Assembly (NCBI GenBank): GCA_024451685.1
Contig: JAMXCW010000001.1
Location: forward strand, 1-64,000
DNA: 64,000 nucleotides
Source: Candidatus Bathyanammoxibius amoris
Lineage (GTDB): Bacteria > Planctomycetota > Brocadiia > Brocadiales > Bathyanammoxibiaceae
Reading direction: 5' to 3'
Made by a program: the position numbers and the translations under genes. The notes beneath the pieces are model-generated. The model ran no database searches and had not been told where the DNA came from. It saw only the letters and a list, made by a program, of their open reading frames with translations. Shown in pieces: positions 1 through 64,000 of this stretch (its first letter is position 1; each line of letters starts with the position of its first letter).

Positions 1-2
1 GG

Positions 3-458
3 GTTACGCACGACTACCTGAAGACCTTTAGTAAGAGGCTTGGGGGTATGCCCGTGGTGGTGGAGTTCAGGAACCGCGCGTGGCATAATGACGCCACCCT
101 TGACCTTCTCAGGGAAAACGGGCTTGGCTACTGTGTGGTGGACGAACCCAGGCTGCCGAGTCTGATGCCCTTTAACCCCAGGGCGACCTCTGCGGTGGGG
201 TATTTTCGCCTGCACGGCAGAAACCCGCGGTGGTTCAACGTCCCCACCTCGGTGAGATATGACTATCTGTACGGCGAGGCCGAACTCCAGGAGTTTTTGG
301 GGCCCATCCATGAGGTTGAGTCCCTAACCCGGACCACCTTCGTTTTTTTCAACAACTGCCACGCAGGCTCCGCCGTGCGTAACGCCTTGAGGTTGAGAGA
401 GATGCTGGGCCTTTCGGAAGAACCCGCCCCCGGCGGTCAGCGGGAACTGCCGTTTTGA
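3..458 (+). CDS. DUF72 (YecE-like) family protein, 5' end missing
   Basis: The reading frame is already open at the first base, so the gene begins outside the window; only the C-terminal part of about 150 residues is present. It contains the family-typical VVEFRNRAW strand, a YFRLHGRN segment and a C-terminal FFNNCHAGSAVRNALRL block, all characteristic of DUF72 TIM-barrel proteins. The biochemical role of DUF72 is not established. An internal ATG at 48 should not be taken as the start, because the residues before it (THDYLKTFSKRLGG) read as normal family sequence. It is followed by repeat-rich non-coding DNA. Confidence 0.85.
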   Translation, partial: VTHDYLKTFSKRLGGMPVVVEFRNRAWHNDATLDLLRENGLGYCVVDEPRLPSLMPFNPRATSAVGYFRLHGRNPRWFNVPTSVRYDYLYGEAELQEFLGPIHEVESLTRTTFVFFNNCHAGSAVRNALRLREMLGLSEEPAPGGQRELPF

Positions 459-548
459 TTTGTGGTAATTCTTAAAGGAGTTGGAGATATGGTGCGTTTG
501 GACGCACCGTACAGGGGTTAGTACACTTTGTGAGGTCAAAAGTAATTT

Positions 549-580
549 TGTCATTCTGAGTTTTTTGAGCGAAGAATCTA
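549..580. repeat. Dispersed CATTCTGAG/GCGAAGAATCT repeat
   Basis: The sequence reads TGTCATTCTGAG, a short spacer, then GAGCGAAGAATCT. This pair of half-sites is familiar as a dispersed intergenic repeat in many bacterial genomes. Only one copy was noticed in this window, so the repeat call rests on recall, not on a second local copy. Confidence 0.4.
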
Positions 581-589
581 ATAGTAAGA

Positions 590-644
590 TGTAGCGTCGG
601 AGCTTGCTCCGACGTTGAACGTGACAGCAAGCTACCACGCTACA
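590..644. repeat. Cloverleaf (three-way) palindromic element, copy 1
   Basis: An outer stem TGTAGCGT/ACGCTACA encloses a perfect hairpin (GTCGGAGC/GCTCCGAC around a 2-base loop) and a second imperfect hairpin with AGCAAGCT at its tip. The same 55-56 bp element recurs at 17860-17915 with only a few changes, which proves it is a dispersed repeat. The architecture resembles REP-type elements mobilised by RAYT transposases; no such transposase is in the window. Confidence 0.8.
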
Positions 645-878
645 ATTCCTTCCCAACATCAGGCGGATTTAATGTCGAGCAAGCTCGACCGCTACAATAA
701 TATGGCTACGGGAGAAACGGTGCGTCTGGACGCGTCTTACGTGCCTAAATATATATATAGGCAAAACGGCTTGACAACACGGGTTATCTTTGGATAATCT
801 AGGGCCGAGGTGAGGGGTATGTAGATCCTTTTTCAGGAGGCAAGAGCTATCTACATTGCCCTGGCCATCTGGCTTATA

Positions 879-1604
879 TTGATTATCTTTCTCAGCTTTG
901 GCATAAAAGTCTTGTGGTCCAAATACGCCAAAGAACGGGTCCTCAACGTATTCCTCTATCCCGGCACAATCGTCCACCAGTGCAGTCACGCCGTCATGTG
1001 CCTTGCAACGGGCGCTACGATAACAGAGTTCAACATCCTCAGACTGGAGGATACGGACATAAAGTACGACCGCCCCAAGATACCTGTCATTGGTGATTTC
1101 CTTATCGTTTTTGCCCCCATCGCGGGCTGCGCCGCCGTACTTATAGCCATCTCCTACCTGCTCAACGACCCGGTGGAGGTAAAGACCGCGTTGCCGAAGG
1201 ACATAAAATTCACGGCGGACGGGTTCTTTGCGTTTTCCAAGGATACCATTGACGCGATTAAGATAACCCTGTTTGGACTGTGGAACGGCGCCGATTTCGA
1301 GGACCCGCGCTGGATAGGTTTCATGATAGCTACCATTATATTTACCGTATCTATGGCACCCCAGAGGGGCGACCTGAAGTATCTTATCCCGGGGATTATA
1401 GTTCTGGCGGTGACGTCTTTTTTCATCGGCAAGTACCTGGGCTTTTGGGGCACCCGGTGGTTCAATGGCAGGATTGAGGTGTTCTGGGGGATAGTGAACC
1501 TGGCCGCCTGCATGCTCCTGACGTTCCTCTTCCTTTCCGCCATCGGTATCGGGGCCTACCAGGCAGTGAAGCTGACTGTCAACAAGAAGAGACCCGGAGG
1601 ATAA
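879..1604 (+). CDS. M50-like polytopic membrane protein with degenerate HxxxH site
   Basis: Integral membrane protein of at least 241 residues with about five hydrophobic segments. It resembles the M50-like membrane family: GTIVHQCSHAVMCLATGA lies where active proteases carry HExxH, and SMAPQRGDLK resembles the family's conserved S-AP-x-x-D-K loop. The catalytic Glu is Gln here (HQCSH), so protease activity is doubtful. The first usable start is TTG at 879, but it sits inside the first membrane segment. The frame is open from 825 and AGGAGG lies at 835-840, so translation may begin near 849-861 at a non-standard codon. The DNA repair gene ogt follows 8 bp downstream. Confidence 0.65.
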   Translation: MIIFLSFGIKVLWSKYAKERVLNVFLYPGTIVHQCSHAVMCLATGATITEFNILRLEDTDIKYDRPKIPVIGDFLIVFAPIAGCAAVLIAISYLLNDPVEVKTALPKDIKFTADGFFAFSKDTIDAIKITLFGLWNGADFEDPRWIGFMIATIIFTVSMAPQRGDLKYLIPGIIVLAVTSFFIGKYLGFWGTRWFNGRIEVFWGIVNLAACMLLTFLFLSAIGIGAYQAVKLTVNKKRPGG

Positions 1605-1612
1605 CGGTTCAG

Positions 1613-2146
1613 GTGAAAGGCCTTTTCTATACGAGTTTTCCCACCACCGGGGGTGTCGTACACCTTGCCTGGGGCCCGAAGGGTCTCCTGAGAATAGATT
1701 TCCCCGGGGTCAGTGAAAAATCATTCTTGAAGGATTTGAAATGCCGTTTCCGTGCCGAGGCGGTGAGAGATGACGGCCCCCACGCGGCGGTTAAAGCCGT
1801 CCTGCGGCGATACTTTGACGGCAAGAGGGAAGCATTTGCGGGTGTACGCCTTGACCTGAGCGCAGCCACAGCCTTTGAGCGGGCGGTCTGGAGTGGTATA
1901 CGCAGGATACCCTATGGACGGACGCGTTCCTACGGGCAACTGGCCCGGTCGATAGGCAGGCCGGGCGCAGCCAGGGCCGTTGGCAGGGCCTGTGGCAGCA
2001 ACCCGGTTCCACCCGTTATACCCTGCCACAGAGTCGTTGGCTCAACAGGCAAGCTTGTGGGATACTCAGGCAGGGGAGGTGTATCCCTGAAAAAGAGGCT
2101 CCTTGATATGGAGGCCGGTGTTTTAAAGAAGAAAAAAACAGGCTGA
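1613..2146 (+). CDS. ogt: Methylated-DNA--protein-cysteine methyltransferase
   Basis: Suicide repair enzyme that transfers alkyl groups from O6-alkylguanine in DNA to its own cysteine. The active-site block IPCHRVVGSTGKLVGYSGR is intact, preceded by the helix-turn-helix segment IPYGRTRSYGQLARSIGRPGAARAVG. Length of 177 residues matches the Ogt/AdaB class. The start is GTG at 1613, with GGAGG inside the end of the preceding gene, so the two are probably cotranscribed. The C-terminus ends in a run of lysines (LKKKKTG). Confidence 0.93.
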   Translation: MKGLFYTSFPTTGGVVHLAWGPKGLLRIDFPGVSEKSFLKDLKCRFRAEAVRDDGPHAAVKAVLRRYFDGKREAFAGVRLDLSAATAFERAVWSGIRRIPYGRTRSYGQLARSIGRPGAARAVGRACGSNPVPPVIPCHRVVGSTGKLVGYSGRGGVSLKKRLLDMEAGVLKKKKTG

Positions 2147-2309
2147 CTCCCGCCCACATACACAAAAAGACCCGGTTCCTCCACCCCCCCCGCACCGCCG
2201 GCACCACACAAATTCATATCGACTTTGTCCGGGAATAAAAATATAATCTAGATAACAATAGAGGTCTAGAGGAACTAGTGTCGGTTATAGTAAAAGGGGG
2301 AGGTGTGAT

Positions 2310-3074
2310 ATGGCTAACAGGTTTAGTATGTTTCTGGTGGTGCTGGTCCAGGCGTTTTTGGTTCTCAGCCTTACGTCCGGCGCACTGGCCGAATATGAGG
2401 TAATAGAGGTCGGCGACGGGTGCAGCATTACAGGCAGCGTGAAATTTACCGGAGATATACCGAAGCGGGAGATGCTTGTGCTGGATAAGGACCTGCACGT
2501 ATGCGGAACAAATTCAAGGCCCTCTAACAGGCTCATTATTGATGAGAAGACCAGGGGTATAAAGAATGTCGTAGTGTATATAGAAAATGTAACTAGGGGC
2601 AAGAAATTTAATGACAAGTGGCACTTTGTTCTGAACCAGGAGGCCTGCGAATTCATACCCCACATTCAGATGATACCGGTCAACAGCACCCTGGAGATAA
2701 GGAACAGGGACCCGATGGCGCATAATGTCCACGCGTATCCCGTGAGGAATTCGACCTTTAATGTAAGCATCCCGAGCCGGGGTGTGCCTCCCGTCAAGAC
2801 CTTCGGCCGTGAAGAGAGGATAAAGATGCGCTGTGACAGACACGGGTGGATGAGCGCTTGGATTGTTGTGATGGACAGCCCGTATTACTGCCTTACAGGT
2901 GAAGATGGGACGTTTGAAATCTCCGGTATCCCGCCGGGGGACTACAGGGTGTGTGTATGGCATGAGGCCTTTGATAATGAGGAAGGGGCGGTAGTTGAGA
3001 CGGAAGACGTAAAGTTGAAGCCCAACCTGCAGGTCAAGCTGGACTTTAAACTCTCGCTTAACGGAACATCTTGA
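2310..3074 (+). CDS. Exported cupredoxin with carboxypeptidase-regulatory-like C-terminal domain
   Basis: Secreted protein of 254 residues. An N-terminal hydrophobic signal ends near LTSGALA (about residue 27). The central region carries type-1 copper ligands in cupredoxin order: His138 (AHNVHAY), then Cys175, His178 and Met181 in RCDRHGWM. The C-terminal part (GTFEISGIPPGDYRVCVWHE) resembles a carboxypeptidase regulatory-like beta-sandwich. Start ATG at 2310 follows GGGGGAGG. A clear paralogue with the same ligands lies at 33966-34733. A role as a periplasmic electron carrier or copper-binding protein is likely; its partner is unknown. A TATAAT at 2242-2247 lacks a good -35. Confidence 0.8.
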   Translation: MANRFSMFLVVLVQAFLVLSLTSGALAEYEVIEVGDGCSITGSVKFTGDIPKREMLVLDKDLHVCGTNSRPSNRLIIDEKTRGIKNVVVYIENVTRGKKFNDKWHFVLNQEACEFIPHIQMIPVNSTLEIRNRDPMAHNVHAYPVRNSTFNVSIPSRGVPPVKTFGREERIKMRCDRHGWMSAWIVVMDSPYYCLTGEDGTFEISGIPPGDYRVCVWHEAFDNEEGAVVETEDVKLKPNLQVKLDFKLSLNGTS

Positions 3075-3162
3075 GGGTGCGGCACGGGCCCGTGTTGGGG
3101 AAACGCGGGGTTTTATCCACAACCGGGGCGCGTTTAAAAACAGAAAAAAACAGTTAAATATT

Positions 3163-3193
3163 TTGTTGTATAATCTAATATTTCTGATATAGT
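3163..3193 (+). promoter_or_regulatory. Possible promoter of the cold-shock gene leader
   Basis: Two overlapping -10 candidates exist: TATAAT at 3169-3174, and an extended TGATATAGT at 3185-3193 with TTGTAT 16 bases upstream. Either would start transcription before the leader hairpin at 3225. No perfect -35 is seen. Confidence 0.4.
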
Positions 3194-3224
3194 CTTTCGA
3201 CGTCGCAGTATTGTCGTGTGAGTT

Positions 3225-3268
3225 ACCATAAAGGCCGGACAGTACTCTGGCTTTTATGGTTTTTTTTT
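3225..3268 (+). terminator. Intrinsic terminator within the cspA leader (possible attenuator)
   Basis: A 12 bp stem (ACCATAAAGGCC with GGCTTTTATGGT, one G-T pair) closes a 12-base loop and is followed by nine T residues. It lies downstream of the candidate promoter and 26 bases upstream of the cspA ribosome binding site at 3294-3299, so any leader transcript must pass it before reaching the gene. This suggests conditional termination or a small leader RNA. Confidence 0.75.
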
Positions 3269-3307
3269 GACTTAGATGTTTTTGGAAATAGTAAAGGAGA
3301 TGATGAT

Positions 3308-3511
3308 TTGGCTACAGGAACAGTAAAATGGTTTAATGACACTAAGGGATTTGGTTTTATAGCCCCGGACGACGGCGGCAAGGACGTGTTTGTTCACCAG
3401 AGCGTTATTCAGGTAGAGGGGTTCAGGTCCCTGTCCGAGGGTGACAAGGTGGAATTTGAATCAGACGAAGGTGATAAAGGGCCCAAGGCCACAAAGGTAG
3501 TCAAGGTATAG
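3308..3511 (+). CDS. Cold-shock domain protein (CspA family)
   Basis: RNA/ssDNA-binding OB-fold protein, 67 residues. Both nucleic-acid-binding motifs are present: KGFGFI (RNP1) and DVFVHQS (RNP2), after the typical TGTVKWFND opening. The start is TTG at 3308 with AAGGAG at 3294-3299 (8-base spacing). The longer frame from 3218 runs through the leader terminator and is not the gene. Regulation is probably through the structured leader. Confidence 0.93.
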
Positions 3512-3812
3512 CCTGTACTGTACGGTAATACGTAAATTATAATATTCTTCTTCGCTCAGACGAATAATTATAATGTATGGACCGGACGTGAGTTTATACT
3601 GACAGGGCGGGAGACTTCGCCGCAAAGGAAATACAGCGAGGGGGGCGATAAGGGGTCTGAAGTTGTTTATACAGTTTCTTTAAAGCCGGGCCGCCTTTTG
3701 GTCTCGTACGTTTGATTCTGCAGAGGGGTTATGGAGAGGAGCACTCTCCATGGCCCTTTTTTAATGGTATCCCGGGGCGTTCTGTATTTAAAACCTCATT
3801 ATGTTATCGGGC
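3512..3812 (+). ncRNA. Gap with possible small RNA ending in a terminator
   Basis: No gene is visible. A TATAAT at 3569-3574 (weak -35) and a strong terminator hairpin at 3731-3762 bracket about 180 bases of GC-rich sequence containing GCCGCAAAGG and several G-rich runs. This could be an independent structured RNA or the 3' untranslated region of cspA. I could not match it to a known riboswitch or 6S RNA. Confidence 0.25.
3731..3762 (+). terminator. Intrinsic terminator
   Basis: An 8 bp stem, ATGGAGAG and CTCTCCAT, around a 5-base loop, followed by GGCCC and a six-T run at 3757-3762. Confidence 0.7.
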
Positions 3813-3841
3813 TTGACAATCTCACCGGCTGGTAGTAGATT
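3813..3841 (+). promoter_or_regulatory. Near-consensus sigma-70 promoter
   Basis: TTGACA at 3813-3818, a 17-base spacer, then TAGATT at 3836-3841. The expected start point is near 3848, about 68 bases before the small gene at 3916. Confidence 0.75.
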
Positions 3842-3915
3842 CCCCACCTGAGAAGCACACTTATTTAAGGAATTCAGTTCTTTAGCAAGACGGGCTAAAA
3901 GAAAGGAGAGACATC

Positions 3916-4011
3916 GTGTGGAAGAAAGCTGCAATTGTTCTTGTTGTAATAATTTTAGGAGTGGTGGCGCTGAAGTTTTTGGGGCTGTGTCCGATATGCA
4001 AGGGTGGTTGA
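3916..4011 (+). CDS. 31-residue membrane peptide with Cys-x-x-Cys end
   Basis: Small gene beginning at GTG 3916 after GAAAGGAGAG (AGGAG centred about 10 bases upstream). The product has a short basic N-terminus (MWKK), one membrane segment (AAIVLVVIILGVVALKFLG) and a C-terminal LCPICKGG tail. Coding status is supported by the combination of a near-consensus promoter, a good ribosome binding site and a protein-like composition. I recognise no family. The CPIC pair could bind metal or form a disulphide; the stretched basic N-terminus predicts the Cys end is outside the cytoplasm, but topology is a guess. Confidence 0.6.
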   Translation: MWKKAAIVLVVIILGVVALKFLGLCPICKGG

Positions 4012-4177
4012 GTCTTATAAAGTAGTGGGATAATACAGCGGGGAAACACTAAACCCGTCCGCCGGCAGGTAGGGCTACGGTGTGTGATGCGAGGGCCGGG
4101 GGGAAATGGAATTTAATCTCCGCAGCCGTTGGATACCCCTCCAAAATCTATTCCGAGGTGGAGAGTGCGTAAAATGG

Positions 4178-4251
4178 TACGCCCGACAGGATTCGAACCT
4201 GTGGCCTACAGTTTAGGAAACTGTCGCTCTATCCTACTGAGCTACGGGCGC
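4178..4251 (-). tRNA. tRNA-Arg (anticodon CCU)
   Basis: On the minus strand the sequence folds into a full cloverleaf: acceptor GCGCCCG with CGGGCGT, an anticodon stem ACAGT/ACTGT around loop TTCCTAA, and the T arm ACAGG TTCGAAT CCTGT. The anticodon is CCT. The 3' CCA is encoded (plus strand 4175-4177). Confidence 0.95.
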
Positions 4252-4319
4252 ATCCGAGATGATATCCTTTTATACAGCCCGCGCCATTTCCGGTCAAGCG
4301 CATAGTACAGATCCTGTCA

Positions 4320-4790
4320 TTAAGTCTCAGTGATATCCGGGGTGAGCATCCATCTGATGCGCCAGCTGCCCGGGGAGTGGTCACGGTCGAGCCGTATAAT
4401 GCTGGCTGTCTGGAAATTCACAATATTTTTGTCCGGGTCTGTGCCCAGGAGGCTTGACGCCAGCCTGCTTAAATAGGGCAGGTGGCCGACTATCATAACG
4501 TTCCCGCCCGTCTTCTCAAGCAGCGTCTTCATCGGAACGATGTCGTCATTGGGCGCGAGACCTTCGGTCTTCTCCAACCCGTCGGAAGACGTAACCGCCT
4601 TTGACAGTTCCCGCGCCGTCTCTTCTGCCCGCAGCTTGCCGCTGTGTTTGATGACCTTGACCTTGATGTCGAGACCTTTCAGAAGACCGGCCACCTTCGA
4701 GGCAGCCTCCCTGCCGCGTTCGGACAAGGGCTGTCCGGGGTCTTCCTCCGGCCTTTTGGCCTCAGCGTGTCTGACTAGATATACTTCCAT
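4320..4790 (-). CDS. sixA: Phosphohistidine phosphatase SixA-like (histidine phosphatase family)
   Basis: Protein of 156 residues beginning MEVYLVRHAEAKRP, with the RHA phosphoacceptor motif of the histidine phosphatase (branch 1) superfamily. The second catalytic His lies in VMIVGHLPYLSRLASSLL. Length and the Leu-Ser-Glu-Arg-Gly-Arg-Glu-Ala segment match SixA, which removes phosphate from histidine-containing phosphotransfer proteins. The substrate here is unknown. Monocistronic; a tRNA lies downstream. Confidence 0.88.
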   Translation of the reverse strand: MEVYLVRHAEAKRPEEDPGQPLSERGREAASKVAGLLKGLDIKVKVIKHSGKLRAEETARELSKAVTSSDGLEKTEGLAPNDDIVPMKTLLEKTGGNVMIVGHLPYLSRLASSLLGTDPDKNIVNFQTASIIRLDRDHSPGSWRIRWMLTPDITET

Positions 4791-4868
4791 GTCTTCGTTC
4801 CCTAATAGTATGGCCGTTCATCTGCCCGAGATGAAATAACCACTGCGGATACATAACGTAGCGGCAGA

Positions 4869-4980
4869 GTAGGGGCAGGTCTTGCACTTGCCCTGTTTGG
4901 GCGACCGCAAGAGTCGCCCCTACGAATGTTGAGCAAGCCTTCGGGCTGAGGCCCTCAAGGCCGAAGGCCCGGCCACTACA
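4869..4980. repeat. Cloverleaf palindromic element plus adjoining hairpin
   Basis: The outer stem GTAGGGGC (4869-4876) pairs with GCCCCTAC (4916-4923) and encloses two hairpins, GGGCAGGT/ACTTGCCC and GGGCGA/TCGCCC. Immediately after comes a separate hairpin, GCCTTCGG (4937-4944) with CCGAAGGC (4961-4968). The design (outer stem, two inner hairpins) is the same as the elements at 590 and 17860-17976, though the sequence differs. Confidence 0.65.
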
Positions 4981-5162
4981 GCCTCCTGGTGTTTCTGATT
5001 TTCTACGAAAAGACGGCTGCCAGTCAAGGATAAAAGGATATTAATATAGCTTGATTTTCGCATACGAAGTGTGGATTATTGTGTATGCGGAAAAAAATCT
5101 CATAGCAGGCGTGGCCGACGTCGGCTGGTAAGTAAATCTAACCTTGTTGCGGGCGGACAATC

Positions 5163-5591
5163 ATGAAAACTTGGTTCATTTATTCAGTACTGACGCTTGT
5201 GTTCTGGAGTGCGTGGTCGCCAATGATAAACTACTCCACACAGGCCCTGGGCAACCCTCTGCGTGTCTTGCTCTTTGAGGCGGCGGGGTTTCTGGTAATA
5301 CTCTTGCCCCTACCGTTGATAATGGCCTACGGGACCACGACCCCTTCCACCAGGGCGGATGTGGTCGCCTTCGGTGCCGGGTTATTTGCAGCGCTGGGTA
5401 CGCTGGCCATAATCTACGCGTTTAAGGAGGGAGGGAGACCTGAGATCATAGTGCCGCTTATCGCCCTCAGCCCGGCCCTTACGGTATTGTGGATGTGGCT
5501 CTTTTTTGAGGCCAGGGTGAACCTGATGCAGGGCGTTGGGATATCTATGGCCGTTGTGGCGGCGTTTATCCTTGCGAGGTACTCACCGTAG
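5163..5591 (+). CDS. Single-domain EamA/DMT-family membrane transporter
   Basis: Membrane protein of 142 residues with five predicted hydrophobic segments, consistent with one EamA repeat of the drug/metabolite transporter superfamily. Typical features are LGTLAIIYAFKEG, the helix IIVPLIALSPALTVLWMWLFF, and the closing helix GISMAVVAAFILARY. Members with one EamA unit usually act as dimers. The substrate cannot be read from sequence. The ribosome binding site is weak. Confidence 0.8.
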   Translation: MKTWFIYSVLTLVFWSAWSPMINYSTQALGNPLRVLLFEAAGFLVILLPLPLIMAYGTTTPSTRADVVAFGAGLFAALGTLAIIYAFKEGGRPEIIVPLIALSPALTVLWMWLFFEARVNLMQGVGISMAVVAAFILARYSP

Positions 5592-5773
5592 GGCCGCAGG
5601 GGCATTCGCCCGCCCCAGATATGCGGGGGGTCTTCAACACGGGGCGGATGACGTATCCCTGTCGTATAATATTTTTCTCTTTTTTCTTTGTCTTTGTGCT
5701 TGCTGCGGTCTTACAATTTAAATGGATGGTGCTATCTTCCGGGCTTATCCGGGCGGTTTAATAGGGTGGAGAG

Positions 5774-6301
5774 ATGAACCTGATACTTATCGGTTTTAGA
5801 GGCACGGGCAAGACAGTCCTGGGGAAACTGGCCGCGGGGCAACTGGGCTGGGAGTTCATAGACGCCGATGACTATCTTGAGGAGAAGACGGGCAGGGGCA
5901 TATTTAGTATATTTGACGAGGACGGAGAGAAGGGGTTCAGGCGGATAGAAGAATCGGTAATCGCCGAGTTGTGCGGGATGGAGCACAAGGTCATCGCCGC
6001 AGGCGGCGGCGCGGTTCTCAGCAAGAAGAATGTAAAGAATATGAAGACGGGCGGTATGGTAATCCTCCTTGAGGCCGATGCCGACACCATATACGAACGC
6101 CTCAAGTCAGACGTTAAGACCCGCAGCCAGCGCCCGCGGCTCACCGACAGGGACCTCCATGATGAAATCGTCCATCTGCTCAAGTACCGCAGGAAATATT
6201 ACGGCAAGGCCGCCGACCACAAGGTAGACACCTCACGGAAGACCCTGGAAGAATTGGCAGGAGAGATAGTAACCGCCTTTGAAGAGGAACTTCATGAGTA
6301 A
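5774..6301 (+). CDS. aroK: Shikimate kinase
   Basis: Phosphorylates shikimate to shikimate-3-phosphate in aromatic amino acid synthesis. The Walker A GFRGTGKTVLG is at residues 7-17, the shikimate-binding DADDYLEEKTGRGIFSIF follows, then the GEKGFRRIE segment and the conserved IAAGGGAVL. The 175-residue length is normal. The start follows GGTGGAGAG. Chorismate synthase (aroC) lies far away at 47781, so the pathway genes are dispersed. Confidence 0.95.
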   Translation: MNLILIGFRGTGKTVLGKLAAGQLGWEFIDADDYLEEKTGRGIFSIFDEDGEKGFRRIEESVIAELCGMEHKVIAAGGGAVLSKKNVKNMKTGGMVILLEADADTIYERLKSDVKTRSQRPRLTDRDLHDEIVHLLKYRRKYYGKAADHKVDTSRKTLEELAGEIVTAFEEELHE

Positions 6302-6422
6302 CCTGTCCCACCACGCTTTTTCTTGACCCCAAAATACACAAATGATAGATTAGTTAGGTCTTGGATTGTCTTTAAGGCACGAGGACGTGCTGACGGAGAA
6401 AAAATTCGCGGTTGGAGATGTT

Positions 6423-6899
6423 ATGTCCGAACTCACCCATTTTGACGAATCGGGGGCGTCCAGGATGGTAGACGTGTCGAAAAAGGAGGTCACGGACCGT
6501 GTGGCCACCGCCCACGCCAGCGTTACCATGCGTCCCGAAACCCTCAGGCTGATACTGGACAAAAAGGCGGCCAAGGGAGACGTGCTTGAGGTGGCGAGGG
6601 TGGCGGGCATAATGGCGGCAAAGCGGACGGGTGAACTCATACCCATGTGCCACCCGCTGGAGCTTAACTCCGTTAAGATAGACTACACGAATAATGGAGC
6701 TGACACGGTTGAGATACATTCAGAGGTGCGGGTGAGGGCGCGCACGGGCGTTGAGATGGAGGCCCTGGTTGCCGCCAGCGTCTCGGCCCTTACCATATAC
6801 GACATGTGCAAGTCCGCGGACAGGGCCATGGTCATAGGCGACGTTCATCTCGTGAAAAAATCAGGTGGCAAGAGTGGAGATTTTACCTTTCACGCCTGA
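6423..6899 (+). CDS. moaC: Cyclic pyranopterin monophosphate synthase
   Basis: Second step of molybdenum cofactor synthesis. [19 protein letters not shown], the [19 protein letters not shown] helix, the LIPMCHPL active-site segment and the C-terminal SGGKSGDF all match MoaC. ATG at 6423 with GGAG at 6414-6417 gives 158 residues, the usual length; a TTG at 6366 would add 19 non-family residues. No other moa gene is adjacent. Confidence 0.94.
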
Positions 6900-7093
6900 G
6901 GTGGAACGTGTCTTCCCTGAAACAAGCGCCGGCTTGGCCGTCTTTACCTGGAGGCGGGATTTCCGCGGACGATAACTCTGGAAGAGACCGGATGTTATAT
7001 ACAATGGTTTTTCTACCGAGGTATGTTATTTGCATGGGTATTCTATGTTAATGAATGACATGCTAACGGGGTAAATTTAAGGAGGTAACAGGT

Positions 7094-8668
7094 ATGCACA
7101 GGTTGAGAGAGCCAAGGTATTTCTTAAGCCTCGCCGTTTTGATGTTTTTAGGGTTGTGCCTCTACGTGGCGGCGAGTGAAGACACCGCGCTTGCGTTCTG
7201 GGGCAAGGATGAGAAAGCGGCTGCGGGTGAGTCCAGCGTGAATACTCAAGAATTCTTTGCCAAGCTTAGAGAAGAGGCGCTCGGGCCAGACGACTGCGGC
7301 AGGGTATTCCCCATGGGCGGTCTTACGGCCACGTATACCGGCCCGGAGAAATTGTTCCCGGCATACGGGAAATACGGAAAACTATTCAACTTCTTACCGC
7401 TTATACGGTGGTACGACCCGGCCCATTACTATAATAGTGAGGAGTATCACCCCGGCAGTCCTGTCAAGGGGCAGTTTAAGAACGACGAATGTATCGTGTG
7501 CCACACCATACAGACGCCCGGCGTAGTAGCCCTGTGGAAGCGCAGCAAGCATGCCTTCCCTGGATTTGGAAAAGCGGAGGTGGGCTGTGATAAATGTCAC
7601 GGTAACGACCACCAGAAGCTCACGATGCCCGACTATAACACCTGCGGCAAGTGTCACAATGATCAGATGGTGGGGCACAGGGCGGGCGAGGTAGGCTCAC
7701 ACGCGCATGCATACAGCGTGGGCGTGCTTGAGGCCTCCTGGCAGATAGAGAAACCGGCAGAGGAGGTCTCCGCGTGTGCCACCTGTCACGCCATCGTAGA
7801 GAACAGGTGTGACGGTTGTCACACCAGGCACGAATTCTCGGCGGCCGAGGCGCGAAAGCCGAACAACTGCGGTGTATGCCACACTGGGCTCGACCACTAT
7901 GAGTACGAGATGTACAACCAGTCGTATCATGGAATGCTGTACCAGGCGAACGGCTCCAAGTGGGACTGGAGTAAGCCCATGAAACCCGAGAACTACCAGT
8001 CGCCGAGCTGTGCCTACTGCCACATGCAGGGGGGAGACCACAACGTGATGAAGGCGTCCACCATACATTCCAACATGGGTACAGCGCTGGTTGACAGGGG
8101 TGCCCCTCAGTACACGGCCAAACGTGACGGATGGATCAAGCTGTGCGCGGGATGTCACTCCCCGAGGTTTGCACGAGACCAGATGGAGGCAGTGGATGAG
8201 GCCGTTAAGGTCAGCTTTACCAAGTATCGTGAGGCCGTGGGTATAGTGGCCAGCCTGTATGAGCAGGGGCTTTTAGACCCCATGCCGGCCGACCTGGCCC
8301 CTGACTGGACGGGACACTTCACCTTCAGTTACTATCCTGGGGGAGAACTCCGCATGCACAACACCTCGGACATAGAGAGGATGAACTTTGAGCTCCTCGT
8401 ATATGTTACCAACGCCGTGTACAAGGCGATGGCCCACTTTGCCTGGTACAATGCCACCTACGGGCTCGGGGCCTTTAAGCAGGACCGCTTGCTGACCCAG
8501 ATAAAGGCGGAGGCAAGCCGGTTGAGGAGGTTTGCGGCCATAGAGAAGGAACTGGGTATAGAACACCAGGCGGAAAATTTTTGGAAACACGGGGAGTATA
8601 CCGACCTGCTTCTGGGCTGGAAGATAAAGCAGAAAGAGGCGGGCAAAGCCACACCAACTAAACAGTAG
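7094..8668 (+). CDS. Octaheme cytochrome c of the hydroxylamine oxidoreductase family
   Basis: Exported protein of 524 residues; the signal segment is near residues 9-27. Eight CxxCH haem-binding motifs begin at Cys133, 165, 184, 228, 239, 259, 306 and 351, and the helical C-terminal domain (SDIERMNFELL, VYKAMAHF, EASRLRR) matches the HAO family. Family members oxidise hydroxylamine or hydrazine, or reduce nitrite. In oxidative HAO a C-terminal Tyr is crosslinked to the catalytic haem; Tyr452 or Tyr456 (WYNATYG) might be its equivalent, but that needs alignment. Strong ribosome site GGAGG at 7081-7085, 8 bases from ATG. No cytochrome partner is adjacent. Confidence 0.88.
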   Translation: MHRLREPRYFLSLAVLMFLGLCLYVAASEDTALAFWGKDEKAAAGESSVNTQEFFAKLREEALGPDDCGRVFPMGGLTATYTGPEKLFPAYGKYGKLFNFLPLIRWYDPAHYYNSEEYHPGSPVKGQFKNDECIVCHTIQTPGVVALWKRSKHAFPGFGKAEVGCDKCHGNDHQKLTMPDYNTCGKCHNDQMVGHRAGEVGSHAHAYSVGVLEASWQIEKPAEEVSACATCHAIVENRCDGCHTRHEFSAAEARKPNNCGVCHTGLDHYEYEMYNQSYHGMLYQANGSKWDWSKPMKPENYQSPSCAYCHMQGGDHNVMKASTIHSNMGTALVDRGAPQYTAKRDGWIKLCAGCHSPRFARDQMEAVDEAVKVSFTKYREAVGIVASLYEQGLLDPMPADLAPDWTGHFTFSYYPGGELRMHNTSDIERMNFELLVYVTNAVYKAMAHFAWYNATYGLGAFKQDRLLTQIKAEASRLRRFAAIEKELGIEHQAENFWKHGEYTDLLLGWKIKQKEAGKATPTKQ

Positions 8669-8682
8669 TTCCGGCAAGAGAG

Positions 8683-8720
8683 CGGAAGGGCGGCACAAAG
8701 GCCTTTGTGCCGCCCTTCCG
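8683..8720. terminator. Perfect 38 bp palindrome between convergent genes
   Basis: CGGAAGGGCGGCACAAAGG is followed immediately by its exact reverse complement, giving a 19+19 bp loopless palindrome. It lies between the stop of the octaheme cytochrome gene and the stop of the convergent TPR gene, so it most likely acts as a bidirectional terminator, although no T run follows on the plus strand. Confidence 0.65.
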
Positions 8721-8734
8721 GGTTTATCGCATGC

Positions 8735-9457
8735 CTACCGGCGCATAAGTTTTTTCTGTTCAGTCATTTCCTTCTCTGCCTCGTCTTTCATCCCCTTCTG
8801 TTCGTACGCGTTCGCCAACTGGTAATGGACCCTGGGATTACGGGCGTTCAGGGTGATAGACTCCTTGAAGGCCTCGATGGCTTCGTCATAGTTGCCTTTT
8901 TTGACGAGGGCCATTCCCAGGTTCAGATAGCCCATTTCAGGGTGATGGCCGGCCTTTATCTGATTCTTGAACTCAATGATGGCCTTGTCCGTGTCACCTT
9001 TTTTTATGTAGAACACGCCCAGGAGGGAGTAGAGATTCCCTCTGTCTTCGTGGCCCGTCAGGTATTTTTGACATAATGCTATACCCTCGTCTGACATGTC
9101 CTTATCGTAGTAGGCCAGCGCAAGTTCGTAGGGTGTCCTTGTGTGGTTAGGGTTCAGCTCCAGAGTCTTCTCGAATTCGCGTATCGCATCGTCAAGCCTG
9201 CCTGTGTTTACGTAGACAAGGCCGAGTTCGAAGTGGGCCTCGGCAAGGTTGGGTGCCGCCGCGATGACTATCTTGTATTCGCGGATGGCGTCCCGGTACG
9301 CGCCGTATTCTGCAAAGTTATGGGCCTGTGTAAAATGTGTCTGGATTTCGACAGAAGACATGTTCCTGGCTGGCACGTTCTGCTTGTCGTCCGCGACAAG
9401 GAACGTCCCGGATGAAATGACCACGAGTACTGTTACACACGTAAGAACCATTCGCAT
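8735..9457 (-). CDS. Exported TPR-repeat protein
   Basis: Protein of about 240 residues with an N-terminal signal (MRMVLTCVTVLVVISSGTFLVA) and five to six tetratricopeptide repeats, for example AEAHFELGLVYVNTGRLDDAIREF and YLNLGMALVKKGNYDEAIEAF. ATG at 9457 is preferred because GGAG lies about 7 bases upstream; a TTG at 9469 is possible. It follows the M1 peptidase gene by 16 bases on the same strand, so they probably form an operon. A periplasmic scaffold or adaptor role is plausible; the partner is unknown. Confidence 0.8.
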   Translation of the reverse strand: MRMVLTCVTVLVVISSGTFLVADDKQNVPARNMSSVEIQTHFTQAHNFAEYGAYRDAIREYKIVIAAAPNLAEAHFELGLVYVNTGRLDDAIREFEKTLELNPNHTRTPYELALAYYDKDMSDEGIALCQKYLTGHEDRGNLYSLLGVFYIKKGDTDKAIIEFKNQIKAGHHPEMGYLNLGMALVKKGNYDEAIEAFKESITLNARNPRVHYQLANAYEQKGMKDEAEKEMTEQKKLMRR

Positions 9458-9473
9458 CGGTATCTCCAATCAT

Positions 9474-11615
9474 TTAAAAGACAATAGACAGGGGGTCCAC
9501 AGGCTTGGGGAAGACACCCTTGTCTATACTTTTGCCGTCATCAAATAAAACGTAACTGTATCTGCCATAGTGGCTCAACTTGTGCCCGGCCGTGCGGACG
9601 GCCTCCGGGCTAAGGCCGAAAAAGAGGCATATCGCAGAACCCTTCTTGTTGGGATTGGGAAAACAGTAAGACAGCGAGGCATCTTCTTTGTCATATCTTG
9701 TCCCATTCAGGACGAAGGACCCATTCTCGAACTTCAATGCGGGCGAAACGCCCTCCTGCAATCTTTTTACCACAAGGTTGTTGTCAGGGCTACCCAGCAA
9801 AAAAAGTTTTCTGGAGAGGTCCTCTTCGCTTATTTCTGTATCCGGCTTGATTTCCGCGTGGTGCTTGAGGTGTTGCGACATGGCCTTGTACTCCTCGATA
9901 AGGCGGCTGCCACCCTTTGTCGGGTAAACGACCAGCATTCTCCTGTCTCCAAGCACCTTGTCAATGGTAGGGGGCGTTTCTTCCGGAAGCAGACGACGGA
10001 ATATGTCGAAGTCCGGGTCTATGTATATGGCCCTGGGTCTTGACCTGGATGATAGTTTGTAGCTCTGCCGGGGCGAGTGCATCTCAAGCTGACGCGCATG
10101 CTCTTCGCCGTCTTCGGTAACCAGAACAATTGGCACGAGCAGCCGGTATGCAGGTGGCTTTTGGGATAGTACAATGTCCACGGTGTACGGGCCCTCCTTA
10201 CCCGTTTCCTCCACCGCCGCACTTTTCACTTCCAGCAGGGGCGCGCCCTTCTCGTATACCCACTGCCTGAAAAACCAGCCTAAGTCCTTGCCGGAAACCT
10301 CTTCAAAGACGTTTTGGAAGTCCTCCCACGAGGTCTGCTTCCACTTCCTCTCTTTATATACGGTCTTAAGGGCCTTGGAAAAGGTCTCCTGGCCCAATAA
10401 TTCATTGAGCAGGTGGAATACCATGGCGCACTTGCCGTAGAGTACGGACCTGACGGCCTTTTCCGTACGCGGAACGCCGCCCTCGGTGAAGCCCTCCAGG
10501 GAAAAATCCATGTCATCGTACATGTGGTTGGCGTACGTCCTTAATATGTCCCTGCGGTACTCCATGGCGGAGGCGGGGCTTATCAATTTCTTGTAATGAT
10601 AGTCTGCCACGTAGGTTGTCAGGCCCTCGCACCAGTTCCCATGGTCAGGGTCCGTAAACACGGAATTTCCCCACCAGTTATGCGCGACCTCATGCCCCAG
10701 CGAAATGTGCACTATAAACGGCAGTTTCAGGGCGGCCCTTCCCAAAAGGGTGTAAGAGGGCATACCGTAACCCGTCGGAAACAGGTTTTCCACCACCGTA
10801 AACCTGCTGAACGGGTAGGGACCAAACATCTCCTCATATATTCTCAGATAACGTTTTGTGGCCTCAATATAACTTTCAGATAACTCCTGTTCCTCGGGGA
10901 AAAAGTACGTGTATATGTCTATATCGTTATAGACGTCATGAGTGGTCTCATATTTGGCCGCCAGCAGGAAGCAGCTATCAGAGATGTAATTGGCTTCCCA
11001 CACGAACAGTGTTGTACTGTTCTCTTCTCTCATGTCAAGCAGCCGCCCGTGAGTTATGACCTCATACCCGGAGGGAACCCTTGCCTCTACCCTGAAGGTA
11101 GCCAGACTAACGCCCGGGAGGTCCGGATACCAATGTGCCACGGGGGTCAGATATACAAACTCAGGCGTAATGGTGGCGTAGACGACGCTGTCCGAATCCA
11201 GAGGCGTATATAAAACGCCGTGATATGAAATTTTGAGAGATATGTCATTACCGTTTGGCGAAACCGGAAGATAAATCTCTAACTGGCCTGAACCGGCCGG
11301 TCCGTTCTCCCCTACTGTCTTGTCGCGAGTTAACCGTTTCCACTTAAGCGCCTTAGAACCCATATTTACGGAGTCTACATGGAGGTGTCTATTCAAAAGA
11401 AAGATAAGTGTCTCATTCCGTGGGCCATCTTCGCCGTCACCCTTGTCCAACCGGAGACTCAGCGTGTCGGTGGCACGGAGGCTGTGCGACTCCAGGTCCA
11501 AATCCACCGCGATGTCATGCCCGAGTATCCGGCAGCCACCTTCGGCCTGGGGGCATGTCGATAAGAGGACGACCACGAGGAGCAGCGAAGATATATTAAT
11601 AACAAAAAAAGACAT
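9474..11615 (-). CDS. Exported M1-family metallopeptidase
   Basis: Protein of 713 residues with a signal segment (SSLLLVVVLLSTCPQAEG), an N-terminal beta domain, and a gluzincin catalytic site: GHEVAHNWWGN supplies HExxH and NWCEGLTTYVADY supplies the third zinc ligand Glu 18 residues later. GYGMPSYTLLG sits where aminopeptidases have the GxMEN substrate loop, and the altered loop means classical aminopeptidase activity is uncertain. The C-terminal part after about residue 540 has no recognised domain. It is first in an apparent two-gene operon with the exported TPR protein. Confidence 0.85.
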   Translation of the reverse strand: MSFFVINISSLLLVVVLLSTCPQAEGGCRILGHDIAVDLDLESHSLRATDTLSLRLDKGDGEDGPRNETLIFLLNRHLHVDSVNMGSKALKWKRLTRDKTVGENGPAGSGQLEIYLPVSPNGNDISLKISYHGVLYTPLDSDSVVYATITPEFVYLTPVAHWYPDLPGVSLATFRVEARVPSGYEVITHGRLLDMREENSTTLFVWEANYISDSCFLLAAKYETTHDVYNDIDIYTYFFPEEQELSESYIEATKRYLRIYEEMFGPYPFSRFTVVENLFPTGYGMPSYTLLGRAALKLPFIVHISLGHEVAHNWWGNSVFTDPDHGNWCEGLTTYVADYHYKKLISPASAMEYRRDILRTYANHMYDDMDFSLEGFTEGGVPRTEKAVRSVLYGKCAMVFHLLNELLGQETFSKALKTVYKERKWKQTSWEDFQNVFEEVSGKDLGWFFRQWVYEKGAPLLEVKSAAVEETGKEGPYTVDIVLSQKPPAYRLLVPIVLVTEDGEEHARQLEMHSPRQSYKLSSRSRPRAIYIDPDFDIFRRLLPEETPPTIDKVLGDRRMLVVYPTKGGSRLIEEYKAMSQHLKHHAEIKPDTEISEEDLSRKLFLLGSPDNNLVVKRLQEGVSPALKFENGSFVLNGTRYDKEDASLSYCFPNPNKKGSAICLFFGLSPEAVRTAGHKLSHYGRYSYVLFDDGKSIDKGVFPKPVDPLSIVF

Positions 11616-11762
11616 TATAGCGACATTTTATCAGAAGAGCACGCCTGCATAAAGAAAAACCCTTCCGCTGTTATGAACGTTTATGGTATTATTTGTGTCG
11701 ATGTGTAAGTAGTGTAACAATAGACCTATACCTGTTTGTTTGCTTGCAGAATCGTGCGGGCC

Positions 11763-12152
11763 ATGGAGGTGGGTGCGGGATTGGATAAAAAAAGACGGAT
11801 ATTTTCCCCTCAGTTCAAGCTGGGAATAGCATTGATTGCGGGCAGCTTGATTTGCGGTTATGCGTCCCTGGCGGTGCTTGGAGGGGCGGCGGGAACAGGC
11901 AAGACCGGGCTGAGAAACCTCAGCTTGGTGATATGGTTCCTTACCTGGATACCGTTCCTTGCGGGTTTTGCCCTGAGCGGTAAAGAGGGCGTGCGACAGG
12001 CTGTGGGGCTGATTAGGAAGCAATTTGGTGAATCAGAATGGTTCCTTACATTGGAACAGTTCCTGGCAGACCGGATTGCGGGTTTGGAAAAACGCCTTCA
12101 GCGTGCCAGGGTTCTAAGTAAGGATTTTTTGTTGTGGTTTTTCGGAGAGTAA
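11763..12152 (+). CDS. Small two-helix membrane protein, unrecognised
   Basis: About 129 residues. A basic N-terminal stretch (DKKRRIFSPQFK) precedes two hydrophobic segments (LGIALIAGSLICGYASLAVL and LSLVIWFLTWIPFLAGFAL), followed by a charged, probably coiled-coil C-terminal half. ATG at 11763 is chosen because the upstream ATG at 11736 adds only nine atypical residues; neither has a strong ribosome site. No family is recognised and no operon partner is visible. Confidence 0.55.
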   Translation: MEVGAGLDKKRRIFSPQFKLGIALIAGSLICGYASLAVLGGAAGTGKTGLRNLSLVIWFLTWIPFLAGFALSGKEGVRQAVGLIRKQFGESEWFLTLEQFLADRIAGLEKRLQRARVLSKDFLLWFFGE

Positions 12153-12363
12153 CCTGCCAAAAGTGACCGTAACATTACCCCCTTCGGTGCCTCAGAATGT
12201 CAATAATCCGGGATTTCATGGGTTTCAGGCGAACCGGTGTCTGTAGTCTTTAGCACTTCATGTCTTCATCAAGCCGCGCCCAGAATGCCCGGTGTATCGC
12301 TTTCTGGGGCTAAATCCGCAAAAAACCTTGTCTAAACTCCGGGCTGTTGCTAGAATTCGTGAT

Positions 12364-13491
12364 ATGAATACACTATCTATGAAACGCGCGCTTTTGATTC
12401 TAACGTGGACGTTCCTGCTTGCCGCATCCTCTCCCGTAACAGACACAAGGGCCTGGGGTGAGACAGACGCAGAACGTTACTTTAACCAGGCATTGCAAGA
12501 CTGTGAGACGGGTTCGTATGAGACGGCTCTGGATGCCGCGAAAAAGGCCCTTGAACTGGAGCCTGATTCCCCCAGGGCCTTTAACTACCTTGGCATAATC
12601 CACAAGAGACTGGGGCACCTTGAAGAGGCCACATCATACTTCAAGAAGGCCATGGAAGCCGACCCGGGGTTTGCCCCGGCCTATTCCAACCTGGGGACAA
12701 TCTATCTGGACAGCGGCACGATAGACGAGGCAATTGAAATGCATAAGAAGGCGGTAGAGCTGGTCCCAAAGGGCGCGGGGTTTCACAACAACCTTGCGCT
12801 GGCCCTGGAGAAGAAGGGGATGACAGAGGATGCCGCGATGGTGGCGATGCATGCCACAGCCCTCGCCCCCCAACTGGCCGAACCACACTGGAACCTCGGG
12901 AGGTTGTGCCTCAAGAAAAAGATGTATTTTAAGGCCATCTCCGAGCTTGAAAAGGCCACTCAAATAGCGCCAGACCTTACTCCCGCCCGCCACCTGCTGG
13001 TCAGGGCCTACATCTCCCAGAACGTCCTCAAAAAGGCGGAAGATGAGTGCATGAAACTCCTTGAGTCGAACCCTCAAGACGCCTTGGCCCACGCGAACCT
13101 GGGTGTCATTTACGGAAGGAAGGGGTTGACGAAGGAGGCCGTCCAGGAGATACAAAAGGCCCTCGACATGCACCCCGGCCTGGCGGTCGCCCACATTGCG
13201 CTGGGAGACCTGTACGTAAAGGAAAAGAGATTTAACGAAGCCCTCTCCGAGTATGAGGAAGCGATAAAGTCCGATCCTGACCTTGCTGACGCCCACCTGG
13301 GTATTGCCAACTTGTATAACTCGGCGGGTATGCTTGATGAGGCCTTGTCCGATTTTAAAGAGGCTGCAAGGCTCGACCCGCACAACCCGGACGCCCATAA
13401 AGGCCTTGCCTATACCTATGAACTCAAAGGTATGGTAGAGGAGGCCGACAAGGAATACGATATATACGAAGCGTATATGAAGCTGCGCTAG
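12364..13491 (+). CDS. Exported protein with about ten TPR repeats
   Basis: About 375 residues. The signal segment MKRALLILTWTFLLAASSP is followed by TPR units through nearly the whole chain, for instance PRAFNYLGIIHKRLGHLEEA, AHANLGVIYGRKGLTKEA and ADAHLGIANLYNSAGMLDEA. ATG at 12364 or 12379 fits the signal peptide; the longer frame from 12292 does not. The repeat array explains the regular periodicity in this DNA. A periplasmic protein-binding role is likely. It is the third TPR-type gene of this half of the window and stands next to the trehalose cluster without overlap. Confidence 0.8.
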   Translation: MNTLSMKRALLILTWTFLLAASSPVTDTRAWGETDAERYFNQALQDCETGSYETALDAAKKALELEPDSPRAFNYLGIIHKRLGHLEEATSYFKKAMEADPGFAPAYSNLGTIYLDSGTIDEAIEMHKKAVELVPKGAGFHNNLALALEKKGMTEDAAMVAMHATALAPQLAEPHWNLGRLCLKKKMYFKAISELEKATQIAPDLTPARHLLVRAYISQNVLKKAEDECMKLLESNPQDALAHANLGVIYGRKGLTKEAVQEIQKALDMHPGLAVAHIALGDLYVKEKRFNEALSEYEEAIKSDPDLADAHLGIANLYNSAGMLDEALSDFKEAARLDPHNPDAHKGLAYTYELKGMVEEADKEYDIYEAYMKLR

Positions 13492-13552
13492 GTCACCGTT
13501 CCCTTCAGAGTCTGAGAGGGACACATCCCGGATTCCACGGATAGAGGCCGTT

Positions 13553-15025
13553 ATGAAAACGGAAGAAGAACTGCGCGCGTTTGTATCCTCCGAGCTCGAA
13601 GATTCCATCCACATAGTAGTCTCGAACCGGGAGCCGTACACCCACGTCTTTGACGGGGACGAGATACGCTGTATAGAGACCCTGGGCGGTGTGACCATAG
13701 CATTGAGACCCGTGATTAAGGCGTGCGGCGGGACGTGGGTAGCCCACGGCAGTGGCACGGCGGACAGGGAAGTCGTGGACAGAAAAGGCAGGTTAAGGGT
13801 ACCGCAGGAAAACCCAAGTTTCACCCTCAGAAGGGTATGGCTCTCGAAGAAGGAAGAATATGGATACTACTACGGGTTTTGTAATAAGGGTCTCTGGCCC
13901 CTCTGCCACACAGCATACGTGCGGCCGACTTTCGACAGGGAGGATTGGGAGTACTATAAGAAGGTCAACCTGAAATTCGCCGATACCATACTGGACGAAA
14001 TCGGCGACAGGCCCGCGCAGATATTTATACAGGACTACCATTTCGCGCTGCTGCCACGGATGCTGAGAAAAAAGAGGCCGGAGAACATGGTTATAATCCA
14101 GTTCTGGCACATCCCGTGGCCGAACCCCGAGGCCTTCAGTATATGTCCCTGGAGGCAGGAGATCCTCAAGGGGCTGCTGGGAAACGACCTCATCGGGTTT
14201 CAGGTACAGGGCCACTGTAATAACTTTTTAGATACCATTGACAGGGAACTGGAGGCCAGAGTGGACAGGGAACGCTTTGCGGTCTTCAGCGGCGGCGAGC
14301 AGACACTGGTGCAACCTTTCCCCATAAGCCTCGATTTCGAAGAATACAGCCAGTATGCCCGGAGCCAGGGGGTTGAGACGGAGATGGAGACCCTGTCACG
14401 AAGGTTGAGACTGAAGGAAAAGCTCATCGGTGTAGGGGTTGACCGTATAGATTACACCAAGGGCATAATCGAGAGACTGCAAGCCCTGGATAAGTTTCTC
14501 GAGCGCAATCCCAAGTATCATAAGCGGTTTGTATTTATACAGATTGGCGCGCCGAGCCGTATCCACATAGAGGCGTACAAGCGCTTGGCGGCCAACATCG
14601 AAGATACGGTGGCGGAGATAAACTGGAAATACCAGAAAGACACGTGGAAACCGATAATATATCTAAAAGAACACACCGTACGCCAGACCATTGTGGCGCT
14701 TTTCCGGCTTGCCGATTTCTGTCTTGTCAGCTCGCTTCACGACGGGATGAACCTCGTTGCCAAGGAGTTTGTGGCCACCCGTAAGGATAACAAGGGCGTG
14801 CTGATTCTGAGCCGCTTCACCGGCGCCGCCGTGGAGCTGCGGGACGCGCTCCTGATAAATCCATTTGCCATTGACGACGTGGCCGATACCATTAAAAGGG
14901 CGCTGGAGATGTCGGAGAAAGAACAGGGCAGGAGGATGCGGAAGATGAGGCAGACCGTTAAAGAGAACAACATCTATAACTGGATCGGGAGCATTATTGA
15001 AGAAACCTCAAACCTGGGTAGATAG
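13553..15025 (+). CDS. otsA: GT20 glycosyltransferase, trehalose-6-phosphate synthase-like
   Basis: Transfers glucose from a nucleotide sugar to a phosphorylated acceptor; in OtsA this makes trehalose-6-phosphate. GT20 features seen: VVSNREPY and LGGVTIALRP near the N-terminus, YYGFCNKGLWPLCH, IQDYHFALLPRMLR, the HIPWPNPEAF segment, GVDRIDYTKGIIERLQAL, and SLHDGMNLVAKEFVATR. The 490-residue length is normal. The N-terminal loop (GTWVAHGSGTADREVVD) differs from classical OtsA, so glucosylglycerol-phosphate synthase or another GT20 specificity cannot be excluded. First gene of a four-gene same-strand cluster. Confidence 0.85.
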   Translation: MKTEEELRAFVSSELEDSIHIVVSNREPYTHVFDGDEIRCIETLGGVTIALRPVIKACGGTWVAHGSGTADREVVDRKGRLRVPQENPSFTLRRVWLSKKEEYGYYYGFCNKGLWPLCHTAYVRPTFDREDWEYYKKVNLKFADTILDEIGDRPAQIFIQDYHFALLPRMLRKKRPENMVIIQFWHIPWPNPEAFSICPWRQEILKGLLGNDLIGFQVQGHCNNFLDTIDRELEARVDRERFAVFSGGEQTLVQPFPISLDFEEYSQYARSQGVETEMETLSRRLRLKEKLIGVGVDRIDYTKGIIERLQALDKFLERNPKYHKRFVFIQIGAPSRIHIEAYKRLAANIEDTVAEINWKYQKDTWKPIIYLKEHTVRQTIVALFRLADFCLVSSLHDGMNLVAKEFVATRKDNKGVLILSRFTGAAVELRDALLINPFAIDDVADTIKRALEMSEKEQGRRMRKMRQTVKENNIYNWIGSIIEETSNLGR

Positions 15026-15046
15026 TTAGATAGAAATACTATTACT

Positions 15047-15835
15047 TTGAAATACCTCTTCGACGACTGGGACAAAATAGCCGCGGCAGCCGGGACGTCT
15101 CCCCACATACTCCTGCTGCTCGATTACGACGGTACCACCGTCCCCATTCAAAGGGCCCCTGAGAAGGCGCGGCTGGACGAAGAGACACGTCAACTGCTCC
15201 GCAAGTTGTCCGGCCACCCAAAGGTCACGCTGGGTATAATCTCCGGCCGCTCCATAAGCGACATAGCTTCCATGGTCGGGCTGAATGGGTTAATCTACAC
15301 GGGCAACCACGGCCTGGAGATATTGCTCCCTGGAAAACCCGTAGAAAGACTTTATGACGAGGAGACCCTTCAATTTATACGGAATGTACAGAAAGAACTG
15401 AAAGAACAACTGGGTGACATTAAAGGCGTGCTGATTGAAAATAAAGGGCCCATTATGGCCATACATTATCGCATGGCACGCGGGGATACGGATGAGGTAG
15501 TTTTAAAGGCGGTGCGAGGTCTCGTCTCTAAAAACCCCGGTCTGGCCATGAGGCAGGGCAAGATGGTGGTAGAAATAACCCCTGACATACCCTTCAATAA
15601 GGGTATGACCGTTAAATGGCTTCTGGATAATCTGTTTCCCGAGGAGAGACCCATTGTGATCTTTGCGGGCGACGACCTGACCGATGAAGACGCCTTCGCT
15701 ATACTCGATGAAGGCGACGTCTCCATTTACGTGGGACCACGGCCAAACCATTTCTCTGCAAGATATTACACAAAAGACAGCAGTGGAATCAGGCGGTTTC
15801 TGTATGAGTTGGAGAATGTCTTAAACGTACCTTAA
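15047..15835 (+). CDS. otsB: Trehalose-6-phosphate phosphatase (HAD family)
   Basis: Removes the phosphate from the product of the preceding synthase. The HAD nucleophile motif is LLLLDYDGTTVP, followed by LGIISGRSISDI, a cap region containing YTGNHGLEI, and the acidic motif FAGDDLTDEDAF. 262 residues, normal for OtsB. The start is TTG at 15047, 21 bases after the synthase stop. If the synthase makes a different phosphorylated glucoside, this enzyme would act on that. Confidence 0.9.
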   Translation: MKYLFDDWDKIAAAAGTSPHILLLLDYDGTTVPIQRAPEKARLDEETRQLLRKLSGHPKVTLGIISGRSISDIASMVGLNGLIYTGNHGLEILLPGKPVERLYDEETLQFIRNVQKELKEQLGDIKGVLIENKGPIMAIHYRMARGDTDEVVLKAVRGLVSKNPGLAMRQGKMVVEITPDIPFNKGMTVKWLLDNLFPEERPIVIFAGDDLTDEDAFAILDEGDVSIYVGPRPNHFSARYYTKDSSGIRRFLYELENVLNVP

Positions 15836-15868
15836 CGGCTGTACATATGGAGGCTTGCGGCAGGCATT

Positions 15869-16564
15869 ATGACGCTCAAGACGGCATCCCAACCCTTCAG
15901 GTTCTACACCCGTTTGAACCTGGTGGAACTCACGGGGAGACGGGCGAAGAACACCGCGGAACTTCTTAAACAGATAGAGGAGGTTGAGGATGCGGTAATC
16001 TATCATCACACCCACCGCTTCCTGCAGCAGTACCAGTACCTCTCGCCGGAACCGCCCAACGACTTCGCCTACTGGGTAAGGGAGATACTGGACGACCCCG
16101 TCCTCGGCGAACTCCTCCAGTCAATAAACGTCTGTGACTACGACAGCATCTCTGCGCTGCGAAAAAAAATCGCGGACACCATCAGGAACCACCTCGCTTC
16201 CGCCAGGAAGTCGTCTCTCAAGACAGCGCCCGAAGGCGGGGAGTTTTATTTCCTGAAATCGCGTCCGTTCATCTTCCACACGCCGTACGAGGCCCGGACG
16301 CTTGAAGAATTCTTGACATACCTGCAGGAAGTAAGTATTGACTCACTGTATTTCCACCTGTTTGAGGCGCGCCTGAGGCTGGGGCGCAGCACGAATGACT
16401 TCTCGTTCTGGCTGGAAACCAGCCTGGGCGAGGCTGAACTCGCGGAAAAGATATGCAGGTTAGACCCCTACACCCACACGCTGGCGGGACTAAAGAACAG
16501 GATTGTCGTCATGATATCTAAACGCCTTAAGGAGGAGGACGTGACGGTTGGCAGGGATTATTAG
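15869..16564 (+). CDS. DUF5752-type protein of a trehalose cluster
   Basis: 231-residue soluble protein. It has a repeated architecture: two halves each contain a FxFYT/FIFHTP opening, an HHxHRFLQQ- or YFHLFEAR-like helix, and a DFAYWV/DFSFWL motif. This layout and its place between GT20 and GT4 genes fit what I recall as DUF5752. The function is unknown; a regulatory or scaffolding role for the adjacent glycosyltransferases is only inferred. Its end overlaps the next gene by 17 bases, which implies translational coupling. Confidence 0.65.
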   Translation: MTLKTASQPFRFYTRLNLVELTGRRAKNTAELLKQIEEVEDAVIYHHTHRFLQQYQYLSPEPPNDFAYWVREILDDPVLGELLQSINVCDYDSISALRKKIADTIRNHLASARKSSLKTAPEGGEFYFLKSRPFIFHTPYEARTLEEFLTYLQEVSIDSLYFHLFEARLRLGRSTNDFSFWLETSLGEAELAEKICRLDPYTHTLAGLKNRIVVMISKRLKEEDVTVGRDY

Positions 16565-17777
16565 AAAATACACTGACATCGTTGGTGAAAGCGTAATAGA
16601 GGAGCTCTTCATCCTTGCCGAGCGGTTCGGGGACCGCACGGTTCAGAACGTGAACTCTACCGCGGTGGGCGGCGGTGTGGCGGAGATACTTAACCGCATG
16701 GTGCCGCTCCTCAATGAACTGGGCGTTTCCACCACCTGGGACGTGATAAAGGGAGGTGAGCGTTTCTTTGAGGTAACCAAGAAGATGCACAATGCCCTCC
16801 ACGCCTGTCAGGTCGAGTTTACCCCTGAAGACTGGGACGTGTTTGCCGAGACCACAGAGGCCAACGTCGAGACAATGGATATCACCGGCGACGTTGTGTT
16901 CATCCATGACTCCCAGCCCATCGGTCTCATAAAAAAGCGGCGGGAAAATGATAACGGTAGTAGATGGGTATGGCGTTGCCACGTGGATTTTTCCTCGCCC
17001 GACCCCGTGGTATGGAAGTTCTTGAAGAAATTTATAGAGAAGTATGACGCCTCCGTGTTCTCCGCGCCCCAGTTCTCAAAACCGCTGAAGACAAGGCAGG
17101 CACTCATATCTCCGTCTATCGACCCGTTGAGCCCCAAGAACAGGGAACTCAAAGATTCAGAGATAAGCGGTGTACTGGAGAGGTTTAATATAGACCCGGA
17201 ACTCCCCATAATAACGCAGATATCGCGCTTTGATTACCTGAAAGACCCGGTGGGGGTGGTAGAGGTCTACCGCATAGTGAAAAAGAACGTCGACTGCCAG
17301 CTCATCCTTGCCGGCGGAGGCGCGACGGACGACCCGGAAGGCGAGGCGGTGCTGGCCCAGGTCAGGGAGGCGGCGGGCGATGACCCCCATATACACGTGC
17401 TGCTCCTGCCCCCCGCGTCGGACATTGAGATAAACGCCCTGCAGAGGGCGTCTGCCGTTGTGCTTCAGAAATCGCTCAGAGAGGGGTTTGGGCTCACCGT
17501 GGCCGAGGCCCTCTGGAAGTCCCGGCCAGTGGTAGCCAGCGCTGTGGGCGGTATCCCGCTTCAGATAGCCCACGAATACAGCGGCCTCTTGTCATATACC
17601 ATTGAGGGCACCGCCTTCTGGGTCAAGCAGATATTGCAGAACCCCGAGTTAGGCGAGAAATTGGGCCGTAACGGCCGGGAACACATCAGAAACAATTTCC
17701 TCATCACCCGCCACATCCGCGAATATTTATTACTGTTCCACTCCCTCTACCACGAAGAGGATGTTGTTCATCTGTAG
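16548..17777 (+). CDS. treT: Trehalose synthase (TreT-like) GT4 glycosyltransferase
   Basis: TreT joins a nucleotide-glucose and free glucose to give trehalose directly. Family features: NVNSTAVGGGVAEILNRMVPLL, WDVIKGGERFFEVTKKMHN, the acceptor-side IHDSQP segment, ISRFDYLKDPVGVVEVY, and the GT4 Glu motif REGFGLTVAEALWKSRPVVAS. 409 residues. The TTG start at 16548 follows GGAGGAGG at about 9 bases. Having both GT20/phosphatase and TreT routes in one cluster is unusual; one may make a different disaccharide. Confidence 0.87.
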   Translation: MAGIIRKYTDIVGESVIEELFILAERFGDRTVQNVNSTAVGGGVAEILNRMVPLLNELGVSTTWDVIKGGERFFEVTKKMHNALHACQVEFTPEDWDVFAETTEANVETMDITGDVVFIHDSQPIGLIKKRRENDNGSRWVWRCHVDFSSPDPVVWKFLKKFIEKYDASVFSAPQFSKPLKTRQALISPSIDPLSPKNRELKDSEISGVLERFNIDPELPIITQISRFDYLKDPVGVVEVYRIVKKNVDCQLILAGGGATDDPEGEAVLAQVREAAGDDPHIHVLLLPPASDIEINALQRASAVVLQKSLREGFGLTVAEALWKSRPVVASAVGGIPLQIAHEYSGLLSYTIEGTAFWVKQILQNPELGEKLGRNGREHIRNNFLITRHIREYLLLFHSLYHEEDVVHL

Positions 17778-17799
17778 GATTTTTCCCCTTGAGGGTGCC

Positions 17800-17817
17800 G
17801 CAGGGCTTTAGCCCTGC
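17800..17817. repeat. GC-rich hairpin after the trehalose cluster
   Basis: GCAGGGC, TTTA loop, GCCCTGC: a perfect 7 bp stem. It opens a run of palindromes reaching 18021 and could also stop transcription, although there is no T run. Confidence 0.55.
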
Positions 17818-17829
17818 GATACTTAACCC

Positions 17830-17852
17830 GTAGTTGCCCCATTTATGGGGCA
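17830..17852. repeat. GTAGYTGCCCCATTTATGGGGC repeat, copy 1
   Basis: Core GTAGTTGCCCCATTTATGGG with the following GCA forms a hairpin (TGCCCC/GGGGCA). The same core with one change is at 37355-37376, so it is a dispersed element. Confidence 0.7.
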
Positions 17853-17859
17853 CATGGAA

Positions 17860-17915
17860 TGTAGCGTCGGAGCTTGCTCCGACGTTCAAACGTGGCAGCA
17901 AGCTACCACGCTACA
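17860..17915. repeat. Cloverleaf palindromic element, copy 2
   Basis: Nearly identical to 590-644: the same outer TGTAGCGT/ACGCTACA stem and the same first inner hairpin, with changes confined to the linker and second hairpin (TTCAAACGTGG against TTGAACGTGA). Confidence 0.8.
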
Positions 17916-17922
17916 CAAAAAA

Positions 17923-17976
17923 TGTAGGGACAAGGCTCGTCCCTGTCCGCGGACAGCCACAAGGGCTGTCCCTACA
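17923..17976. repeat. Cloverleaf palindromic element, divergent type
   Basis: The outer stem TGTAGGGAC (17923-17931) pairs with GTCCCTACA (17968-17976). Inside are GGGAC/GTCCC and GGACAGCC/GGGCTGTCC hairpins. A broken third relative (TGTAGGGGTAGGTC...GACC) follows at about 17987-18021 and lacks its closing outer arm. Confidence 0.7.
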
Positions 17977-18070
17977 AAATCAATTTCTGTAGGGGTAGGT
18001 CAAGGCCACGCTTTGACCGCAAATTGATTTGCGCTTGGGAGGGGGTGTCAGGCATTAAGGTCGATAAATT

Positions 18071-19906
18071 TTAGTGGAACCTGTCTGGTTTTATGGTCAG
18101 GTGCCACGTTATATTGTTTTCCAGCGCTGGCGGCGCGTCGGTCAGGTGGGAGTCTAGCTGCAGAGCCTTTTCTTTATATCTGTTTGCCTCTGCGGTCTTG
18201 CCCATTTTCTCCAGGCAGAGGCCCTTATTGTATAGTGCGGGGGCGAACACGGGGTCTATCTCAAGGGCCCTGTTGTAGCTCTTTATGGCGTCTTCGTGCC
18301 TGCCCAGATGGTCAAGCCTGGAGCCCAGGCTATTCCAGGCCAGTATATTTCGCGGGTTGATATCAAGCGATCTGGTGTAGCACTTAATGGCGTCTTCGTG
18401 CCTGCCCAACTCGGTCAGGCCGATGCCCTTGTTGACCCAGGCCTTAAACTTTCTGGGCTCGATCTCAAGGGCCCTGTCGTAGCTGTTAATCGCGTCTCTG
18501 TAGTTGCCCTGTTGTACGAGGCTGACGCCCCTGTTGAACCAGGCGTCAGCATCGTTCGGGTCAATCTCAAGCACCCTGTCGAAGCTGTTAACGGCGTCCT
18601 CGGACCGGCGGTCCTCGATAAGGCAGTTGCCCCGTTTGTACCAGACTGCAGCGTTGTTTGCGTCAATGTCTATTGCCTTTTTGTAGCTCTTCATCGCAGG
18701 TTCGTACTGACCCAGTTTGACGAGGCAGTCTCCCTTTTTGATCCAGGCCTCGATTCTATCTGGTTGAATCTTAGACGCCTTTTGGTAGCATCTTACGGGG
18801 CTGTCATAATCCTGCCATAGGATGGCGTAGGAATCGCCCAGACGCAGGAGTCCTTTTGCGTATTTATTATTGACAAATATCTTTTCCAGCGCATCAAGGG
18901 TGTGTCTTTCAGGGCCGTAATCCGGATTATACACATTCTCACAAAAGTCACGGTGCGGGGCCTTGATAGAGTTGTTAACCTCTATTATAAGGTCATTGCC
19001 CTTTAGTTTGTTGATACAGAGATTCCATTTCGATAATCCCTTTGAAAAACTTGTTCTGAAGATGACGTCGGATACGACCTTGACGAGATTTTTCTCCGGT
19101 TCAGGCATGAAAATACGCGACAGGAGCTTAAGCGCGGTGCAGACCGCGCGCTCATCCTTGCCCAGTGCCTGTAATCTGCGCCTCATCTCTTTAAGGTCCA
19201 GGACCACGGAGCCCGGCGTGGCGTTATCGAACTCAAAGTCTTGAATCCCAACCTCCCGGGCTAACTGCCCGGCCTCAGCCTCGCTTATTTCTCTGAATCC
19301 TATTTCCTGAAAGTTGCTAAGCAGCCTTCTCGCCTCCCGGTCTTCCATTATCTTATCGGTCTCTTCACCCGTCCGCAGGGCGGCTACTACCAGTAATCTG
19401 TCGCAGGCACCTTCAAGACGTGAAACGAGGCCCCGTAAATCCAAACACGAATTAATGACGTACTCGTCCAGGTCGTCCAGGAAGAGTGCCACCTTCAGGC
19501 CCTTAACCGTGGACATGGGGCGGATATTAAGGCTCTCGAGTCTGCCAAGCTCTGCGGGGGACGGGGCGAATACGATGAAGTCGCCCAGCCTTTTAAAGAC
19601 TTTTTCATAGACGGCCCGGGTCTTGCCTATTTTTGGGGCTCCTTTGAAGATAAGTTTTTTTACTACTTTGCGGTCAGCCCCTTTGTCGTCAAGTTTTGAG
19701 AGGGCCTCGTCGAGTCTTCCGGGTTCTCTAAGGTTTTCTAGATAATAGGGATGGTATTTTGTGATGCAGGCGTATTCGGGTGTGACCGCGGACGCGCTCC
19801 GGAACCTGTCCGCCATATCGAGACTTCCCGTAAGCCAGTTGCAGAGCTTGTGAATCTCATTCACCGGGGCGGAAGGAATATTGGTTTTTTCAGGTGTCTT
19901 GTCCAT
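18071..19906 (-). CDS. STAND-like P-loop NTPase with C-terminal TPR array
   Basis: 611-residue soluble protein. The N-terminal 80 residues are unassigned. A P-loop is at residues 89-96 (GAPKIGKT) and a Walker B at 141-149 (LFLDDLDEY), followed by LLVVAALRTGEE in the usual position of the STAND sensor strand. After a helical linker (about 190-340), seven TPRs run from about 345 to 590, for example AVWYKRGNCLIEDRRSEDAVNSF. This NTPase-plus-repeat-sensor architecture is typical of STAND signalling proteins, including some defence proteins. I recognise no effector domain. Its stop is beside the repeat cluster. Confidence 0.7.
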   Translation of the reverse strand: MDKTPEKTNIPSAPVNEIHKLCNWLTGSLDMADRFRSASAVTPEYACITKYHPYYLENLREPGRLDEALSKLDDKGADRKVVKKLIFKGAPKIGKTRAVYEKVFKRLGDFIVFAPSPAELGRLESLNIRPMSTVKGLKVALFLDDLDEYVINSCLDLRGLVSRLEGACDRLLVVAALRTGEETDKIMEDREARRLLSNFQEIGFREISEAEAGQLAREVGIQDFEFDNATPGSVVLDLKEMRRRLQALGKDERAVCTALKLLSRIFMPEPEKNLVKVVSDVIFRTSFSKGLSKWNLCINKLKGNDLIIEVNNSIKAPHRDFCENVYNPDYGPERHTLDALEKIFVNNKYAKGLLRLGDSYAILWQDYDSPVRCYQKASKIQPDRIEAWIKKGDCLVKLGQYEPAMKSYKKAIDIDANNAAVWYKRGNCLIEDRRSEDAVNSFDRVLEIDPNDADAWFNRGVSLVQQGNYRDAINSYDRALEIEPRKFKAWVNKGIGLTELGRHEDAIKCYTRSLDINPRNILAWNSLGSRLDHLGRHEDAIKSYNRALEIDPVFAPALYNKGLCLEKMGKTAEANRYKEKALQLDSHLTDAPPALENNITWHLTIKPDRFH

Positions 19907-19939
19907 TTGTCTTAATTATTATAGGGAAACAGGAGCGGT

Positions 19940-20482
19940 CTACCCTCTGGTGTAGCATTCGGGTTTGAGGACGGCTATGCAGGGAAGGTTCCTGTAGCGG
20001 TTATTATAGTCAAGCCCGTAGCCTACTACGAAGTCGTCACCTATCTCAAAGCCGGTGTAGTTGGGACTGATATCCTCACTCCTGCGGCTCTTTCTGTCAA
20101 GAAGCACACATGTCTTTAGCGACCTGGGATTGCAGTTCTTTATGTCATCCACCACCCTGCGAAGTGTCCTGCCCGTGTCTATGATGTCATCCACCAGCAG
20201 CACGTCCCTGCCCTCGACGTCTACGCGGAGCTTGGTGAGCAGGAGGGTCTCAGCCTTGGGGGACGTGGAACTGCAGTAGGTTGACGCGCCTATCGTATCA
20301 AGCCGCAGGGAAAACGGGAGAAGCCGGATAAGGTCCGATAGAAACACAAGGCTGCCGTTCAGTATGCCGATAAGCGTGAGGTCCTTGTCCCTGTACTCTT
20401 CGGCAAGCGTTCGGGAGATCTCCTTGACCTTCTTGTTTATCTCTTCTTCGGTGATTACTACCTTTTCAATGTCGTCTTTCAT
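19940..20482 (-). CDS. hpt: Hypoxanthine phosphoribosyltransferase
   Basis: Purine salvage enzyme joining hypoxanthine or guanine to PRPP. The PRPP loop is VLLVDDIIDTGRTLRRV, preceded by GILNGSLVFLSDLIRLL and followed by FVVGYGLDYNNRYRNLP. 180 residues, normal length. It lies 33 bases downstream of the STAND gene start on the same strand and 17 bases after the SemiSWEET stop, so the three may be cotranscribed. Confidence 0.95.
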   Translation of the reverse strand: MKDDIEKVVITEEEINKKVKEISRTLAEEYRDKDLTLIGILNGSLVFLSDLIRLLPFSLRLDTIGASTYCSSTSPKAETLLLTKLRVDVEGRDVLLVDDIIDTGRTLRRVVDDIKNCNPRSLKTCVLLDRKSRRSEDISPNYTGFEIGDDFVVGYGLDYNNRYRNLPCIAVLKPECYTRG

Positions 20483-20499
20483 GGTGTCCTTTGTCTCTA

Positions 20500-20826
20500 T
20501 TATTTAGCGGGAGTCTCAGCGTGTTCTACGGCCTCCTTGATGGCTGATATCCGCTCCTCCCTCGCCGCCTGATACTTGATGCGCAGGTAAAATATGGTGG
20601 CGGCCAGGAGAAACGATATGGCATTTGCGCCTATTATAATCTTGTCCTTGAGGTGGAACCCGTACAGAAACCACAGGAAGGTGCCGATGAGCACCAGCCC
20701 CAGGAGCCAGGGCGATACGTCATTGAGGCTCTTTGTTTTGATGCCCCGGAGGAGCTGCGGAACCAGTCCGCCGGTGGTACATGCCGCAGCCACTATCCCG
20801 AGCAGTTCCCACATCCTGTTATCCAT
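20500..20826 (-). CDS. SemiSWEET-type sugar transporter (intact copy)
   Basis: 108 residues with three membrane helices. The PQ-loop motif is in helix 1 (CTTGGLVPQLLRGIKTKSLNDVS), with LVLIGTFLWFLYGF and IIIGANAISFLLAATIFYL as the other helices. SemiSWEETs dimerise to move sugars across the inner membrane. A second copy, broken in two, lies upstream on the same strand (3' part 20938-21085, 5' part 24905-24970). Confidence 0.9.
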   Translation of the reverse strand: MDNRMWELLGIVAAACTTGGLVPQLLRGIKTKSLNDVSPWLLGLVLIGTFLWFLYGFHLKDKIIIGANAISFLLAATIFYLRIKYQAAREERISAIKEAVEHAETPAK

Positions 20827-20936
20827 CCGCGCGCCTTATCTTAAACGGGCCAGGGTATTCCCCCGGCGTGGTAAAACCTTGATTATATATGTGCGATTGT
20901 GAATGTAAACAGGAATCCTCAGGCGGGTAAGTCTCA
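20771..20936. repeat. 166 bp direct repeat, left copy
   Basis: Covers the 5' end and upstream region of the intact SemiSWEET gene. It aligns without gaps to 24916-25081, with about a dozen mismatches in 166 bases (near 93% identity). The two copies bracket the AT-rich gene cassette. Confidence 0.9.
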
Positions 20937-20937
20937 G

Positions 20938-21085
20938 CGTGTTCTACGGCCTCTTTGATGGCTGATATTCGCTCGTCTCTCTCTGCCTGACGCTTGATGC
21001 CCAGGTAAAATATGGCGATGGCAATTAGAAACGACAGGGTGTTGGCCTCTATTATTATCTTGTCTCCCTGGTGTATTCCGTTTTG
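20938..21085 (-). pseudogene. 3' fragment of a second SemiSWEET gene
   Basis: The minus strand reads GDKIIIEANTLSFLIAIAIFYL then GIKRQAERDERISAIKEAVEHAET, closely matching the C-terminal half of the intact copy. Similarity stops at about 21080, where AT-rich cassette DNA begins. The first two helices are missing. Confidence 0.85.
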
Positions 21086-21110
21086 AGCAGTGTAGAATTG
21101 GAGATCTTTT

Positions 21111-22160
21111 CTAATTGAGAGAATTAAGAGAAAATAACATTTTCCCCTTTTCGCTAAAATCATGTGGATATAATTCAAGATTAATTGAGTCTGCTGAAAT
21201 TTCAAACATCGGAGTGCAAAATGTAGTTAAAAACCCTTCCACCGCGTCCATTCGATTGTCAAAATGAAGAATCTTATCAGACAAAATCTTGATAAATCCT
21301 TCTTTAGAAAAGGGCGCACTCTTTAGTAATTCCTTGCCTCTCTTATATCTTGACCGAGACGTTCCCACCGGGATATTTAAGGATAGATGTTCAAATGTTT
21401 CTGAAGTGTAATGATTAACATGGTAAAAGATATCGGTAATTTCAGTCAATGATGTCTCGGTCGATGTTGTTTCAATGTTTATTCCTCGAAATTCTTTCAT
21501 TGATATAATAGTATACGACATTGTTCCTGAGCGTGGAGAATGCATTTGGGTCCGCAGGACGGCTTCTTTTAACGTTTGTGATTCCAAAATATACCGATCT
21601 AACAATATCCTCGGAAAACCTAAATTTGGATTTATATCTGGAAGGGGTGGGAGAGAATCTAAGGCAAATACTAATCCATGCGAGTTAAAACCCCAGGCAT
21701 TACCGGGAATACTTCCAGCATTTGTAAGTGCCAGGAATTGTGTATTATTTTCTAAATGAGCAATAGTTATATAAGAATTCTTGCCAATAACAGGCTCGTA
21801 ATCTTCGTTGTGACCGATTATTATTTTCTGTGGGGATTTAAATACAATAGTTGCACATCCGTCAACTGACGATAAGCAGTGCCGGAAATTATGTATTAAA
21901 ACATCCCTGAAGTTTATTCCGGCCCCGTCTGCAATTCCTTTTATTTCTTGAATATATTGAGGAAATATTTCATTGGACCGGTTATATAATTGGTCTAGCC
22001 ATTCTGGATGTTTCTGGTCCTTGGCTTTATTTAATTTTAAAATTGTACTCGAAGTAAAAACGGAGTTAATACGGTCTTGAAAAGTTTTTCCAGTTTGAAA
22101 ACCAATATCGTAATTACTTCCAGAGACATGGATTGTGGGTAAAAAGTTATCTGAAACCAT
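21111..22160 (-). CDS. C45-family Ntn acyltransferase/hydrolase (penicillin acyltransferase-like)
   Basis: 349 residues. Members are self-cleaving N-terminal-nucleophile enzymes related to isopenicillin-N acyltransferase. The cleavage and nucleophile site is DGCATIVF with Cys102, nearly the same position as in the fungal enzyme (Cys103). Downstream are the family segments GHNEDYEP, LTNAGSIPGNAWGFNSHGL and HVNHYTSE. Substrates are amides of amino acids or acyl-CoA donors. Here it is last in an operon with a KamA-like aminomutase and a glutamine-synthetase-like ligase, 62 bases downstream of the former, so it may trim or exchange the acyl group of their product. No signal peptide. Confidence 0.82.
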   Translation of the reverse strand: MVSDNFLPTIHVSGSNYDIGFQTGKTFQDRINSVFTSSTILKLNKAKDQKHPEWLDQLYNRSNEIFPQYIQEIKGIADGAGINFRDVLIHNFRHCLSSVDGCATIVFKSPQKIIIGHNEDYEPVIGKNSYITIAHLENNTQFLALTNAGSIPGNAWGFNSHGLVFALDSLPPLPDINPNLGFPRILLDRYILESQTLKEAVLRTQMHSPRSGTMSYTIISMKEFRGINIETTSTETSLTEITDIFYHVNHYTSETFEHLSLNIPVGTSRSRYKRGKELLKSAPFSKEGFIKILSDKILHFDNRMDAVEGFLTTFCTPMFEISADSINLELYPHDFSEKGKMLFSLNSLN

Positions 22161-22222
22161 AGAGTAAAACCATATTCCAGTGATTGAAGAAACTGAAGAG
22201 AAATCTTAAAAAAGTAAACAAA

Positions 22223-23347
22223 TTACTCAGGAACATTTGGAGAATAAGTTATATCTTTTTTATAACTTTGAAGTTTATATGCCTTTTCACCTTTTTCTAA
22301 AATATAGTAGTCTGGCATTAACGGAATCTTGCCAAAATTTGAAGCGACAACGTACATTGGTTGTGCAAGCCCACTCGTATGGCCGCGAAGTCCATCTCTA
22401 ATTAATTCTGCGCCTTTTTCTATAGGCGCTCGAAAGTGATCTACTCCAGGTGCTTGCTGGCAATAAAACATGTAATACGGTCTTATACGAACAGATAAAA
22501 GCTTTTGATGAAGTTTTTGGAAGGTATTGACGTCATCATTGATGCCCTTCAGCACTACACCTTGATTTCCAACGTTGATACCCGCATGGAGCAGATCCCA
22601 GACCACTTTTTTTGTTTTATCCGTAATCTCTTTTGGATGGTTAATATGAACATTCAGCCAAATTGGAATATCGTGCTCTCCTCCTAATATCTCAAGAAGA
22701 TTTTTTGTTATTCGATGAGGGCATGTATTTGGCATCTTTGTATGAATTCGAATTATTTCAAGATGTGTAATACTTCGAAGGCTATCAATTAAATATTTAA
22801 TGTTTTCATCTGACAACATTAATGGATCTCCACCGGTCATTACTACATCGCGAATTTCTTCGTGTTTTTGAATCCATTCTAACCCTTCATTGGCATCGAG
22901 CCGTAAATCTAGTTCTTGATCAATTACAACTTCTCTTCTAAAACAATATCTGCAATAACTTGCACATACGTCGGTTACTGTGAACGCAACCCGGTCATCA
23001 TACTGTCTTGCAACACTGTCAGGCCTTTTCCCTTCTTCCCCAAATCTATCGGTTTCCTCCCGGTTTTCTTTGAACACTAAATAATTTGGAATTCCATATT
23101 TGTTTTCATTTTCTTTCATTAAAGGGATGACCATTTTTCTTATTGGACAATCAGGGTCGTTTTTGTCCATAAGAGATGCATAATACGGTGTTGTGCCCCA
23201 TCTCACATTTAATGTTTTTATTGCCTTCTCTTCGTCGGGAGTGACGGTAATATATTGGCTCAGCTTTTCCAGTGTATTGACCTGGCTCTTAATCTGTTCT
23301 TGCCATTGCCCCTCTTCTTGCCAGGGCTCAACTTTTAATTGGTACAT
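22223..23347 (-). CDS. KamA-family radical SAM 2,3-aminomutase, specificity unclear
   Basis: 374 residues. The radical SAM cluster motif is CASYCRYC (Cys128, 132, 135), Arg137 matches the carboxylate-binding Arg of lysine 2,3-aminomutase, and Lys340 (NFGKIPLMPDY) is the PLP lysine. WGTTPYYASLMD and HINHPKEIT are family-typical. The two Asp residues that hold the lysine side chain in lysine 2,3-aminomutase (YQCD and VVDAP) align to Gln297 and Ala335; glutamate 2,3-aminomutase uses Lys and Asn there. The substrate is therefore probably neither lysine nor glutamate. The C-terminal Cys cluster of the clostridial enzyme is absent. Lies 65 bases after the ligase gene. Confidence 0.88.
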   Translation of the reverse strand: MYQLKVEPWQEEGQWQEQIKSQVNTLEKLSQYITVTPDEEKAIKTLNVRWGTTPYYASLMDKNDPDCPIRKMVIPLMKENENKYGIPNYLVFKENREETDRFGEEGKRPDSVARQYDDRVAFTVTDVCASYCRYCFRREVVIDQELDLRLDANEGLEWIQKHEEIRDVVMTGGDPLMLSDENIKYLIDSLRSITHLEIIRIHTKMPNTCPHRITKNLLEILGGEHDIPIWLNVHINHPKEITDKTKKVVWDLLHAGINVGNQGVVLKGINDDVNTFQKLHQKLLSVRIRPYYMFYCQQAPGVDHFRAPIEKGAELIRDGLRGHTSGLAQPMYVVASNFGKIPLMPDYYILEKGEKAYKLQSYKKDITYSPNVPE

Positions 23348-23412
23348 TTGTCTTCCTCAAATTTCAAACAGATCCCAACGAAATAGCACACAATAAAATA
23401 GAAAAGAATTAA

Positions 23413-24768
23413 TTAAATATCAATATATTTACTTCTTTCTCTCAAAGTAATATGTGTTCGGTGTTCCTCCCAGTCCTTTATTTTTAATCCCATGTATTTA
23501 TCATAAAGTAATTCTCCCATAATACTTCTCAAGAATTGACTTCTCTCTGCTTCAACTAAAGCTTCAAACATACATTTGGGTAGAAATCTATCATCCCATA
23601 CTTTTGAATGCTTAACTTTCTCGTATATACTCTGAGATTCCGGTTCCCCGCAGTCCAGTTTATCATGAATTCCTTTTAATCCCATTTCTATAAGAGTGGC
23701 TAATTGGAGATAAACGTTTCCAGAAGGGTCAGGTGATCTCAATTCAAGTCTTGTAGCCTGTGGGTTTTTCGCCCATGGAATTCGAACCATGCAACTTCGA
23801 TTTGTAAGCCCCCAGCTTCTTACAATTGGAGCTTCTCTTTCAACAACGTACGCCTTATATGAGTTAAATGATGCAGCCATAATAATCGAAGTTTCTCTTG
23901 CGTATTGCAAGAGACCTCCGATAAAGTGTTTCATCGTTGAACTTAAAGAATGTTGAGAATCAGAGTCATAGAATAGATTCTTCATATTCTGGTCCAGCAT
24001 ACTTAGATGAATATGGAATGCATTTCTGTTTTGTCCGTTAAATGGTTTAGGAATAAAAATAGCATGGTACCCGAATTGTGCTGCAACTTTTCGTGTTACA
24101 TAGTGAAATAATATAGTCTCATCTGCCACTTGAAGAGGGTCTGTGCATACAATATTAATTTCATGTTGGGATTCGGATACTTCATGATGTGCCTTTTCAA
24201 ATTTTATTCCAGTTTTCTTTAAGACACTAATAATCTCTCTCCGAACCGGGTCTCCTTTATCATAAGGATCGATATGAAAATATCCTGCATGATCAGATTT
24301 AACACGTTCTTCAAGATCGGATTTAACATATTCTTCAAGAGTGTCTTGATTTATTAAAAAGAATTCGTGTTCTGCTCCTGCTAGAAAGGCGGCACTGAAA
24401 GTTTTTTTTGCTTTTGCTAAGACCTGTTCCAGCATTAACCTGGGGTCCGCTAAATATCTCTTATTTTGCTGGTCGAATATTTTACACATAAAGAATCCGA
24501 CCTTTTCTTCCCCAAAATTTAGTACATGAAAAGTTTCCATAACTGGTTTTAAAATCCTATCACTGCCTTCAATTGAAGCAAAACCGGCAATAGAGCTGCC
24601 GTCAAACCCAATCCCATTCTGAATTATGTCTGAAATATCATCTGGGTTTACGGTTAAGGTCATTGGTCTGCCAAGCAGATCGGTGAAGAAAAGGTTTGTT
24701 GAATCTGCATCTTTCAGCATTTCATTTATATGTTCTATGTCTATAGTATTTTGTTTCTCGATTTTCAT
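23413..24768 (-). CDS. Glutamine-synthetase-family ligase with altered substrate loop
   Basis: 451 residues with a GS-I fold signature: GIGFDGSSIAGFASIE at 52-67, GAEHEFF at 131-137, HHEVSESQHEI at 194-204, and LELRSPDP near 341-348. The loop that is normally N-G-S-G-M-H-x-H reads NRNAFHIH (247-254), and the usual NPxVNSYKR flap reads AASFNSYKAY. These changes touch the glutamate site, so the product is likely a gamma-glutamyl or other amide instead of glutamine. First gene of the cassette operon; GGGAG precedes ATG, and a TATAAT lies on the minus strand at 24844-24839. Confidence 0.88.
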   Translation of the reverse strand: MKIEKQNTIDIEHINEMLKDADSTNLFFTDLLGRPMTLTVNPDDISDIIQNGIGFDGSSIAGFASIEGSDRILKPVMETFHVLNFGEEKVGFFMCKIFDQQNKRYLADPRLMLEQVLAKAKKTFSAAFLAGAEHEFFLINQDTLEEYVKSDLEERVKSDHAGYFHIDPYDKGDPVRREIISVLKKTGIKFEKAHHEVSESQHEINIVCTDPLQVADETILFHYVTRKVAAQFGYHAIFIPKPFNGQNRNAFHIHLSMLDQNMKNLFYDSDSQHSLSSTMKHFIGGLLQYARETSIIMAASFNSYKAYVVEREAPIVRSWGLTNRSCMVRIPWAKNPQATRLELRSPDPSGNVYLQLATLIEMGLKGIHDKLDCGEPESQSIYEKVKHSKVWDDRFLPKCMFEALVEAERSQFLRSIMGELLYDKYMGLKIKDWEEHRTHITLRERSKYIDI

Positions 24769-24904
24769 GTCATGTTTCTCCCGGAAGAGTTAGCAATACC
24801 AGTATAGACTAAAAACATAATTTGGGGAATTTAAGATTATTATAGTGCCCTCCAAAGTTAACATTTTAAGCAACGGTCTGTGATAGAGACGCCTATCGTT
24901 TCTT

Positions 24905-24970
24905 CGGGTATCAGGCCGGTGGTATATGCCGCAGCCACTATCCCGAGCAGTTCCCACATCCTGCTATCCA
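24905..24970 (-). pseudogene. 5' fragment of the second SemiSWEET gene
   Basis: The minus strand reads MDSRMWELLGIVAAAYTTG then LIPEE, matching the first 20 or so residues of the intact copy (MDNRMWELLGIVAAACTTGG), after which similarity ends and the frame soon stops. Together with 20938-21085 it represents one gene split by the cassette. Confidence 0.85.
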
Positions 24971-25081
24971 TCCACGCGCCTTATCTTAAACGGGTCAAGG
25001 TGTTCCCTCAGCGTGATAAAAGCTTGATTATATATGTGCGATTGTGAATGTAAACAGGAATCCTCGGGCGGGGAAGTCTCA
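24916..25081. repeat. 166 bp direct repeat, right copy
   Basis: Gap-free match to 20771-20936. It ends abruptly at GTCTCA (25076-25081), the last bases shared with the tail of an upstream SemiSWEET unit. Confidence 0.9.
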
Positions 25082-25602
25082 ATTTCCCGTCTGAGCCGGT
25101 CTGTCATGCTGAATCAAACGCAAAATATATGCCGTGCTTACGTCGTTTGTAGCCGATACTACAAAATTTGTAGGTTTTGCAGTCTTATGAGGCAGAGGAC
25201 CGCAGGGAGAGGAAATGGAATGATTAACGGTAGCCTCTGTAAAAATAAGGACTTAGGGAGTCATGCCGGAAGATGTAGCTCATAGACCCAATCCATGGCA
25301 CAGAGATTGCTTTCTTGCGTATTAAGTACGCAGCCTTAAAAAGACAGGTTACAGGATACCAGAAAGAGAGGGATGGCAGATGAAGACCCTGGCAATACCT
25401 CCGGTAGGGGAGTCCCACAGGACGGGAGACGGGTGGAATAAACTCAAGAAAGCAGGTGTCAGTGCCGTTATGGGTTTCTGTATGTTTACCTTAATTTTTA
25501 TACTGGTTTTACTAATAGAGAAGATGTAGGCCGGCCTTGGGATAAGTACCCTTGCAGCCTTTAATATTGATACTTACACAAAAAACCTGCAACAGTATTT
25601 GG
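25082..25602. other. Gene-poor gap between repeat and tRNA-Leu
   Basis: No established gene. Short overlapping frames occur near 25373-25529 (see separate entry). The sequence is of mixed composition and contains no clear terminator or repeat. Confidence 0.5.
25380..25529 (+). CDS. Possible 49-residue single-helix protein
   Basis: An ATG at 25380 opens a frame whose last 20 residues are hydrophobic (MGFCMFTLIFILVLLIEKM), like a tail anchor. There is only a poor purine-rich ribosome site, and another short frame starts seven bases earlier in a different phase. Weak candidate. Confidence 0.25.
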   Translation: MKTLAIPPVGESHRTGDGWNKLKKAGVSAVMGFCMFTLIFILVLLIEKM

Positions 25603-25686
25603 TGCGGAAGGGGGGAGTCGAACCCCCACAGCCTTACGGCCACTAGCCCCTCAAGCTAGCGCGTCTGCCAGTTCCGCCACTTCCGC
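25603..25686 (-). tRNA. tRNA-Leu (anticodon GAG)
   Basis: The minus strand folds as a class II tRNA: acceptor GCGGAAG/CTTCCGC, anticodon stem CTAGC/GCTAG with loop TTGAGGG, a variable arm (TGGCCG TAA GGCTG) and T arm GGGGG TTCGACT CCCCC. Anticodon GAG. CCA is encoded at plus 25600-25602. Confidence 0.95.
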
Positions 25687-25818
25687 CCATTCATCCTAAA
25701 ACGCCATTCTAGTTTGCCCTCATTGAATGTCAATGTTTTTCGTTCCTGCCCGTCTTATGTTCTTAAGTGGTTTATACATAAGTCACTACCGATCTGACGC
25801 TGTGTTCTTAAAAATTTG

Positions 25819-25847
25819 TTTACAAAATGAACGAAATTGATTATAAG
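25819..25847 (+). promoter_or_regulatory. Sigma-70-type promoter of the dksA-like operon
   Basis: TTTACA at 25819-25824, 17-base spacer, TATAAG at 25842-25847; the expected start is near 25854, only about 25 bases before the ATG. Confidence 0.65.
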
Positions 25848-25878
25848 TAATATATAAAGGTTACGAGAAGACAGTGCA

Positions 25879-26376
25879 ATGCATAAAATACAGAAAAAGG
25901 TCATAAGAGAGCTTCAAGCCAGACTTTACGACAGAAGAGAGTATCTGGCTGAGGCCATACAGCGCCGCAGCCAGGACTGTAACGATTCAGGGGGTTACAG
26001 GCTTCCTGACGTCATAGATGTAGCTTCTCTTGCGTCAACGGAACAGCTTGCCGCACTTGTGGCTAAGGCGGAGCTCCGCGAGCTGAAGGAGATTGAGGAC
26101 GCCCTTGCCCGCATCAATTCGGGCAGCTACGGTGTCTGTAAGGTGTGCGATGGTACCATACGTAAGGACAGGCTGGAGGTCCTCCCATACGCCACACTCT
26201 GTGTGAAGTGTAAGGAGTTAGAAGAAGAGGGGTACGGGCTGGAAAGTCAGAGCTATGAGCAAGACTACGGAGAGGTAGTGTACGCAGACATTCTCGATGT
26301 AGACAGCGAGGGCATCGACAAAAAGAAGCGGGGCAAGGTCAAGAAGACCAAAGCCAGAAAGTATTCACACAACTGA
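25879..26376 (+). CDS. DksA/TraR-type zinc-finger regulator
   Basis: 165 residues. An N-terminal coiled-coil region (RELQARLYDRREYLAEAIQ, then AELRELKEIEDALARI) precedes a four-Cys zinc finger (CKVCDGTIRKDRLEVLPYATLCVKC) and a basic tail (KKKRGKVKKTKARK). DksA/TraR proteins act in the RNA polymerase secondary channel. The coiled-coil tip Asp pair of DksA is not obvious. The gene is followed after 5 bases by an acyl-CoA ligase, so the two are probably in one operon. Confidence 0.85.
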   Translation: MHKIQKKVIRELQARLYDRREYLAEAIQRRSQDCNDSGGYRLPDVIDVASLASTEQLAALVAKAELRELKEIEDALARINSGSYGVCKVCDGTIRKDRLEVLPYATLCVKCKELEEEGYGLESQSYEQDYGEVVYADILDVDSEGIDKKKRGKVKKTKARKYSHN

Positions 26377-26381
26377 GGTAA

Positions 26382-27839
26382 ATGACGCTTACAGAAAAAT
26401 TCCTCTGGGGATGTGAGAGTTTTTCCGATAAGACCGCTGTCAGTGACGAAAGAGGCTCTTTTACTTACGGTATGCTCTTAGCCGCTTCGCACGGCATGGC
26501 CGGCCTTTTTAAGACGTTCGGGCCGGGCAATAACGTAGGCATATGCATGCCCAGCTCCAAGGAGTGTGTCGCCAGCTACTTCGCCTTGCTCCTTAACAGA
26601 CAGATTCCTGTCTTCATAAACCCCCTCCTGTCCCCGCAGCAGGTCGGCTATATAGTCAAGGACGCCTCCCTTGACACGGTAGTTACCGTCAGCCACTTTA
26701 AGCAACTTCTCGAGCCGATGGTAAAGAACTGTATTTATCTGGACCAGATGCAGTCTGCCGCGGCAAAACCCTCGGCACCTGTCTCGTTCCAGACAGGAGA
26801 CCCGGAAGACACGGCGGCCATATTCTATACCTCCGGGACCAGCGCCAACCCCAAGGGTGTCGTCCTCAGCCACAGGAATATCATTAGCAACCTGGAGGGT
26901 TGTGTCAAACCTTTCGGCTTTAGTGAGAAGGACGTATTCATGGGCACGCTGCCGCTCTTCCATGCCTTCGCGTTCACTGTTACGATGGCACTGCCTGTGA
27001 TGTTCGGTGCACAGGTTATCTACGTAGCCCGTTTCTCAGGACCGAAGGTGCTGAAAAACATCGAAAACCACCGGGTGACCGTCCTTATGGCAGTGGCGTC
27101 GATGTACAGGGCGCTCTTGAGGTCGGCCCAGACGTCAAGTCACGATACCAGCAGCTTGAGGCTTGCTGTGACCGGCGGTGAACCCGTGCCTATGGACATA
27201 ATAAATTCGTTTGAATCGACCTTCAAACTACCACTTATTGAAGGCTACGGCCTGACGGAATGTTCCCCTATGGTCTCTGTAAACAGCCCCGAAGAACACA
27301 AATATGGCACTGCCGGAAAGCCCCTGCCCAATCTGGAAGTAAAGATAGTGGACGACAGCGGTTCCTCACTGCCCACGAACCAGGACGGTGAGATTTGGGT
27401 CAAGGGACCGAACATCATGAAGGGATACCTTAACCAGCCGGAGCTTACGGGAGAGACGATTACCCCTGACGGCTGGTTCAAGACGGGCGACTATGGCAGG
27501 TTCGATGAGGACGGTTTCCTGAAGATAACGGGCAGGAAGAAGGAACTCATAATCATAAGCGGCGAGAACATCTCACCGGTGGAGATTGAGGACGTCTTAA
27601 GTCATCACCCCAAGGTCTTTGAGGTAGCGGTGGTTGGTGTGCCGGATAAGATGCGCGGCGAGGTGCCCAGGGCGTTCATAGTGCTGCATGACGGCCAGCA
27701 GGTGACGGAAGACGAACTCAAGCAGTTCTGCCACGACAAGCTCCAGCACTACAAGATACCCAAGTATTTCGAGTTCCACAAGGAACTCCCCCACGGCCCC
27801 ACGGGCAAGATACTAAAACGCGCGCTGCCAACCTCCTGA
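26382..27839 (+). CDS. AMP-forming acyl-CoA/acyl-acid ligase
   Basis: 485 residues of the ANL superfamily. The P-loop is IFYTSGTSANPKGVVLSH, followed by the aromatic motif IEGYGLTECSPMVS, then GWFKTGDYGRFDEDGFLKITGRKKELIIISG and the C-terminal lysine motif GPTGKILKR. Fatty acids or other carboxylates are probable substrates; the exact one is not readable. Convergent with dapF, whose stop is 6 bases away. It follows the DksA-like gene by 5 bases. Confidence 0.87.
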   Translation: MTLTEKFLWGCESFSDKTAVSDERGSFTYGMLLAASHGMAGLFKTFGPGNNVGICMPSSKECVASYFALLLNRQIPVFINPLLSPQQVGYIVKDASLDTVVTVSHFKQLLEPMVKNCIYLDQMQSAAAKPSAPVSFQTGDPEDTAAIFYTSGTSANPKGVVLSHRNIISNLEGCVKPFGFSEKDVFMGTLPLFHAFAFTVTMALPVMFGAQVIYVARFSGPKVLKNIENHRVTVLMAVASMYRALLRSAQTSSHDTSSLRLAVTGGEPVPMDIINSFESTFKLPLIEGYGLTECSPMVSVNSPEEHKYGTAGKPLPNLEVKIVDDSGSSLPTNQDGEIWVKGPNIMKGYLNQPELTGETITPDGWFKTGDYGRFDEDGFLKITGRKKELIIISGENISPVEIEDVLSHHPKVFEVAVVGVPDKMRGEVPRAFIVLHDGQQVTEDELKQFCHDKLQHYKIPKYFEFHKELPHGPTGKILKRALPTS

Positions 27840-27845
27840 GATTTT

Positions 27846-28706
27846 CTAACCCCCCCATACCCCCTCAAACACCTCCTCCGCAGGGCCGGTCATAAAGACG
27901 TCTCCGCCCTTTGACCACTCAAGCGTCAGGTCACCCCCGGGCAGGCGTGTCAGAACCTTCCGCGAGGTCTTCTTGTTCAGCACACCCGCAACGCATACCG
28001 CCGCCGCTCCCGTACCGCAGGCCATGGTCCGGCCCGATCCCCTCTCCCAGGTCTTTACCCGGACCTCTCCTTTCGCCAGTATCTCAACGAAATGGACGTT
28101 GGTCCTATCGGGGAAGGCCCTGTGGCGCTCTATAAGGGGGCCGTATCTTTCCACCGGAAACCCCTTCAGCCGGTCGAGAAATATGACGCAATGCGGATTG
28201 CCCATGGACACGCAGGTAATGTCGAAGGTCCTGTCAGCCACATTGAAGGACTCGCCTATGACACGTGTGTTAACCCCTGCCGTGCCTCCCTTCATGACCT
28301 TTTTTGCCTTCATGGGTATCTGTCTTCTCAGCAGGCCGGGGCGGCCCATATTCACCCTTACCGCCCGGACCCTTGGGCCCTTGACCTTTAACTCAAGGGT
28401 CTTTATTCCCGCGCGCGTCTCTACCTTCATCCTCTTTTTCGGCGCAAGACCGTGTTCATAGGCATACTTCGCCACACACCGGATGCCGTTGCCGCACATC
28501 TCGGCCTCACTGCCGTCGGCATTGAATATCCGCATCCCGACGTCCGCCTTTTTAGAGGGTGTTATGAGTATGAGGCCGTCTGCTCCCACCCCGAAGTGCC
28601 TTGAACTCATACGCCGGGCAAGCCTGCCCGGGCTGGCGACCTTCTCCTCAAAACAGTTGACGTATATATAATCGTTGCCTGTGCCCTGCATCTTGGTAAA
28701 TTTCAT
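27846..28706 (-). CDS. dapF: Diaminopimelate epimerase
   Basis: Converts LL- to meso-diaminopimelate for lysine and peptidoglycan synthesis. Both active-site cysteines are present: AEMCGNGIRC and GRTMACGTGAAA. The opening MKFTKMQGTGNDYIYVN and the GNPHCVIF segment are typical. 286 residues. Presence of dapF implies DAP-type peptidoglycan precursors. Confidence 0.96.
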   Translation of the reverse strand: MKFTKMQGTGNDYIYVNCFEEKVASPGRLARRMSSRHFGVGADGLILITPSKKADVGMRIFNADGSEAEMCGNGIRCVAKYAYEHGLAPKKRMKVETRAGIKTLELKVKGPRVRAVRVNMGRPGLLRRQIPMKAKKVMKGGTAGVNTRVIGESFNVADRTFDITCVSMGNPHCVIFLDRLKGFPVERYGPLIERHRAFPDRTNVHFVEILAKGEVRVKTWERGSGRTMACGTGAAAVCVAGVLNKKTSRKVLTRLPGGDLTLEWSKGGDVFMTGPAEEVFEGVWGG

Positions 28707-28815
28707 TTGCTACCCTTTGAGACCGTCTGTATATAATATGTGGATTAAGATGCCCAGTTTATCGGCAAAAGACACTATTGTCAAAGGACTATAAACGGTG
28801 TAAAAGGTTTTTGGC

Positions 28816-28844
28816 TTGCAATCGAGGGGAAAGTTCATTATAGA
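28816..28844 (+). promoter_or_regulatory. Candidate promoter of the sugar-nucleotide decarboxylase gene
   Basis: TTGCAA at 28816-28821, a 17-base spacer, and TATAGA at 28839-28844, about 35 bases before the ATG. Confidence 0.4.
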
Positions 28845-28881
28845 ATTAACTCTCTATGTATAAAAGGAGCCATGGCAAACA

Positions 28882-29832
28882 ATGCGTATAGTAGTCACCG
28901 GTGGTGCAGGTTTTGTAGGTTCTCATGTCTGTGATTATCTGCTGGGAAAGGGGCACACCGTTATATGTATTGACAATCTTATAACGGGTACTAAAGAAAA
29001 TATTGCTCACCTGGCGGATAATGAGAAGTTTACATACATAAGGCATAATGTTTCAGAATACATAGTCGTTGAAGGTGAGGTGGATGCGGTCATGCATCTG
29101 GCATCTCCTGCGAGTCCCAAGGATTATATGGAGAATGCCATACCAACGCTAAAGGTCGGCTCGCTTGGCACGCTGAATGCCCTGGGCCTTGCCAAAGCAA
29201 AGAGGGCCAGGTTCCTCTTGACCTCTACGTCTGAGGTGTACGGTGATCCTGACCCCGAACATCATCCACAAAAGGAAAGTTACTATGGAAACGTAAACCC
29301 CGTGGGACCCAGGGGTATGTATGACGAGGCAAAACGCTTTGCGGAGGCCCTTACGATGGCCTACCATAGTGATGAGAAAATAGATACAAGGATAGCCCGC
29401 CTGTTTAACACCTACGGCCCGAGGATGCGCCTGGACGACGGCCGCGCGCTGCCCGCGTTCATGTCGCAGGCCCTCAAGGGAGAAGACCTTACTGTCTTCG
29501 GCGACGGTACACAGACACGCAGCTTTTGTTATATATCCGACATGGTCGAGGGACTGTACAAACTCCTTGAGTCAGATGAACATGGGCCCGTAAACCTGGG
29601 GAACCCTGCCGAAATTACAGTATCACAATTGGCCGAGGAGGTTATAAAATTAACGTCCACCAAGAGTAAGGTAGTCTTTAGACCCCTTCCGCAGGATGAC
29701 CCCAAGGTCAGAAGGCCGGACATATCGAAGGCGAAGAGGATTCTGGGCTGGGAGCCGAAGGTAGACAGGCGAGAGGGACTGGTAAAGACCATGGAGTACT
29801 TTACCCAGAAGATACAGGGACAGACCGCGTAA
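28882..29832 (+). CDS. UDP-glucuronate decarboxylase-like SDR epimerase
   Basis: 316 residues. The NAD-binding motif is [18 protein letters not shown], the SDR catalytic residues are in STSEVYGDP and [13 protein letters not shown] (YxxxK), and [13 protein letters not shown], the [15 protein letters not shown] segment and [10 protein letters not shown] are typical of the UXS subgroup, which makes UDP-xylose. Some relatives have other specificities. AAGGAG precedes the start. A flavodoxin-fold reductase gene follows. Confidence 0.88.
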
Positions 29833-29911
29833 TTTCACTACCTGATGGCGATTGTGGCAGGTATGCCGGCCACAGTCCACGCCCGACATCGTGACCCAGA
29901 AACCAGGAGCA

Positions 29912-30493
29912 ATGAAAAAGTTGTTGGCCATTGCAGGAAGCCCTAGACGTGGGGGCAACTCCGAGCTCCTTCTCGACGAAGTAATCAGGGCGGCAGGCGA
30001 TGCAGGGCTTAAGACGGAGAAGCTGGTAGTGAGTGAACTCGGCATATCGCCCTGTATGTCATACGGCAACTGCTGGGAGACGGGGGACTGTGTCATTGAA
30101 GATAAGATGCAAGAGGTCTACAGGAAGCTCCTTGACGCGGACTATGTGGTCGTGGCCTCGCCGCTGTATTTTCTGGGCGTTAGCGCGCAGCTCAAGGCCC
30201 TGATAGACCGCTGTCAGGCCCTGTGGGCGCGGAGGTTTATACTCAAAAAACCCTTAAGAAGCGGCGATAAGCGGCCGAAGGGGCTTTTTATCTCGACAGC
30301 GGCCATCAGCCAGGCGGATGACAAGATATTTGCCGGTTCCGGACAGACCGTAAGGGCCGTGTTCAGTACGCTTGAGATAGAATGCGCGGGCGAGCTGTTC
30401 TTCAAGGGTCTTGAGAAACGCGACACCGTCAAATCACACCCTGAGTTTCTAAAACAGGTTTATCAGGCCGCCAGAGAGCTTGTGAAGGAATAA
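29912..30493 (+). CDS. NADPH-dependent FMN reductase-type flavoprotein
   Basis: Starting at ATG 29912 the protein has 193 residues and opens MKKLLAIAGSPRRGGNSELLL, the flavodoxin-like phosphate-binding loop. ISPCMSYGNCWETGDCVIEDKM is the Cys-rich segment seen in iron-sulfur flavoprotein and related reductases, and ASPLYFLGVSAQLKALIDR completes the flavin site. The longer frame from 29852 adds non-family residues. Electron donor and acceptor are unknown. Confidence 0.85.
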   Translation: MKKLLAIAGSPRRGGNSELLLDEVIRAAGDAGLKTEKLVVSELGISPCMSYGNCWETGDCVIEDKMQEVYRKLLDADYVVVASPLYFLGVSAQLKALIDRCQALWARRFILKKPLRSGDKRPKGLFISTAAISQADDKIFAGSGQTVRAVFSTLEIECAGELFFKGLEKRDTVKSHPEFLKQVYQAARELVKE

Positions 30494-30553
30494 GGATCCC
30501 GCAAAACCACCCGATGCCTCCTTTCCTGGATTTTCAGGTGCCAAAAGTTACCC

Positions 30554-30583
30554 TTGACAGTGGATGGACATGGGGAGTAGAAT
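30554..30583 (+). promoter_or_regulatory. Promoter of the tandem B12-riboswitch leader
   Basis: TTGACA at 30554-30559, an 18-base spacer and TAGAAT at 30578-30583. The start point would be near 30590, just before the first aptamer. Confidence 0.75.
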
Positions 30584-30596
30584 CCCAAAAATCATT

Positions 30597-30772
30597 CTAC
30601 AGGTGTCCACGTTTGTGTGGGCTAAGAGGGAAGATGGTGTGAGTCCATCGCGGAGACCCGCCGCTGTATTCGGCGACGAACGCTGCAACAGGCCACTGTC
30701 CGTTTTTTATATTGTGTGGATGGGAAGGCGCAGCCAGTAGGAAGACCCGATAGTCAGAAAACCTGCCTGTAG
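30597..30772 (+). ncRNA. Cobalamin riboswitch 1
   Basis: P1 is formed by CTACAGG (30597-30603) and CCTGTAG (30766-30772). Inside are the conserved GGGAAG, GTGTGAGTCC, CCGCCGCTG, the B12 box AGGCCACTG, GGGAAGGCGC and the 3' GTCAGAAAACCTGCC. It is followed by an intrinsic terminator at 30826-30871, so ligand binding probably controls transcription. Confidence 0.9.
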
Positions 30773-30825
30773 ATGCTTCATAGTATACCTCGTGGTCAGG
30801 AGGCGTGAAGTGTTACATGACGATT

Positions 30826-30871
30826 AACCCGCATTCTTTCCTGCACGCAGGGAAAAGATGCGGGTTTTTTT
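30826..30871 (+). terminator. Intrinsic terminator of riboswitch 1
   Basis: AACCCGCAT (30826-30834) pairs with ATGCGGGTT (30858-30866), with CTTTCCTG/CAGGGAAAAG continuing the stem, and ends in a seven-T run. It lies between the two aptamers. Confidence 0.9.
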
Positions 30872-30917
30872 ATTGGGAGGCAGGCCAGCGAACGCTTATT
30901 AATTAAAAACTAAATCT

Positions 30918-31078
30918 GTGCAAGATGTAAGGGAAGGCAGTATCAATAATCTGCCGCTGCCCCGCAACTGTAACGGGGACGAAACCTGCACGTAGGCCAC
31001 TGTCCGTTCTTTTATGTTATGTGGACGGGAAGGCGCAGGGAGTAGGACGAACCGATAGCCAGGAAACCTGTCTTGCGC
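30918..31078 (+). ncRNA. Cobalamin riboswitch 2
   Basis: P1 is GTGCAAGA (30918-30925) with TCTTGCGC (31071-31078). It contains AAGGGAAGGC, GCCGCTGCCCCGCAACTG, TAACGGGGACG, the B12 box AGGCCACTG, GGGAAGGCGCAGGGAGTAGG and AGCCAGGAAACCTG. No terminator follows; the porin AGGAGG at 31106 is close, so control is probably at translation. Confidence 0.92.
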
Positions 31079-31117
31079 GTAACGTTATCCCGTTTCCGAG
31101 GGGAGAGGAGGATAGTA

Positions 31118-32614
31118 TTGAGCTACGTATTCTGCTGCGCAATTTGCTCCCTTGTTTTTGCCGAGGCGGCATTGGCAATAAATAGTGATGAGAAGCAGCT
31201 CAGAGACATGATGAATCAGGTGGAGTACTTGAAGGCCCGGATGGTCGAGAACGAAGAAAAGATAGCGATATTGGAGTCAGAACTGAAAGAGTTTCGCGGC
31301 CCTGTGCCCGTATCAGAGAGTTTTGAGGTGGCGGAGGAACCTCTCCATCCTCAAAAGAAGGAGCGGCTTGAAGAACGCGTCAAGAGGCTTGAGGACGTGG
31401 CGGAGAAGACCTTTGCCCTGGAGCCGATCGGAGAGATAAGAAGGGTCAGGGAATGGGTCTGTCCCGACGGGCACATCTATGACCACCCAAGCCCCGACTA
31501 CAGGTGTTACATCTGTGACAAGCCCCAGAGAGAGAGGTTTACCTACAGGAGGCACAAGTACGCCCGCAAGCAGACCGTCTCCGGCCTGATAGGGACAATG
31601 ATGGAGGAGGAGCTTAAGAAGCGGGTGTCCGTGGGCCTGAGCACGACGGGTGTTGTACAGCAGTCAGTGAACAGCCACAAAAATGACGAAACATCCGCCG
31701 AGGGGTCTTTTGACCTATTCTTCCTGCACAGACCCATGACAGGCTCAATACTCTTTGTAAACCTGGAGTCCATCGGGGGAAGCGGCCCGAACATCTTTTC
31801 CAGGACCCCCAATAACATGAACGACGACGTCTCCAGGGGTTCCCATCAGGACGAGGACGGGCTGGACAGGGTGAGCGTCAGAGAGGTCTGGCTGCAGTCT
31901 ACGTTTATGGAAGAAAGGCTGCGACTAGTGGCGGGCAAGATAGACCTGTCCAACTACTTCGACATGAATGCGGTAGCCAACGACGAGACCACACAGTTCC
32001 TCGGCAGCACCTTTGTCAACGACCTGGCCCTTTCCCTTCCTGATAACGCCCCCGGACTTGTCGGCTATTTTGACACAAAAAAGGGTTTCAGCCTCGGTCT
32101 CGGACTTCAGAGTAACGACAACTCAGGCGAAGCTGTCACTGACAGGCTCTACGGGATAGCGGAGTTAGACTACTATGCCCCGGAATTCCTCTTTGGACGC
32201 GAGGGGAATTACAGGTTTTGGGGCAGGTACAATGGTGAAGACCGTGGCCGTGCTTTTGGATTGAGTTTCGACCAGAAGTTCGCCGACAGGCTGACTGCAT
32301 TCAGCAGATATGGCATTACCGGCAATACGGCCCCGGGAGAGGTGGAGTGGACGTGGAGCCTGGGCCTTGGGCTCGAGTCACCGTTTCCATCCAGGAAAAA
32401 TGACCACACCGGACTGGCATTCTCTCAACTTAAGTTGCCCGGTGGGGAAAAAGAGGAGTTTATGGAGGTGTACTACAATTTTTTTATAACAGACCGCATG
32501 GCGCTTTCACTTGACTCCCAGGTATTTCTTAACTCTGTCGGCAACGGGGAGGATAAGACTGTTGATGAAGATCTCCTATCCGCATTTGGGTTTAGGGTTC
32601 AGATGGATTTCTAA
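31118..32614 (+). CDS. B12-riboswitch-controlled porin-like outer-membrane protein
   Basis: 499 residues. TTG at 31118 is the start (AGGAGG at 31106-31111, 6-base spacing); a frame opening at 31073 would overlap the aptamer. A signal (CCAICSLVFAEAALA) is followed by a coiled coil (about 25-100), a metal-ribbon-like segment with Cys115, His119, Cys130 and Cys133 (WVCPDGH...CYIC), and a long beta-strand-rich region ending FGFRVQMDF, as expected of a barrel. It resembles porins, not TonB receptors such as BtuB. Corrinoid uptake is inferred only from the riboswitches. Confidence 0.72.
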   Translation: MSYVFCCAICSLVFAEAALAINSDEKQLRDMMNQVEYLKARMVENEEKIAILESELKEFRGPVPVSESFEVAEEPLHPQKKERLEERVKRLEDVAEKTFALEPIGEIRRVREWVCPDGHIYDHPSPDYRCYICDKPQRERFTYRRHKYARKQTVSGLIGTMMEEELKKRVSVGLSTTGVVQQSVNSHKNDETSAEGSFDLFFLHRPMTGSILFVNLESIGGSGPNIFSRTPNNMNDDVSRGSHQDEDGLDRVSVREVWLQSTFMEERLRLVAGKIDLSNYFDMNAVANDETTQFLGSTFVNDLALSLPDNAPGLVGYFDTKKGFSLGLGLQSNDNSGEAVTDRLYGIAELDYYAPEFLFGREGNYRFWGRYNGEDRGRAFGLSFDQKFADRLTAFSRYGITGNTAPGEVEWTWSLGLGLESPFPSRKNDHTGLAFSQLKLPGGEKEEFMEVYYNFFITDRMALSLDSQVFLNSVGNGEDKTVDEDLLSAFGFRVQMDF

Positions 32615-32642
32615 CACGAAGACATAAAAAGGAGGTATGACT

Positions 32643-33830
32643 ATGCCAAGATTTTTTGCAGTGGCCGCCCTTACGGCGGCAGTGGTGATGTCCTCTCTCT
32701 GCGCTGACGCGAATGCCGCGTCACTCTCAGGGCGGGACATGGGTTCTCTCGTATTTGTTACCAACAGGGACAGTAACGACGTCGTTGCAATTGATACCGC
32801 GACCAACGTGCCGGTAAGCCGTTTTGAAATGGGCCCGTCGTGTGCGCCTCACATGGCTATGCTCTCGTACGACGGGAAGAAACTGGTAGTGCCGGGTACT
32901 GCCAGGAACGACCTGACGGTCTTTGACGTCGCCTCCGGCAAGATGTTGGCCCGGGTGGCGGTGGGAGCCAGCCCTGAACATTTTAGTGTCTCACCCGATT
33001 CCAGGTTTGCCTACGTAGGCAATTTTGACGAGGGTACGGTATCCGCCGTGGACCTTACCACATATAAAGAGGTGGCCCGGATAGAGGGCTTTGCCGAGCC
33101 GCACGGGGTGACCTTCTTACCCGACGGCTCAAAGGCCTATATCGCCAACTTCGGCGCCCATGAGGTAGGAGTGGTAGACACAAAGACCCATAGTCTTATT
33201 AAGCGGATTGCCGTGGGGAGCCATCTTAAGGTGGCCGCGCTCAACTCCGGCGGGCACGTTACGGAGATAAAGGGTGTAGCTAACGTAACCCTTACTCCCG
33301 ACGGCAGATACGCCTACGCCGCTGATGGTGATTCCGGAACCGTGACGGTAATCGACACCGCCACCGACAGCGTCGTAGCCGACGTTATGGTGGGAATGGA
33401 GCCGTGGCGTGCGTATTCTTCACCCGACGGCAGGTACATGCTGGTTCCCAATAACGGTGATGAGACCATCAGTGTCATAAGCACGGATACAAACGAGGTC
33501 GTTGCCACTATGAAAGGCGGCTCGGGAATGACCGGCATTAACTTTGTGGATGGCGGTAAGAAGGCCTATGCCATCTTCAGCAATGAAGGTGCCGTTGCCG
33601 TGTACGACATGGATAAGATGGTGGACGTTAAGCGGCTGAAGCTGGGCCGCCGGATGGCGCTGGAAACTGCCTCTACCGACCCCGCGGGGGAAAAGGTGTA
33701 TCTGGTATGCTCCACCACCAACTCCGTCTATGTGATAGACGGAGCGACCGACAGTGTCTCGGTTATTCCCAACGTTGGCAGTGGCCCGTGGGCAGTGACC
33801 ATACTGGGCGGTGCCAACTACTGTCATTAA
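32643..33830 (+). CDS. Periplasmic YVTN-type beta-propeller protein
   Basis: About 395 residues with a signal peptide (FFAVAALTAAVVMSSLCADANA) and six to seven propeller repeats, for example LVFVTNRDSNDVVAIDTATN, FAYVGNFDEGTVSAVDLTT and KAYIANFGAHEVGVVDTKT. ATG at 32643 is preferred because GGAGG at 32631-32635 is too close to the ATG at 32637. It follows the porin gene by 28 bases, so it is probably under the same B12 control. YVTN propellers bind ligands or cofactors in the periplasm; the ligand is unknown. Confidence 0.87.
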   Translation: MPRFFAVAALTAAVVMSSLCADANAASLSGRDMGSLVFVTNRDSNDVVAIDTATNVPVSRFEMGPSCAPHMAMLSYDGKKLVVPGTARNDLTVFDVASGKMLARVAVGASPEHFSVSPDSRFAYVGNFDEGTVSAVDLTTYKEVARIEGFAEPHGVTFLPDGSKAYIANFGAHEVGVVDTKTHSLIKRIAVGSHLKVAALNSGGHVTEIKGVANVTLTPDGRYAYAADGDSGTVTVIDTATDSVVADVMVGMEPWRAYSSPDGRYMLVPNNGDETISVISTDTNEVVATMKGGSGMTGINFVDGGKKAYAIFSNEGAVAVYDMDKMVDVKRLKLGRRMALETASTDPAGEKVYLVCSTTNSVYVIDGATDSVSVIPNVGSGPWAVTILGGANYCH

Positions 33831-33887
33831 TCCGGGAGCGCGTGCTGACGGATTGCGTGTCTCTGTTCGAGTTAAGCCACGGATATG

Positions 33888-33912
33888 GCGGGGCCTTTCT
33901 TGCCGGCCCCGC
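33888..33912 (+). terminator. GC-rich hairpin after the propeller gene
   Basis: GCGGGGCC and GGCCCCGC form an 8 bp stem around a 9-base loop. No T run follows, so termination would be partial at best. Confidence 0.4.
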
Positions 33913-33965
33913 TATGGCGGCTGGTTATCATCAGATCATGTATATGTAAAAATACTCGAAATATT

Positions 33966-34733
33966 ATGATGCGAAAAGTGCCGACCCTAACCAATTGTTA
34001 TCTTCCGCCGCTGGCGTTTGCTGCCATCTTATTACTGAGTTCCGTGGCCGCGGCACACCATAATTGGCAGGACGGTGTTGAAGTCCCAGCGGGGGGGTCC
34101 GCAGCCGCCCCTGTCAGGGAGACACCCCTTAAGTATAATGCGATCCGTGTGGAAAACGGCAGCAGCGTCTCCGGTGTAATCAGATTTTTTTCCGGTAAGG
34201 CCGTAATCGACGTCAAAGACGCCGTCGTCTACATAAAGGGCATACGGCGGGGCAAACCCTTCACGAGATTTTCAGGTGAGGGAACCCCCTTTATAGACCA
34301 GAAGGATTTTGTCTTCGTCCCGCATGTTACAGTTATCCCCGTGGGCGGCACGGTAGAGCTTAGAAACGCGGACCCTGAGATGCACAATGTGCACTCCTAT
34401 TCCGGCAAGAACGCGTCATTTAACGAGGCCATTCCATCGGCAGGCAAACCCGTCCTGAAAAAATTCGATTTTGTGGAGACGGTGCGAATCGGGTGCAATC
34501 TCCACCAGGAGATGTCCGCCTGGATAGTGACCAGAGATAACCCCTATTATTGTTTGACGAGCGGAGACGGCGGCTTTAATATTGAAAATATCCCTCCCGG
34601 CACGTACAAGCTGGCCGTCTGGCACGAGGATTTTGACAGGAAAGAACTCACCGCCGTGTATACAGACATAGACGTTGAACCCGGCAGTGAATTTGAGGTA
34701 GATTTTTATCTTTCTCGTATACATTCAGAATGA
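33966..34733 (+). CDS. Exported cupredoxin with carboxypeptidase-regulatory-like domain, paralogue 2
   Basis: About 255 residues. It has a signal segment (PPLAFAAILLLSSVAAAHH), copper ligands in cupredoxin order at His140 (MHNVHSY), Cys177, His180 and Met183 (GCNLHQEM), and the C-terminal GGFNIENIPPGTYKLAVWHEDF domain. The protein is collinear with that at 2310-3074, including the spacing between Cys, His and Met. The paired ATGs at 33966 and 33969 are both possible; there is no strong ribosome site. A hairpin separates it from the propeller gene, so cotranscription is uncertain. Confidence 0.8.
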   Translation: MMRKVPTLTNCYLPPLAFAAILLLSSVAAAHHNWQDGVEVPAGGSAAAPVRETPLKYNAIRVENGSSVSGVIRFFSGKAVIDVKDAVVYIKGIRRGKPFTRFSGEGTPFIDQKDFVFVPHVTVIPVGGTVELRNADPEMHNVHSYSGKNASFNEAIPSAGKPVLKKFDFVETVRIGCNLHQEMSAWIVTRDNPYYCLTSGDGGFNIENIPPGTYKLAVWHEDFDRKELTAVYTDIDVEPGSEFEVDFYLSRIHSE

Positions 34734-34806
34734 CACATGTAGACTGTTGTCTTTCTCAAGGTCATTGTATTTCAATAAACCCTTGCGCGACTCCCATAAT
34801 CCCTTT

Positions 34807-35706
34807 ATGAGAATAAGATTGCCATCTCTTCTGCTCACCATTTCTGTTTTTATATTATTGACTGCTTCCGTAGAGACAGTTTTGGCACAGGTGCGTTCCG
34901 GCAATGATAATGGTAAGAATGAACAACGCGCCGTGGAGATGGAGAAGGCCGTACGGGCTATTGAGGAGTCTTACTATACGGGGAAAGGCAAGGAGTTTGA
35001 CGTTACGGTCCTGAAGGCCGGGTCGCTTGAAGACGTAGTCGGTTCTCTAGATGAAGAGAGCAGGATTATTGACCGCAAACCGTCCTCCCTGGGGTTCGTT
35101 CGCGGCCTTGAAGAAGAGGGCACCATCGCAAGGGCTGAACTCCTTGAGCGGGACTTTAATTACATCGGTTACATGAGGCTGAAATACTTCAGCAGGAGGA
35201 CGAACAGGGATTTCAAAAACGCCATGGGCAACCTGGGGGACATGGATGGTTTTATACTGGACCTGCGTGACAACCCCGGAGGCTTTTTGCAGAGCGCGCT
35301 CGACGTGCTGGGTAATTTCATCTCCGGCGGCAAACTGCTGCTCACAGAGGTACGCAGGAAAGGAAGCGAACAGCACTTTGCTCATACAAGGGCCCTGCCC
35401 ACACTGACCGAAGACATCCCGATAGTCGTTCTAATAAACGCCTCCACCGCGAGCAGCGCCGAGATAGTCGCCGCGACCCTCAGGCACTACAGGGACGCCG
35501 TCATTGTCGGGCAGAAGAGCCACGGCAAGGGCACCATACAGGATGTGATACCCCTGAGCGCGAAAAAAACGCTTATACTCACCACCGGGGAGTATATACT
35601 TGCCGACGGCTCCTCATTCAGGGACTCAGGCATCGTGCCCGACCGTCTGGTCGAGGGCGAAAGGGAGCAGTTTGAGACCGCCGTGTCCATCTTGAAGGAT
35701 CGTTAG
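34807..35706 (+). CDS. S41-family C-terminal processing peptidase, apparently PDZ-less
   Basis: About 299 residues from ATG 34807, with a signal peptide (LPSLLLTISVFILLTASVETVLAQ). The catalytic Ser is in STASSAEIVAATLRHY and the Lys in GQKSHGKGTIQ; FILDLRDNPGG and SSFRDSGIVPD are standard S41 segments. The usual PDZ substrate-binding domain between the N-terminal helix region and the catalytic core is not recognisable; about 70 atypical residues stand there. It is probably periplasmic. The upstream frame from 34747 lacks support. Confidence 0.85.
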   Translation: MRIRLPSLLLTISVFILLTASVETVLAQVRSGNDNGKNEQRAVEMEKAVRAIEESYYTGKGKEFDVTVLKAGSLEDVVGSLDEESRIIDRKPSSLGFVRGLEEEGTIARAELLERDFNYIGYMRLKYFSRRTNRDFKNAMGNLGDMDGFILDLRDNPGGFLQSALDVLGNFISGGKLLLTEVRRKGSEQHFAHTRALPTLTEDIPIVVLINASTASSAEIVAATLRHYRDAVIVGQKSHGKGTIQDVIPLSAKKTLILTTGEYILADGSSFRDSGIVPDRLVEGEREQFETAVSILKDR

Positions 35707-35832
35707 TATTCCTGCCGTGTCTGTGGACGTCCTTATATATTTCCGTTTCAGTTTGACAAATATTACCAAATCAATTATTTTGCCTCTTGGCCGCAGATTG
35801 TATTACTATTACATGGATAAGGGAGGTAAGCT

Positions 35833-37332
35833 TTGGCAATGGAGGAAAGGCGCTGTCCCGGAGAAAGATTTACCATAAGCGTTACTATATGCCGCGCCAG
35901 ACAGAAGAGATACTACGTAAAGTGTAAGACGTGTGAATACAGCGAGACGAAGGGGTCATCGGTAATGCCGCAACAGCGAAGCAACGTAACACCCGGAATC
36001 TTCAAGGGTTATGATGTCAGGGGCCTCTATCCTGAAGAGGTCAATGAGGACGTGGCAAGGCGTATCGGCACCGCGATGGTCCACTTTCTCAGACAGCAGA
36101 AGGGCAGCATAAAAGACGTCGTGGTGGGCAGGGACATGCGGGACTCCTCCACGCCGCTGGCCCGGGCGCTTATTGAAGGCATCGTCTCCACCGGCGTAAA
36201 CGCCATAGATATCGGCGTTGTCGCTACGGACGTCACGTATTTCGCGGTGGCGAAATACGGTTATGACGGGAGCGTGTCGGTCACGGCCTCCCACAACCCG
36301 GCGGAATATAACGGGTTCAAGATATGCCGGGAACAGGCGGTGCCGGTAGGGCTTGAGAGCGGTCTGGCGAAGATAAGGGACATGACGATACACCCGCCCG
36401 CCCGGCAAGACGTTCAGCACCCCGGCAAGGTGATAGAGAAGGACGTACTGGAAGAGTATAAGGCGCACGTTCACTCCTTCATCCGCAACATACGCGCCAT
36501 GCGCATAGTGGTGGACGCGGGGAACGGCATGGCCGGGAAGATGGTGCCCCTCGTATTTGAAGGGCTTCCCTGCGAGATAGTGCCGCTATATTTTGAACTC
36601 GACGGCAATTTTCCCAACCACGAGGCGGACCCCTTGAAGCTCAAGAACCTCAAAGACCTCCAGGAACGCGTGCGGGAAGAGAAGGCCCAGCTTGGCGTGG
36701 CCTTCGACGGTGACGCCGACCGCGTGTGCTTTGTGGACGAGAAGGGCGAGGCCATCGGCAGCGACATTATCACGGCCCTCATCTCAAGGGAATTCCTGAG
36801 CGAGGACAAAGGGGCTACTATTATTTACGACCTCCGCTCAAGCTGGGTAGTGAAAGAAGAGATAGAGAGAAACGGCGGGGTGCCGTACCGTGAAAAGGTG
36901 GGCCACGCCTTCATAAAGGCCACCATGAGGGAGAAAAACGCCATATTCGGCGGCGAACTCTCCGGGCACTACTATTTCCGCGACAACTATTACGCGGATT
37001 CGGGCATGATTGCCTTCATTGAGATGCTGAACATCCTTGGCCGGAAGAGGGTGAGCATGTCAAACCTTGTGGCACCGCTCAAGAAATACTACTCAAGCGG
37101 CGAGATAAACTTCACCGTGGAGGACAAGGACGCGAAGATAGACGAGCTCGCCGAGAGTTTCAGAGACGGCAAGGTCGACCGTCTCGACGGCGTCACCGCC
37201 GAGTACAGGGACTGGTGGTTCAACGTCAGGAAGTCCAACACCGAGCCCCGTCTCCGCCTGAACGTCGAGGCCAAAAGCCGCGACGTCATGGAGAGGGCAA
37301 TCAAACGCATATCGGGGATTATTGAGGGATAA
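35833..37332 (+). CDS. Phosphomannomutase/phosphoglucomutase with Cys-rich N-terminal extension
   Basis: 499 residues. The phosphohexomutase core begins near residue 53 (GIFKGYDVRGLYPEEV) with the phosphoserine loop TASHNPAEYNG, the metal loop AFDGDADRVCF, the sugar loop GGELSGHYYF and the C-terminal RKSNTEPRLRL. Before it lie about 44 extra residues holding four cysteines (RRCPGERF, TICRARQ, KCKTCEYSE), like a small zinc ribbon. TTG at 35833 has GGGAGG 6 bases upstream; ATG at 35965 would give a core-only enzyme of normal length. Both forms may be made. Confidence 0.9.
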   Translation: MAMEERRCPGERFTISVTICRARQKRYYVKCKTCEYSETKGSSVMPQQRSNVTPGIFKGYDVRGLYPEEVNEDVARRIGTAMVHFLRQQKGSIKDVVVGRDMRDSSTPLARALIEGIVSTGVNAIDIGVVATDVTYFAVAKYGYDGSVSVTASHNPAEYNGFKICREQAVPVGLESGLAKIRDMTIHPPARQDVQHPGKVIEKDVLEEYKAHVHSFIRNIRAMRIVVDAGNGMAGKMVPLVFEGLPCEIVPLYFELDGNFPNHEADPLKLKNLKDLQERVREEKAQLGVAFDGDADRVCFVDEKGEAIGSDIITALISREFLSEDKGATIIYDLRSSWVVKEEIERNGGVPYREKVGHAFIKATMREKNAIFGGELSGHYYFRDNYYADSGMIAFIEMLNILGRKRVSMSNLVAPLKKYYSSGEINFTVEDKDAKIDELAESFRDGKVDRLDGVTAEYRDWWFNVRKSNTEPRLRLNVEAKSRDVMERAIKRISGIIEG

Positions 37333-37354
37333 GAAGTACTACGTCTATTCTTGT

Positions 37355-37376
37355 GTAGCTGCCCCATTTATGGGGC
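37355..37376. repeat. GTAGYTGCCCCATTTATGGGGC repeat, copy 2
   Basis: Same core as 17830-17851 with one base change, within the short gap after the phosphohexomutase gene. Confidence 0.65.
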
Positions 37377-37491
37377 GTGTGTAATATGTAAATGCCCGGG
37401 GCTAAAACCATGGGTTGCCCGTGTAAGTAAACAGGTTCTAATCCCCCCGTCTTTGGCTTGCCTTTGGCCCGTTTCAGGTCTATAATTTAAT

Positions 37492-37848
37492 ATGGCCGTG
37501 GGGAGAGGAATAGGGACGAAATCCATCTATGATAAAGAAACCCCGGGGGAAGGGCTAAAACTGCTCATAATGAGGCGGTGGCCCAGGGGTGTCTCCAAAA
37601 AACGGATAGACGAGTGGGATAAAGACCTGGCACCAAGCCCCGGACTCCTCAACGACTGGATAAAAAAGAAAATCCCGTTTAAAGAATTCAGAAGGAAATA
37701 CCTCAGTGAGATGAGGACTCAAAAGGACAAGGTAAAGGTCCTTGCCGGGAGGGCCAAAAAAGAGACCATCACGCTGTTCTGCCACGAGGAAGAAGACACC
37801 TACTGCCACCGTAAGATGCTTAAAGAGCTTATAGATAAATGCAGGTAA
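37492..37848 (+). CDS. DUF488 (YeaO-like) family protein
   Basis: 118 residues with the family blocks RRWPRGVSKKRIDEWDKDLAPS, FKEFRRKYLSEM and the C-terminal TLFCHEEEDTYCHRKML, which carries the conserved Cys-His pairs. The molecular function of DUF488 is not established. It is 4 bases upstream of pcm, so the two are probably cotranscribed. Confidence 0.88.
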   Translation: MAVGRGIGTKSIYDKETPGEGLKLLIMRRWPRGVSKKRIDEWDKDLAPSPGLLNDWIKKKIPFKEFRRKYLSEMRTQKDKVKVLAGRAKKETITLFCHEEEDTYCHRKMLKELIDKCR

Positions 37849-37852
37849 AGTC

Positions 37853-38512
37853 ATGAAAATCATGGACTTCGAGACCAGACGTATGGAGATGGTAAGGACG
37901 CAGCTCAGGGGGAGGGATATAGTTGACGAGCGTGTCCTCAAGGCCATGGGGAAGGTGCCGCGCCACCTCTTCATGCCCGTGGATGTGTGGAGCAGGGCGT
38001 ACGATGACATGCCCGCGCCCATCGGAGAGGCGCAGACCATATCCCAGCCATACATGGTGGCCTGTATGACCCAGGCCTTGCAACTGAGGAGGTCGGACAG
38101 GGTGCTTGAGATAGGCACGGGCTCAGGCTACCAGACGGCCATACTGGCTGAAATGGTGGACAACGTCTACACCGTGGAGATAAGACCTGTGCTGCTTGAG
38201 CGGGCCAGGGATACGCTTGAGGAGCTGGGCTACGGTCACCGGATAACCTTCCGTGTGAGTGACGGTCATACCGGATACAAAGAAGAGGCCCCTTACGACG
38301 CCATAATCGTAACCGCCGCCGCAGACAACATCCCCCCGGCGCTGGTAACACAGCTCGCCGACGGCGGGCGCCTGGTAATCCCCGTGGGATACCCCGAACA
38401 CCAGATCCTTCACAGGATTACCCGGTCGGGAGCGTTTACCAAACAGGAGCAGCTCCTTAGCTGTATCTTCGTTCCCATGGTCGACAAGGACGAGGTCGAC
38501 CGTTACGGGTAG
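37853..38512 (+). CDS. pcm: Protein-L-isoaspartate O-methyltransferase
   Basis: Repairs isoaspartyl damage using S-adenosylmethionine. The family opening is MVRTQLRGRDIVDERVLKAMGKVPRH in outline, then QTISQPYMVACMTQALQL, the SAM-binding VLEIGTGSGYQTAILA and the APYDAIIVTAAADNIP equivalent. 219 residues, normal length. Second in a row of closely packed plus-strand genes. Confidence 0.95.
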   Translation: MKIMDFETRRMEMVRTQLRGRDIVDERVLKAMGKVPRHLFMPVDVWSRAYDDMPAPIGEAQTISQPYMVACMTQALQLRRSDRVLEIGTGSGYQTAILAEMVDNVYTVEIRPVLLERARDTLEELGYGHRITFRVSDGHTGYKEEAPYDAIIVTAAADNIPPALVTQLADGGRLVIPVGYPEHQILHRITRSGAFTKQEQLLSCIFVPMVDKDEVDRYG

Positions 38513-38581
38513 AGACGTTAGATAATTCTCCACAGGGGTCACACACAGCTGACCATCTGTGAGATTTTGATACGGTATATC

Positions 38582-38926
38582 ATGCACATCGACTCCTCAA
38601 GCTTCGGCAATATCAGGATTGACGGGTGCGACTATTCGAGCGACGTGATAATATACCCGGACAGGGTGAACGCCGGCTGGTGGCGGAAGGACGGGCACAG
38701 GCTGCAGGAGGAGGACGTCGGTGAGATACTCCAGGCCGCGCCACGGATATTAATAGTGGGGACAGGTCAGGATGACCGCATGAAGGTTGCTCACGAGTTA
38801 AAGATACTGCTTGAGGAGAGAGGCATAGAGCTCCATGTCGCCGTAACGCCGGAGGCCTGCAGGCGGCATAATGACTTTGCGGGAGGCGATAAGACCGTCG
38901 TCACCGCCCTTCACCTGACATGCTAG
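38582..38926 (+). CDS. MTH938/NDUFAF3-like (DUF498) domain protein
   Basis: About 114 residues from ATG 38582 (MHIDSSSFGNIRIDG). The fold signature is GWWRKDGHRLQEEDV followed by ILIVGTGQDDRMKV and LEERGIELHVAVTPEACRRHND, as in MTH938 proteins. In mitochondria the relative NDUFAF3 helps assemble complex I; the bacterial role is unknown. The reading frame from 38567 is less likely. Between pcm and hemW. Confidence 0.85.
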   Translation: MHIDSSSFGNIRIDGCDYSSDVIIYPDRVNAGWWRKDGHRLQEEDVGEILQAAPRILIVGTGQDDRMKVAHELKILLEERGIELHVAVTPEACRRHNDFAGGDKTVVTALHLTC

Positions 38927-38957
38927 TTGCCACGATATATTACGACTACGATCGACC

Positions 38958-40130
38958 ATGCAGAGACAGATGACACAACCCGCCGCCCTTTACGTCCACA
39001 TACCGTTCTGCGTGAAGAGGTGCAGCTACTGCGACTTTAACTCGTCCGTCTATCAGGCCGGCGTCGCTTCCAGGTACATAGCGGCGCTGGAGAAGGAGCT
39101 TGGGGGCGTAACAGACTATCCCTACAGGACGGTTTATATCGGCGGCGGCACGCCCACGGCCATGAAGGACGAGCAGCTCAACCAGCTTCTTTCTGCCATA
39201 AACGGTTCGCTGGACATAAGCCAGGTAAAGGAATATACGGTGGAGGCGAACCCGGGGACGCTTAACGCCGGGAAGGTCGCCCTTTTAAAGGACGGCGGTG
39301 TAAACCGCGTCAGCCTGGGCGTCCAGTCCTTTAACGCGAGGGGCCTGAGGTTGCTGGGGCGCGTACATTCGCGGATGGATTCACTTAACGCCTTCGCCGC
39401 GCTCCGGGACGGCGGGTTTAACAACCTGAACATTGACCTGATATTCGGCTGGCCGGGGCAGTCCCTTAAGGACTGGGAGGAAGACCTCTCTGAGGCCATG
39501 ACACTTGACCCGGAGCATGTCTCGGCCTACTGCCTCAGCGTCGAGAGGGGTACGCCCCTGGCGAGGGAGATAAGGTCGGGCGGAACAGCGCCGCCGGATG
39601 AGGCCGCGCAGCTCGATATGCTGAAAAGGACCATATCCTTCTTCGCATCGGCCAATAATACATCGGCGAATAACGGCTACAGACATTATGAGATATCGAA
39701 CTTCGCGAAGAAGGGCCGCCGGTGTCTCCATAACATCAATTACTGGGAGAACCTTCCGTATATGGGTATCGGGGCCGGTGCCGTATCGTACCTGGACGGC
39801 AGGCGCACCTCCAACGTAAGGGACGTCGATCGCTATATCAGGCGGATTGAGATGGGAGACGATGGCACCGGAAAGGACGCCACCACGTTCAGGGAGCGTC
39901 TGTCTCCCAGAAAACGCGCCGCCGAGACCCTTATGATGGCGCTAAGAATGACCTCCGGCATTAAGGAAGAAGACTTTGCCGCCCGGACGGGTTTCTCCCT
40001 GAGTGAACTCTACGGAGACCCGATAGACAGGCTATGTGAGCTGGGCATGATTAGTATGAAACGGGGCAGGCTCCGCCTTACACGTAAGGGCCTTTTCGTG
40101 GCGGACTCCGTTATTATGGAATTCATGTAG
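38958..40130 (+). CDS. hemW: Radical SAM haem chaperone HemW
   Basis: 390 residues. The radical SAM motif with the extra cysteine is HIPFCVKRCSYCDFN, followed by VYIGGGTPTAM, LGVQSFNARGLRLLGR, FNNLNIDLIFGWPGQ and HYEISNFAKKGRRCLHN. These distinguish the HemW/HemN-like group. Its known role is delivering haem to respiratory proteins, not oxidising coproporphyrinogen. This fits an organism that makes multihaem cytochromes. Confidence 0.92.
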   Translation: MQRQMTQPAALYVHIPFCVKRCSYCDFNSSVYQAGVASRYIAALEKELGGVTDYPYRTVYIGGGTPTAMKDEQLNQLLSAINGSLDISQVKEYTVEANPGTLNAGKVALLKDGGVNRVSLGVQSFNARGLRLLGRVHSRMDSLNAFAALRDGGFNNLNIDLIFGWPGQSLKDWEEDLSEAMTLDPEHVSAYCLSVERGTPLAREIRSGGTAPPDEAAQLDMLKRTISFFASANNTSANNGYRHYEISNFAKKGRRCLHNINYWENLPYMGIGAGAVSYLDGRRTSNVRDVDRYIRRIEMGDDGTGKDATTFRERLSPRKRAAETLMMALRMTSGIKEEDFAARTGFSLSELYGDPIDRLCELGMISMKRGRLRLTRKGLFVADSVIMEFM

Positions 40131-40136
40131 AGATTT

Positions 40137-40145
40137 TGTTATAAT
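40137..40145 (+). promoter_or_regulatory. Extended -10 promoter before efp
   Basis: TGTTATAAT: a perfect TATAAT preceded by the extended TGn, 7 bases after the hemW stop and about 59 bases before the efp start. Confidence 0.55.
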
Positions 40146-40203
40146 GCGATTTTTTAAGAATCGGCGATACAAGTAAGGGTTTGTACTAAAGGGGTCATAA
40201 GGG

Positions 40204-40761
40204 TTGATAAACGCTACAGAGATAAGAAACGGGATGATGATAAAGCATGACGGGGACCTGTACGTGGTTGTGGGATTTCACCACCTTACCCCCGGCAATA
40301 AACGCGGGCTGATACAGGCAAGGCTTAAGAACCTGAAACAGGGCAACGTAATACAGAGCCGCTTCCGCGTCACGGATAAGATAGACAAGGTCTTCATGGA
40401 TTACCGCACCATGGAATATCTTTACCACGACGGAAGCAACTACTGTATGATGGATACCGAGACGCTGGAGCAGGAGTTTCTGCCGGGGAGCGTATTGGAC
40501 GATTATGCCCTGTACATGTCTCTCAATTCCAAGGTCAGGGTTGGTTTCTATGAGGGCAGGCCGGTGTCGGTTGAACTGCCCGCCGCCGTTGAGTTAAAGG
40601 TAACGGAGACCTCGCCGGGCACGAAGGGCGACACCGTCACTAACGCATTCAAGCCGGCCAAGCTGGAGACCGGCCTTGAGATAAAGGTGCCTATGTTTAT
40701 AAACGAAGGAGACGTTCTAAAGGTAGACACCCGCAGCGGCGAGTTCCTGAGCCGGGCGTAA
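40204..40761 (+). CDS. efp: Elongation factor P with unusual loop tip
   Basis: 185 residues in three domains: the KOW-like N-terminal domain (MINATEIRNGMMIKHDGDLY), the OB domain beginning near residue 65 and the C-terminal FINEGDVLKVDTRSGEFLSRA. It relieves ribosome stalling at polyproline. In E. coli the tip reads PGKGQAF with the modified Lys34; here it reads PGNKRGL, so Asn32 aligns with that Lys. The start is TTG at 40204. No epmA or ymfI-type modification gene is in the window. Confidence 0.92.
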   Translation: MINATEIRNGMMIKHDGDLYVVVGFHHLTPGNKRGLIQARLKNLKQGNVIQSRFRVTDKIDKVFMDYRTMEYLYHDGSNYCMMDTETLEQEFLPGSVLDDYALYMSLNSKVRVGFYEGRPVSVELPAAVELKVTETSPGTKGDTVTNAFKPAKLETGLEIKVPMFINEGDVLKVDTRSGEFLSRA

Positions 40762-40878
40762 CCCTGGAAAAGTAAGTGGTATATTTATGCGTTAGGCCTG
40801 GCCTTAAACGGCCAGATGGTTATAATGTGAAACGTGGGGGTGGGCCGTTATCGTAATATCCATTAACGGGAACGCATC

Positions 40879-41862
40879 GTGAAAAACATAGAAGAATCCC
40901 TGAAGTCGTACGGCACGCGTATTGACGCTTACCTCAAAGGACTTATCCCCGTCAAAGATGATTATCTGAGCGACGCTATCTGGTATCACATGGAATCGGG
41001 CGGCAAGCGTATGCGCCCGGCGCTTTGCCTTATTATATGTGAGGGCCTGGGCGGCAATCCGGATGAGGCCATGCCGTTTGCCGCCGCCGTCGAGATACTG
41101 CATAACATGTTTCTCGTCCACGACGACATAGAAGACGGCGACACCATGCGGCGCGACAAACCCACCGTCTGGGTCAAATACGGCACGGCAAACGCCATAA
41201 ACGTCGGTGACTACCTGCTGGGCCGCGCCTACCGCGTCATACTGGAGTGTGACCTGCCACTGGAAAAAAAACTCAAGCTGCTGCACATCTTTACCATCAC
41301 GTATGAAAAGACCGTGGAGGGGCAGGCCCTGGACATAAACTGGAGGGGTTCCACGGATTTTACCATAGAGCACTACCTCCAGATAGTGGAGCTGAAGACG
41401 GCGTATTACCTGACCTGCGGCATGGTGGGCGGCGCCGTGGTGGCGGGAAAATCAGACGACGTGGTTGAGAAGATATGGGAGCTCGGCAGGAGTATAGGAC
41501 CCGCCTTCCAGATACGCGACGACCTCATAGACCTCACGCACGGCAAGGGCCGGGGCGGCGTAATCGGCTCGGATATAAAGGAAGGCAAGCCCAGCTTCCT
41601 CTACGCCTATACGATGAGCCAGGCGGGCGCGGGCGACAGGGAAAGGCTTATTGAGATAATGCTCAAGCCCAGGAATGATACGTCGTCACGCGTGGTTGAT
41701 GAGGTTATATCGCTTTACAACAAATACGACACAATAAATTACTCGCAGAAATTTGCCGACGAGCTTGTTGAGAAGTCCTTTAAGATCATTGAAGAGATAC
41801 CCGTAGAGGACAAGTCCGCCTTCCGCGACATCGCCCGGTTCATGACCGAAAGAACGGTGTGA
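40879..41862 (+). CDS. Polyprenyl (geranylgeranyl/farnesyl-type) diphosphate synthase
   Basis: 327 residues. The first Asp-rich motif is LVHDDIEDGDTMRRDKPT and the second FQIRDDLIDLTHG; GGKRMRPALCL binds isopentenyl diphosphate. The residues before the first motif (HNMF) set chain length, but the product size cannot be read with confidence. GAACGC and weak purines precede the start. Supplies quinone or carotenoid-type precursors. Confidence 0.9.
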   Translation: MKNIEESLKSYGTRIDAYLKGLIPVKDDYLSDAIWYHMESGGKRMRPALCLIICEGLGGNPDEAMPFAAAVEILHNMFLVHDDIEDGDTMRRDKPTVWVKYGTANAINVGDYLLGRAYRVILECDLPLEKKLKLLHIFTITYEKTVEGQALDINWRGSTDFTIEHYLQIVELKTAYYLTCGMVGGAVVAGKSDDVVEKIWELGRSIGPAFQIRDDLIDLTHGKGRGGVIGSDIKEGKPSFLYAYTMSQAGAGDRERLIEIMLKPRNDTSSRVVDEVISLYNKYDTINYSQKFADELVEKSFKIIEEIPVEDKSAFRDIARFMTERTV

Positions 41863-41902
41863 TAATGTTAAGGTTTGAGAACATAATACCCTGGATATAA
41901 AC

Positions 41903-43630
41903 CTACATCTCCTCAGGGGTCTGGAGGCCAAGGAGAGTAAGGCCGTTTCTGATGGCCTGTCTTACCGAATCCGAGAGCAGTATCCTCGCCTTTGTCAACG
42001 TTTCATCCGGGCCGAGAATCCGGTGGTGGTTGTAGTAGCGGTTGAATGTACCGCAGAGTTCCAGTAAATAGTTGCACACTATCATAGGTTCGCAGGAACG
42101 CACGGCGCCTTCCGTGGCCTGGGTAAATTGTTCCAGCTTCCTGACCAGCAGGTACTCATCCTCCTCCTTGAGCAGTCCGTAGTCCACATCCGTACCCACC
42201 GGTTTCCCGTATTTCCTTATCACGCTGCAGAGACGCGCGTGTGTGTACTGTACGTAGGGGCCGGTCTCCCCGTCGAAGTTCAGGACCACGTCCCAGTCGA
42301 AGACAACGTCCTTCGCCCGCCTCGTTGACAGGTCGGTGAAGACGACCGCGCCGATTCCCACCTGACGGGCTATCCGTTCCTTGTTTTCAAGCCCCGGATT
42401 CTTTTCGTCTATTATCTCACTTGCTCGTGTCACCGCCTCGTTGAGGACCTCCTCAAGCAGGATTATCTCGCCCTTCCGGGTGGACATCCTGCCGTGTTTG
42501 AATTTTATGAGGCCGAAGTCCACGTGGGCGCAGTCCTTTACCCAGTCGTCACCCAGGAGTTCAAGCACCTTGAATACCTGTCTGAAATGCAGTTTCTGTT
42601 CGGAACCCACCACGTATAACATCTTGCTGAAGCCGTACTCCTTGTGACGGTATTCCGCGGCACAGATGTCGCGCGTGGCGTAGAGGCTTGCCTCGTCACG
42701 CTTCTTAAGCAGGCAGGGTGGCATGTCGTACTCATCCAGGTCAACTATAAGCGCCTCGTCGCTTATCGTCGTGAGTCCTGCGGACTTGAGCCTCTCTACG
42801 GTATCATCAAGCATCTCGTTGTAAAAACTCTCGCCGGTGTAGTGGTCAAACTTTATCCCCAGTGCGTCGTAGACCTTATTAAATTCCTTCAGGCTCATTT
42901 CTCTGAAGTGTTCCCAGAGTTTCCTTGTGTCGGGGTTGCCGCCCTCGAGGTCCTTGAAGGCCGCCCTGGCCTCTTCTTCGAGTGAGGGGTTTTCCCTGGC
43001 CTCTTCGTGGAATTTTACGTACAGGCCGTTCAACGCGCCTATGGGGTTGTCTTGCAGGGCCTCTTCACTGCCCCAGTGCCTGAAGGCCGTTATGAGCTGG
43101 CCGAACTGTGTGCCCCAGTCCCCGAGGTGGTTTATCCCGATAACCCGGTAACCGAGCGCCTTATGGAGCTTGTAGAGGGCGTTTCCGATAACGGCGGAGC
43201 GGAGGTGGTGGACGCCCAGGTGTTTTGCGATGTTCGGGGATGAGAAGTCAATGACCACCGTCTTACCGTGGCCGATACCGGGCTGGCCGTAAGAGTTTTT
43301 TTCGGCAAAGACCTCTTCCAGCACCCATTGCGCAAGCCTGTTTCTCTCGACAAAGAAGTTCAGGTAAGGCCCGTGCGCCTCCACCCGGATTATTTCTCCC
43401 CCCGCGAGCGGAGAACCCGCGAGTTCCTTTGCTATCAGTGCCGGGGCCTTCTGGAGTTTATCCTTGAAGGTAAAACAGGGCAGTGCGTAATCACCCATCT
43501 CAGGTCTTGGCGGGATGGTGATGAGCGATTTTACGGCGCCTTCCTCAAGGCCCGCATGTTCCCTGAGCCGGCGGGTTATCTCGCTTATGAACGGGTTTTC
43601 GTGGGAATGGGTATGGGGGTTTTCTACCAC
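41903..43630 (-). CDS. argS: Arginyl-tRNA synthetase
   Basis: 575 residues, class I. The HIGH-type motif is SPNIAKHLGVHHLRSAVIGN, the KMSKS region is in KFKHGRMSTRKGEIILLEEV, and the anticodon-binding C-terminus has QYTHARLCSVIRK and LCGTFNRYYNHHRIL. The start is GTG at 43630; the N-terminus is His-rich (HTHSHENP). Lies 15 bases after the trpS stop on the same strand. Confidence 0.95.
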   Translation of the reverse strand: MVENPHTHSHENPFISEITRRLREHAGLEEGAVKSLITIPPRPEMGDYALPCFTFKDKLQKAPALIAKELAGSPLAGGEIIRVEAHGPYLNFFVERNRLAQWVLEEVFAEKNSYGQPGIGHGKTVVIDFSSPNIAKHLGVHHLRSAVIGNALYKLHKALGYRVIGINHLGDWGTQFGQLITAFRHWGSEEALQDNPIGALNGLYVKFHEEARENPSLEEEARAAFKDLEGGNPDTRKLWEHFREMSLKEFNKVYDALGIKFDHYTGESFYNEMLDDTVERLKSAGLTTISDEALIVDLDEYDMPPCLLKKRDEASLYATRDICAAEYRHKEYGFSKMLYVVGSEQKLHFRQVFKVLELLGDDWVKDCAHVDFGLIKFKHGRMSTRKGEIILLEEVLNEAVTRASEIIDEKNPGLENKERIARQVGIGAVVFTDLSTRRAKDVVFDWDVVLNFDGETGPYVQYTHARLCSVIRKYGKPVGTDVDYGLLKEEDEYLLVRKLEQFTQATEGAVRSCEPMIVCNYLLELCGTFNRYYNHHRILGPDETLTKARILLSDSVRQAIRNGLTLLGLQTPEEM

Positions 43631-43645
43631 TTTAAATCCATAGTC

Positions 43646-44653
43646 TCACGTCTTGGACTGTTTTGGGTAAACGCTGAGGTTTAGTCCCATGCTCGAACGT
43701 ACCTCCTTCATAGTTGTGTGGGCGAGCTCTCTACACCTCTCCGCGCCACGTTTCAGGACGTTCAGCACGTAGCCGGGGTCGTTGTCCAGTTCCTTTGCCT
43801 TTTGTCTCATCGGCGCAAGTTCCCGGATTATGTTGTCGGACAGGACTTTTTTGCATTCCAGGCACCCGATTCCGGCCGTCCTGCAGCCGTCCGCGGCCCA
43901 GTCAATCTCTTCGTCCGAGGAGAAATATTTGTGAAGGTGGTAGATGTTGCAGATCTCTGGAGTGCCGGGATCGGAACGCTTTATCCTTGCCGGGTCGGTT
44001 ACCGCCACCGAGAGTTTTTTCCATATGGCCTCAGGTGATTCAGTGATGCCGATATAATTGTTCATGCTCTTACTCATCTTGTTCGCGGCGTCGAGGCCCA
44101 TAATCCTTGGTGCGTCTGAAAGGAGTTCCTTGGGTTCAGGGAATATATTGCCGTAGCGTCTGTTAAATTTCCGGACTATTTCCCTTGAGAGTTCAAGGTG
44201 CTGGAGCTGGTCTTCTCCCACGGGCACGACCTCCGCCTTGTAGAGGAGTATGTCGGCCGCCTGGAGTATAGGGTAAACGAACAGTCCCGCGTTTACGTTT
44301 TCCCTTTGTTGCTGCGCCTTGTCCTTGAACTGGGTCATGCGCTCGAGATGGCCTATGGGTGTGACGGTGTTAAGTATCCATGCCAGCTCGACATGTTCGG
44401 GCACGTGGGACTGGACAAACATGGTGCAGCGTTCAGGGTCAAGTCCTGCGGCTATGTCCGCAGTCGCCACCTGGAGTATCTTCTTCGACATGTCATCGGG
44501 GTTGTGCTCCACGGTTATAGCGTGGTAGTCGACGATGGAGAAGATACAGTCGTATTTGTCGAGCAGTTTGACCCAGTTCTTTATTGCCCCCAGGTAGTTA
44601 CCTATATGTACTTCACCCGTGGGTTGGATACCGCTGAAGAGTCTCTTTTTCAT
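43646..44653 (-). CDS. trpS: Tryptophanyl-tRNA synthetase
   Basis: About 335 residues from ATG 44653 (MKKRLFSGIQPTGEVHIGNY), class I with the HIGH motif GEVHIGNYLGA and KMSKS motif NKMSKSMNNYIG. QSHVPEHVELAWILN and DQLQHLELSREI are typical. The longer frame from 44707 begins at TTG with no ribosome site. Probably cotranscribed with argS. Confidence 0.94.
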   Translation of the reverse strand: MKKRLFSGIQPTGEVHIGNYLGAIKNWVKLLDKYDCIFSIVDYHAITVEHNPDDMSKKILQVATADIAAGLDPERCTMFVQSHVPEHVELAWILNTVTPIGHLERMTQFKDKAQQQRENVNAGLFVYPILQAADILLYKAEVVPVGEDQLQHLELSREIVRKFNRRYGNIFPEPKELLSDAPRIMGLDAANKMSKSMNNYIGITESPEAIWKKLSVAVTDPARIKRSDPGTPEICNIYHLHKYFSSDEEIDWAADGCRTAGIGCLECKKVLSDNIIRELAPMRQKAKELDNDPGYVLNVLKRGAERCRELAHTTMKEVRSSMGLNLSVYPKQSKT

Positions 44654-44732
44654 AGGGGAGTTTTTGCCTTTTTCATCAAATTTTATCAGAACAATGGGCC
44701 CTTTCAAGTACTTTTAGGCCCCTGGTTTTGTG

Positions 44733-44760
44733 TTGACAAGGTTTTTAGGTGCAATATAAT
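44733..44760 (+). promoter_or_regulatory. Consensus sigma-70 promoter of hsp20
   Basis: TTGACA at 44733-44738, 16-base spacer, TATAAT at 44755-44760. Both hexamers are perfect. The start would be near 44767, about 45 bases before the ATG. No CIRCE inverted repeat was seen. Confidence 0.88.
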
Positions 44761-44811
44761 TTATTATATAAGAGAGATTTGAGTGTCTTTTCTATATGAG
44801 AGGGGGCCGTT

Positions 44812-45246
44812 ATGGCGGATATTATGAGATGGCCGGAAGTGCCTGGTTTTGGTTCCCTGCAGAGGGAGATGGACCGGCTGTTTGAAGACTTCTTCCGCAG
44901 GAGTGGGCTGCCGGCACGGTGGGGCCCGGCGGTAGACGTTTTGGAAACGTCCGACAGCGTCATAGTTAAGGTCGAGTTGCCTGGTGTAGACCCGAAGAGC
45001 GTGGACATAGCTGTTTCAGGTGAAAACCTGACAATAAAGGGTGAGAAGAAGGAAGAAAAGGAAGAGAAGGGCAAGAACTTCTATAGAGTTGAGAGATCGT
45101 ACGGGAATTTCTGCCGCACCATACCCCTGCCGGCCGCTGTAGAGGCGGACAAGGCAAAAGCGGATTATAAGGAAGGCGTACTTCAGGTAACGCTTCCAAA
45201 GTCTGACAAGGCCAAAGCGAAAAGAATCCCAATAAAGACCGATTAA
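44812..45246 (+). CDS. Hsp20 small heat-shock protein
   Basis: 144 residues with a divergent N-terminal arm (PEVPGFGSLQREMDRLFEDF), the alpha-crystallin domain (AVDVLETSDSVIVKVELPGV through RSYGNFCRTIPLPAAVEADK) and the family signature YKEGVLQVTLPK. It binds unfolding proteins as an oligomer. The gene is alone between a perfect promoter and a clear terminator, so it is probably expressed as a single-gene transcript. Confidence 0.95.
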   Translation: MADIMRWPEVPGFGSLQREMDRLFEDFFRRSGLPARWGPAVDVLETSDSVIVKVELPGVDPKSVDIAVSGENLTIKGEKKEEKEEKGKNFYRVERSYGNFCRTIPLPAAVEADKAKADYKEGVLQVTLPKSDKAKAKRIPIKTD

Positions 45247-45274
45247 AAAAGGGATATAAAGAGACAGGAGTTTA

Positions 45275-45305
45275 AAAGAGAGGGTTTAAGACGCTCTCTT
45301 TTTTT
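45275..45305 (+). terminator. Intrinsic terminator of hsp20
   Basis: AAAGAGAG (45275-45282) and CTCTCTTT (45294-45301) form an 8 bp stem, with a T run continuing to 45305. Confidence 0.85.
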
Positions 45306-45333
45306 AATTGCGCCGGACGCAATCAAAAGTTTT

Positions 45334-46230
45334 TCAATAACTTTCGTGCTGAAGTTCCAATATTCTCGGTGTGATGGATTCTATCTTCTCGATGTTCTCC
45401 TCACAATCATACAGATGCTCTGCCAACGCCTTCGCTTGCTTAAAGTTTTCAAGCGCACCGGAGAAGTCTCTTTCATAGTAATCATTCATACCGGAATAGA
45501 AGAGATGCAAGAACTGTATGTTGTCGTCTGAGCGTATAGCCAGCGCCTTGCCCGACATCTCCTTTGCCTTCTTGTTGTATCCGCTCTTGTGATAGCTCTT
45601 TGCGGCCACAAGGAATGCTTCCCGCCTGCCGTCCTTATACATGGAGGACAGGATTTCGTCCCGACTCTTCTTGCCGAACGCCTCCTCTACCAGTTCCTCC
45701 TCCTCCAGCAGGAACCGGACCAGAAGGCCGTTTTCACGATAGCCTGTAATCAAATCCTTCAGCTGTTCCAATGTGTTGATTATCAGGGTGTTGGTCTCTT
45801 TCAACTCCTCGGCCAGCCTCTTTTTTGCCCTCATAAGGATATGGTTTTCTTCTCTAAGGAATTTCTTCTCGAGAGACGTCTTAGAGGCCTTTTGCTTCAG
45901 CTTGTAGAGCTTGGGCATGTATACCTCCAGCTGATAACAGTTTTCTCTTATGATCATGGCCTCGTGAAAGATTGAACCTATGGCCAGGTCAAATAACATT
46001 TCCTGTTCCGTGGAATGGTCGTTGTTGCGGAATAACGTCTGGCAGTTCTTCTTCACGTTAAAGAGCATTGAATGCCCTTTGTCGTCTACCAGTTCCTGTA
46101 CGGCATCAAATCTCAGGTTGCCCATGTGGTAGTCTGAAAAGAGCTTGCGATAGAAAATGGCCGAGCGGAGGAACTGCTTGACTATTTCCACAACCTTACG
46201 GTCTCTGTCTTTTTCGGTTATCTCTGTCAT
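45334..46230 (-). CDS. Unrecognised helical protein with TPR-like C-terminus
   Basis: 298 residues, soluble, almost wholly helical and highly charged. The middle (about 115-160) looks like a coiled coil (KLKQKASKTSLEKKFLREEN). The C-terminal 90 residues contain two TPR-like units (AFLVAAKSYHKSGYNKKAKEM and FYSGMNDYYERDFSGALENF). No catalytic motif is seen. The N-terminal part shows no family I know. Convergent with hsp20; the LolC/E-type permease gene is the next gene upstream, 134 bases away. Confidence 0.7.
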   Translation of the reverse strand: MTEITEKDRDRKVVEIVKQFLRSAIFYRKLFSDYHMGNLRFDAVQELVDDKGHSMLFNVKKNCQTLFRNNDHSTEQEMLFDLAIGSIFHEAMIIRENCYQLEVYMPKLYKLKQKASKTSLEKKFLREENHILMRAKKRLAEELKETNTLIINTLEQLKDLITGYRENGLLVRFLLEEEELVEEAFGKKSRDEILSSMYKDGRREAFLVAAKSYHKSGYNKKAKEMSGKALAIRSDDNIQFLHLFYSGMNDYYERDFSGALENFKQAKALAEHLYDCEENIEKIESITPRILELQHESY

Positions 46231-46364
46231 GTCTTGTTGGTGATAACTTGTATATGGATTCAGTTTCTGGCCTTGCGGATGTCACAATTACACATTACAT
46301 CTTTGGTGTGCGGTCTGTCAACACCTGAGGAGCCGGGCGGGGAATAGCGGCAGGGAGTTCGCGG

Positions 46365-47621
46365 CTACTCGTAACGCAAGACTTCCACGGGGTTGAGCCT
46401 GGCGGCCTTCATCGCGGGGTAGACACTGGCAAGGACACTGAGGACTATGGCCACGCCGGTAATAATTAATATGTCCCAGAGGTTCAGTAACACCGGAATC
46501 TCGTTAAAATAATAGACCTCCGGAGGGAATGGCCTCCATCCCGTAATGCCGTAAAGTTGCTGCTCCATCCAGTTGACCCTCAGTGCTATCCCGGCACCGA
46601 GTGCCACACCTATGGCCGAGCCGATAACTCCTACGATAAACCCGTTGAACAGGAAAACGCTCATTATGCCGGTCTGCGTGGCGCCGATAGACTTAAGTAT
46701 CCCGATGTCCTTTGCTACGACGAAGACTATCATCCTGAGGATTGCCATGATGCAAAAACCGGCTATCAGGAGTAAAAATAAGAGGATTATGGCCATCACC
46801 CGCCTCTCCAGTTGTACCGCCCTCAGGAAGGTCTTTCTCGCATCCTCCCATGTCTGCACGAAATACTGCGAACCCAGCATCTTCTGCAGTTCGTCCCTTA
46901 TTTCCGAGGAACGGCGGTAGTCGTCCAGTCCGACGCTTATACCCGTCACAGAGTCAAGGCTTCCGGTCAATTCCTGCGCAGCCTTCAGCGGGATGTACAC
47001 GTAGGTTTTGTCGTAGTCGTACATGCCGGACTGGAACCTGCCTTCCACGATAAAGGGCTTTACGCTTATCTTGTCCCAGCCCTTAACGGTGACGAGCACT
47101 ATCTTCTCCCCGTTGGGCACGAAGCTGTCCGGGTCTTTGACAGGGTCACCCGGCGCGAGCCGCAGGCGTTCCACACCCACGAACGCGCTGTAGATATTGT
47201 TCTCCCCGTGGCGCAGGTTGAGATACTCCGGTTTGCCGCCGAACTCCTTCAGGTAAGTGCCGAATTTTCCGACCTCCGCCTCCAGCTTGGGGTCTATTCC
47301 CCTGAAATACGCAAACTCCTTGGAGCCCCGTATCCTCATAAGCGCGGGACCCTCCACAAACGGTGCGCAGGCCTTTACGTGTTTTACCTTTTTTACCCTC
47401 TCCATAACATCCTGGTAGTCGGTAAAGCCGTAAATTCCGCCCCTCAGGATTATTACATTCGTCAGGGTCCCCCGGATACGCATCCGCAGCTCCTTGTCAA
47501 AGCCGCTCATCACGGACAGGACCACTATGTACGTCATAACGCTAATTGCCACCGCCGCGATGGCGATATAGCAACTCTTTCTTCTCTTGAGGTAGCGCAG
47601 GCTTATAAAGACCGGGTACAT
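46365..47621 (-). CDS. LolC/LolE-type ABC permease (FtsX family)
   Basis: 418 residues. The N-terminal helix (SCYIAIAAVAISVMTYIVVLSVMSGFDKELRMRIRGT) is followed by a large periplasmic MacB-like domain (about 50-260) and three helices at the C-terminus, ending AARLNPVEVLRYE. This is the topology of lipoprotein-releasing LolC/E permeases. The ATPase partner (lolD) is not in the window. AGGAG precedes the start. Confidence 0.87.
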   Translation of the reverse strand: MYPVFISLRYLKRRKSCYIAIAAVAISVMTYIVVLSVMSGFDKELRMRIRGTLTNVIILRGGIYGFTDYQDVMERVKKVKHVKACAPFVEGPALMRIRGSKEFAYFRGIDPKLEAEVGKFGTYLKEFGGKPEYLNLRHGENNIYSAFVGVERLRLAPGDPVKDPDSFVPNGEKIVLVTVKGWDKISVKPFIVEGRFQSGMYDYDKTYVYIPLKAAQELTGSLDSVTGISVGLDDYRRSSEIRDELQKMLGSQYFVQTWEDARKTFLRAVQLERRVMAIILLFLLLIAGFCIMAILRMIVFVVAKDIGILKSIGATQTGIMSVFLFNGFIVGVIGSAIGVALGAGIALRVNWMEQQLYGITGWRPFPPEVYYFNEIPVLLNLWDILIITGVAIVLSVLASVYPAMKAARLNPVEVLRYE

Positions 47622-47729
47622 GTTTCTCCTAAGTAATTGACGGAAAGGGCTTAAGATGTAATCGGGCTATTTTAGCAGGGGTTCCTCCGATAGAGCAAAC
47701 AAAATATGCTAATGCATGCGTAAGAATCC

Positions 47730-47757
47730 TTGACAAAGCCGTTAATGTCGAAATAAT
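47730..47757 (+). promoter_or_regulatory. Candidate promoter of aroC
   Basis: TTGACA at 47730-47735; the -10 is AATAAT (47752-47757, 16-base spacer) or TAATAC two bases later. The ATG is at 47781. Confidence 0.55.
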
Positions 47758-47780
47758 ACGGTTCTAAGGAGATTACTATT

Positions 47781-48932
47781 ATGCTTAGATACATAACAGC
47801 AGGGGAGTCTCACGGCAAGTGCATGCTGGCCGTGGTGGAGGGATTTCCGGCGGGGGTGTGCATTGACCTTGAGGCGATAAATAACGAACTCAGGCGCCGC
47901 CAGGGAGGCGTTGGCAGGGGCCCTAGAATGGGCATCGAAAAGGATGAGGTGGAAATCCTCTCCGGCATCAGAAAAGGCGTTACCCTGGGGAGCCCGATAT
48001 GTATGAGAATAGAGAATAAGGACTCCAGTATTGACCAGCTGCCGGAGCTTACCAGCGCAAGGCCGGGCCACGCCGACCTGGCGGGGGCCATGAAATACGG
48101 GTTCCACGACATGCGAAACGTGCTTGAGCGGTCGAGCGCCAGAGAGACGGCGGCACGGGTGGCGGCAGGGGCCCTGGCCGGGACCCTGCTCAACGAGTTT
48201 GGAATCAAGGCCATTGGTTACGTCAGGGGGATTGGCGGCGTCATGGACGATACCCCGGCGCAGGATTTAGACCCGGAAGATATCCGGAGGCTCAGGGACT
48301 CAAGCGGTACCTACTGCCTTGACAAAGGGGCGGAGGAACGGATGACGAAGAGGATTAAAGAGGCAGCGGATGCCGGTGACTCAGTGGGCGGGTTGATAGA
48401 GGTGACGGTGTACGGTGTCCCGCCGGGACTGGGCAGCAGTGCGCAGTGGGACCAGAGGCTTGACGGCAGGCTCGCCTCTGCGGTTATGTCGGTCCAGGCC
48501 ATGAAGGGTGTCGAGATAGGGCTTGGCTTTCAGGTAGCTGAGAGACCGGGTTCGGAGGTGCATGACTGCATATACTACGACGAAAAGTCCCGTGGTGAGA
48601 GCCTGACCGGGGGCTTTTACCGGAAGACTAACCGGGCCGGCGGGCTTGAAGGCGGAGTGACAAACGGAGAGCCCGTGGTCGTCAGGGCGGCGATGAAGCC
48701 AATACCTACCCTGCGCAAGTCGCTGGAGTCGGTGGACCTGAGTACAAAAAAGACCTCTCCGGCGGCCGCCGAGCGTTCCGACGTGTGTGCGGCGCCTGCG
48801 GCGTCGGTAGTGGTGGAAGCTGTCGTAAGTTTTGAGATTGCAAAGGCTTTTATGGAGAAATTCGGTGGCGATTCGATTCAGGAAACCGGGAGGAACCTGA
48901 AGGGCTACCTGAAACAGGTGCGCGGTCTCTGA
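47781..48932 (+). CDS. aroC: Chorismate synthase
   Basis: Last common step of aromatic synthesis, converting EPSP to chorismate with reduced [24 protein letters not shown], the [18 protein letters not shown] segment, [13 protein letters not shown] and the C-terminal [16 protein letters not shown] are diagnostic. 383 residues, of normal length. AAGGAG is 8 bases before the start. Confidence 0.97.
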
Positions 48933-49069
48933 CAAACCGTTTTCCCTTGAATAAATTTTTCCCCTAAGGTATAGTAAAACTTTGTATTCAGAGGTCCATG
49001 CGGTCTTCATGTGCCCCCAAAATGACGGTTGTGCAGGGTTTGTCGATGGTCCTAATTAAAACCTGATAA

Positions 49070-49639
49070 ATGGAAAAACTCAGGACCTTTGTTGCTGTAG
49101 AGATAGACGAGGCGATAAGGAAAAGATTCGGGGTCTTACAGGAGAGGCTGAAGGAAGCCGGGGGCGACGTTAAGTGGGTGGAAGCCGGGAACATTCACAT
49201 CACACTAAAATTCCTCGGCTCTATAGAATACACTGACCTTTCCCTGGTACAGGAAGTAATGCAGGAGGCGGTCGCCGGTCTGGAGCCCTTTTGTGTCAGG
49301 TTCAGGGGTGTTGGGGCCTTTCCCAGACCCGACAGGCCTCGGGTGCTAATCGTTGAGATTCAGGACACCTCCGGCAGCCTCGCCAAGATAAACTCCAGGC
49401 TCGAACAGGGGTTTCTTGAGAAGTTGGGTATAAGAAAAGAAGGGCGCAGGTATTCACCTCACCTTACCCTGGGCCGCGTAAAATCTACAAAGGGCATGGA
49501 CACTCTGGTTCGACTTGTTGCGCGGCATTGTACAGATGACTTTGGCCAGGAGTGGATAAAAAGTGTTGTGCTCATGCACAGCCAGTTATCCCCCAAGGGT
49601 CCGGCCTATACAAGGCTTGAGAGTTTTCGTTTAGAATAA
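49070..49639 (+). CDS. thpR: RNA 2',3'-cyclic phosphodiesterase
   Basis: 189 residues of the 2H phosphoesterase fold. The two HxTx motifs are IHITLKFLG and HLTLGRV. FVAVEIDEAIRKR and the C-terminal LSPKGPAYTRLESFRL are typical of ThpR/LigT. It opens 2',3'-cyclic phosphates at RNA ends in vitro. The start lacks a good ribosome site. recA follows 27 bases downstream. Confidence 0.93.
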   Translation: MEKLRTFVAVEIDEAIRKRFGVLQERLKEAGGDVKWVEAGNIHITLKFLGSIEYTDLSLVQEVMQEAVAGLEPFCVRFRGVGAFPRPDRPRVLIVEIQDTSGSLAKINSRLEQGFLEKLGIRKEGRRYSPHLTLGRVKSTKGMDTLVRLVARHCTDDFGQEWIKSVVLMHSQLSPKGPAYTRLESFRLE

Positions 49640-49666
49640 CCCTTGTTAGAAATAGGGAGTAAAGGA

Positions 49667-50737
49667 ATGGCAAAACAGGTAGTTGCGGATAAGGACAGGG
49701 ACAAGAACAAGGATAAAAAGGGTGAGGCCCTTGAGAGGGCCCTCTCTCAGCTGGAGAAACAGTATTACAAGGGTATCGTAATGCGGATGGGCTCTCATGA
49801 AAGGCTCAGCGTGCCGGCGATCTCTACGGGTTCATTGTCTCTTGACCTGGCCCTGGGCATAAACGGTGTACCCAGGGGCAGGGTGATAGAGATATTTGGT
49901 CCCGAGGCCTCCGGGAAGACGACGCTTGCCCTCCAAATAGTGGCCAACGCACAGAAGCAGGGTGGTGTGGCCGCCTTTATTGACGCCGAACACGCCATTG
50001 ACCCGGAATATGCAAAAAAACTGGGTGTAGACCTGGATGAACTCCTGATAAACCAGCCCGACACGGGAGAGCAGGCCCTGGACATAGTGGAGACGCTTGT
50101 CAGGTCCAGCGCGGTGGACATTATAGTGGTGGACTCCGTTGCGGCCCTGACTCCAAAGGCGGAGATAGAGGGCAATATGGGTGATATGCAGATTGGACTT
50201 CAGGCAAGACTGATGTCCCAGGCCATGCGCAAGCTATCGGGCGTAATCTCCAAATCAAATACCTGCCTTGTATTTATCAACCAGATAAGGGAAAAGATTG
50301 GCGTTATGTTCGGCAACCCGGAGACGACGCCGGGCGGCAGGGCGCTTAAGTTCTACGCCTCTGTCCGTATAGAGGTGCGGAGGATTGGAATAATCAAAGA
50401 CGGTGACCGTGCAATAGGCAACAGGGTCAGGGCGATGGTGGTAAAAAACAAGGTCGCACCCCCTTTCCGTAAGACGGAGTTTGACCTCATGTATAAGGGC
50501 GGCATCTCCTTTTCAGGTGACGTGGTTGATTTGGCGCTTGCGCATAACATAGTTGATAAGAGTGGCGCGTGGTTCTCATACGGAAAGATACGCCTGGGGC
50601 AGGGCAGGGAAAACACCAAGACTTTTCTTGAAGAAAACCCCAAGCTTATGGAAGAAATAAAGCAGGTGGTATTGCAGAAGCTTGCATCGGCGGAACAGGC
50701 AACGGCGGGTAAGAGGAAGGATGCCCAAAAGGACTGA
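49667..50737 (+). CDS. recA: Recombinase A
   Basis: 356 residues from ATG 49667. Walker A is [12 protein letters not shown], loop L1 begins [18 protein letters not shown], and L2 includes [19 protein letters not shown]. An unusually long basic, charged N-terminus ([19 protein letters not shown]) precedes the core. AAAGGA precedes the start; the frame from 49643 adds eight residues with no ribosome site. No SOS box (LexA site) was recognised upstream. Confidence 0.97.
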
Positions 50738-50796
50738 TTTCTCCCTGAAAACAATCTCTTGCCTCAAGTACATAAACTCTCAAAAAGCCCTATGAC

Positions 50797-53451
50797 ATGA
50801 AGACGAATGACCTCAGGGAGCGGTTCCTAAGATTCTTTGAGAAGAAGGGGCATAAGATAGTTCCCAGTGACTCTCTGGTACCCACGCATGACCCTACCCT
50901 GCTGTTTACCGGGGCGGGCATGAACCAGTTCAAGGACCAGCTTCTGGGCAGGGGCAAGATTACGTACACCAGGGCCGCATCGTCCCAGAAGTGTCTACGT
51001 ACCGGTGACATAGACAACGTCGGGAAAACCGCCTCCCACCACACCTTCTTTGAAATGCTGGGGAATTTCTCCTTTGGTGATTACTTCAAGGAAGAGGCCA
51101 TCGAACTGGCATGGGAGTTTCTGCTTGAAGATTTAAAACTCCCGGCCGACCGCCTGTACGCCAGCGTGTACGTTGACGATGATGAGGCCTATGGTGCATG
51201 GGAGAAGAAGGTCGGCCTGCCGGGTTCAAGGATATTCCAGTACGGAGAGGATGCGAACTTCTGGCCGGCCAACGCGCCGTCGCAGGGGCCAAACGGCCCT
51301 TGCGGGCCCTGCGCCGAGATATTCTATGACCAGGGAGAGGCTGTCGGATGCGGCAGGGATGATTGTAATCCCAACTGTAACCACTGTGAACGCTTCGTGG
51401 AGATATGGAATCTGGTCTTTGTGCAGTATGACCGTAAGGGCCGGGGGGTGCTGGATCCGCTGGCCCATAAGGGTATTGATACCGGGATGGGCCTTGAAAG
51501 GATGGCAAGGATTACGCAGGGTGTGCTGAACAATTTTGAAATAGTAGACATATTTGTACCGATAATCAATGAGTTGGAAGACATCCTGGGTGTAAAATGT
51601 GCGGGTGACAACACGGTACTCTTTCGCAGGATTGCCGACCACATCCGTGCGGTGGTTTTCTGTATCTCGGACGGTGTCCTGCCGTCAAACGAGGGGAGGG
51701 GCTACGTGGAGCGGCGCCTTATCAGACGTGCGGTGAGGGACGCGATGCAGATGGGCCATGAGAAGGTGTCACTGTACAAGCTGGTGCCGGTGATAGCCGA
51801 TGTAATGGAAAGACCTTACCCCGAGGTCAGGGCGCGTCGCGAAAATATAGCGCGGATAATAGAGAACGAGGAGAAGAGGTTCCTGCAGACCTATTATCAG
51901 GGCATGCGCCGGCTCGAAGAGATTGGCACGTCGCTAAAGAAGGAGGGGGAGAAGGTCTTTCCCCCGGAAGAGGCCTTCAGGCTGTACGACACCTACGGTT
52001 TTCCCATAGAAGGCACCGCCGCCTTCTGTAAAGAGGAAGGTTTTGGTTTTGACGAGAGTGGGTTTGAGAAACACATGGAAGAACGCGCGCGGCTGTCCAG
52101 GGTCACCTCGAATATAAGCGGGACGGTCTTTGACTCAGGACCGGTCGCGCAGCTTAAGGAGTCCTGCGAGGGAACGGAATTCCAGGGTTACCTTGGGGGC
52201 AGGGTGGACGCGAAGGTGCTGGCCATTATTGCGGGAGACCAATTGGCCGGGAGTGCAGAGAAGGGTCAATCGGTTGTGGTGGTTTTAGACCGTACGCCCT
52301 TCTATGGCGAGGCGGGTGGACAGGTAGGAGATACAGGCTGCCTCAAGGGTAAGGATTTCTCTTTGGATGTTACGGACACGAGGAGGGCGGACGATTTCAT
52401 CCTGCACGACTCAAAAGTGACAAAGGGTAAAGTGTCTGTCGGCGACAAGCTCACGTGCGAGGTCGACCTCGAAAGAAGGGCCGCGATAAGCCGCAACCAT
52501 ACGGCAACACACATATTACACCACGTGCTCAGACAGGTGGTGGGTGAACATGCGGAGCAGGCAGGTTCCCTGGTGGCCCCCGAGAGGCTGCGCTTTGACT
52601 TTAACCACTTTCAGGCCCTCAGCAACGAAGAACTCTCCAGGATAGAAGACCTGGTAAATGAGAAGGTTACAGAGGACTCTCCTGTGGAGACGGAGGAGAT
52701 GTCCCAGGATGAGGCCAAAAAAAGGGGTGCTGTGGCGCTGTTTGGTGAAAAATATGGTGAGAAGGTGCGCCTGGTAGACATAGGAGACTACAGCCTGGAA
52801 CTCTGCGGCGGCATCCACTTGAGACGGACCGGCGAGGTGGGCCTGTTCAAGATTGTGGGAGAGGGTTCTGTTGCCGCGGGCATCCGCCGCATAGAGGCCC
52901 TCACGGGTCCCGCCGCCGTTACCAGTGTCAGGGAGAGGGAATATGCCGTCGGGAGACTGGCTCGCATGTTAAAGGTGCAGGAGAGTGATCTTACAGACAG
53001 GGTGGAAGGGCTGCTGGAAGAAATAAAAAAGCTTGAAAAGGAGATAAAGAGACTGAAAACGGGGGACATGGGCAAGGCGACGGGTGACCTTCTCACCCGT
53101 GCCAGGGAGGTATCCGGCGTAAAGATTGTGACGGAGATGTTGGAAGGGGCCAGGGTGGACGACCTTCGCAGGGCTGCCGATACACTCAAGGCCCAGGCGA
53201 CTTCTATTGCCATAGTGCTAGCCTCCGCGGAGGACGGTGCGGTGGTGGTGATAACTTCGTTGAGCAAGGACCTTGTGCAACGCGGGCTGCATGCCGCTGA
53301 GATAGCCAGGGGTGTCGCAAAGTTGATTGGCGGTGGAGGCGGTGGCAGGGCGGATATGGCGCAGGCCGGTGGAAATCGAGTGGACAAGATTGACGAGGCG
53401 TTAGAGTATTCGTACAAGCTGATAAAGGAAAAGGTGCTTGGTGGAGGATAG
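50797..53451 (+). CDS. alaS: Alanyl-tRNA synthetase
   Basis: 884 residues, complete. The class II catalytic core opens MKTNDLRERFLRFFEKKGH; NGPCGPCAEIFYDQG is the motif near the active site, the editing domain has SRNHTATHILHHVLR, and SLELCGGIHLRRTGEVG supplies the zinc-binding Cys/His. The C-terminal GGGGGGRADMAQAGG is the expected C-Ala Gly-rich segment. Stop is 44 bases before fabZ. Confidence 0.97.
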   Translation: MKTNDLRERFLRFFEKKGHKIVPSDSLVPTHDPTLLFTGAGMNQFKDQLLGRGKITYTRAASSQKCLRTGDIDNVGKTASHHTFFEMLGNFSFGDYFKEEAIELAWEFLLEDLKLPADRLYASVYVDDDEAYGAWEKKVGLPGSRIFQYGEDANFWPANAPSQGPNGPCGPCAEIFYDQGEAVGCGRDDCNPNCNHCERFVEIWNLVFVQYDRKGRGVLDPLAHKGIDTGMGLERMARITQGVLNNFEIVDIFVPIINELEDILGVKCAGDNTVLFRRIADHIRAVVFCISDGVLPSNEGRGYVERRLIRRAVRDAMQMGHEKVSLYKLVPVIADVMERPYPEVRARRENIARIIENEEKRFLQTYYQGMRRLEEIGTSLKKEGEKVFPPEEAFRLYDTYGFPIEGTAAFCKEEGFGFDESGFEKHMEERARLSRVTSNISGTVFDSGPVAQLKESCEGTEFQGYLGGRVDAKVLAIIAGDQLAGSAEKGQSVVVVLDRTPFYGEAGGQVGDTGCLKGKDFSLDVTDTRRADDFILHDSKVTKGKVSVGDKLTCEVDLERRAAISRNHTATHILHHVLRQVVGEHAEQAGSLVAPERLRFDFNHFQALSNEELSRIEDLVNEKVTEDSPVETEEMSQDEAKKRGAVALFGEKYGEKVRLVDIGDYSLELCGGIHLRRTGEVGLFKIVGEGSVAAGIRRIEALTGPAAVTSVREREYAVGRLARMLKVQESDLTDRVEGLLEEIKKLEKEIKRLKTGDMGKATGDLLTRAREVSGVKIVTEMLEGARVDDLRRAADTLKAQATSIAIVLASAEDGAVVVITSLSKDLVQRGLHAAEIARGVAKLIGGGGGGRADMAQAGGNRVDKIDEALEYSYKLIKEKVLGGG

Positions 53452-53495
53452 GAATGTACCGAATGGACGTGTTCTTTAACCGGAGGGCAGCATAG

Positions 53496-53969
53496 ATGCC
53501 ACCAAAATTTCTAGTTGACCTCAAGGGGTTTGACCTCGATAAGCCGGAGGTAAGCATTGAGGAAATAAGGGACGTTAACCCCCACCGCTACGAGATGGAG
53601 CAGCTTACGGCGATATTGAGATATGACCCGGACAACAAACTTATTGTGGGCTACAAGGACGTGACGGCGGATGAATTCTGGGTGCGTGGCCATATACCTG
53701 GAAGACCGCTGATGCCCGGCGTTCTTATGGTAGAGGCGGCCGCGCAGCTGTGTACCTATTATTACAAGAGGGCTATGGCTGACGAGAGGTTTCTGGGTTT
53801 TGGCGGCGTAGACAAGGTAAAGTTCCGCGGCACGGTGGTTCCCGGAGACAAACTTATACTGATAGCAAAAAACCTTGAATTAAGACCCAGAAGGGCCATC
53901 TTTGACACGCAGGGAGTGGTGGACGACAGGATAGTCTTTGGGGCAAGGATTATTGGGATGGCTGTTTAA
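53496..53969 (+). CDS. fabZ: FabZ-type 3-hydroxyacyl-ACP dehydratase
   Basis: 157 residues, hot-dog fold. The active-site GHIPGRPLMPGVLMVEAAAQ contains the catalytic His and Glu. FLGFGGVDKVKFRGTVVPGDKL is the following conserved strand. It removes water in fatty acid elongation. The opening 25 residues (MPPKFLVDLKGFDLDKPEVS) differ from E. coli FabZ. Its end overlaps the convergent HAD gene by 20 bases. Confidence 0.9.
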   Translation: MPPKFLVDLKGFDLDKPEVSIEEIRDVNPHRYEMEQLTAILRYDPDNKLIVGYKDVTADEFWVRGHIPGRPLMPGVLMVEAAAQLCTYYYKRAMADERFLGFGGVDKVKFRGTVVPGDKLILIAKNLELRPRRAIFDTQGVVDDRIVFGARIIGMAV

Positions 53970-54672
53970 CGGGGACGATACCAGGCAGGTCGGCCATGTT
54001 TTCTATATATATATCGGGTTTCTCGCTGTTAGTGGGGTCTGAGATGAAGCGCTGGTAGTGCCTTCCGTGCTTTATCATTATCGTAGTAATCCCCAACTCC
54101 TTCGCCACCTTGAGTTCCCGGTCCATTCTGTCACCCACGCAGAGGACCTGTTCCGGTTTCAGACCGTGCCTGTCCAGGATGTCCTTAAAACTTGCCTTCT
54201 TGGCATCCGGGCTGGCCTTACTTGTATCCAGGATGGCTATTTCGCCAAATAGTCCATCCAAGCCCAGCACGTGCACCTTCTCTTCCTGCTCCTCACGCTT
54301 GCCCATAGTGACAAGAAATAACACAAATCCCCTGTCTTTCAGTTCCGTGAGAGTTTCCACCGCCCCTGGAAAAGGCTTTATTCCACTCCCACTGATACTT
54401 ACCTCAGAAAGTGCCTCCTTGACGTCTTCAAGAAAGCTGTGGGGCAGGGAGTATTGACGGGCTATGGCCTCATACAGGTCGCTGTCGGGGGTCTTTTTCC
54501 TGTCGAGTTCAAGCTGTAGTTCATAGGCCTCTTTCTCCGGACACCCGATGGCGCGGGCGATGACCTTTGCCGCCATAAGTCTCTGAGAGCGTACAAGAGT
54601 CCCAGAGCAGTCGTAGAGGGTGTCATCGAGGTCAAAGATTACGGCCTTTACGGCCCCCGGGGTGTGTGACAT
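53950..54672 (-). CDS. HAD-family hydrolase
   Basis: 240 residues. The nucleophile motif is VIFDLDDTLYDC, motif II is FLVTMGKREEQ and motif IV is VLCVGDRMDRELKVAKE. It is clearly paralogous to the N-terminal half of the gene 5 bases upstream, with which it shares the same opening and YELQLELD/YKLQLTVA region. The substrate is unknown. Convergent overlap with fabZ of 20 bases. Confidence 0.88.
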   Translation of the reverse strand: MSHTPGAVKAVIFDLDDTLYDCSGTLVRSQRLMAAKVIARAIGCPEKEAYELQLELDRKKTPDSDLYEAIARQYSLPHSFLEDVKEALSEVSISGSGIKPFPGAVETLTELKDRGFVLFLVTMGKREEQEEKVHVLGLDGLFGEIAILDTSKASPDAKKASFKDILDRHGLKPEQVLCVGDRMDRELKVAKELGITTIMIKHGRHYQRFISDPTNSEKPDIYIENMADLPGIVPVKQPSQ

Positions 54673-54677
54673 GATTC

Positions 54678-56396
54678 CTAACTTACTTTCTCTGTCTCTG
54701 CCGCCAGACTACGTATCGGCAGGCGGGCGTATACCCTGCAGATGGCGTCAGCCAGTTTGTCCGGGTTGTGGCGTAGAAGGTCCTGCTTTTCCCATAAGAC
54801 CCTGGCCTTATCCAGGTCTTCTACCAGGTCGGCCTCCACGGCCTTTACGGATAGACTGCTTACGCCGGGGTCAACTCTCACGACAAATGCGTCTTCTTCT
54901 TCATATTTTTCCAGTATGTCCTTCCGTGGCAGATTGTCGTTTACCAGTACGTAGTCCAGCACCCCTTCTCCAAGATAGCGGGTTACAGCCTTGATGTGGT
55001 CGGAAGCCACGTAGCCGTCTGTCTGGCCCGGCTGTGTGACAATATTGCATACATATATCTTTGTGGCAGAAGAACTTCCAATGGCCTCTCTGAGCCCCTT
55101 TACCAGTATGTTGGTGATGATGCTGGTATAAAGGCTTCCGGGGCCTAATACGATTATGTCCGCGTTTTTAATCTCTTCGAGTGTTTCCGGCAGGGCGTCT
55201 GCGTTATCCGGTTTAAGCAGTACTTCCTTTATCGGGGCCTTTCCGGGCTGGCGGATGTTAAACTCACCTTCCAACCTTGTTCCGTCTTCAAGCTCGGCGC
55301 ATATGTGTGTGTCTTGAAGGGTGGACGGCAGTACCTTTCCCTTTATTGCCAGGATTTTACTCGCCTTCTTAATTGCCTGTTCAAAGGAGCCTGTTATGTC
55401 CGTAAGGGCGGTCATGAGCAGGTTGCCAAGACTCATCCCTTCTAACGAGCCCCTGTCAAATCTGTATTGAAATAGTTTGTAGAGATCCTCCTGCTGTTCG
55501 TCGGTCTCCGACAGCGCCACTAGACAATTCCTGGCGTCTCCAGGGGGTGGAATCCCATACTGCTTTCTGAGTATACCTGAGCTACGCCCGGAATCAGTCA
55601 CCGTAACGACTGCCGTGAGGCTGTTGCTGTAGGTCTTAAGACCTTGGAGCACTATAGGCAGGCCCGTTCCCCCGCCTATCGTGAGTATTCTGAGCCTGTC
55701 GGGGAGTTTGCCCTTGTTTATAAGTTCAAGTATCGTGGAAAGCTGATATATGTGTTTTATCTTATAGTCCGGTTTCTCAGAGTTGCGCAGGGGTGCCTCT
55801 ACCTTGAATCTTCCATGCAGCATCTGAATCGCGTACATGCCCATGGTTTTTGCCACCCTTAGCTCCAAGCCGACCCTGTCACCTACTACGGCCACTTCGC
55901 TGGGCAGGAGATTGTACTTCTGGAGAAGTCCCGTGAAACAATCTTCCAGTAGCAGCCCTACCTCCTGGTCATTCACCACAATATCGTCGAAGCAGGAGGA
56001 TATGCCCAGTGTCTCCAGCTTCATTTCCTGTCTCCTGTGAACCCCCATCGTTACCAGGAACAGTTTATATTTTTCCTGTCTGAGCTGCTTCAGGGTGGGG
56101 ATAACGTCCGGGAAGGGTTCGATCTCAGAGACCTCGTCGCTGTTATACGTCTTCAAGGCACATTCGACCAGGGTGTGGTCCATTCCATGCATCTTGGCTA
56201 TTTCATTAAACACCAGGGATGACGGGCCGTACTTTTCTGCCACGGTTAGCTGGAGCTTGTAGGCCTCTCCAATACTTATGGGGAGACCGGCGTCCACCAT
56301 GGCCTTGGCCGCGCGCCTTCTGGCCGCCCCGACTAACAGGCCCGAACAGTCGTAAAGAGTGTCATCCAGGTCAAAGATTACCGCCTTAATCCTCAT
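54678..56396 (-). CDS. HAD hydrolase fused to YvcK-family protein
   Basis: 572 residues in two parts. Residues 1 to about 215 are a HAD phosphatase (AVIFDLDDTLYDC, LFLVTMGVHRRQ, VAVVGDRVGLELRVAKT). From about 235 it is YvcK/gluconeogenesis factor: ILTIGGGTGLPIVLQGL, VTDSGRSSGILRKQYGIPPPGDARNC, LLMTALTDITGSFEQA and IVLGPGSLYTSIITNILVKGL. YvcK binds UDP-GlcNAc and affects cell-wall and carbon metabolism. The fusion is in frame with no stop. A HAD paralogue follows immediately. Confidence 0.92.
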   Translation of the reverse strand: MRIKAVIFDLDDTLYDCSGLLVGAARRRAAKAMVDAGLPISIGEAYKLQLTVAEKYGPSSLVFNEIAKMHGMDHTLVECALKTYNSDEVSEIEPFPDVIPTLKQLRQEKYKLFLVTMGVHRRQEMKLETLGISSCFDDIVVNDQEVGLLLEDCFTGLLQKYNLLPSEVAVVGDRVGLELRVAKTMGMYAIQMLHGRFKVEAPLRNSEKPDYKIKHIYQLSTILELINKGKLPDRLRILTIGGGTGLPIVLQGLKTYSNSLTAVVTVTDSGRSSGILRKQYGIPPPGDARNCLVALSETDEQQEDLYKLFQYRFDRGSLEGMSLGNLLMTALTDITGSFEQAIKKASKILAIKGKVLPSTLQDTHICAELEDGTRLEGEFNIRQPGKAPIKEVLLKPDNADALPETLEEIKNADIIVLGPGSLYTSIITNILVKGLREAIGSSSATKIYVCNIVTQPGQTDGYVASDHIKAVTRYLGEGVLDYVLVNDNLPRKDILEKYEEEDAFVVRVDPGVSSLSVKAVEADLVEDLDKARVLWEKQDLLRHNPDKLADAICRVYARLPIRSLAAETEKVS

Positions 56397-56516
56397 AATG
56401 CTTACTCGTACGTAATCTCCTTGATGTTATTGCCCCGTACTTTTTGTGTCAGTAATGTAGAAACATAGCAAGTATATGTCAATAGGCTTTAGTACAAGTA
56501 CATGAGACTGTTTAAC

Positions 56517-56972
56517 TTATTCAGTAATGGTTTTGATGTCAGGGGGTATTGTAACCCGGTCCCCCGCGCGTACGTTGTTGCGTCTAAACCATCCACCGTT
56601 CATCTCCAGGGCGTACTTCACCTTCTCACTGGGAGTATGGCGTTCGAGGCTGTCGGGGTTCATGTCCTCAATCTGTGTGATAAGCCCGCCTTTATTGATA
56701 AACGCAATGGAAAGCGGTATATGTGTATCTTTCATCCAGAAGGCGTGTCGGCCTTCCACAGGAAATACAAAGAGCATTCCGTGGTTTTCTGCCAGAGACG
56801 TACGGAACTGCAGCCCCCGGCTGCGCACCTCCGGCTCCACCGCCAGCTCGACATGGACCTCCTTACCGCCCACCGAGATCTTTACGGGGTTGCTTCCGGA
56901 ACCCAGGTAGCCGTATGAGATAACACCTGCCAGTACTATTATCAATAATACCTTGTATCGATTATTTATCAT
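56517..56972 (-). CDS. Membrane-anchored or exported DUF192 protein
   Basis: 151 residues from ATG 56972. The N-terminal helix (VLLIIVLAGVISYGYL) is followed by the DUF192 core: LAVEPEVRSRGLQFR, GMLFVFPVEGRHAFWMKDTHIPLSIAFI and ALEMNGGWFRRNNVRAGDRV. The function is unknown. The start overlaps the end of the archaemetzincin gene by 11 bases, so translation is probably coupled. Confidence 0.88.
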   Translation of the reverse strand: MINNRYKVLLIIVLAGVISYGYLGSGSNPVKISVGGKEVHVELAVEPEVRSRGLQFRTSLAENHGMLFVFPVEGRHAFWMKDTHIPLSIAFINKGGLITQIEDMNPDSLERHTPSEKVKYALEMNGGWFRRNNVRAGDRVTIPPDIKTITE

Positions 56973-57588
56973 GTCTCTTAAGTTTAAGGAGGGGCTGGCA
57001 GTTCTTACAGAAGCTCGCGGGCTTTTTGTCGGTATCTGCAAGGCTGTTTGAGAAATACATCACACAGCGCGGGTTGGGGCAGTGCCTCAACCTCCATATA
57101 TGACCGAGCTCATGCACCGCCTCTTTTGTCATCCTTTCAGATAAGATTATGTTGTCGGCATCTCTGCCGTAAAACTCTTCCCGGAGTCTATGCAGAGAGA
57201 TAATGGCCACGTTCCTGAACGGCAGTGCCTCTCCGAAGACGAAGTTTAGTGTCGGCACGTACAGGTCAAGCTCGGTCACTCCCAGGAGGTAGAGCTTGCC
57301 GCCGGGTCTCATCCCACTTAGTTCCCGCAGGATGTCCGTAGAAAAATACTGTTTTCTCTTCGTGTTGTAGGCGTCCGCCGGGACCTCTATGCCGGGGCCC
57401 ACCTGGGCGACCACACCCAGGTTTTTCTTTAAGGAGCCTGCCAGTTCCCTGAGCAGCCCCTCCTGGATTTCGCCTACCGGTATCAAGCGCACCACCCTGG
57501 GGACCTCAGCACCATAAGACGTGGTGGCGGCAGCAGAGAGAACGACAAGACAGACGAACATTATATTGAGCGTTGTCCACATTATCAC
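56962..57588 (-). CDS. Archaemetzincin-like zinc protease, apparently exported
   Basis: 208 residues. The metzincin site is HELGHIWRLRHC near residue 159, followed by CVM and a C-terminal CKNC, matching archaemetzincin cysteines. In the usual motif the eighth position is Gly (HExxHxxGLxHC); here it is Arg. An N-terminal hydrophobic stretch (FVCLVVLSAAATTSYGA) looks like a signal peptide, whereas archaemetzincins are normally cytosolic. Translationally coupled to the DUF192 gene. Confidence 0.85.
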   Translation of the reverse strand: MIMWTTLNIMFVCLVVLSAAATTSYGAEVPRVVRLIPVGEIQEGLLRELAGSLKKNLGVVAQVGPGIEVPADAYNTKRKQYFSTDILRELSGMRPGGKLYLLGVTELDLYVPTLNFVFGEALPFRNVAIISLHRLREEFYGRDADNIILSERMTKEAVHELGHIWRLRHCPNPRCVMYFSNSLADTDKKPASFCKNCQPLLKLKRHDK

Positions 57589-57610
57589 AACCGCCGGATT
57601 CCGGCATAAA

Positions 57611-58318
57611 TCAGTTCGCGTAACCAGTTGTCCTTATGCCCCTTTCCGTCTGTACCCTGAGAAGGGTGACAAGGTTGTGGGCCCTTCTGACCGGTTCAGG
57701 AAGCCTGTACCCCCTGCAACTGTCGAGAAGCACCCTTATTGACGAGGCGATGTCCGTCTTATGGCCGGGAGATACAAAGACCGGCTTCACCCCTGCCCTT
57801 GTCCTGAGCGCGGCCCCTATGCGCCTCCTCTTATGAATAATATACGAAAACGCGCCCACTTTGTCTCTCACGGGCTTATGTTCCCCGATGAGCAGTTTCT
57901 TCGCGCACCCGATAGAGGGTTTATCCAGAACCAGGCCCATGTGGGAGGCAAGCCCCATACCCCTGGGATGGGCGATACCCTGCCCGTCGAACAATATGAC
58001 GTCAGGTGTCCTCTCAATTGCTGAAAATGCCTTGAGGAGCACCGGTGCCTCCCTGAAGCTCAAAAGACCGGGTATGTAGGGGAATGTCGCCTCGGCAGCC
58101 GCAGTGGCCTCCTCTATAATGTCCATACTCCTGAAATCCATGATGATAACACCGGCATAAACCCTGTTCGCAAGCTTACTGTAAGCCACATCCGCCCCGG
58201 CTATAACCCCGGGCCGCCCGGACATACCTTTTATAATGAGCTTGCTCCTGAGTTCTTCCTGCAGTGAAACCGCATCCTTGTAGCTTACGTCCCATGGATG
58301 AAGTTCTTTGTGTTTCAT
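57611..58318 (-). CDS. nfi: Endonuclease V (deoxyinosine 3'-endonuclease)
   Basis: 235 residues. The metal-site Asp is in VIAGADVAYSKLANRVYAG, and LFDGQGIAHPRGMGLASHMG contains the second conserved Asp and the His-Pro-Arg block. YIPGLLSFREAPVLL is the typical wedge-adjacent segment. Cleaves DNA next to deoxyinosine. Only 22 bases from the archaemetzincin start and 18 from the amidase stop, so a multi-gene minus-strand operon is likely. Confidence 0.93.
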   Translation of the reverse strand: MKHKELHPWDVSYKDAVSLQEELRSKLIIKGMSGRPGVIAGADVAYSKLANRVYAGVIIMDFRSMDIIEEATAAAEATFPYIPGLLSFREAPVLLKAFSAIERTPDVILFDGQGIAHPRGMGLASHMGLVLDKPSIGCAKKLLIGEHKPVRDKVGAFSYIIHKRRRIGAALRTRAGVKPVFVSPGHKTDIASSIRVLLDSCRGYRLPEPVRRAHNLVTLLRVQTERGIRTTGYAN

Positions 58319-58336
58319 GACAGCCAGGCGATAATC

Positions 58337-59122
58337 CTACACCTCCGTGTTTACGGTATCCTTTGAGGCGATATTCCTTAAGCGATGCCTTAGTTCCTCA
58401 AGCGGGAAGTTTTTCCCCGGACAGACCGTGTGATTCTCCCGGACGTCTTTGTGCGTGATTATCCTCGAAAGGGGTATGTCGTATTGTTTGGACAGGTAAC
58501 GGATAATTTTCTCCAGGGATTCGAGCTGTTTCCTGGAGGGACCTTCGTCTTCTTCGAAGTTACCTACAAGACAGATGCCGATACCCTTACGGTTGAAATA
58601 GCCGTCGCCTGCGTGTGCCCCGTAAAGTTGCCTCTTCCACCGCTGACCGACTTCTATTTCCCCGTCTCCTGACTGCGTGCCGTTGCCTATAACAAAGTGA
58701 TAACCGAGACCGTTCTTCCATCCCCTCTCATTCCTGTGGTAATCGTCAAATACCCCGGCGGAGCCCCCGCGTGTGGCACTGTGGTGGATGACTATGTACC
58801 TCCAGTCATTGTCATGGGCGTCTGTCCGGCAGAGGGCCGGGATGTCGGGAGGTTTCTTCCAGAGCAGCGCCAGCGGAAGTCCCGCAGCGATACCCACCGT
58901 AACCACGATGATGATGATGTAGAAGACCGGCACAGGTCCCACCCGGGGAGATAAGAGCCGGCGCCACCGGAAGGGTTTGTGGAAGAAACGCCGTAACGGA
59001 CGCCAGAGGCGGCGCCGAAAGAATGTCCGGAAGGAACGTATGTAGAGATTCCTTGTTAATATCAATGTCAATTTTACTGCTACATGCCCCTGATTGCAGC
59101 CACACCTCAAAGACATTATCAA
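58337..59122 (-). CDS. Membrane-anchored N-acetylmuramoyl-L-alanine amidase (amidase_2/PGRP)
   Basis: 261 residues. A very basic N-terminus (FRRRLWRPLRRFFHK) and one helix (FYIIIIVVTVGIAAGLPLAL) precede the catalytic domain: YIVIHHSATRGG with the zinc His, GLGYHFVIGNG, GIGICLVGNF and the C-terminal HTVCPGKNF with the last His/Cys ligands. Cuts the peptide from the glycan in peptidoglycan. Supports the presence of peptidoglycan alongside dapF. Confidence 0.9.
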   Translation of the reverse strand: MIMSLRCGCNQGHVAVKLTLILTRNLYIRSFRTFFRRRLWRPLRRFFHKPFRWRRLLSPRVGPVPVFYIIIIVVTVGIAAGLPLALLWKKPPDIPALCRTDAHDNDWRYIVIHHSATRGGSAGVFDDYHRNERGWKNGLGYHFVIGNGTQSGDGEIEVGQRWKRQLYGAHAGDGYFNRKGIGICLVGNFEEDEGPSRKQLESLEKIIRYLSKQYDIPLSRIITHKDVRENHTVCPGKNFPLEELRHRLRNIASKDTVNTEV

Positions 59123-59322
59123 TCACAGGACATTATATGGCATGCAAAAGACCTTTGTCAAAAGGAAAAGATACGGGAAGACGGGGTGGAAATGGGGCGT
59201 GTACCGTTAACGGAAAAGGTGCTCAAGGTAAATAGGCTTTACCGTAAAAGACAAAACAGATAGAATGCTGTTCTTCACTGTTTAACATCGACAAAAGACA
59301 TTGTGCTGCTGAGGTCCGGTAT

Positions 59323-60606
59323 ATGAAGGTACTAATCGTAGGAGGAGGAGGCAGGGAGCACGCCCTTGCCTGGAAAATCGCGCAGTCCCCGGAATTGAAA
59401 AAGCTCTACTGCGCACCTGGTAATGCGGGTATAGCCCGGCTGGCCGATTGCATTAACATAGATGCGGATGACATAGATTCGCTGAGCAATTTCGCGCGTA
59501 AGGAGAGGATCGACCTAACCGTGGTGGGGCCGGAAAAACCGCTGGTAAAGGGGATTGTTGACCGGTTCCAGGCTAACGGCCTTAGCGTCTTCGGTCCCTC
59601 AAGGAAGGCCGCCGCCCTGGAAGGCAGTAAGGTATTTTCAAAGACCTTGATGAGGAAATACGCCATCCCCACCGCGGAGTTCAGGAGTTTTAAGGAACTC
59701 GACGATGCCCGGAGATATATTGGCTCTCAAAACCGCCCGCCCGTTATCAAGGCCGACGGTCTCGCGGCCGGCAAGGGCGCTATAGTCTGCAACACCCAGG
59801 AAGAGGCCCTGGAAGCGGCAGAGAACATTATCGAGGGAAAACTCTTCGGCGAGGCCGGCCGCAGGATAGTGGTAGAGGAGTTTCTTGAAGGAGAAGAGGT
59901 ATCCGTCCTGGCCTTCACGGACGGGAGCACGATTGTTCCCCTCGAGGCGGTTCAGGACCATAAGGCCCTCCACGACGGTGACACGGGCCCAAACACCGGA
60001 GGGATGGGGGCGTACTCTCCCGTACCAGCCGTTACAGATGAGCTTTACCGCACGATAGAGAAGGACATACTTGTCCCCACCGTCCATGCCATGAAAAAGG
60101 AGGGCAGTCCGTACAGGGGCATAATCTACGTGGGGCTGATGCTGACCTCGGCAGGCCCGAAGGTACTGGAGTATAACGTGAGGTTTGGCGACCCGGAGAC
60201 TCAAACCCTGTTGATGCGCCTCAGGGGCGACCTCCTTCCGACGCTATTTGCCGTTGCCAGGGGGAAGCTGGAGACGGTTGATTTTGGGTGGGACCCCAGG
60301 CCGTCCGTCTGTGTGGTGATGGCCTCCGGCGGCTACCCCGGGAAGTACGGGACGGGGGAGGAGATAAACGGTCTGGACGATGTGGCAGGGGTGGATGACG
60401 TGGTTGTCTTCCACGCGGGAACGGTGGTCAGACAGGGCAAGATAGTGACGAACGGAGGAAGGGTGCTGGGAGTCACCGCCGTTGGCGCGGACATCCGGGA
60501 AGCGCAGAAAAGGGCCTACGACGCGGTGGCGAAGATAAGCTTTAGCGGCGCCTACTACCGTAAGGACATAGGCGCGAAGGCCCTCCACCACGCAGGAATC
60601 GCTTGA
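59323..60606 (+). CDS. purD: Phosphoribosylamine--glycine ligase
   Basis: 427 residues, ATP-grasp. MKVLIVGGGGREHALAWKIAQS, the GPEKPLVKGIVD segment, KADGLAAGKGAIV, GMGAYSPVPAV and EYNVRFGDPETQTLLMRL match PurD through the chain. It makes glycinamide ribonucleotide in purine synthesis. GAGG lies 8 to 12 bases before the start. The stop is 36 bases upstream of a tRNA. Confidence 0.97.
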   Translation: MKVLIVGGGGREHALAWKIAQSPELKKLYCAPGNAGIARLADCINIDADDIDSLSNFARKERIDLTVVGPEKPLVKGIVDRFQANGLSVFGPSRKAAALEGSKVFSKTLMRKYAIPTAEFRSFKELDDARRYIGSQNRPPVIKADGLAAGKGAIVCNTQEEALEAAENIIEGKLFGEAGRRIVVEEFLEGEEVSVLAFTDGSTIVPLEAVQDHKALHDGDTGPNTGGMGAYSPVPAVTDELYRTIEKDILVPTVHAMKKEGSPYRGIIYVGLMLTSAGPKVLEYNVRFGDPETQTLLMRLRGDLLPTLFAVARGKLETVDFGWDPRPSVCVVMASGGYPGKYGTGEEINGLDDVAGVDDVVVFHAGTVVRQGKIVTNGGRVLGVTAVGADIREAQKRAYDAVAKISFSGAYYRKDIGAKALHHAGIA

Positions 60607-60641
60607 AAAGAGATGAGTCTTTAGTTAACATACCCTCAGGT

Positions 60642-60714
60642 GGCGGCGTAGCTCAGTCGGTAGAGCAGCGGACTCATAAGCCGCAGGTCACTGGTTCAAG
60701 TCCAGTCGCCGCTA
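60642..60714 (+). tRNA. tRNA with CAU anticodon (Met elongator or Ile2)
   Basis: Folds as a cloverleaf: acceptor GGCGGCG with CGCCGCT, D arm GCTC/GAGC, loop CTCATAA with anticodon CAT, T arm ACTGG TTCAAGT CCAGT. CCA is encoded at 60715-60717. The anticodon stem GCGGA/GCCGC has an A-G mismatch at its loop-closing pair. Elongator Met and lysidine-Ile2 cannot be told apart here. Confidence 0.92.
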
Positions 60715-60790
60715 CCATATCTCACAAGGACTTACGACTTGGGGTAGGTCACTACACCGCAGTCTCGTTCTTCCCGGCAACTCTCCTGGT

Positions 60791-62008
60791 TCAGCCGAAA
60801 AGCTCGTCTAGCCAATCGTAGACGACCGCGCAGGACAGTGCAAGGTTGTTGAGCTGACAATGTGAATCCGCTCCCTGTGCGACTGTGAAGACATGCCGTG
60901 TCACCGGACCGCTTACACCGGAGCAGTATGTATCGGTCTGAGTCACGGCTTCGCTACCCTCCCCTTCACCTACAAGGGCCAGACTAGGACACGTAATGTT
61001 ACTTACTGCGTCCCCCAGTCTGAACTCCTCCAGTCTTTTGAGCCAGGCCTTAAATGAAAGTACACCGTACCGCCAGCAGATGATCTTAATTGCCCATTTG
61101 TCGGCGGGTGGTAACTCTTCGCCGGTAAGAGCGTTCGCCTCCTCCAGCGTAATATCGTTAGGGTCTTCTAGGGCCTCTGGTCCCAGAAACGCCACCATAT
61201 AGGCGTGAAGATCGACTATTGGCGAGTTGGGGATAACCGCCTTTAACCGGGGCTCAAAGGCCGCCCCACGGGCGGAAAAATACCCGCCGAAGCTAATGCC
61301 GTAGAGGGCCAAACGGTCAGGGTCAACCTCTTTAATTGAAAGCGCATAGTCAACAGCCGCACTGATCGGCACTTCGTAATCAGGCCGGAACTTCAGGTCC
61401 GGATGAAAGCGCAGCATTCCAGTCTGACCGGGACCCGCGAAGATCATAACGTTGTAACCGCGCTCAAGCGCAGCGGTCCCGCATTGGAAGTAAAGCTCCT
61501 CGTCGCTACCGTCAAACCCGCTCACTATGATAACAGTCTTTCGTCGCGCACCGTCGGTTGAAGGCCTCAGGAAGTAGCCGGGCATCCATGTGTCTTCATA
61601 AGGAATCTTCAAGACCTCGACAGGTGGGTCAAAGAACTCCGCAGCCTTTATAAAGGTATCTCGCGACTTTAGTCCTAGTTTCCTGTGGGTTAGCTTAAAG
61701 GGGTCTTCGTAGTATTCTGCCGCCCGGTAATACATGGAGGAACGCAAGAAGTGGTTATGTGCACTGACTGTATGGTTCTTAGCTAGCGCCTCTTCACCCA
61801 TGGCAGCGACCCGTTCGCCGAGCGCAGAGAACTCCCGGGTCCATGAGACCGGGTCACCCTCTTTAATACTGCCGACAAGCGATAGTACCTCTCCCAGGGC
61901 CCCGCCACCGTAACACACAACGCCCAGACTCCGCATAAGCTGGAAGTCCATCTCCGCGTCCGAAAAACCCCTTACACGAGTAGATGAACGCGTAATCTTA
62001 GATGCCAT
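60791..62008 (-). CDS. Alpha/beta hydrolase (FrsA/DUF1100-like)
   Basis: 405 residues. A helical N-terminal domain (about 1-140) precedes the hydrolase core: VIIVSGFDGSDEELYF, the nucleophile elbow LYGISFGGYFS, and a late acid/His region near VGEGEGSEAV and GADSHCQLNN. It resembles two-domain esterases such as 2,6-dihydroxypseudooxynicotine hydrolase. The substrate is unknown. AAGGAG precedes ATG. Its position just beside a tRNA and its isolation make acquisition possible. Confidence 0.82.
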   Translation of the reverse strand: MASKITRSSTRVRGFSDAEMDFQLMRSLGVVCYGGGALGEVLSLVGSIKEGDPVSWTREFSALGERVAAMGEEALAKNHTVSAHNHFLRSSMYYRAAEYYEDPFKLTHRKLGLKSRDTFIKAAEFFDPPVEVLKIPYEDTWMPGYFLRPSTDGARRKTVIIVSGFDGSDEELYFQCGTAALERGYNVMIFAGPGQTGMLRFHPDLKFRPDYEVPISAAVDYALSIKEVDPDRLALYGISFGGYFSARGAAFEPRLKAVIPNSPIVDLHAYMVAFLGPEALEDPNDITLEEANALTGEELPPADKWAIKIICWRYGVLSFKAWLKRLEEFRLGDAVSNITCPSLALVGEGEGSEAVTQTDTYCSGVSGPVTRHVFTVAQGADSHCQLNNLALSCAVVYDWLDELFG

Positions 62009-62275
62009 GTTTTATCTCCTTGATGAAACTTGAAAGCGGCAGAGGTTTCACGATAGAATCTTGATGATAAAGTTAATAAGTGATTTCTGACGAAAAGAGG
62101 ATTATCCAGCTTTGGTTAGTTGCACTAACACATCGCAACGTCGTGGATGCTTTGTTAAGAGACTGGAGGCACCTCTTTTTTATGATGTAAATACTTACTA
62201 GTTACTTTGCTATGTCTTTGTCCCCCCCCACTGTCAAGGAGTTGCTAAGTATATACGATAAAACACTTAGAGCTT

Positions 62276-63301
62276 TCACACCCTGATACAGCTCACCAGA
62301 TGACCTTCTGATGTCTCTCTGAGTTTGGGTATCAGCCGTTTGCAGTCGCGTATCATCTCCGGACACCGGGTATGGAACGCGCACCCCCTGGGCGGGTTGA
62401 GCGGTGACGGTATGTCGCCGCCCAGTATCACCCTGCCGCCGTTGCCGGCCCCGGGTTTGGTCCTGGGGACGGCGGCGAGCAGGGACCGGGTGTACGGGTG
62501 CAGCGGCTCACTGAAGAGTTCGTCAGTGCCGGCCCTCTCCACTATCTTGCCCAGATACATTACCGCGACCTCGTCGCTGATGTGCCTCACCACGTGGAGG
62601 TCGTGCGCGACAAATAGGTACGACAGCCGGAACTCCTCCTGCAGTTCTTCCAGAAGGTTTATTATCTGCGCCTGTATGGAGACGTCGAGCGCGGAGACCG
62701 GCTCATCGCAGACGATAAAGTCGGGTCTGAGGATGATGGCACGGGCAATGGCGACCCTCTGCCTGCCGCCGCCGCTGAACTCGTGCGGGTAGCGGTTGAC
62801 GTCCGTGGGGAGCAGGCCGACCCTGCCGAGTATCCATTCGACCGCCTCCCTCCTCTCGCTGCGGCTGCCTACGCCGTGTATCTTCATGGCCTCGCTGATT
62901 ATGCTGCCCACCGACTGCCTCGGGTTAAGTGAACTGTACGGGTCCTGAAAGATTATCTGCATACGGCGCCTCAGCCTGCGCAACTCCTCCTTCTTCAGGT
63001 CGAACACGGATTTTCCGTTAAACATGAAGCTGCCGCGGGTAGGCTCTTCGAGTCTGAGGAGTGTCCTGCCCGTTGTGGTCTTGCCGCAGCCGCTCTCGCC
63101 CACAAGCCCGAGCGTTCTGGCACGGCCCAGTTCAAAACTGACGCCGTCAACGGCCTTCACATACCGGGTATCTCTGTGGAAGAGTTTTTCCGTGTGGACG
63201 GGGAAATATTTCTTGAGGTCTTTGACCTTTATCAGGAGGCCGTCTTTGACCTCGCGCGGTACGGGAATCTGCTTGGAAATCTTTACTTTCTTTTTATTCA
63301 T
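62276..63301 (-). CDS. Oligopeptide/dipeptide ABC transporter ATPase (OppF/DppF-like)
   Basis: 341 residues. Walker A is GLVGESGCGKTTTGRTLLRL, the signature FSGGGRQRVAIARAI, Walker B FIVCDEPVSALDVSIQAQI, and the C-terminal oligopeptide-transporter domain has a Cys-rich GCAFHTRCPEMIRDC. The signature has GGGR where most have GGQR. The start overlaps the upstream ATPase stop by 8 bases, so the two are coupled. Peptides or nickel are typical substrates. Confidence 0.93.
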   Translation of the reverse strand: MNKKKVKISKQIPVPREVKDGLLIKVKDLKKYFPVHTEKLFHRDTRYVKAVDGVSFELGRARTLGLVGESGCGKTTTGRTLLRLEEPTRGSFMFNGKSVFDLKKEELRRLRRRMQIIFQDPYSSLNPRQSVGSIISEAMKIHGVGSRSERREAVEWILGRVGLLPTDVNRYPHEFSGGGRQRVAIARAIILRPDFIVCDEPVSALDVSIQAQIINLLEELQEEFRLSYLFVAHDLHVVRHISDEVAVMYLGKIVERAGTDELFSEPLHPYTRSLLAAVPRTKPGAGNGGRVILGGDIPSPLNPPRGCAFHTRCPEMIRDCKRLIPKLRETSEGHLVSCIRV

Positions 63302-64000
63302 ACAACCAGCAGGCTACCTTGTGTCCGCCGTTTACGCTCGTCAACTCAGGTTCCCTCTCGCGGCAGCGGTCCAGGACGTCGGGACATCTGGGCTGGAACC
63401 TGCAACCCCTCGGGAGCCTGGCCATATCGGGCACAAAACCCTCGATACTGTAGAGTTTTTTGCCCCTGGAGGATAATTGCGGCAGCGATTTAAAGAGCCC
63501 CCGGGTATAGGGATGTAATTTCTTCCCGAAAAATTCGTGCACCTCGGCGTATTCAAGAATCCTTCCGGCGTACATGACCGCCACAAAATCTGCCGTCTCT
63601 GCCACGATGCCCAGGTCGTGTGTGATGAGCAGAACGGCCATGCCTGATTCCCGCTGCAGTTTCCGCAGTAGCGCTAGTATCTGCGCCTGGGTGGTGACGT
63701 CGAGAGCGGTAGTGGGTTCGTCCGCTATGAGCAGTGATGGGTTGCAGACAAGCGCCATGGCAATCATCACCCTCTGCTTCATGCCGCCTGAAAGCTCGAA
63801 CGGGTAGCTTGAGAACTTTTCCTCGGGGTCCGGCAGGCCCACACGGGCGAACATCTCGATAACTTCCTTACGGGCCTCCTTCCGGCGCCTGGGGGTGTGC
63901 AGGAGGAGTGTCTCCATCACCTGCTCGCCGATGGTCATGAGGGGATTAAGCGAGCTCATAGGGTCCTGAAATATCATAGATATGTCGCCGCCCCGTATGC
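63294..64000 (-). CDS. Oligopeptide/dipeptide ABC transporter ATPase (OppD/DppD-like), 5' end missing
   Basis: The open frame runs off the right edge, so Walker A is outside the window. Visible parts are [19 protein letters not shown], the signature [16 protein letters not shown], Walker [32 protein letters not shown] and the C-terminal [15 protein letters not shown]. The permease and binding-protein genes, if present, should lie to the right. Confidence 0.93.

Follow-up and report, generated by a model that had tools for sequence, protein, structure and literature searches.

Two cobalamin riboswitches in series, apparently acting on transcription and then on translation, precede an outer-membrane operon in Brocadiales

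Two cobalamin riboswitches standing in series ahead of one gene raise the question of whether they act at the same level of expression or at different ones. Such a leader occurs in Candidatus Bathyanammoxibius amoris (Planctomycetota, Brocadiales), in the window analysed here, a stretch of 64,000 nt (contig JAMXCW010000001.1, positions 1 to 64,000) on whose forward strand all features discussed below are located. An initial annotation, made from the sequence alone, had proposed that the first switch acts on transcription and the second on translation, giving a double gate that should leak little and respond more steeply. Tandems of this bi-mechanism kind were defined by Sherlock et al. (2022; PMC9481103), who listed SAM-II/SAM-V and related pairs; the 26 AdoCbl doublets in the same work were listed as pseudo-cooperative, with no AdoCbl bi-mechanism case, and the expression platforms were stated as not comprehensively evaluated. 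Morales and Merino (2025; PMC12452182) expect transcriptional control by the leading unit of a tandem and control at either level by the trailing one; the sections of that article consulted here mention no cobalamin pair of such a kind and no Planctomycetes. A literature search on anammox bacteria or Planctomycetes together with riboswitches found no report of a B12 bi-mechanism tandem in Brocadiales.

Both aptamers matched the Rfam cobalamin covariance model RF00174 (cut-off 31.5 bits) completely and well above the cut-off. Aptamer 1 was located at 30584-30784 (104.7 bits, E 3.6e-25, model positions 1-189) and aptamer 2 at 30906-31089 (89.7 bits, E 7.5e-21). These hits exceed by about 12 nt on each side the cores at 30597-30772 and 30918-31078, which had been called complete aptamers from the letters alone; covariance scoring upheld both calls. 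To judge from the alignments, which are complete, a four-way junction core, a B12 box (at 30751 and 31056, 0-based positions) and complementarity between L5 and L13 can be recognised in each aptamer; the 5' hairpin that the Rfam model treats as optional is absent from the second. The 121-nt gap between the two hits contains only a P13 hairpin and a terminator, with no open reading frame. By sequence, the leader thus appears to carry two complete units of aptamer plus platform, of one ligand class, upstream of one reading frame. No further cobalamin aptamer was found in the 2.07 Mb draft genome.

Transcription of the leader can be assigned to a sigma-70-type promoter at 30554-30583 (TTGACA-18-TAGAAT), which scored 11 of 12 consensus matches, in line with its earlier description as a good promoter. 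A TTGACA promoter was present at about the equivalent position in 8/8 family members examined. The initial annotation had noted that an internal promoter between 30871 and 30918 would make the two switches independent; scans with an assumed sigma-70 consensus found no such promoter in the inter-aptamer region, either in the window or in seven relatives. In all eight family members, both aptamers would therefore be transcribed from a single conserved promoter.

The platform of switch 1 begins with its P13 hairpin at 30775-30811 (fold -10.6 kcal/mol), for which relatives have a hairpin at the equivalent position. Its outer stem pairs 30775-30781 with 30805-30811, its inner stem pairs CCUC (30788-30791) with GAGG (30800-30803), and its loop contains GGUC (30794-30797), the proposed kissing partner of L5 GACC at 30655-30658. 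The pairing of the two loops is proposed from the loop code seen across Brocadiales, where the L5 code GGACCCG/GGAGACCCG accompanies an L13 of GGUN in terminator-type platforms. P13 is followed by an intrinsic terminator at 30826-30871, a hairpin of about -23 kcal/mol (inverted repeat 30826-30841/30851-30866) ending in TTTTTTT. A simple terminator scan did not detect it, yet the energy and the seven T agree with the strong terminator that had been annotated at this place, and by sequence the first unit would act on transcription.

How P13 may control this terminator is suggested by the 3' strand of P13 (30797-30807), a candidate antiterminator that can form a duplex of -10.3 kcal/mol with the terminator 5' arm (30832-30843). 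When the segment was folded in isolation, the ensemble gave the antiterminator 0.62 vs 0.27 for P13; in the whole leader, folded with neither ligand nor pseudoknots, P13 reached 0.70 vs 0.11 for the antiterminator. Since the winner flips between the two calculations, the two states must be close. A swap and shuffle test found antiterminator duplexes everywhere, with purine/pyrimidine composition explaining most of their energy. The duplex of the window's switch 1 was no better than composition-matched shuffles, and the antiterminator step is for this reason one that we infer.

The platform of switch 2 is of another make. Its P13 hairpin (31086-31114) carries L13 GGGG at 31100-31103 and, in its 3' half, the Shine-Dalgarno sequence (SD) AGGAGG at 31106-31111, 28 nt beyond the aptamer end as first annotated; the TTG start codon stands 6 nt further, at 31118, and opens a 498-aa reading frame. 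These positions agree with the earlier description of a TTG-started gene preceded by AGGAGG with no terminator. A terminator match after aptamer 2 (-9.9 kcal/mol) was discarded as spurious, being located within the coding sequence and having a poor T run; no real intrinsic terminator follows aptamer 2 in the window, so that the two-terminator arrangement of a pseudo-cooperative tandem is not seen. Neither is there one platform common to both aptamers, as in cooperative tandems of the glycine type, the first platform being placed between the aptamers. With its SD inside P13, the second unit would act on translation.

Within this hairpin, UUUCC (31093-31097) has two alternative partners, GGAGA at 31102-31106 and the GGAGG of the SD at 31107-31111. 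Pairing with the SD would leave the GGGG loop available for docking on L5 CCCC (30960-30963), its proposed kissing partner according to the loop code of relatives. Both pairings are possible in most of the 49 distinct relatives, and in three sequences (including G025 and G047) a change of CC to UC is accompanied by a change of the SD from GGA to GAA, which keeps the second pairing. In ensemble folding, which excluded pseudoknots, the SD of switch 2 was not seen to be freed in the unbound state. A kissing loop between L5 and L13 combined with SD sequestration is familiar from the btuB-type cobalamin riboswitch of E. coli (see references in PMC9600662), which switch 2 resembles in its CCCC L5, its GGGG L13 and its SD-holding hairpin; unlike the btuB-type switch, it is preceded by a predicted transcriptional cobalamin switch of another lineage.

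Taken together, the leader is very probably a coenzyme B12 riboswitch of the bi-mechanism tandem type, which would shut off an outer-membrane operon for corrinoid or cobalt acquisition in two steps. A single promoter would give an RNA carrying both switches. In B12-bound aptamer 1, L5 GACC would dock on L13 GGUC and keep P13 closed; closed P13 would withhold its 3' strand (30797-30807) from the terminator 5' arm, allowing the terminator to fold and end transcription. Transcripts that read through would carry aptamer 2, whose CCCC L5, once B12 is bound, would dock on the GGGG loop of the second P13, and as the stem of this hairpin includes the SD of the first gene, ribosomes would be excluded. 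In the absence of B12 both switches would be released and the operon expressed.

The two benefits that the initial annotation had expected from a double gate fared differently. Low leakage is plausible, since leaks multiply, but it holds only if the gates are independent. The steeper response was kept only in part: for two independent one-site gates in series, the calculated 10-90% span narrows at most from 81-fold to 40-fold (effective Hill 1.19), a slight gain that shrinks when affinities or leaks differ and disappears with 10% leak at each gate and a tenfold difference in affinity. The advantage would lie mainly in a lower floor and in late control of existing mRNA, not in a steep switch. 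Such an advantage has been argued for SAM-II/SAM-V (PMC9481103).

The arrangement was found well beyond the window. Among 62 Brocadiales genomes, cobalamin aptamers were present in 56 and tandem pairs in 43, from which 47 pairs were extracted. A terminator follows aptamer 1 in 47/47 pairs, and an SD-type P13 hairpin with the conserved core UUUCC-GAGGGG-AAAGGA follows aptamer 2 in 43/47, the start codon standing 5-8 nt past the SD across pairs; these 43 have no intrinsic terminator after aptamer 2. The division of labour proposed at the outset, with switch 1 on transcription and switch 2 on translation, thus appears to be the common pattern. The other four pairs, all in Brocadiaceae (G014, G017, G027 and G043; loci L041-L043 and L064), have two terminators, and these too show two different L5/L13 codes within one leader. 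More tandem pairs are likely to exist in Brocadiales, because several hits counted as solo have another B12 box where that of a partner aptamer would be expected. Outside the order, at least one tandem pair (G132) was present among the matches listed for 142 genomes, which form part of an evenly drawn set of 149 Planctomycetota genomes.

The two switches of a pair also differ in descent. In the aptamer tree, 43/43 SD-type second aptamers and 11 SD-type solo hits form one clade (support 0.986) that contains no terminator-type aptamer. L5 and L13 covary with switch type (GACC/GGUN vs CCCC/GGGG): terminator-type switches have L5 GGACCCG with L13 GGUN, or, in a Brocadiaceae subtype, L5 GGUACC with L13 NGUA, and SD-type switches have L5 CCCC in 43/43, with a GGGG loop opposite in 42. 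These codes are taken to represent two functional, mutually non-matching kissing loops, and they would make the leader a test bed for the avoidance of cross-talk between neighbouring riboswitches. To judge from tree and codes, the window holds two specialised, co-retained switches of separate old lineages, not a fresh duplication. Over 64 nt of P6, the two aptamers in the window (30705-30768 vs 31010-31073) are 84% identical; despite this, a recent tandem duplication is contradicted by the tree, and the similarity suggests gene conversion instead.

Other readings of the leader have to be weighed against these observations. It is highly improbable that only one of the window's switches is functional, the other being a relic, or that separate promoters drive the two. 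Aptamer 2 does score 15 bits below aptamer 1, but its 89.7 bits are far above 31.5 and within the range of relatives' second aptamers, its conserved boxes, L5 and L13 are all intact, no internal promoter was seen in 8/8 family members, and the pair is retained across the order. A chance match or the decay of one copy, the latter being what the initial annotation had named as fatal to its proposal, is excluded by these scores together with the conservation. Control of a single level, with both switches acting on transcription and the second doing so by Rho-dependent termination after a translation block, is quite improbable. Translation-blocking riboswitches often also trigger Rho-dependent termination, as stated for mycobacterial switches (PMC11260477), and four related pairs do carry two terminators; against this, the second platform in 43/47 pairs holds the SD within a hairpin close to the start codon and offers no intrinsic terminator, and Rho dependence would supplement SD occlusion, not substitute for it.

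A third reading, in which the switches differ in affinity or corrinoid preference and the leader responds to two different concentrations or corrinoids instead of serving as a redundant double lock, is somewhat unlikely. It is favoured by the separate old lineages of the aptamers, by the absence of the optional 5' hairpin from the second, and by the variation of corrinoid selectivity among cobalamin riboswitches (PMC9600662). The common binding core speaks against it, as does the match of both aptamers to one Rfam model with a large peripheral domain. This reading is compatible with a bi-mechanism tandem.

Bi-mechanism tandems have been described for SAM; the present one is built of two B12 switches. 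With SAM-II/SAM-V and the mixed SAM-II doublets (PMC9481103), the leader shares a one-ligand aptamer pair of which the first has an intrinsic terminator and the second gates the ribosome-binding site. Unlike SAM-II/SAM-V, its ligand class is cobalamin, its aptamers both belong to RF00174 yet descend from two old lineages, each with its own L5/L13 code, and pairs of this kind are conserved across an anammox order. The AdoCbl doublets of the same list likewise place two serial cobalamin riboswitches ahead of one gene; unlike them as listed there, the second platform here is predicted to be translational, and 47 pairs occur in one order. The locus is thus a natural test bed for why two sensors for one ligand are kept in one leader, and it would allow the value of transcriptional and of translational control to be measured separately.

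The regulated gene (31118-32614) encodes the 498-aa protein, an OprB-like porin with an N-terminal coiled coil (PF04966, 46.5 bits, cut-off 22.9), whose orthologues in other Brocadiales are 39-70% identical and stand under the same leader. It is followed by a secreted YVTN-type beta-propeller (32637-33830; TIGR02276, 171.8 bits), as in most relatives, then by a cupredoxin/carboxypeptidase-regulatory-like periplasmic protein (33885-34733; weak PF13620, synteny in four family members) and by an S41 peptidase (34747-35706; PF03572, 138 bits, synteny), which is possibly part of the same operon. The propeller matched BtuG structures at superfamily level (33 bits) and hydrazine synthase beta more strongly (76 bits). 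A BtuG-like role was not adopted for it, as the BtuG match is superfamily-level only and is outranked by hydrazine synthase beta and by a surface-layer protein of archaeal origin. The true hydrazine synthase beta of the genome is encoded apart from the propeller (C13; 686 bits, cut-off 560), and marks the host as an anammox bacterium.

Since no TonB-dependent receptor barrel, CbiM or FecCD/BtuC-type permease was found in the window's genome, whereas CbiC (262 bits) and ten B12-binding-domain matches were, the porin-propeller operon is a candidate for the entry of cobalt or corrinoids across the outer membrane. Porin and propeller recur under a like leader in other families of Brocadiales. Tandem pairs stand mostly before outer-membrane uptake genes; those not ahead of the porin precede TonB-dependent receptors or, in a single case, a periplasmic binding protein. 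Solo terminator-type switches stand mostly before cbiM (MHITEGILP proteins; the one tested against PF01891 scored 167 bits), such loci including L079-L081, L088, L090-L093 and L097-L099. In the family member G007 (L039, L032), the pair leads a TonB-dependent receptor, ExbB-like, CobN-like and TonB genes and then porin and propeller; the window has this operon in a version without the TonB part. The recurring porin-propeller pair, the TonB-dependent receptors elsewhere and the gene order of G007 fit regulation by B12. In Brocadiales, which are globally important nitrogen removers, B12-linked outer-membrane uptake genes would then be mostly under a two-level B12 lock, with solo switches mostly at cbiM.

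One subgroup of first switches shows a further feature. In 22 distinct type-1 first switches of Brocadiaceae (L045, L047 and L053-L057 among them), the 3' strand of P13 carries a near-perfect SD, AAAGGAGGTG. In 18/22, a start codon 6-10 nt past AAAGGAGGTG is followed by an in-frame stop abutting the terminator, where shuffles predict 4.1 (an excess inflated by shared ancestry); the frames have three to five codons, mostly five. Among other terminator-type platforms such frames occur in 10/55, the background level. A formal match occurs in the window, GTG TTA CAT GAC GAT TAA at 30810-30827 (whole match 30798-30827), but the frame is conserved neither in G001 and G004 nor in its genus, and with close relatives lacking it no functional mini-ORF is claimed there. 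A short ORF with an SD inside the platform is shared with the B12 riboswitches of M. tuberculosis (PMC11260477); those have translated uORFs, no intrinsic terminator and no tandem, whereas the Brocadiaceae frame ends against a terminator. It is conceivable, though unlikely, that B12 hides the SD of switch 1 in Brocadiaceae and that, when B12 is absent, a ribosome on the mini-frame covers the terminator 5' arm and permits read-through; alternatively, the SD-like sequence could serve merely as an antiterminator. If the ribosome reading were true, both switches would sense B12 by SD hiding, and one of them would have transcription as its output by way of a ribosome-assisted antiterminator.
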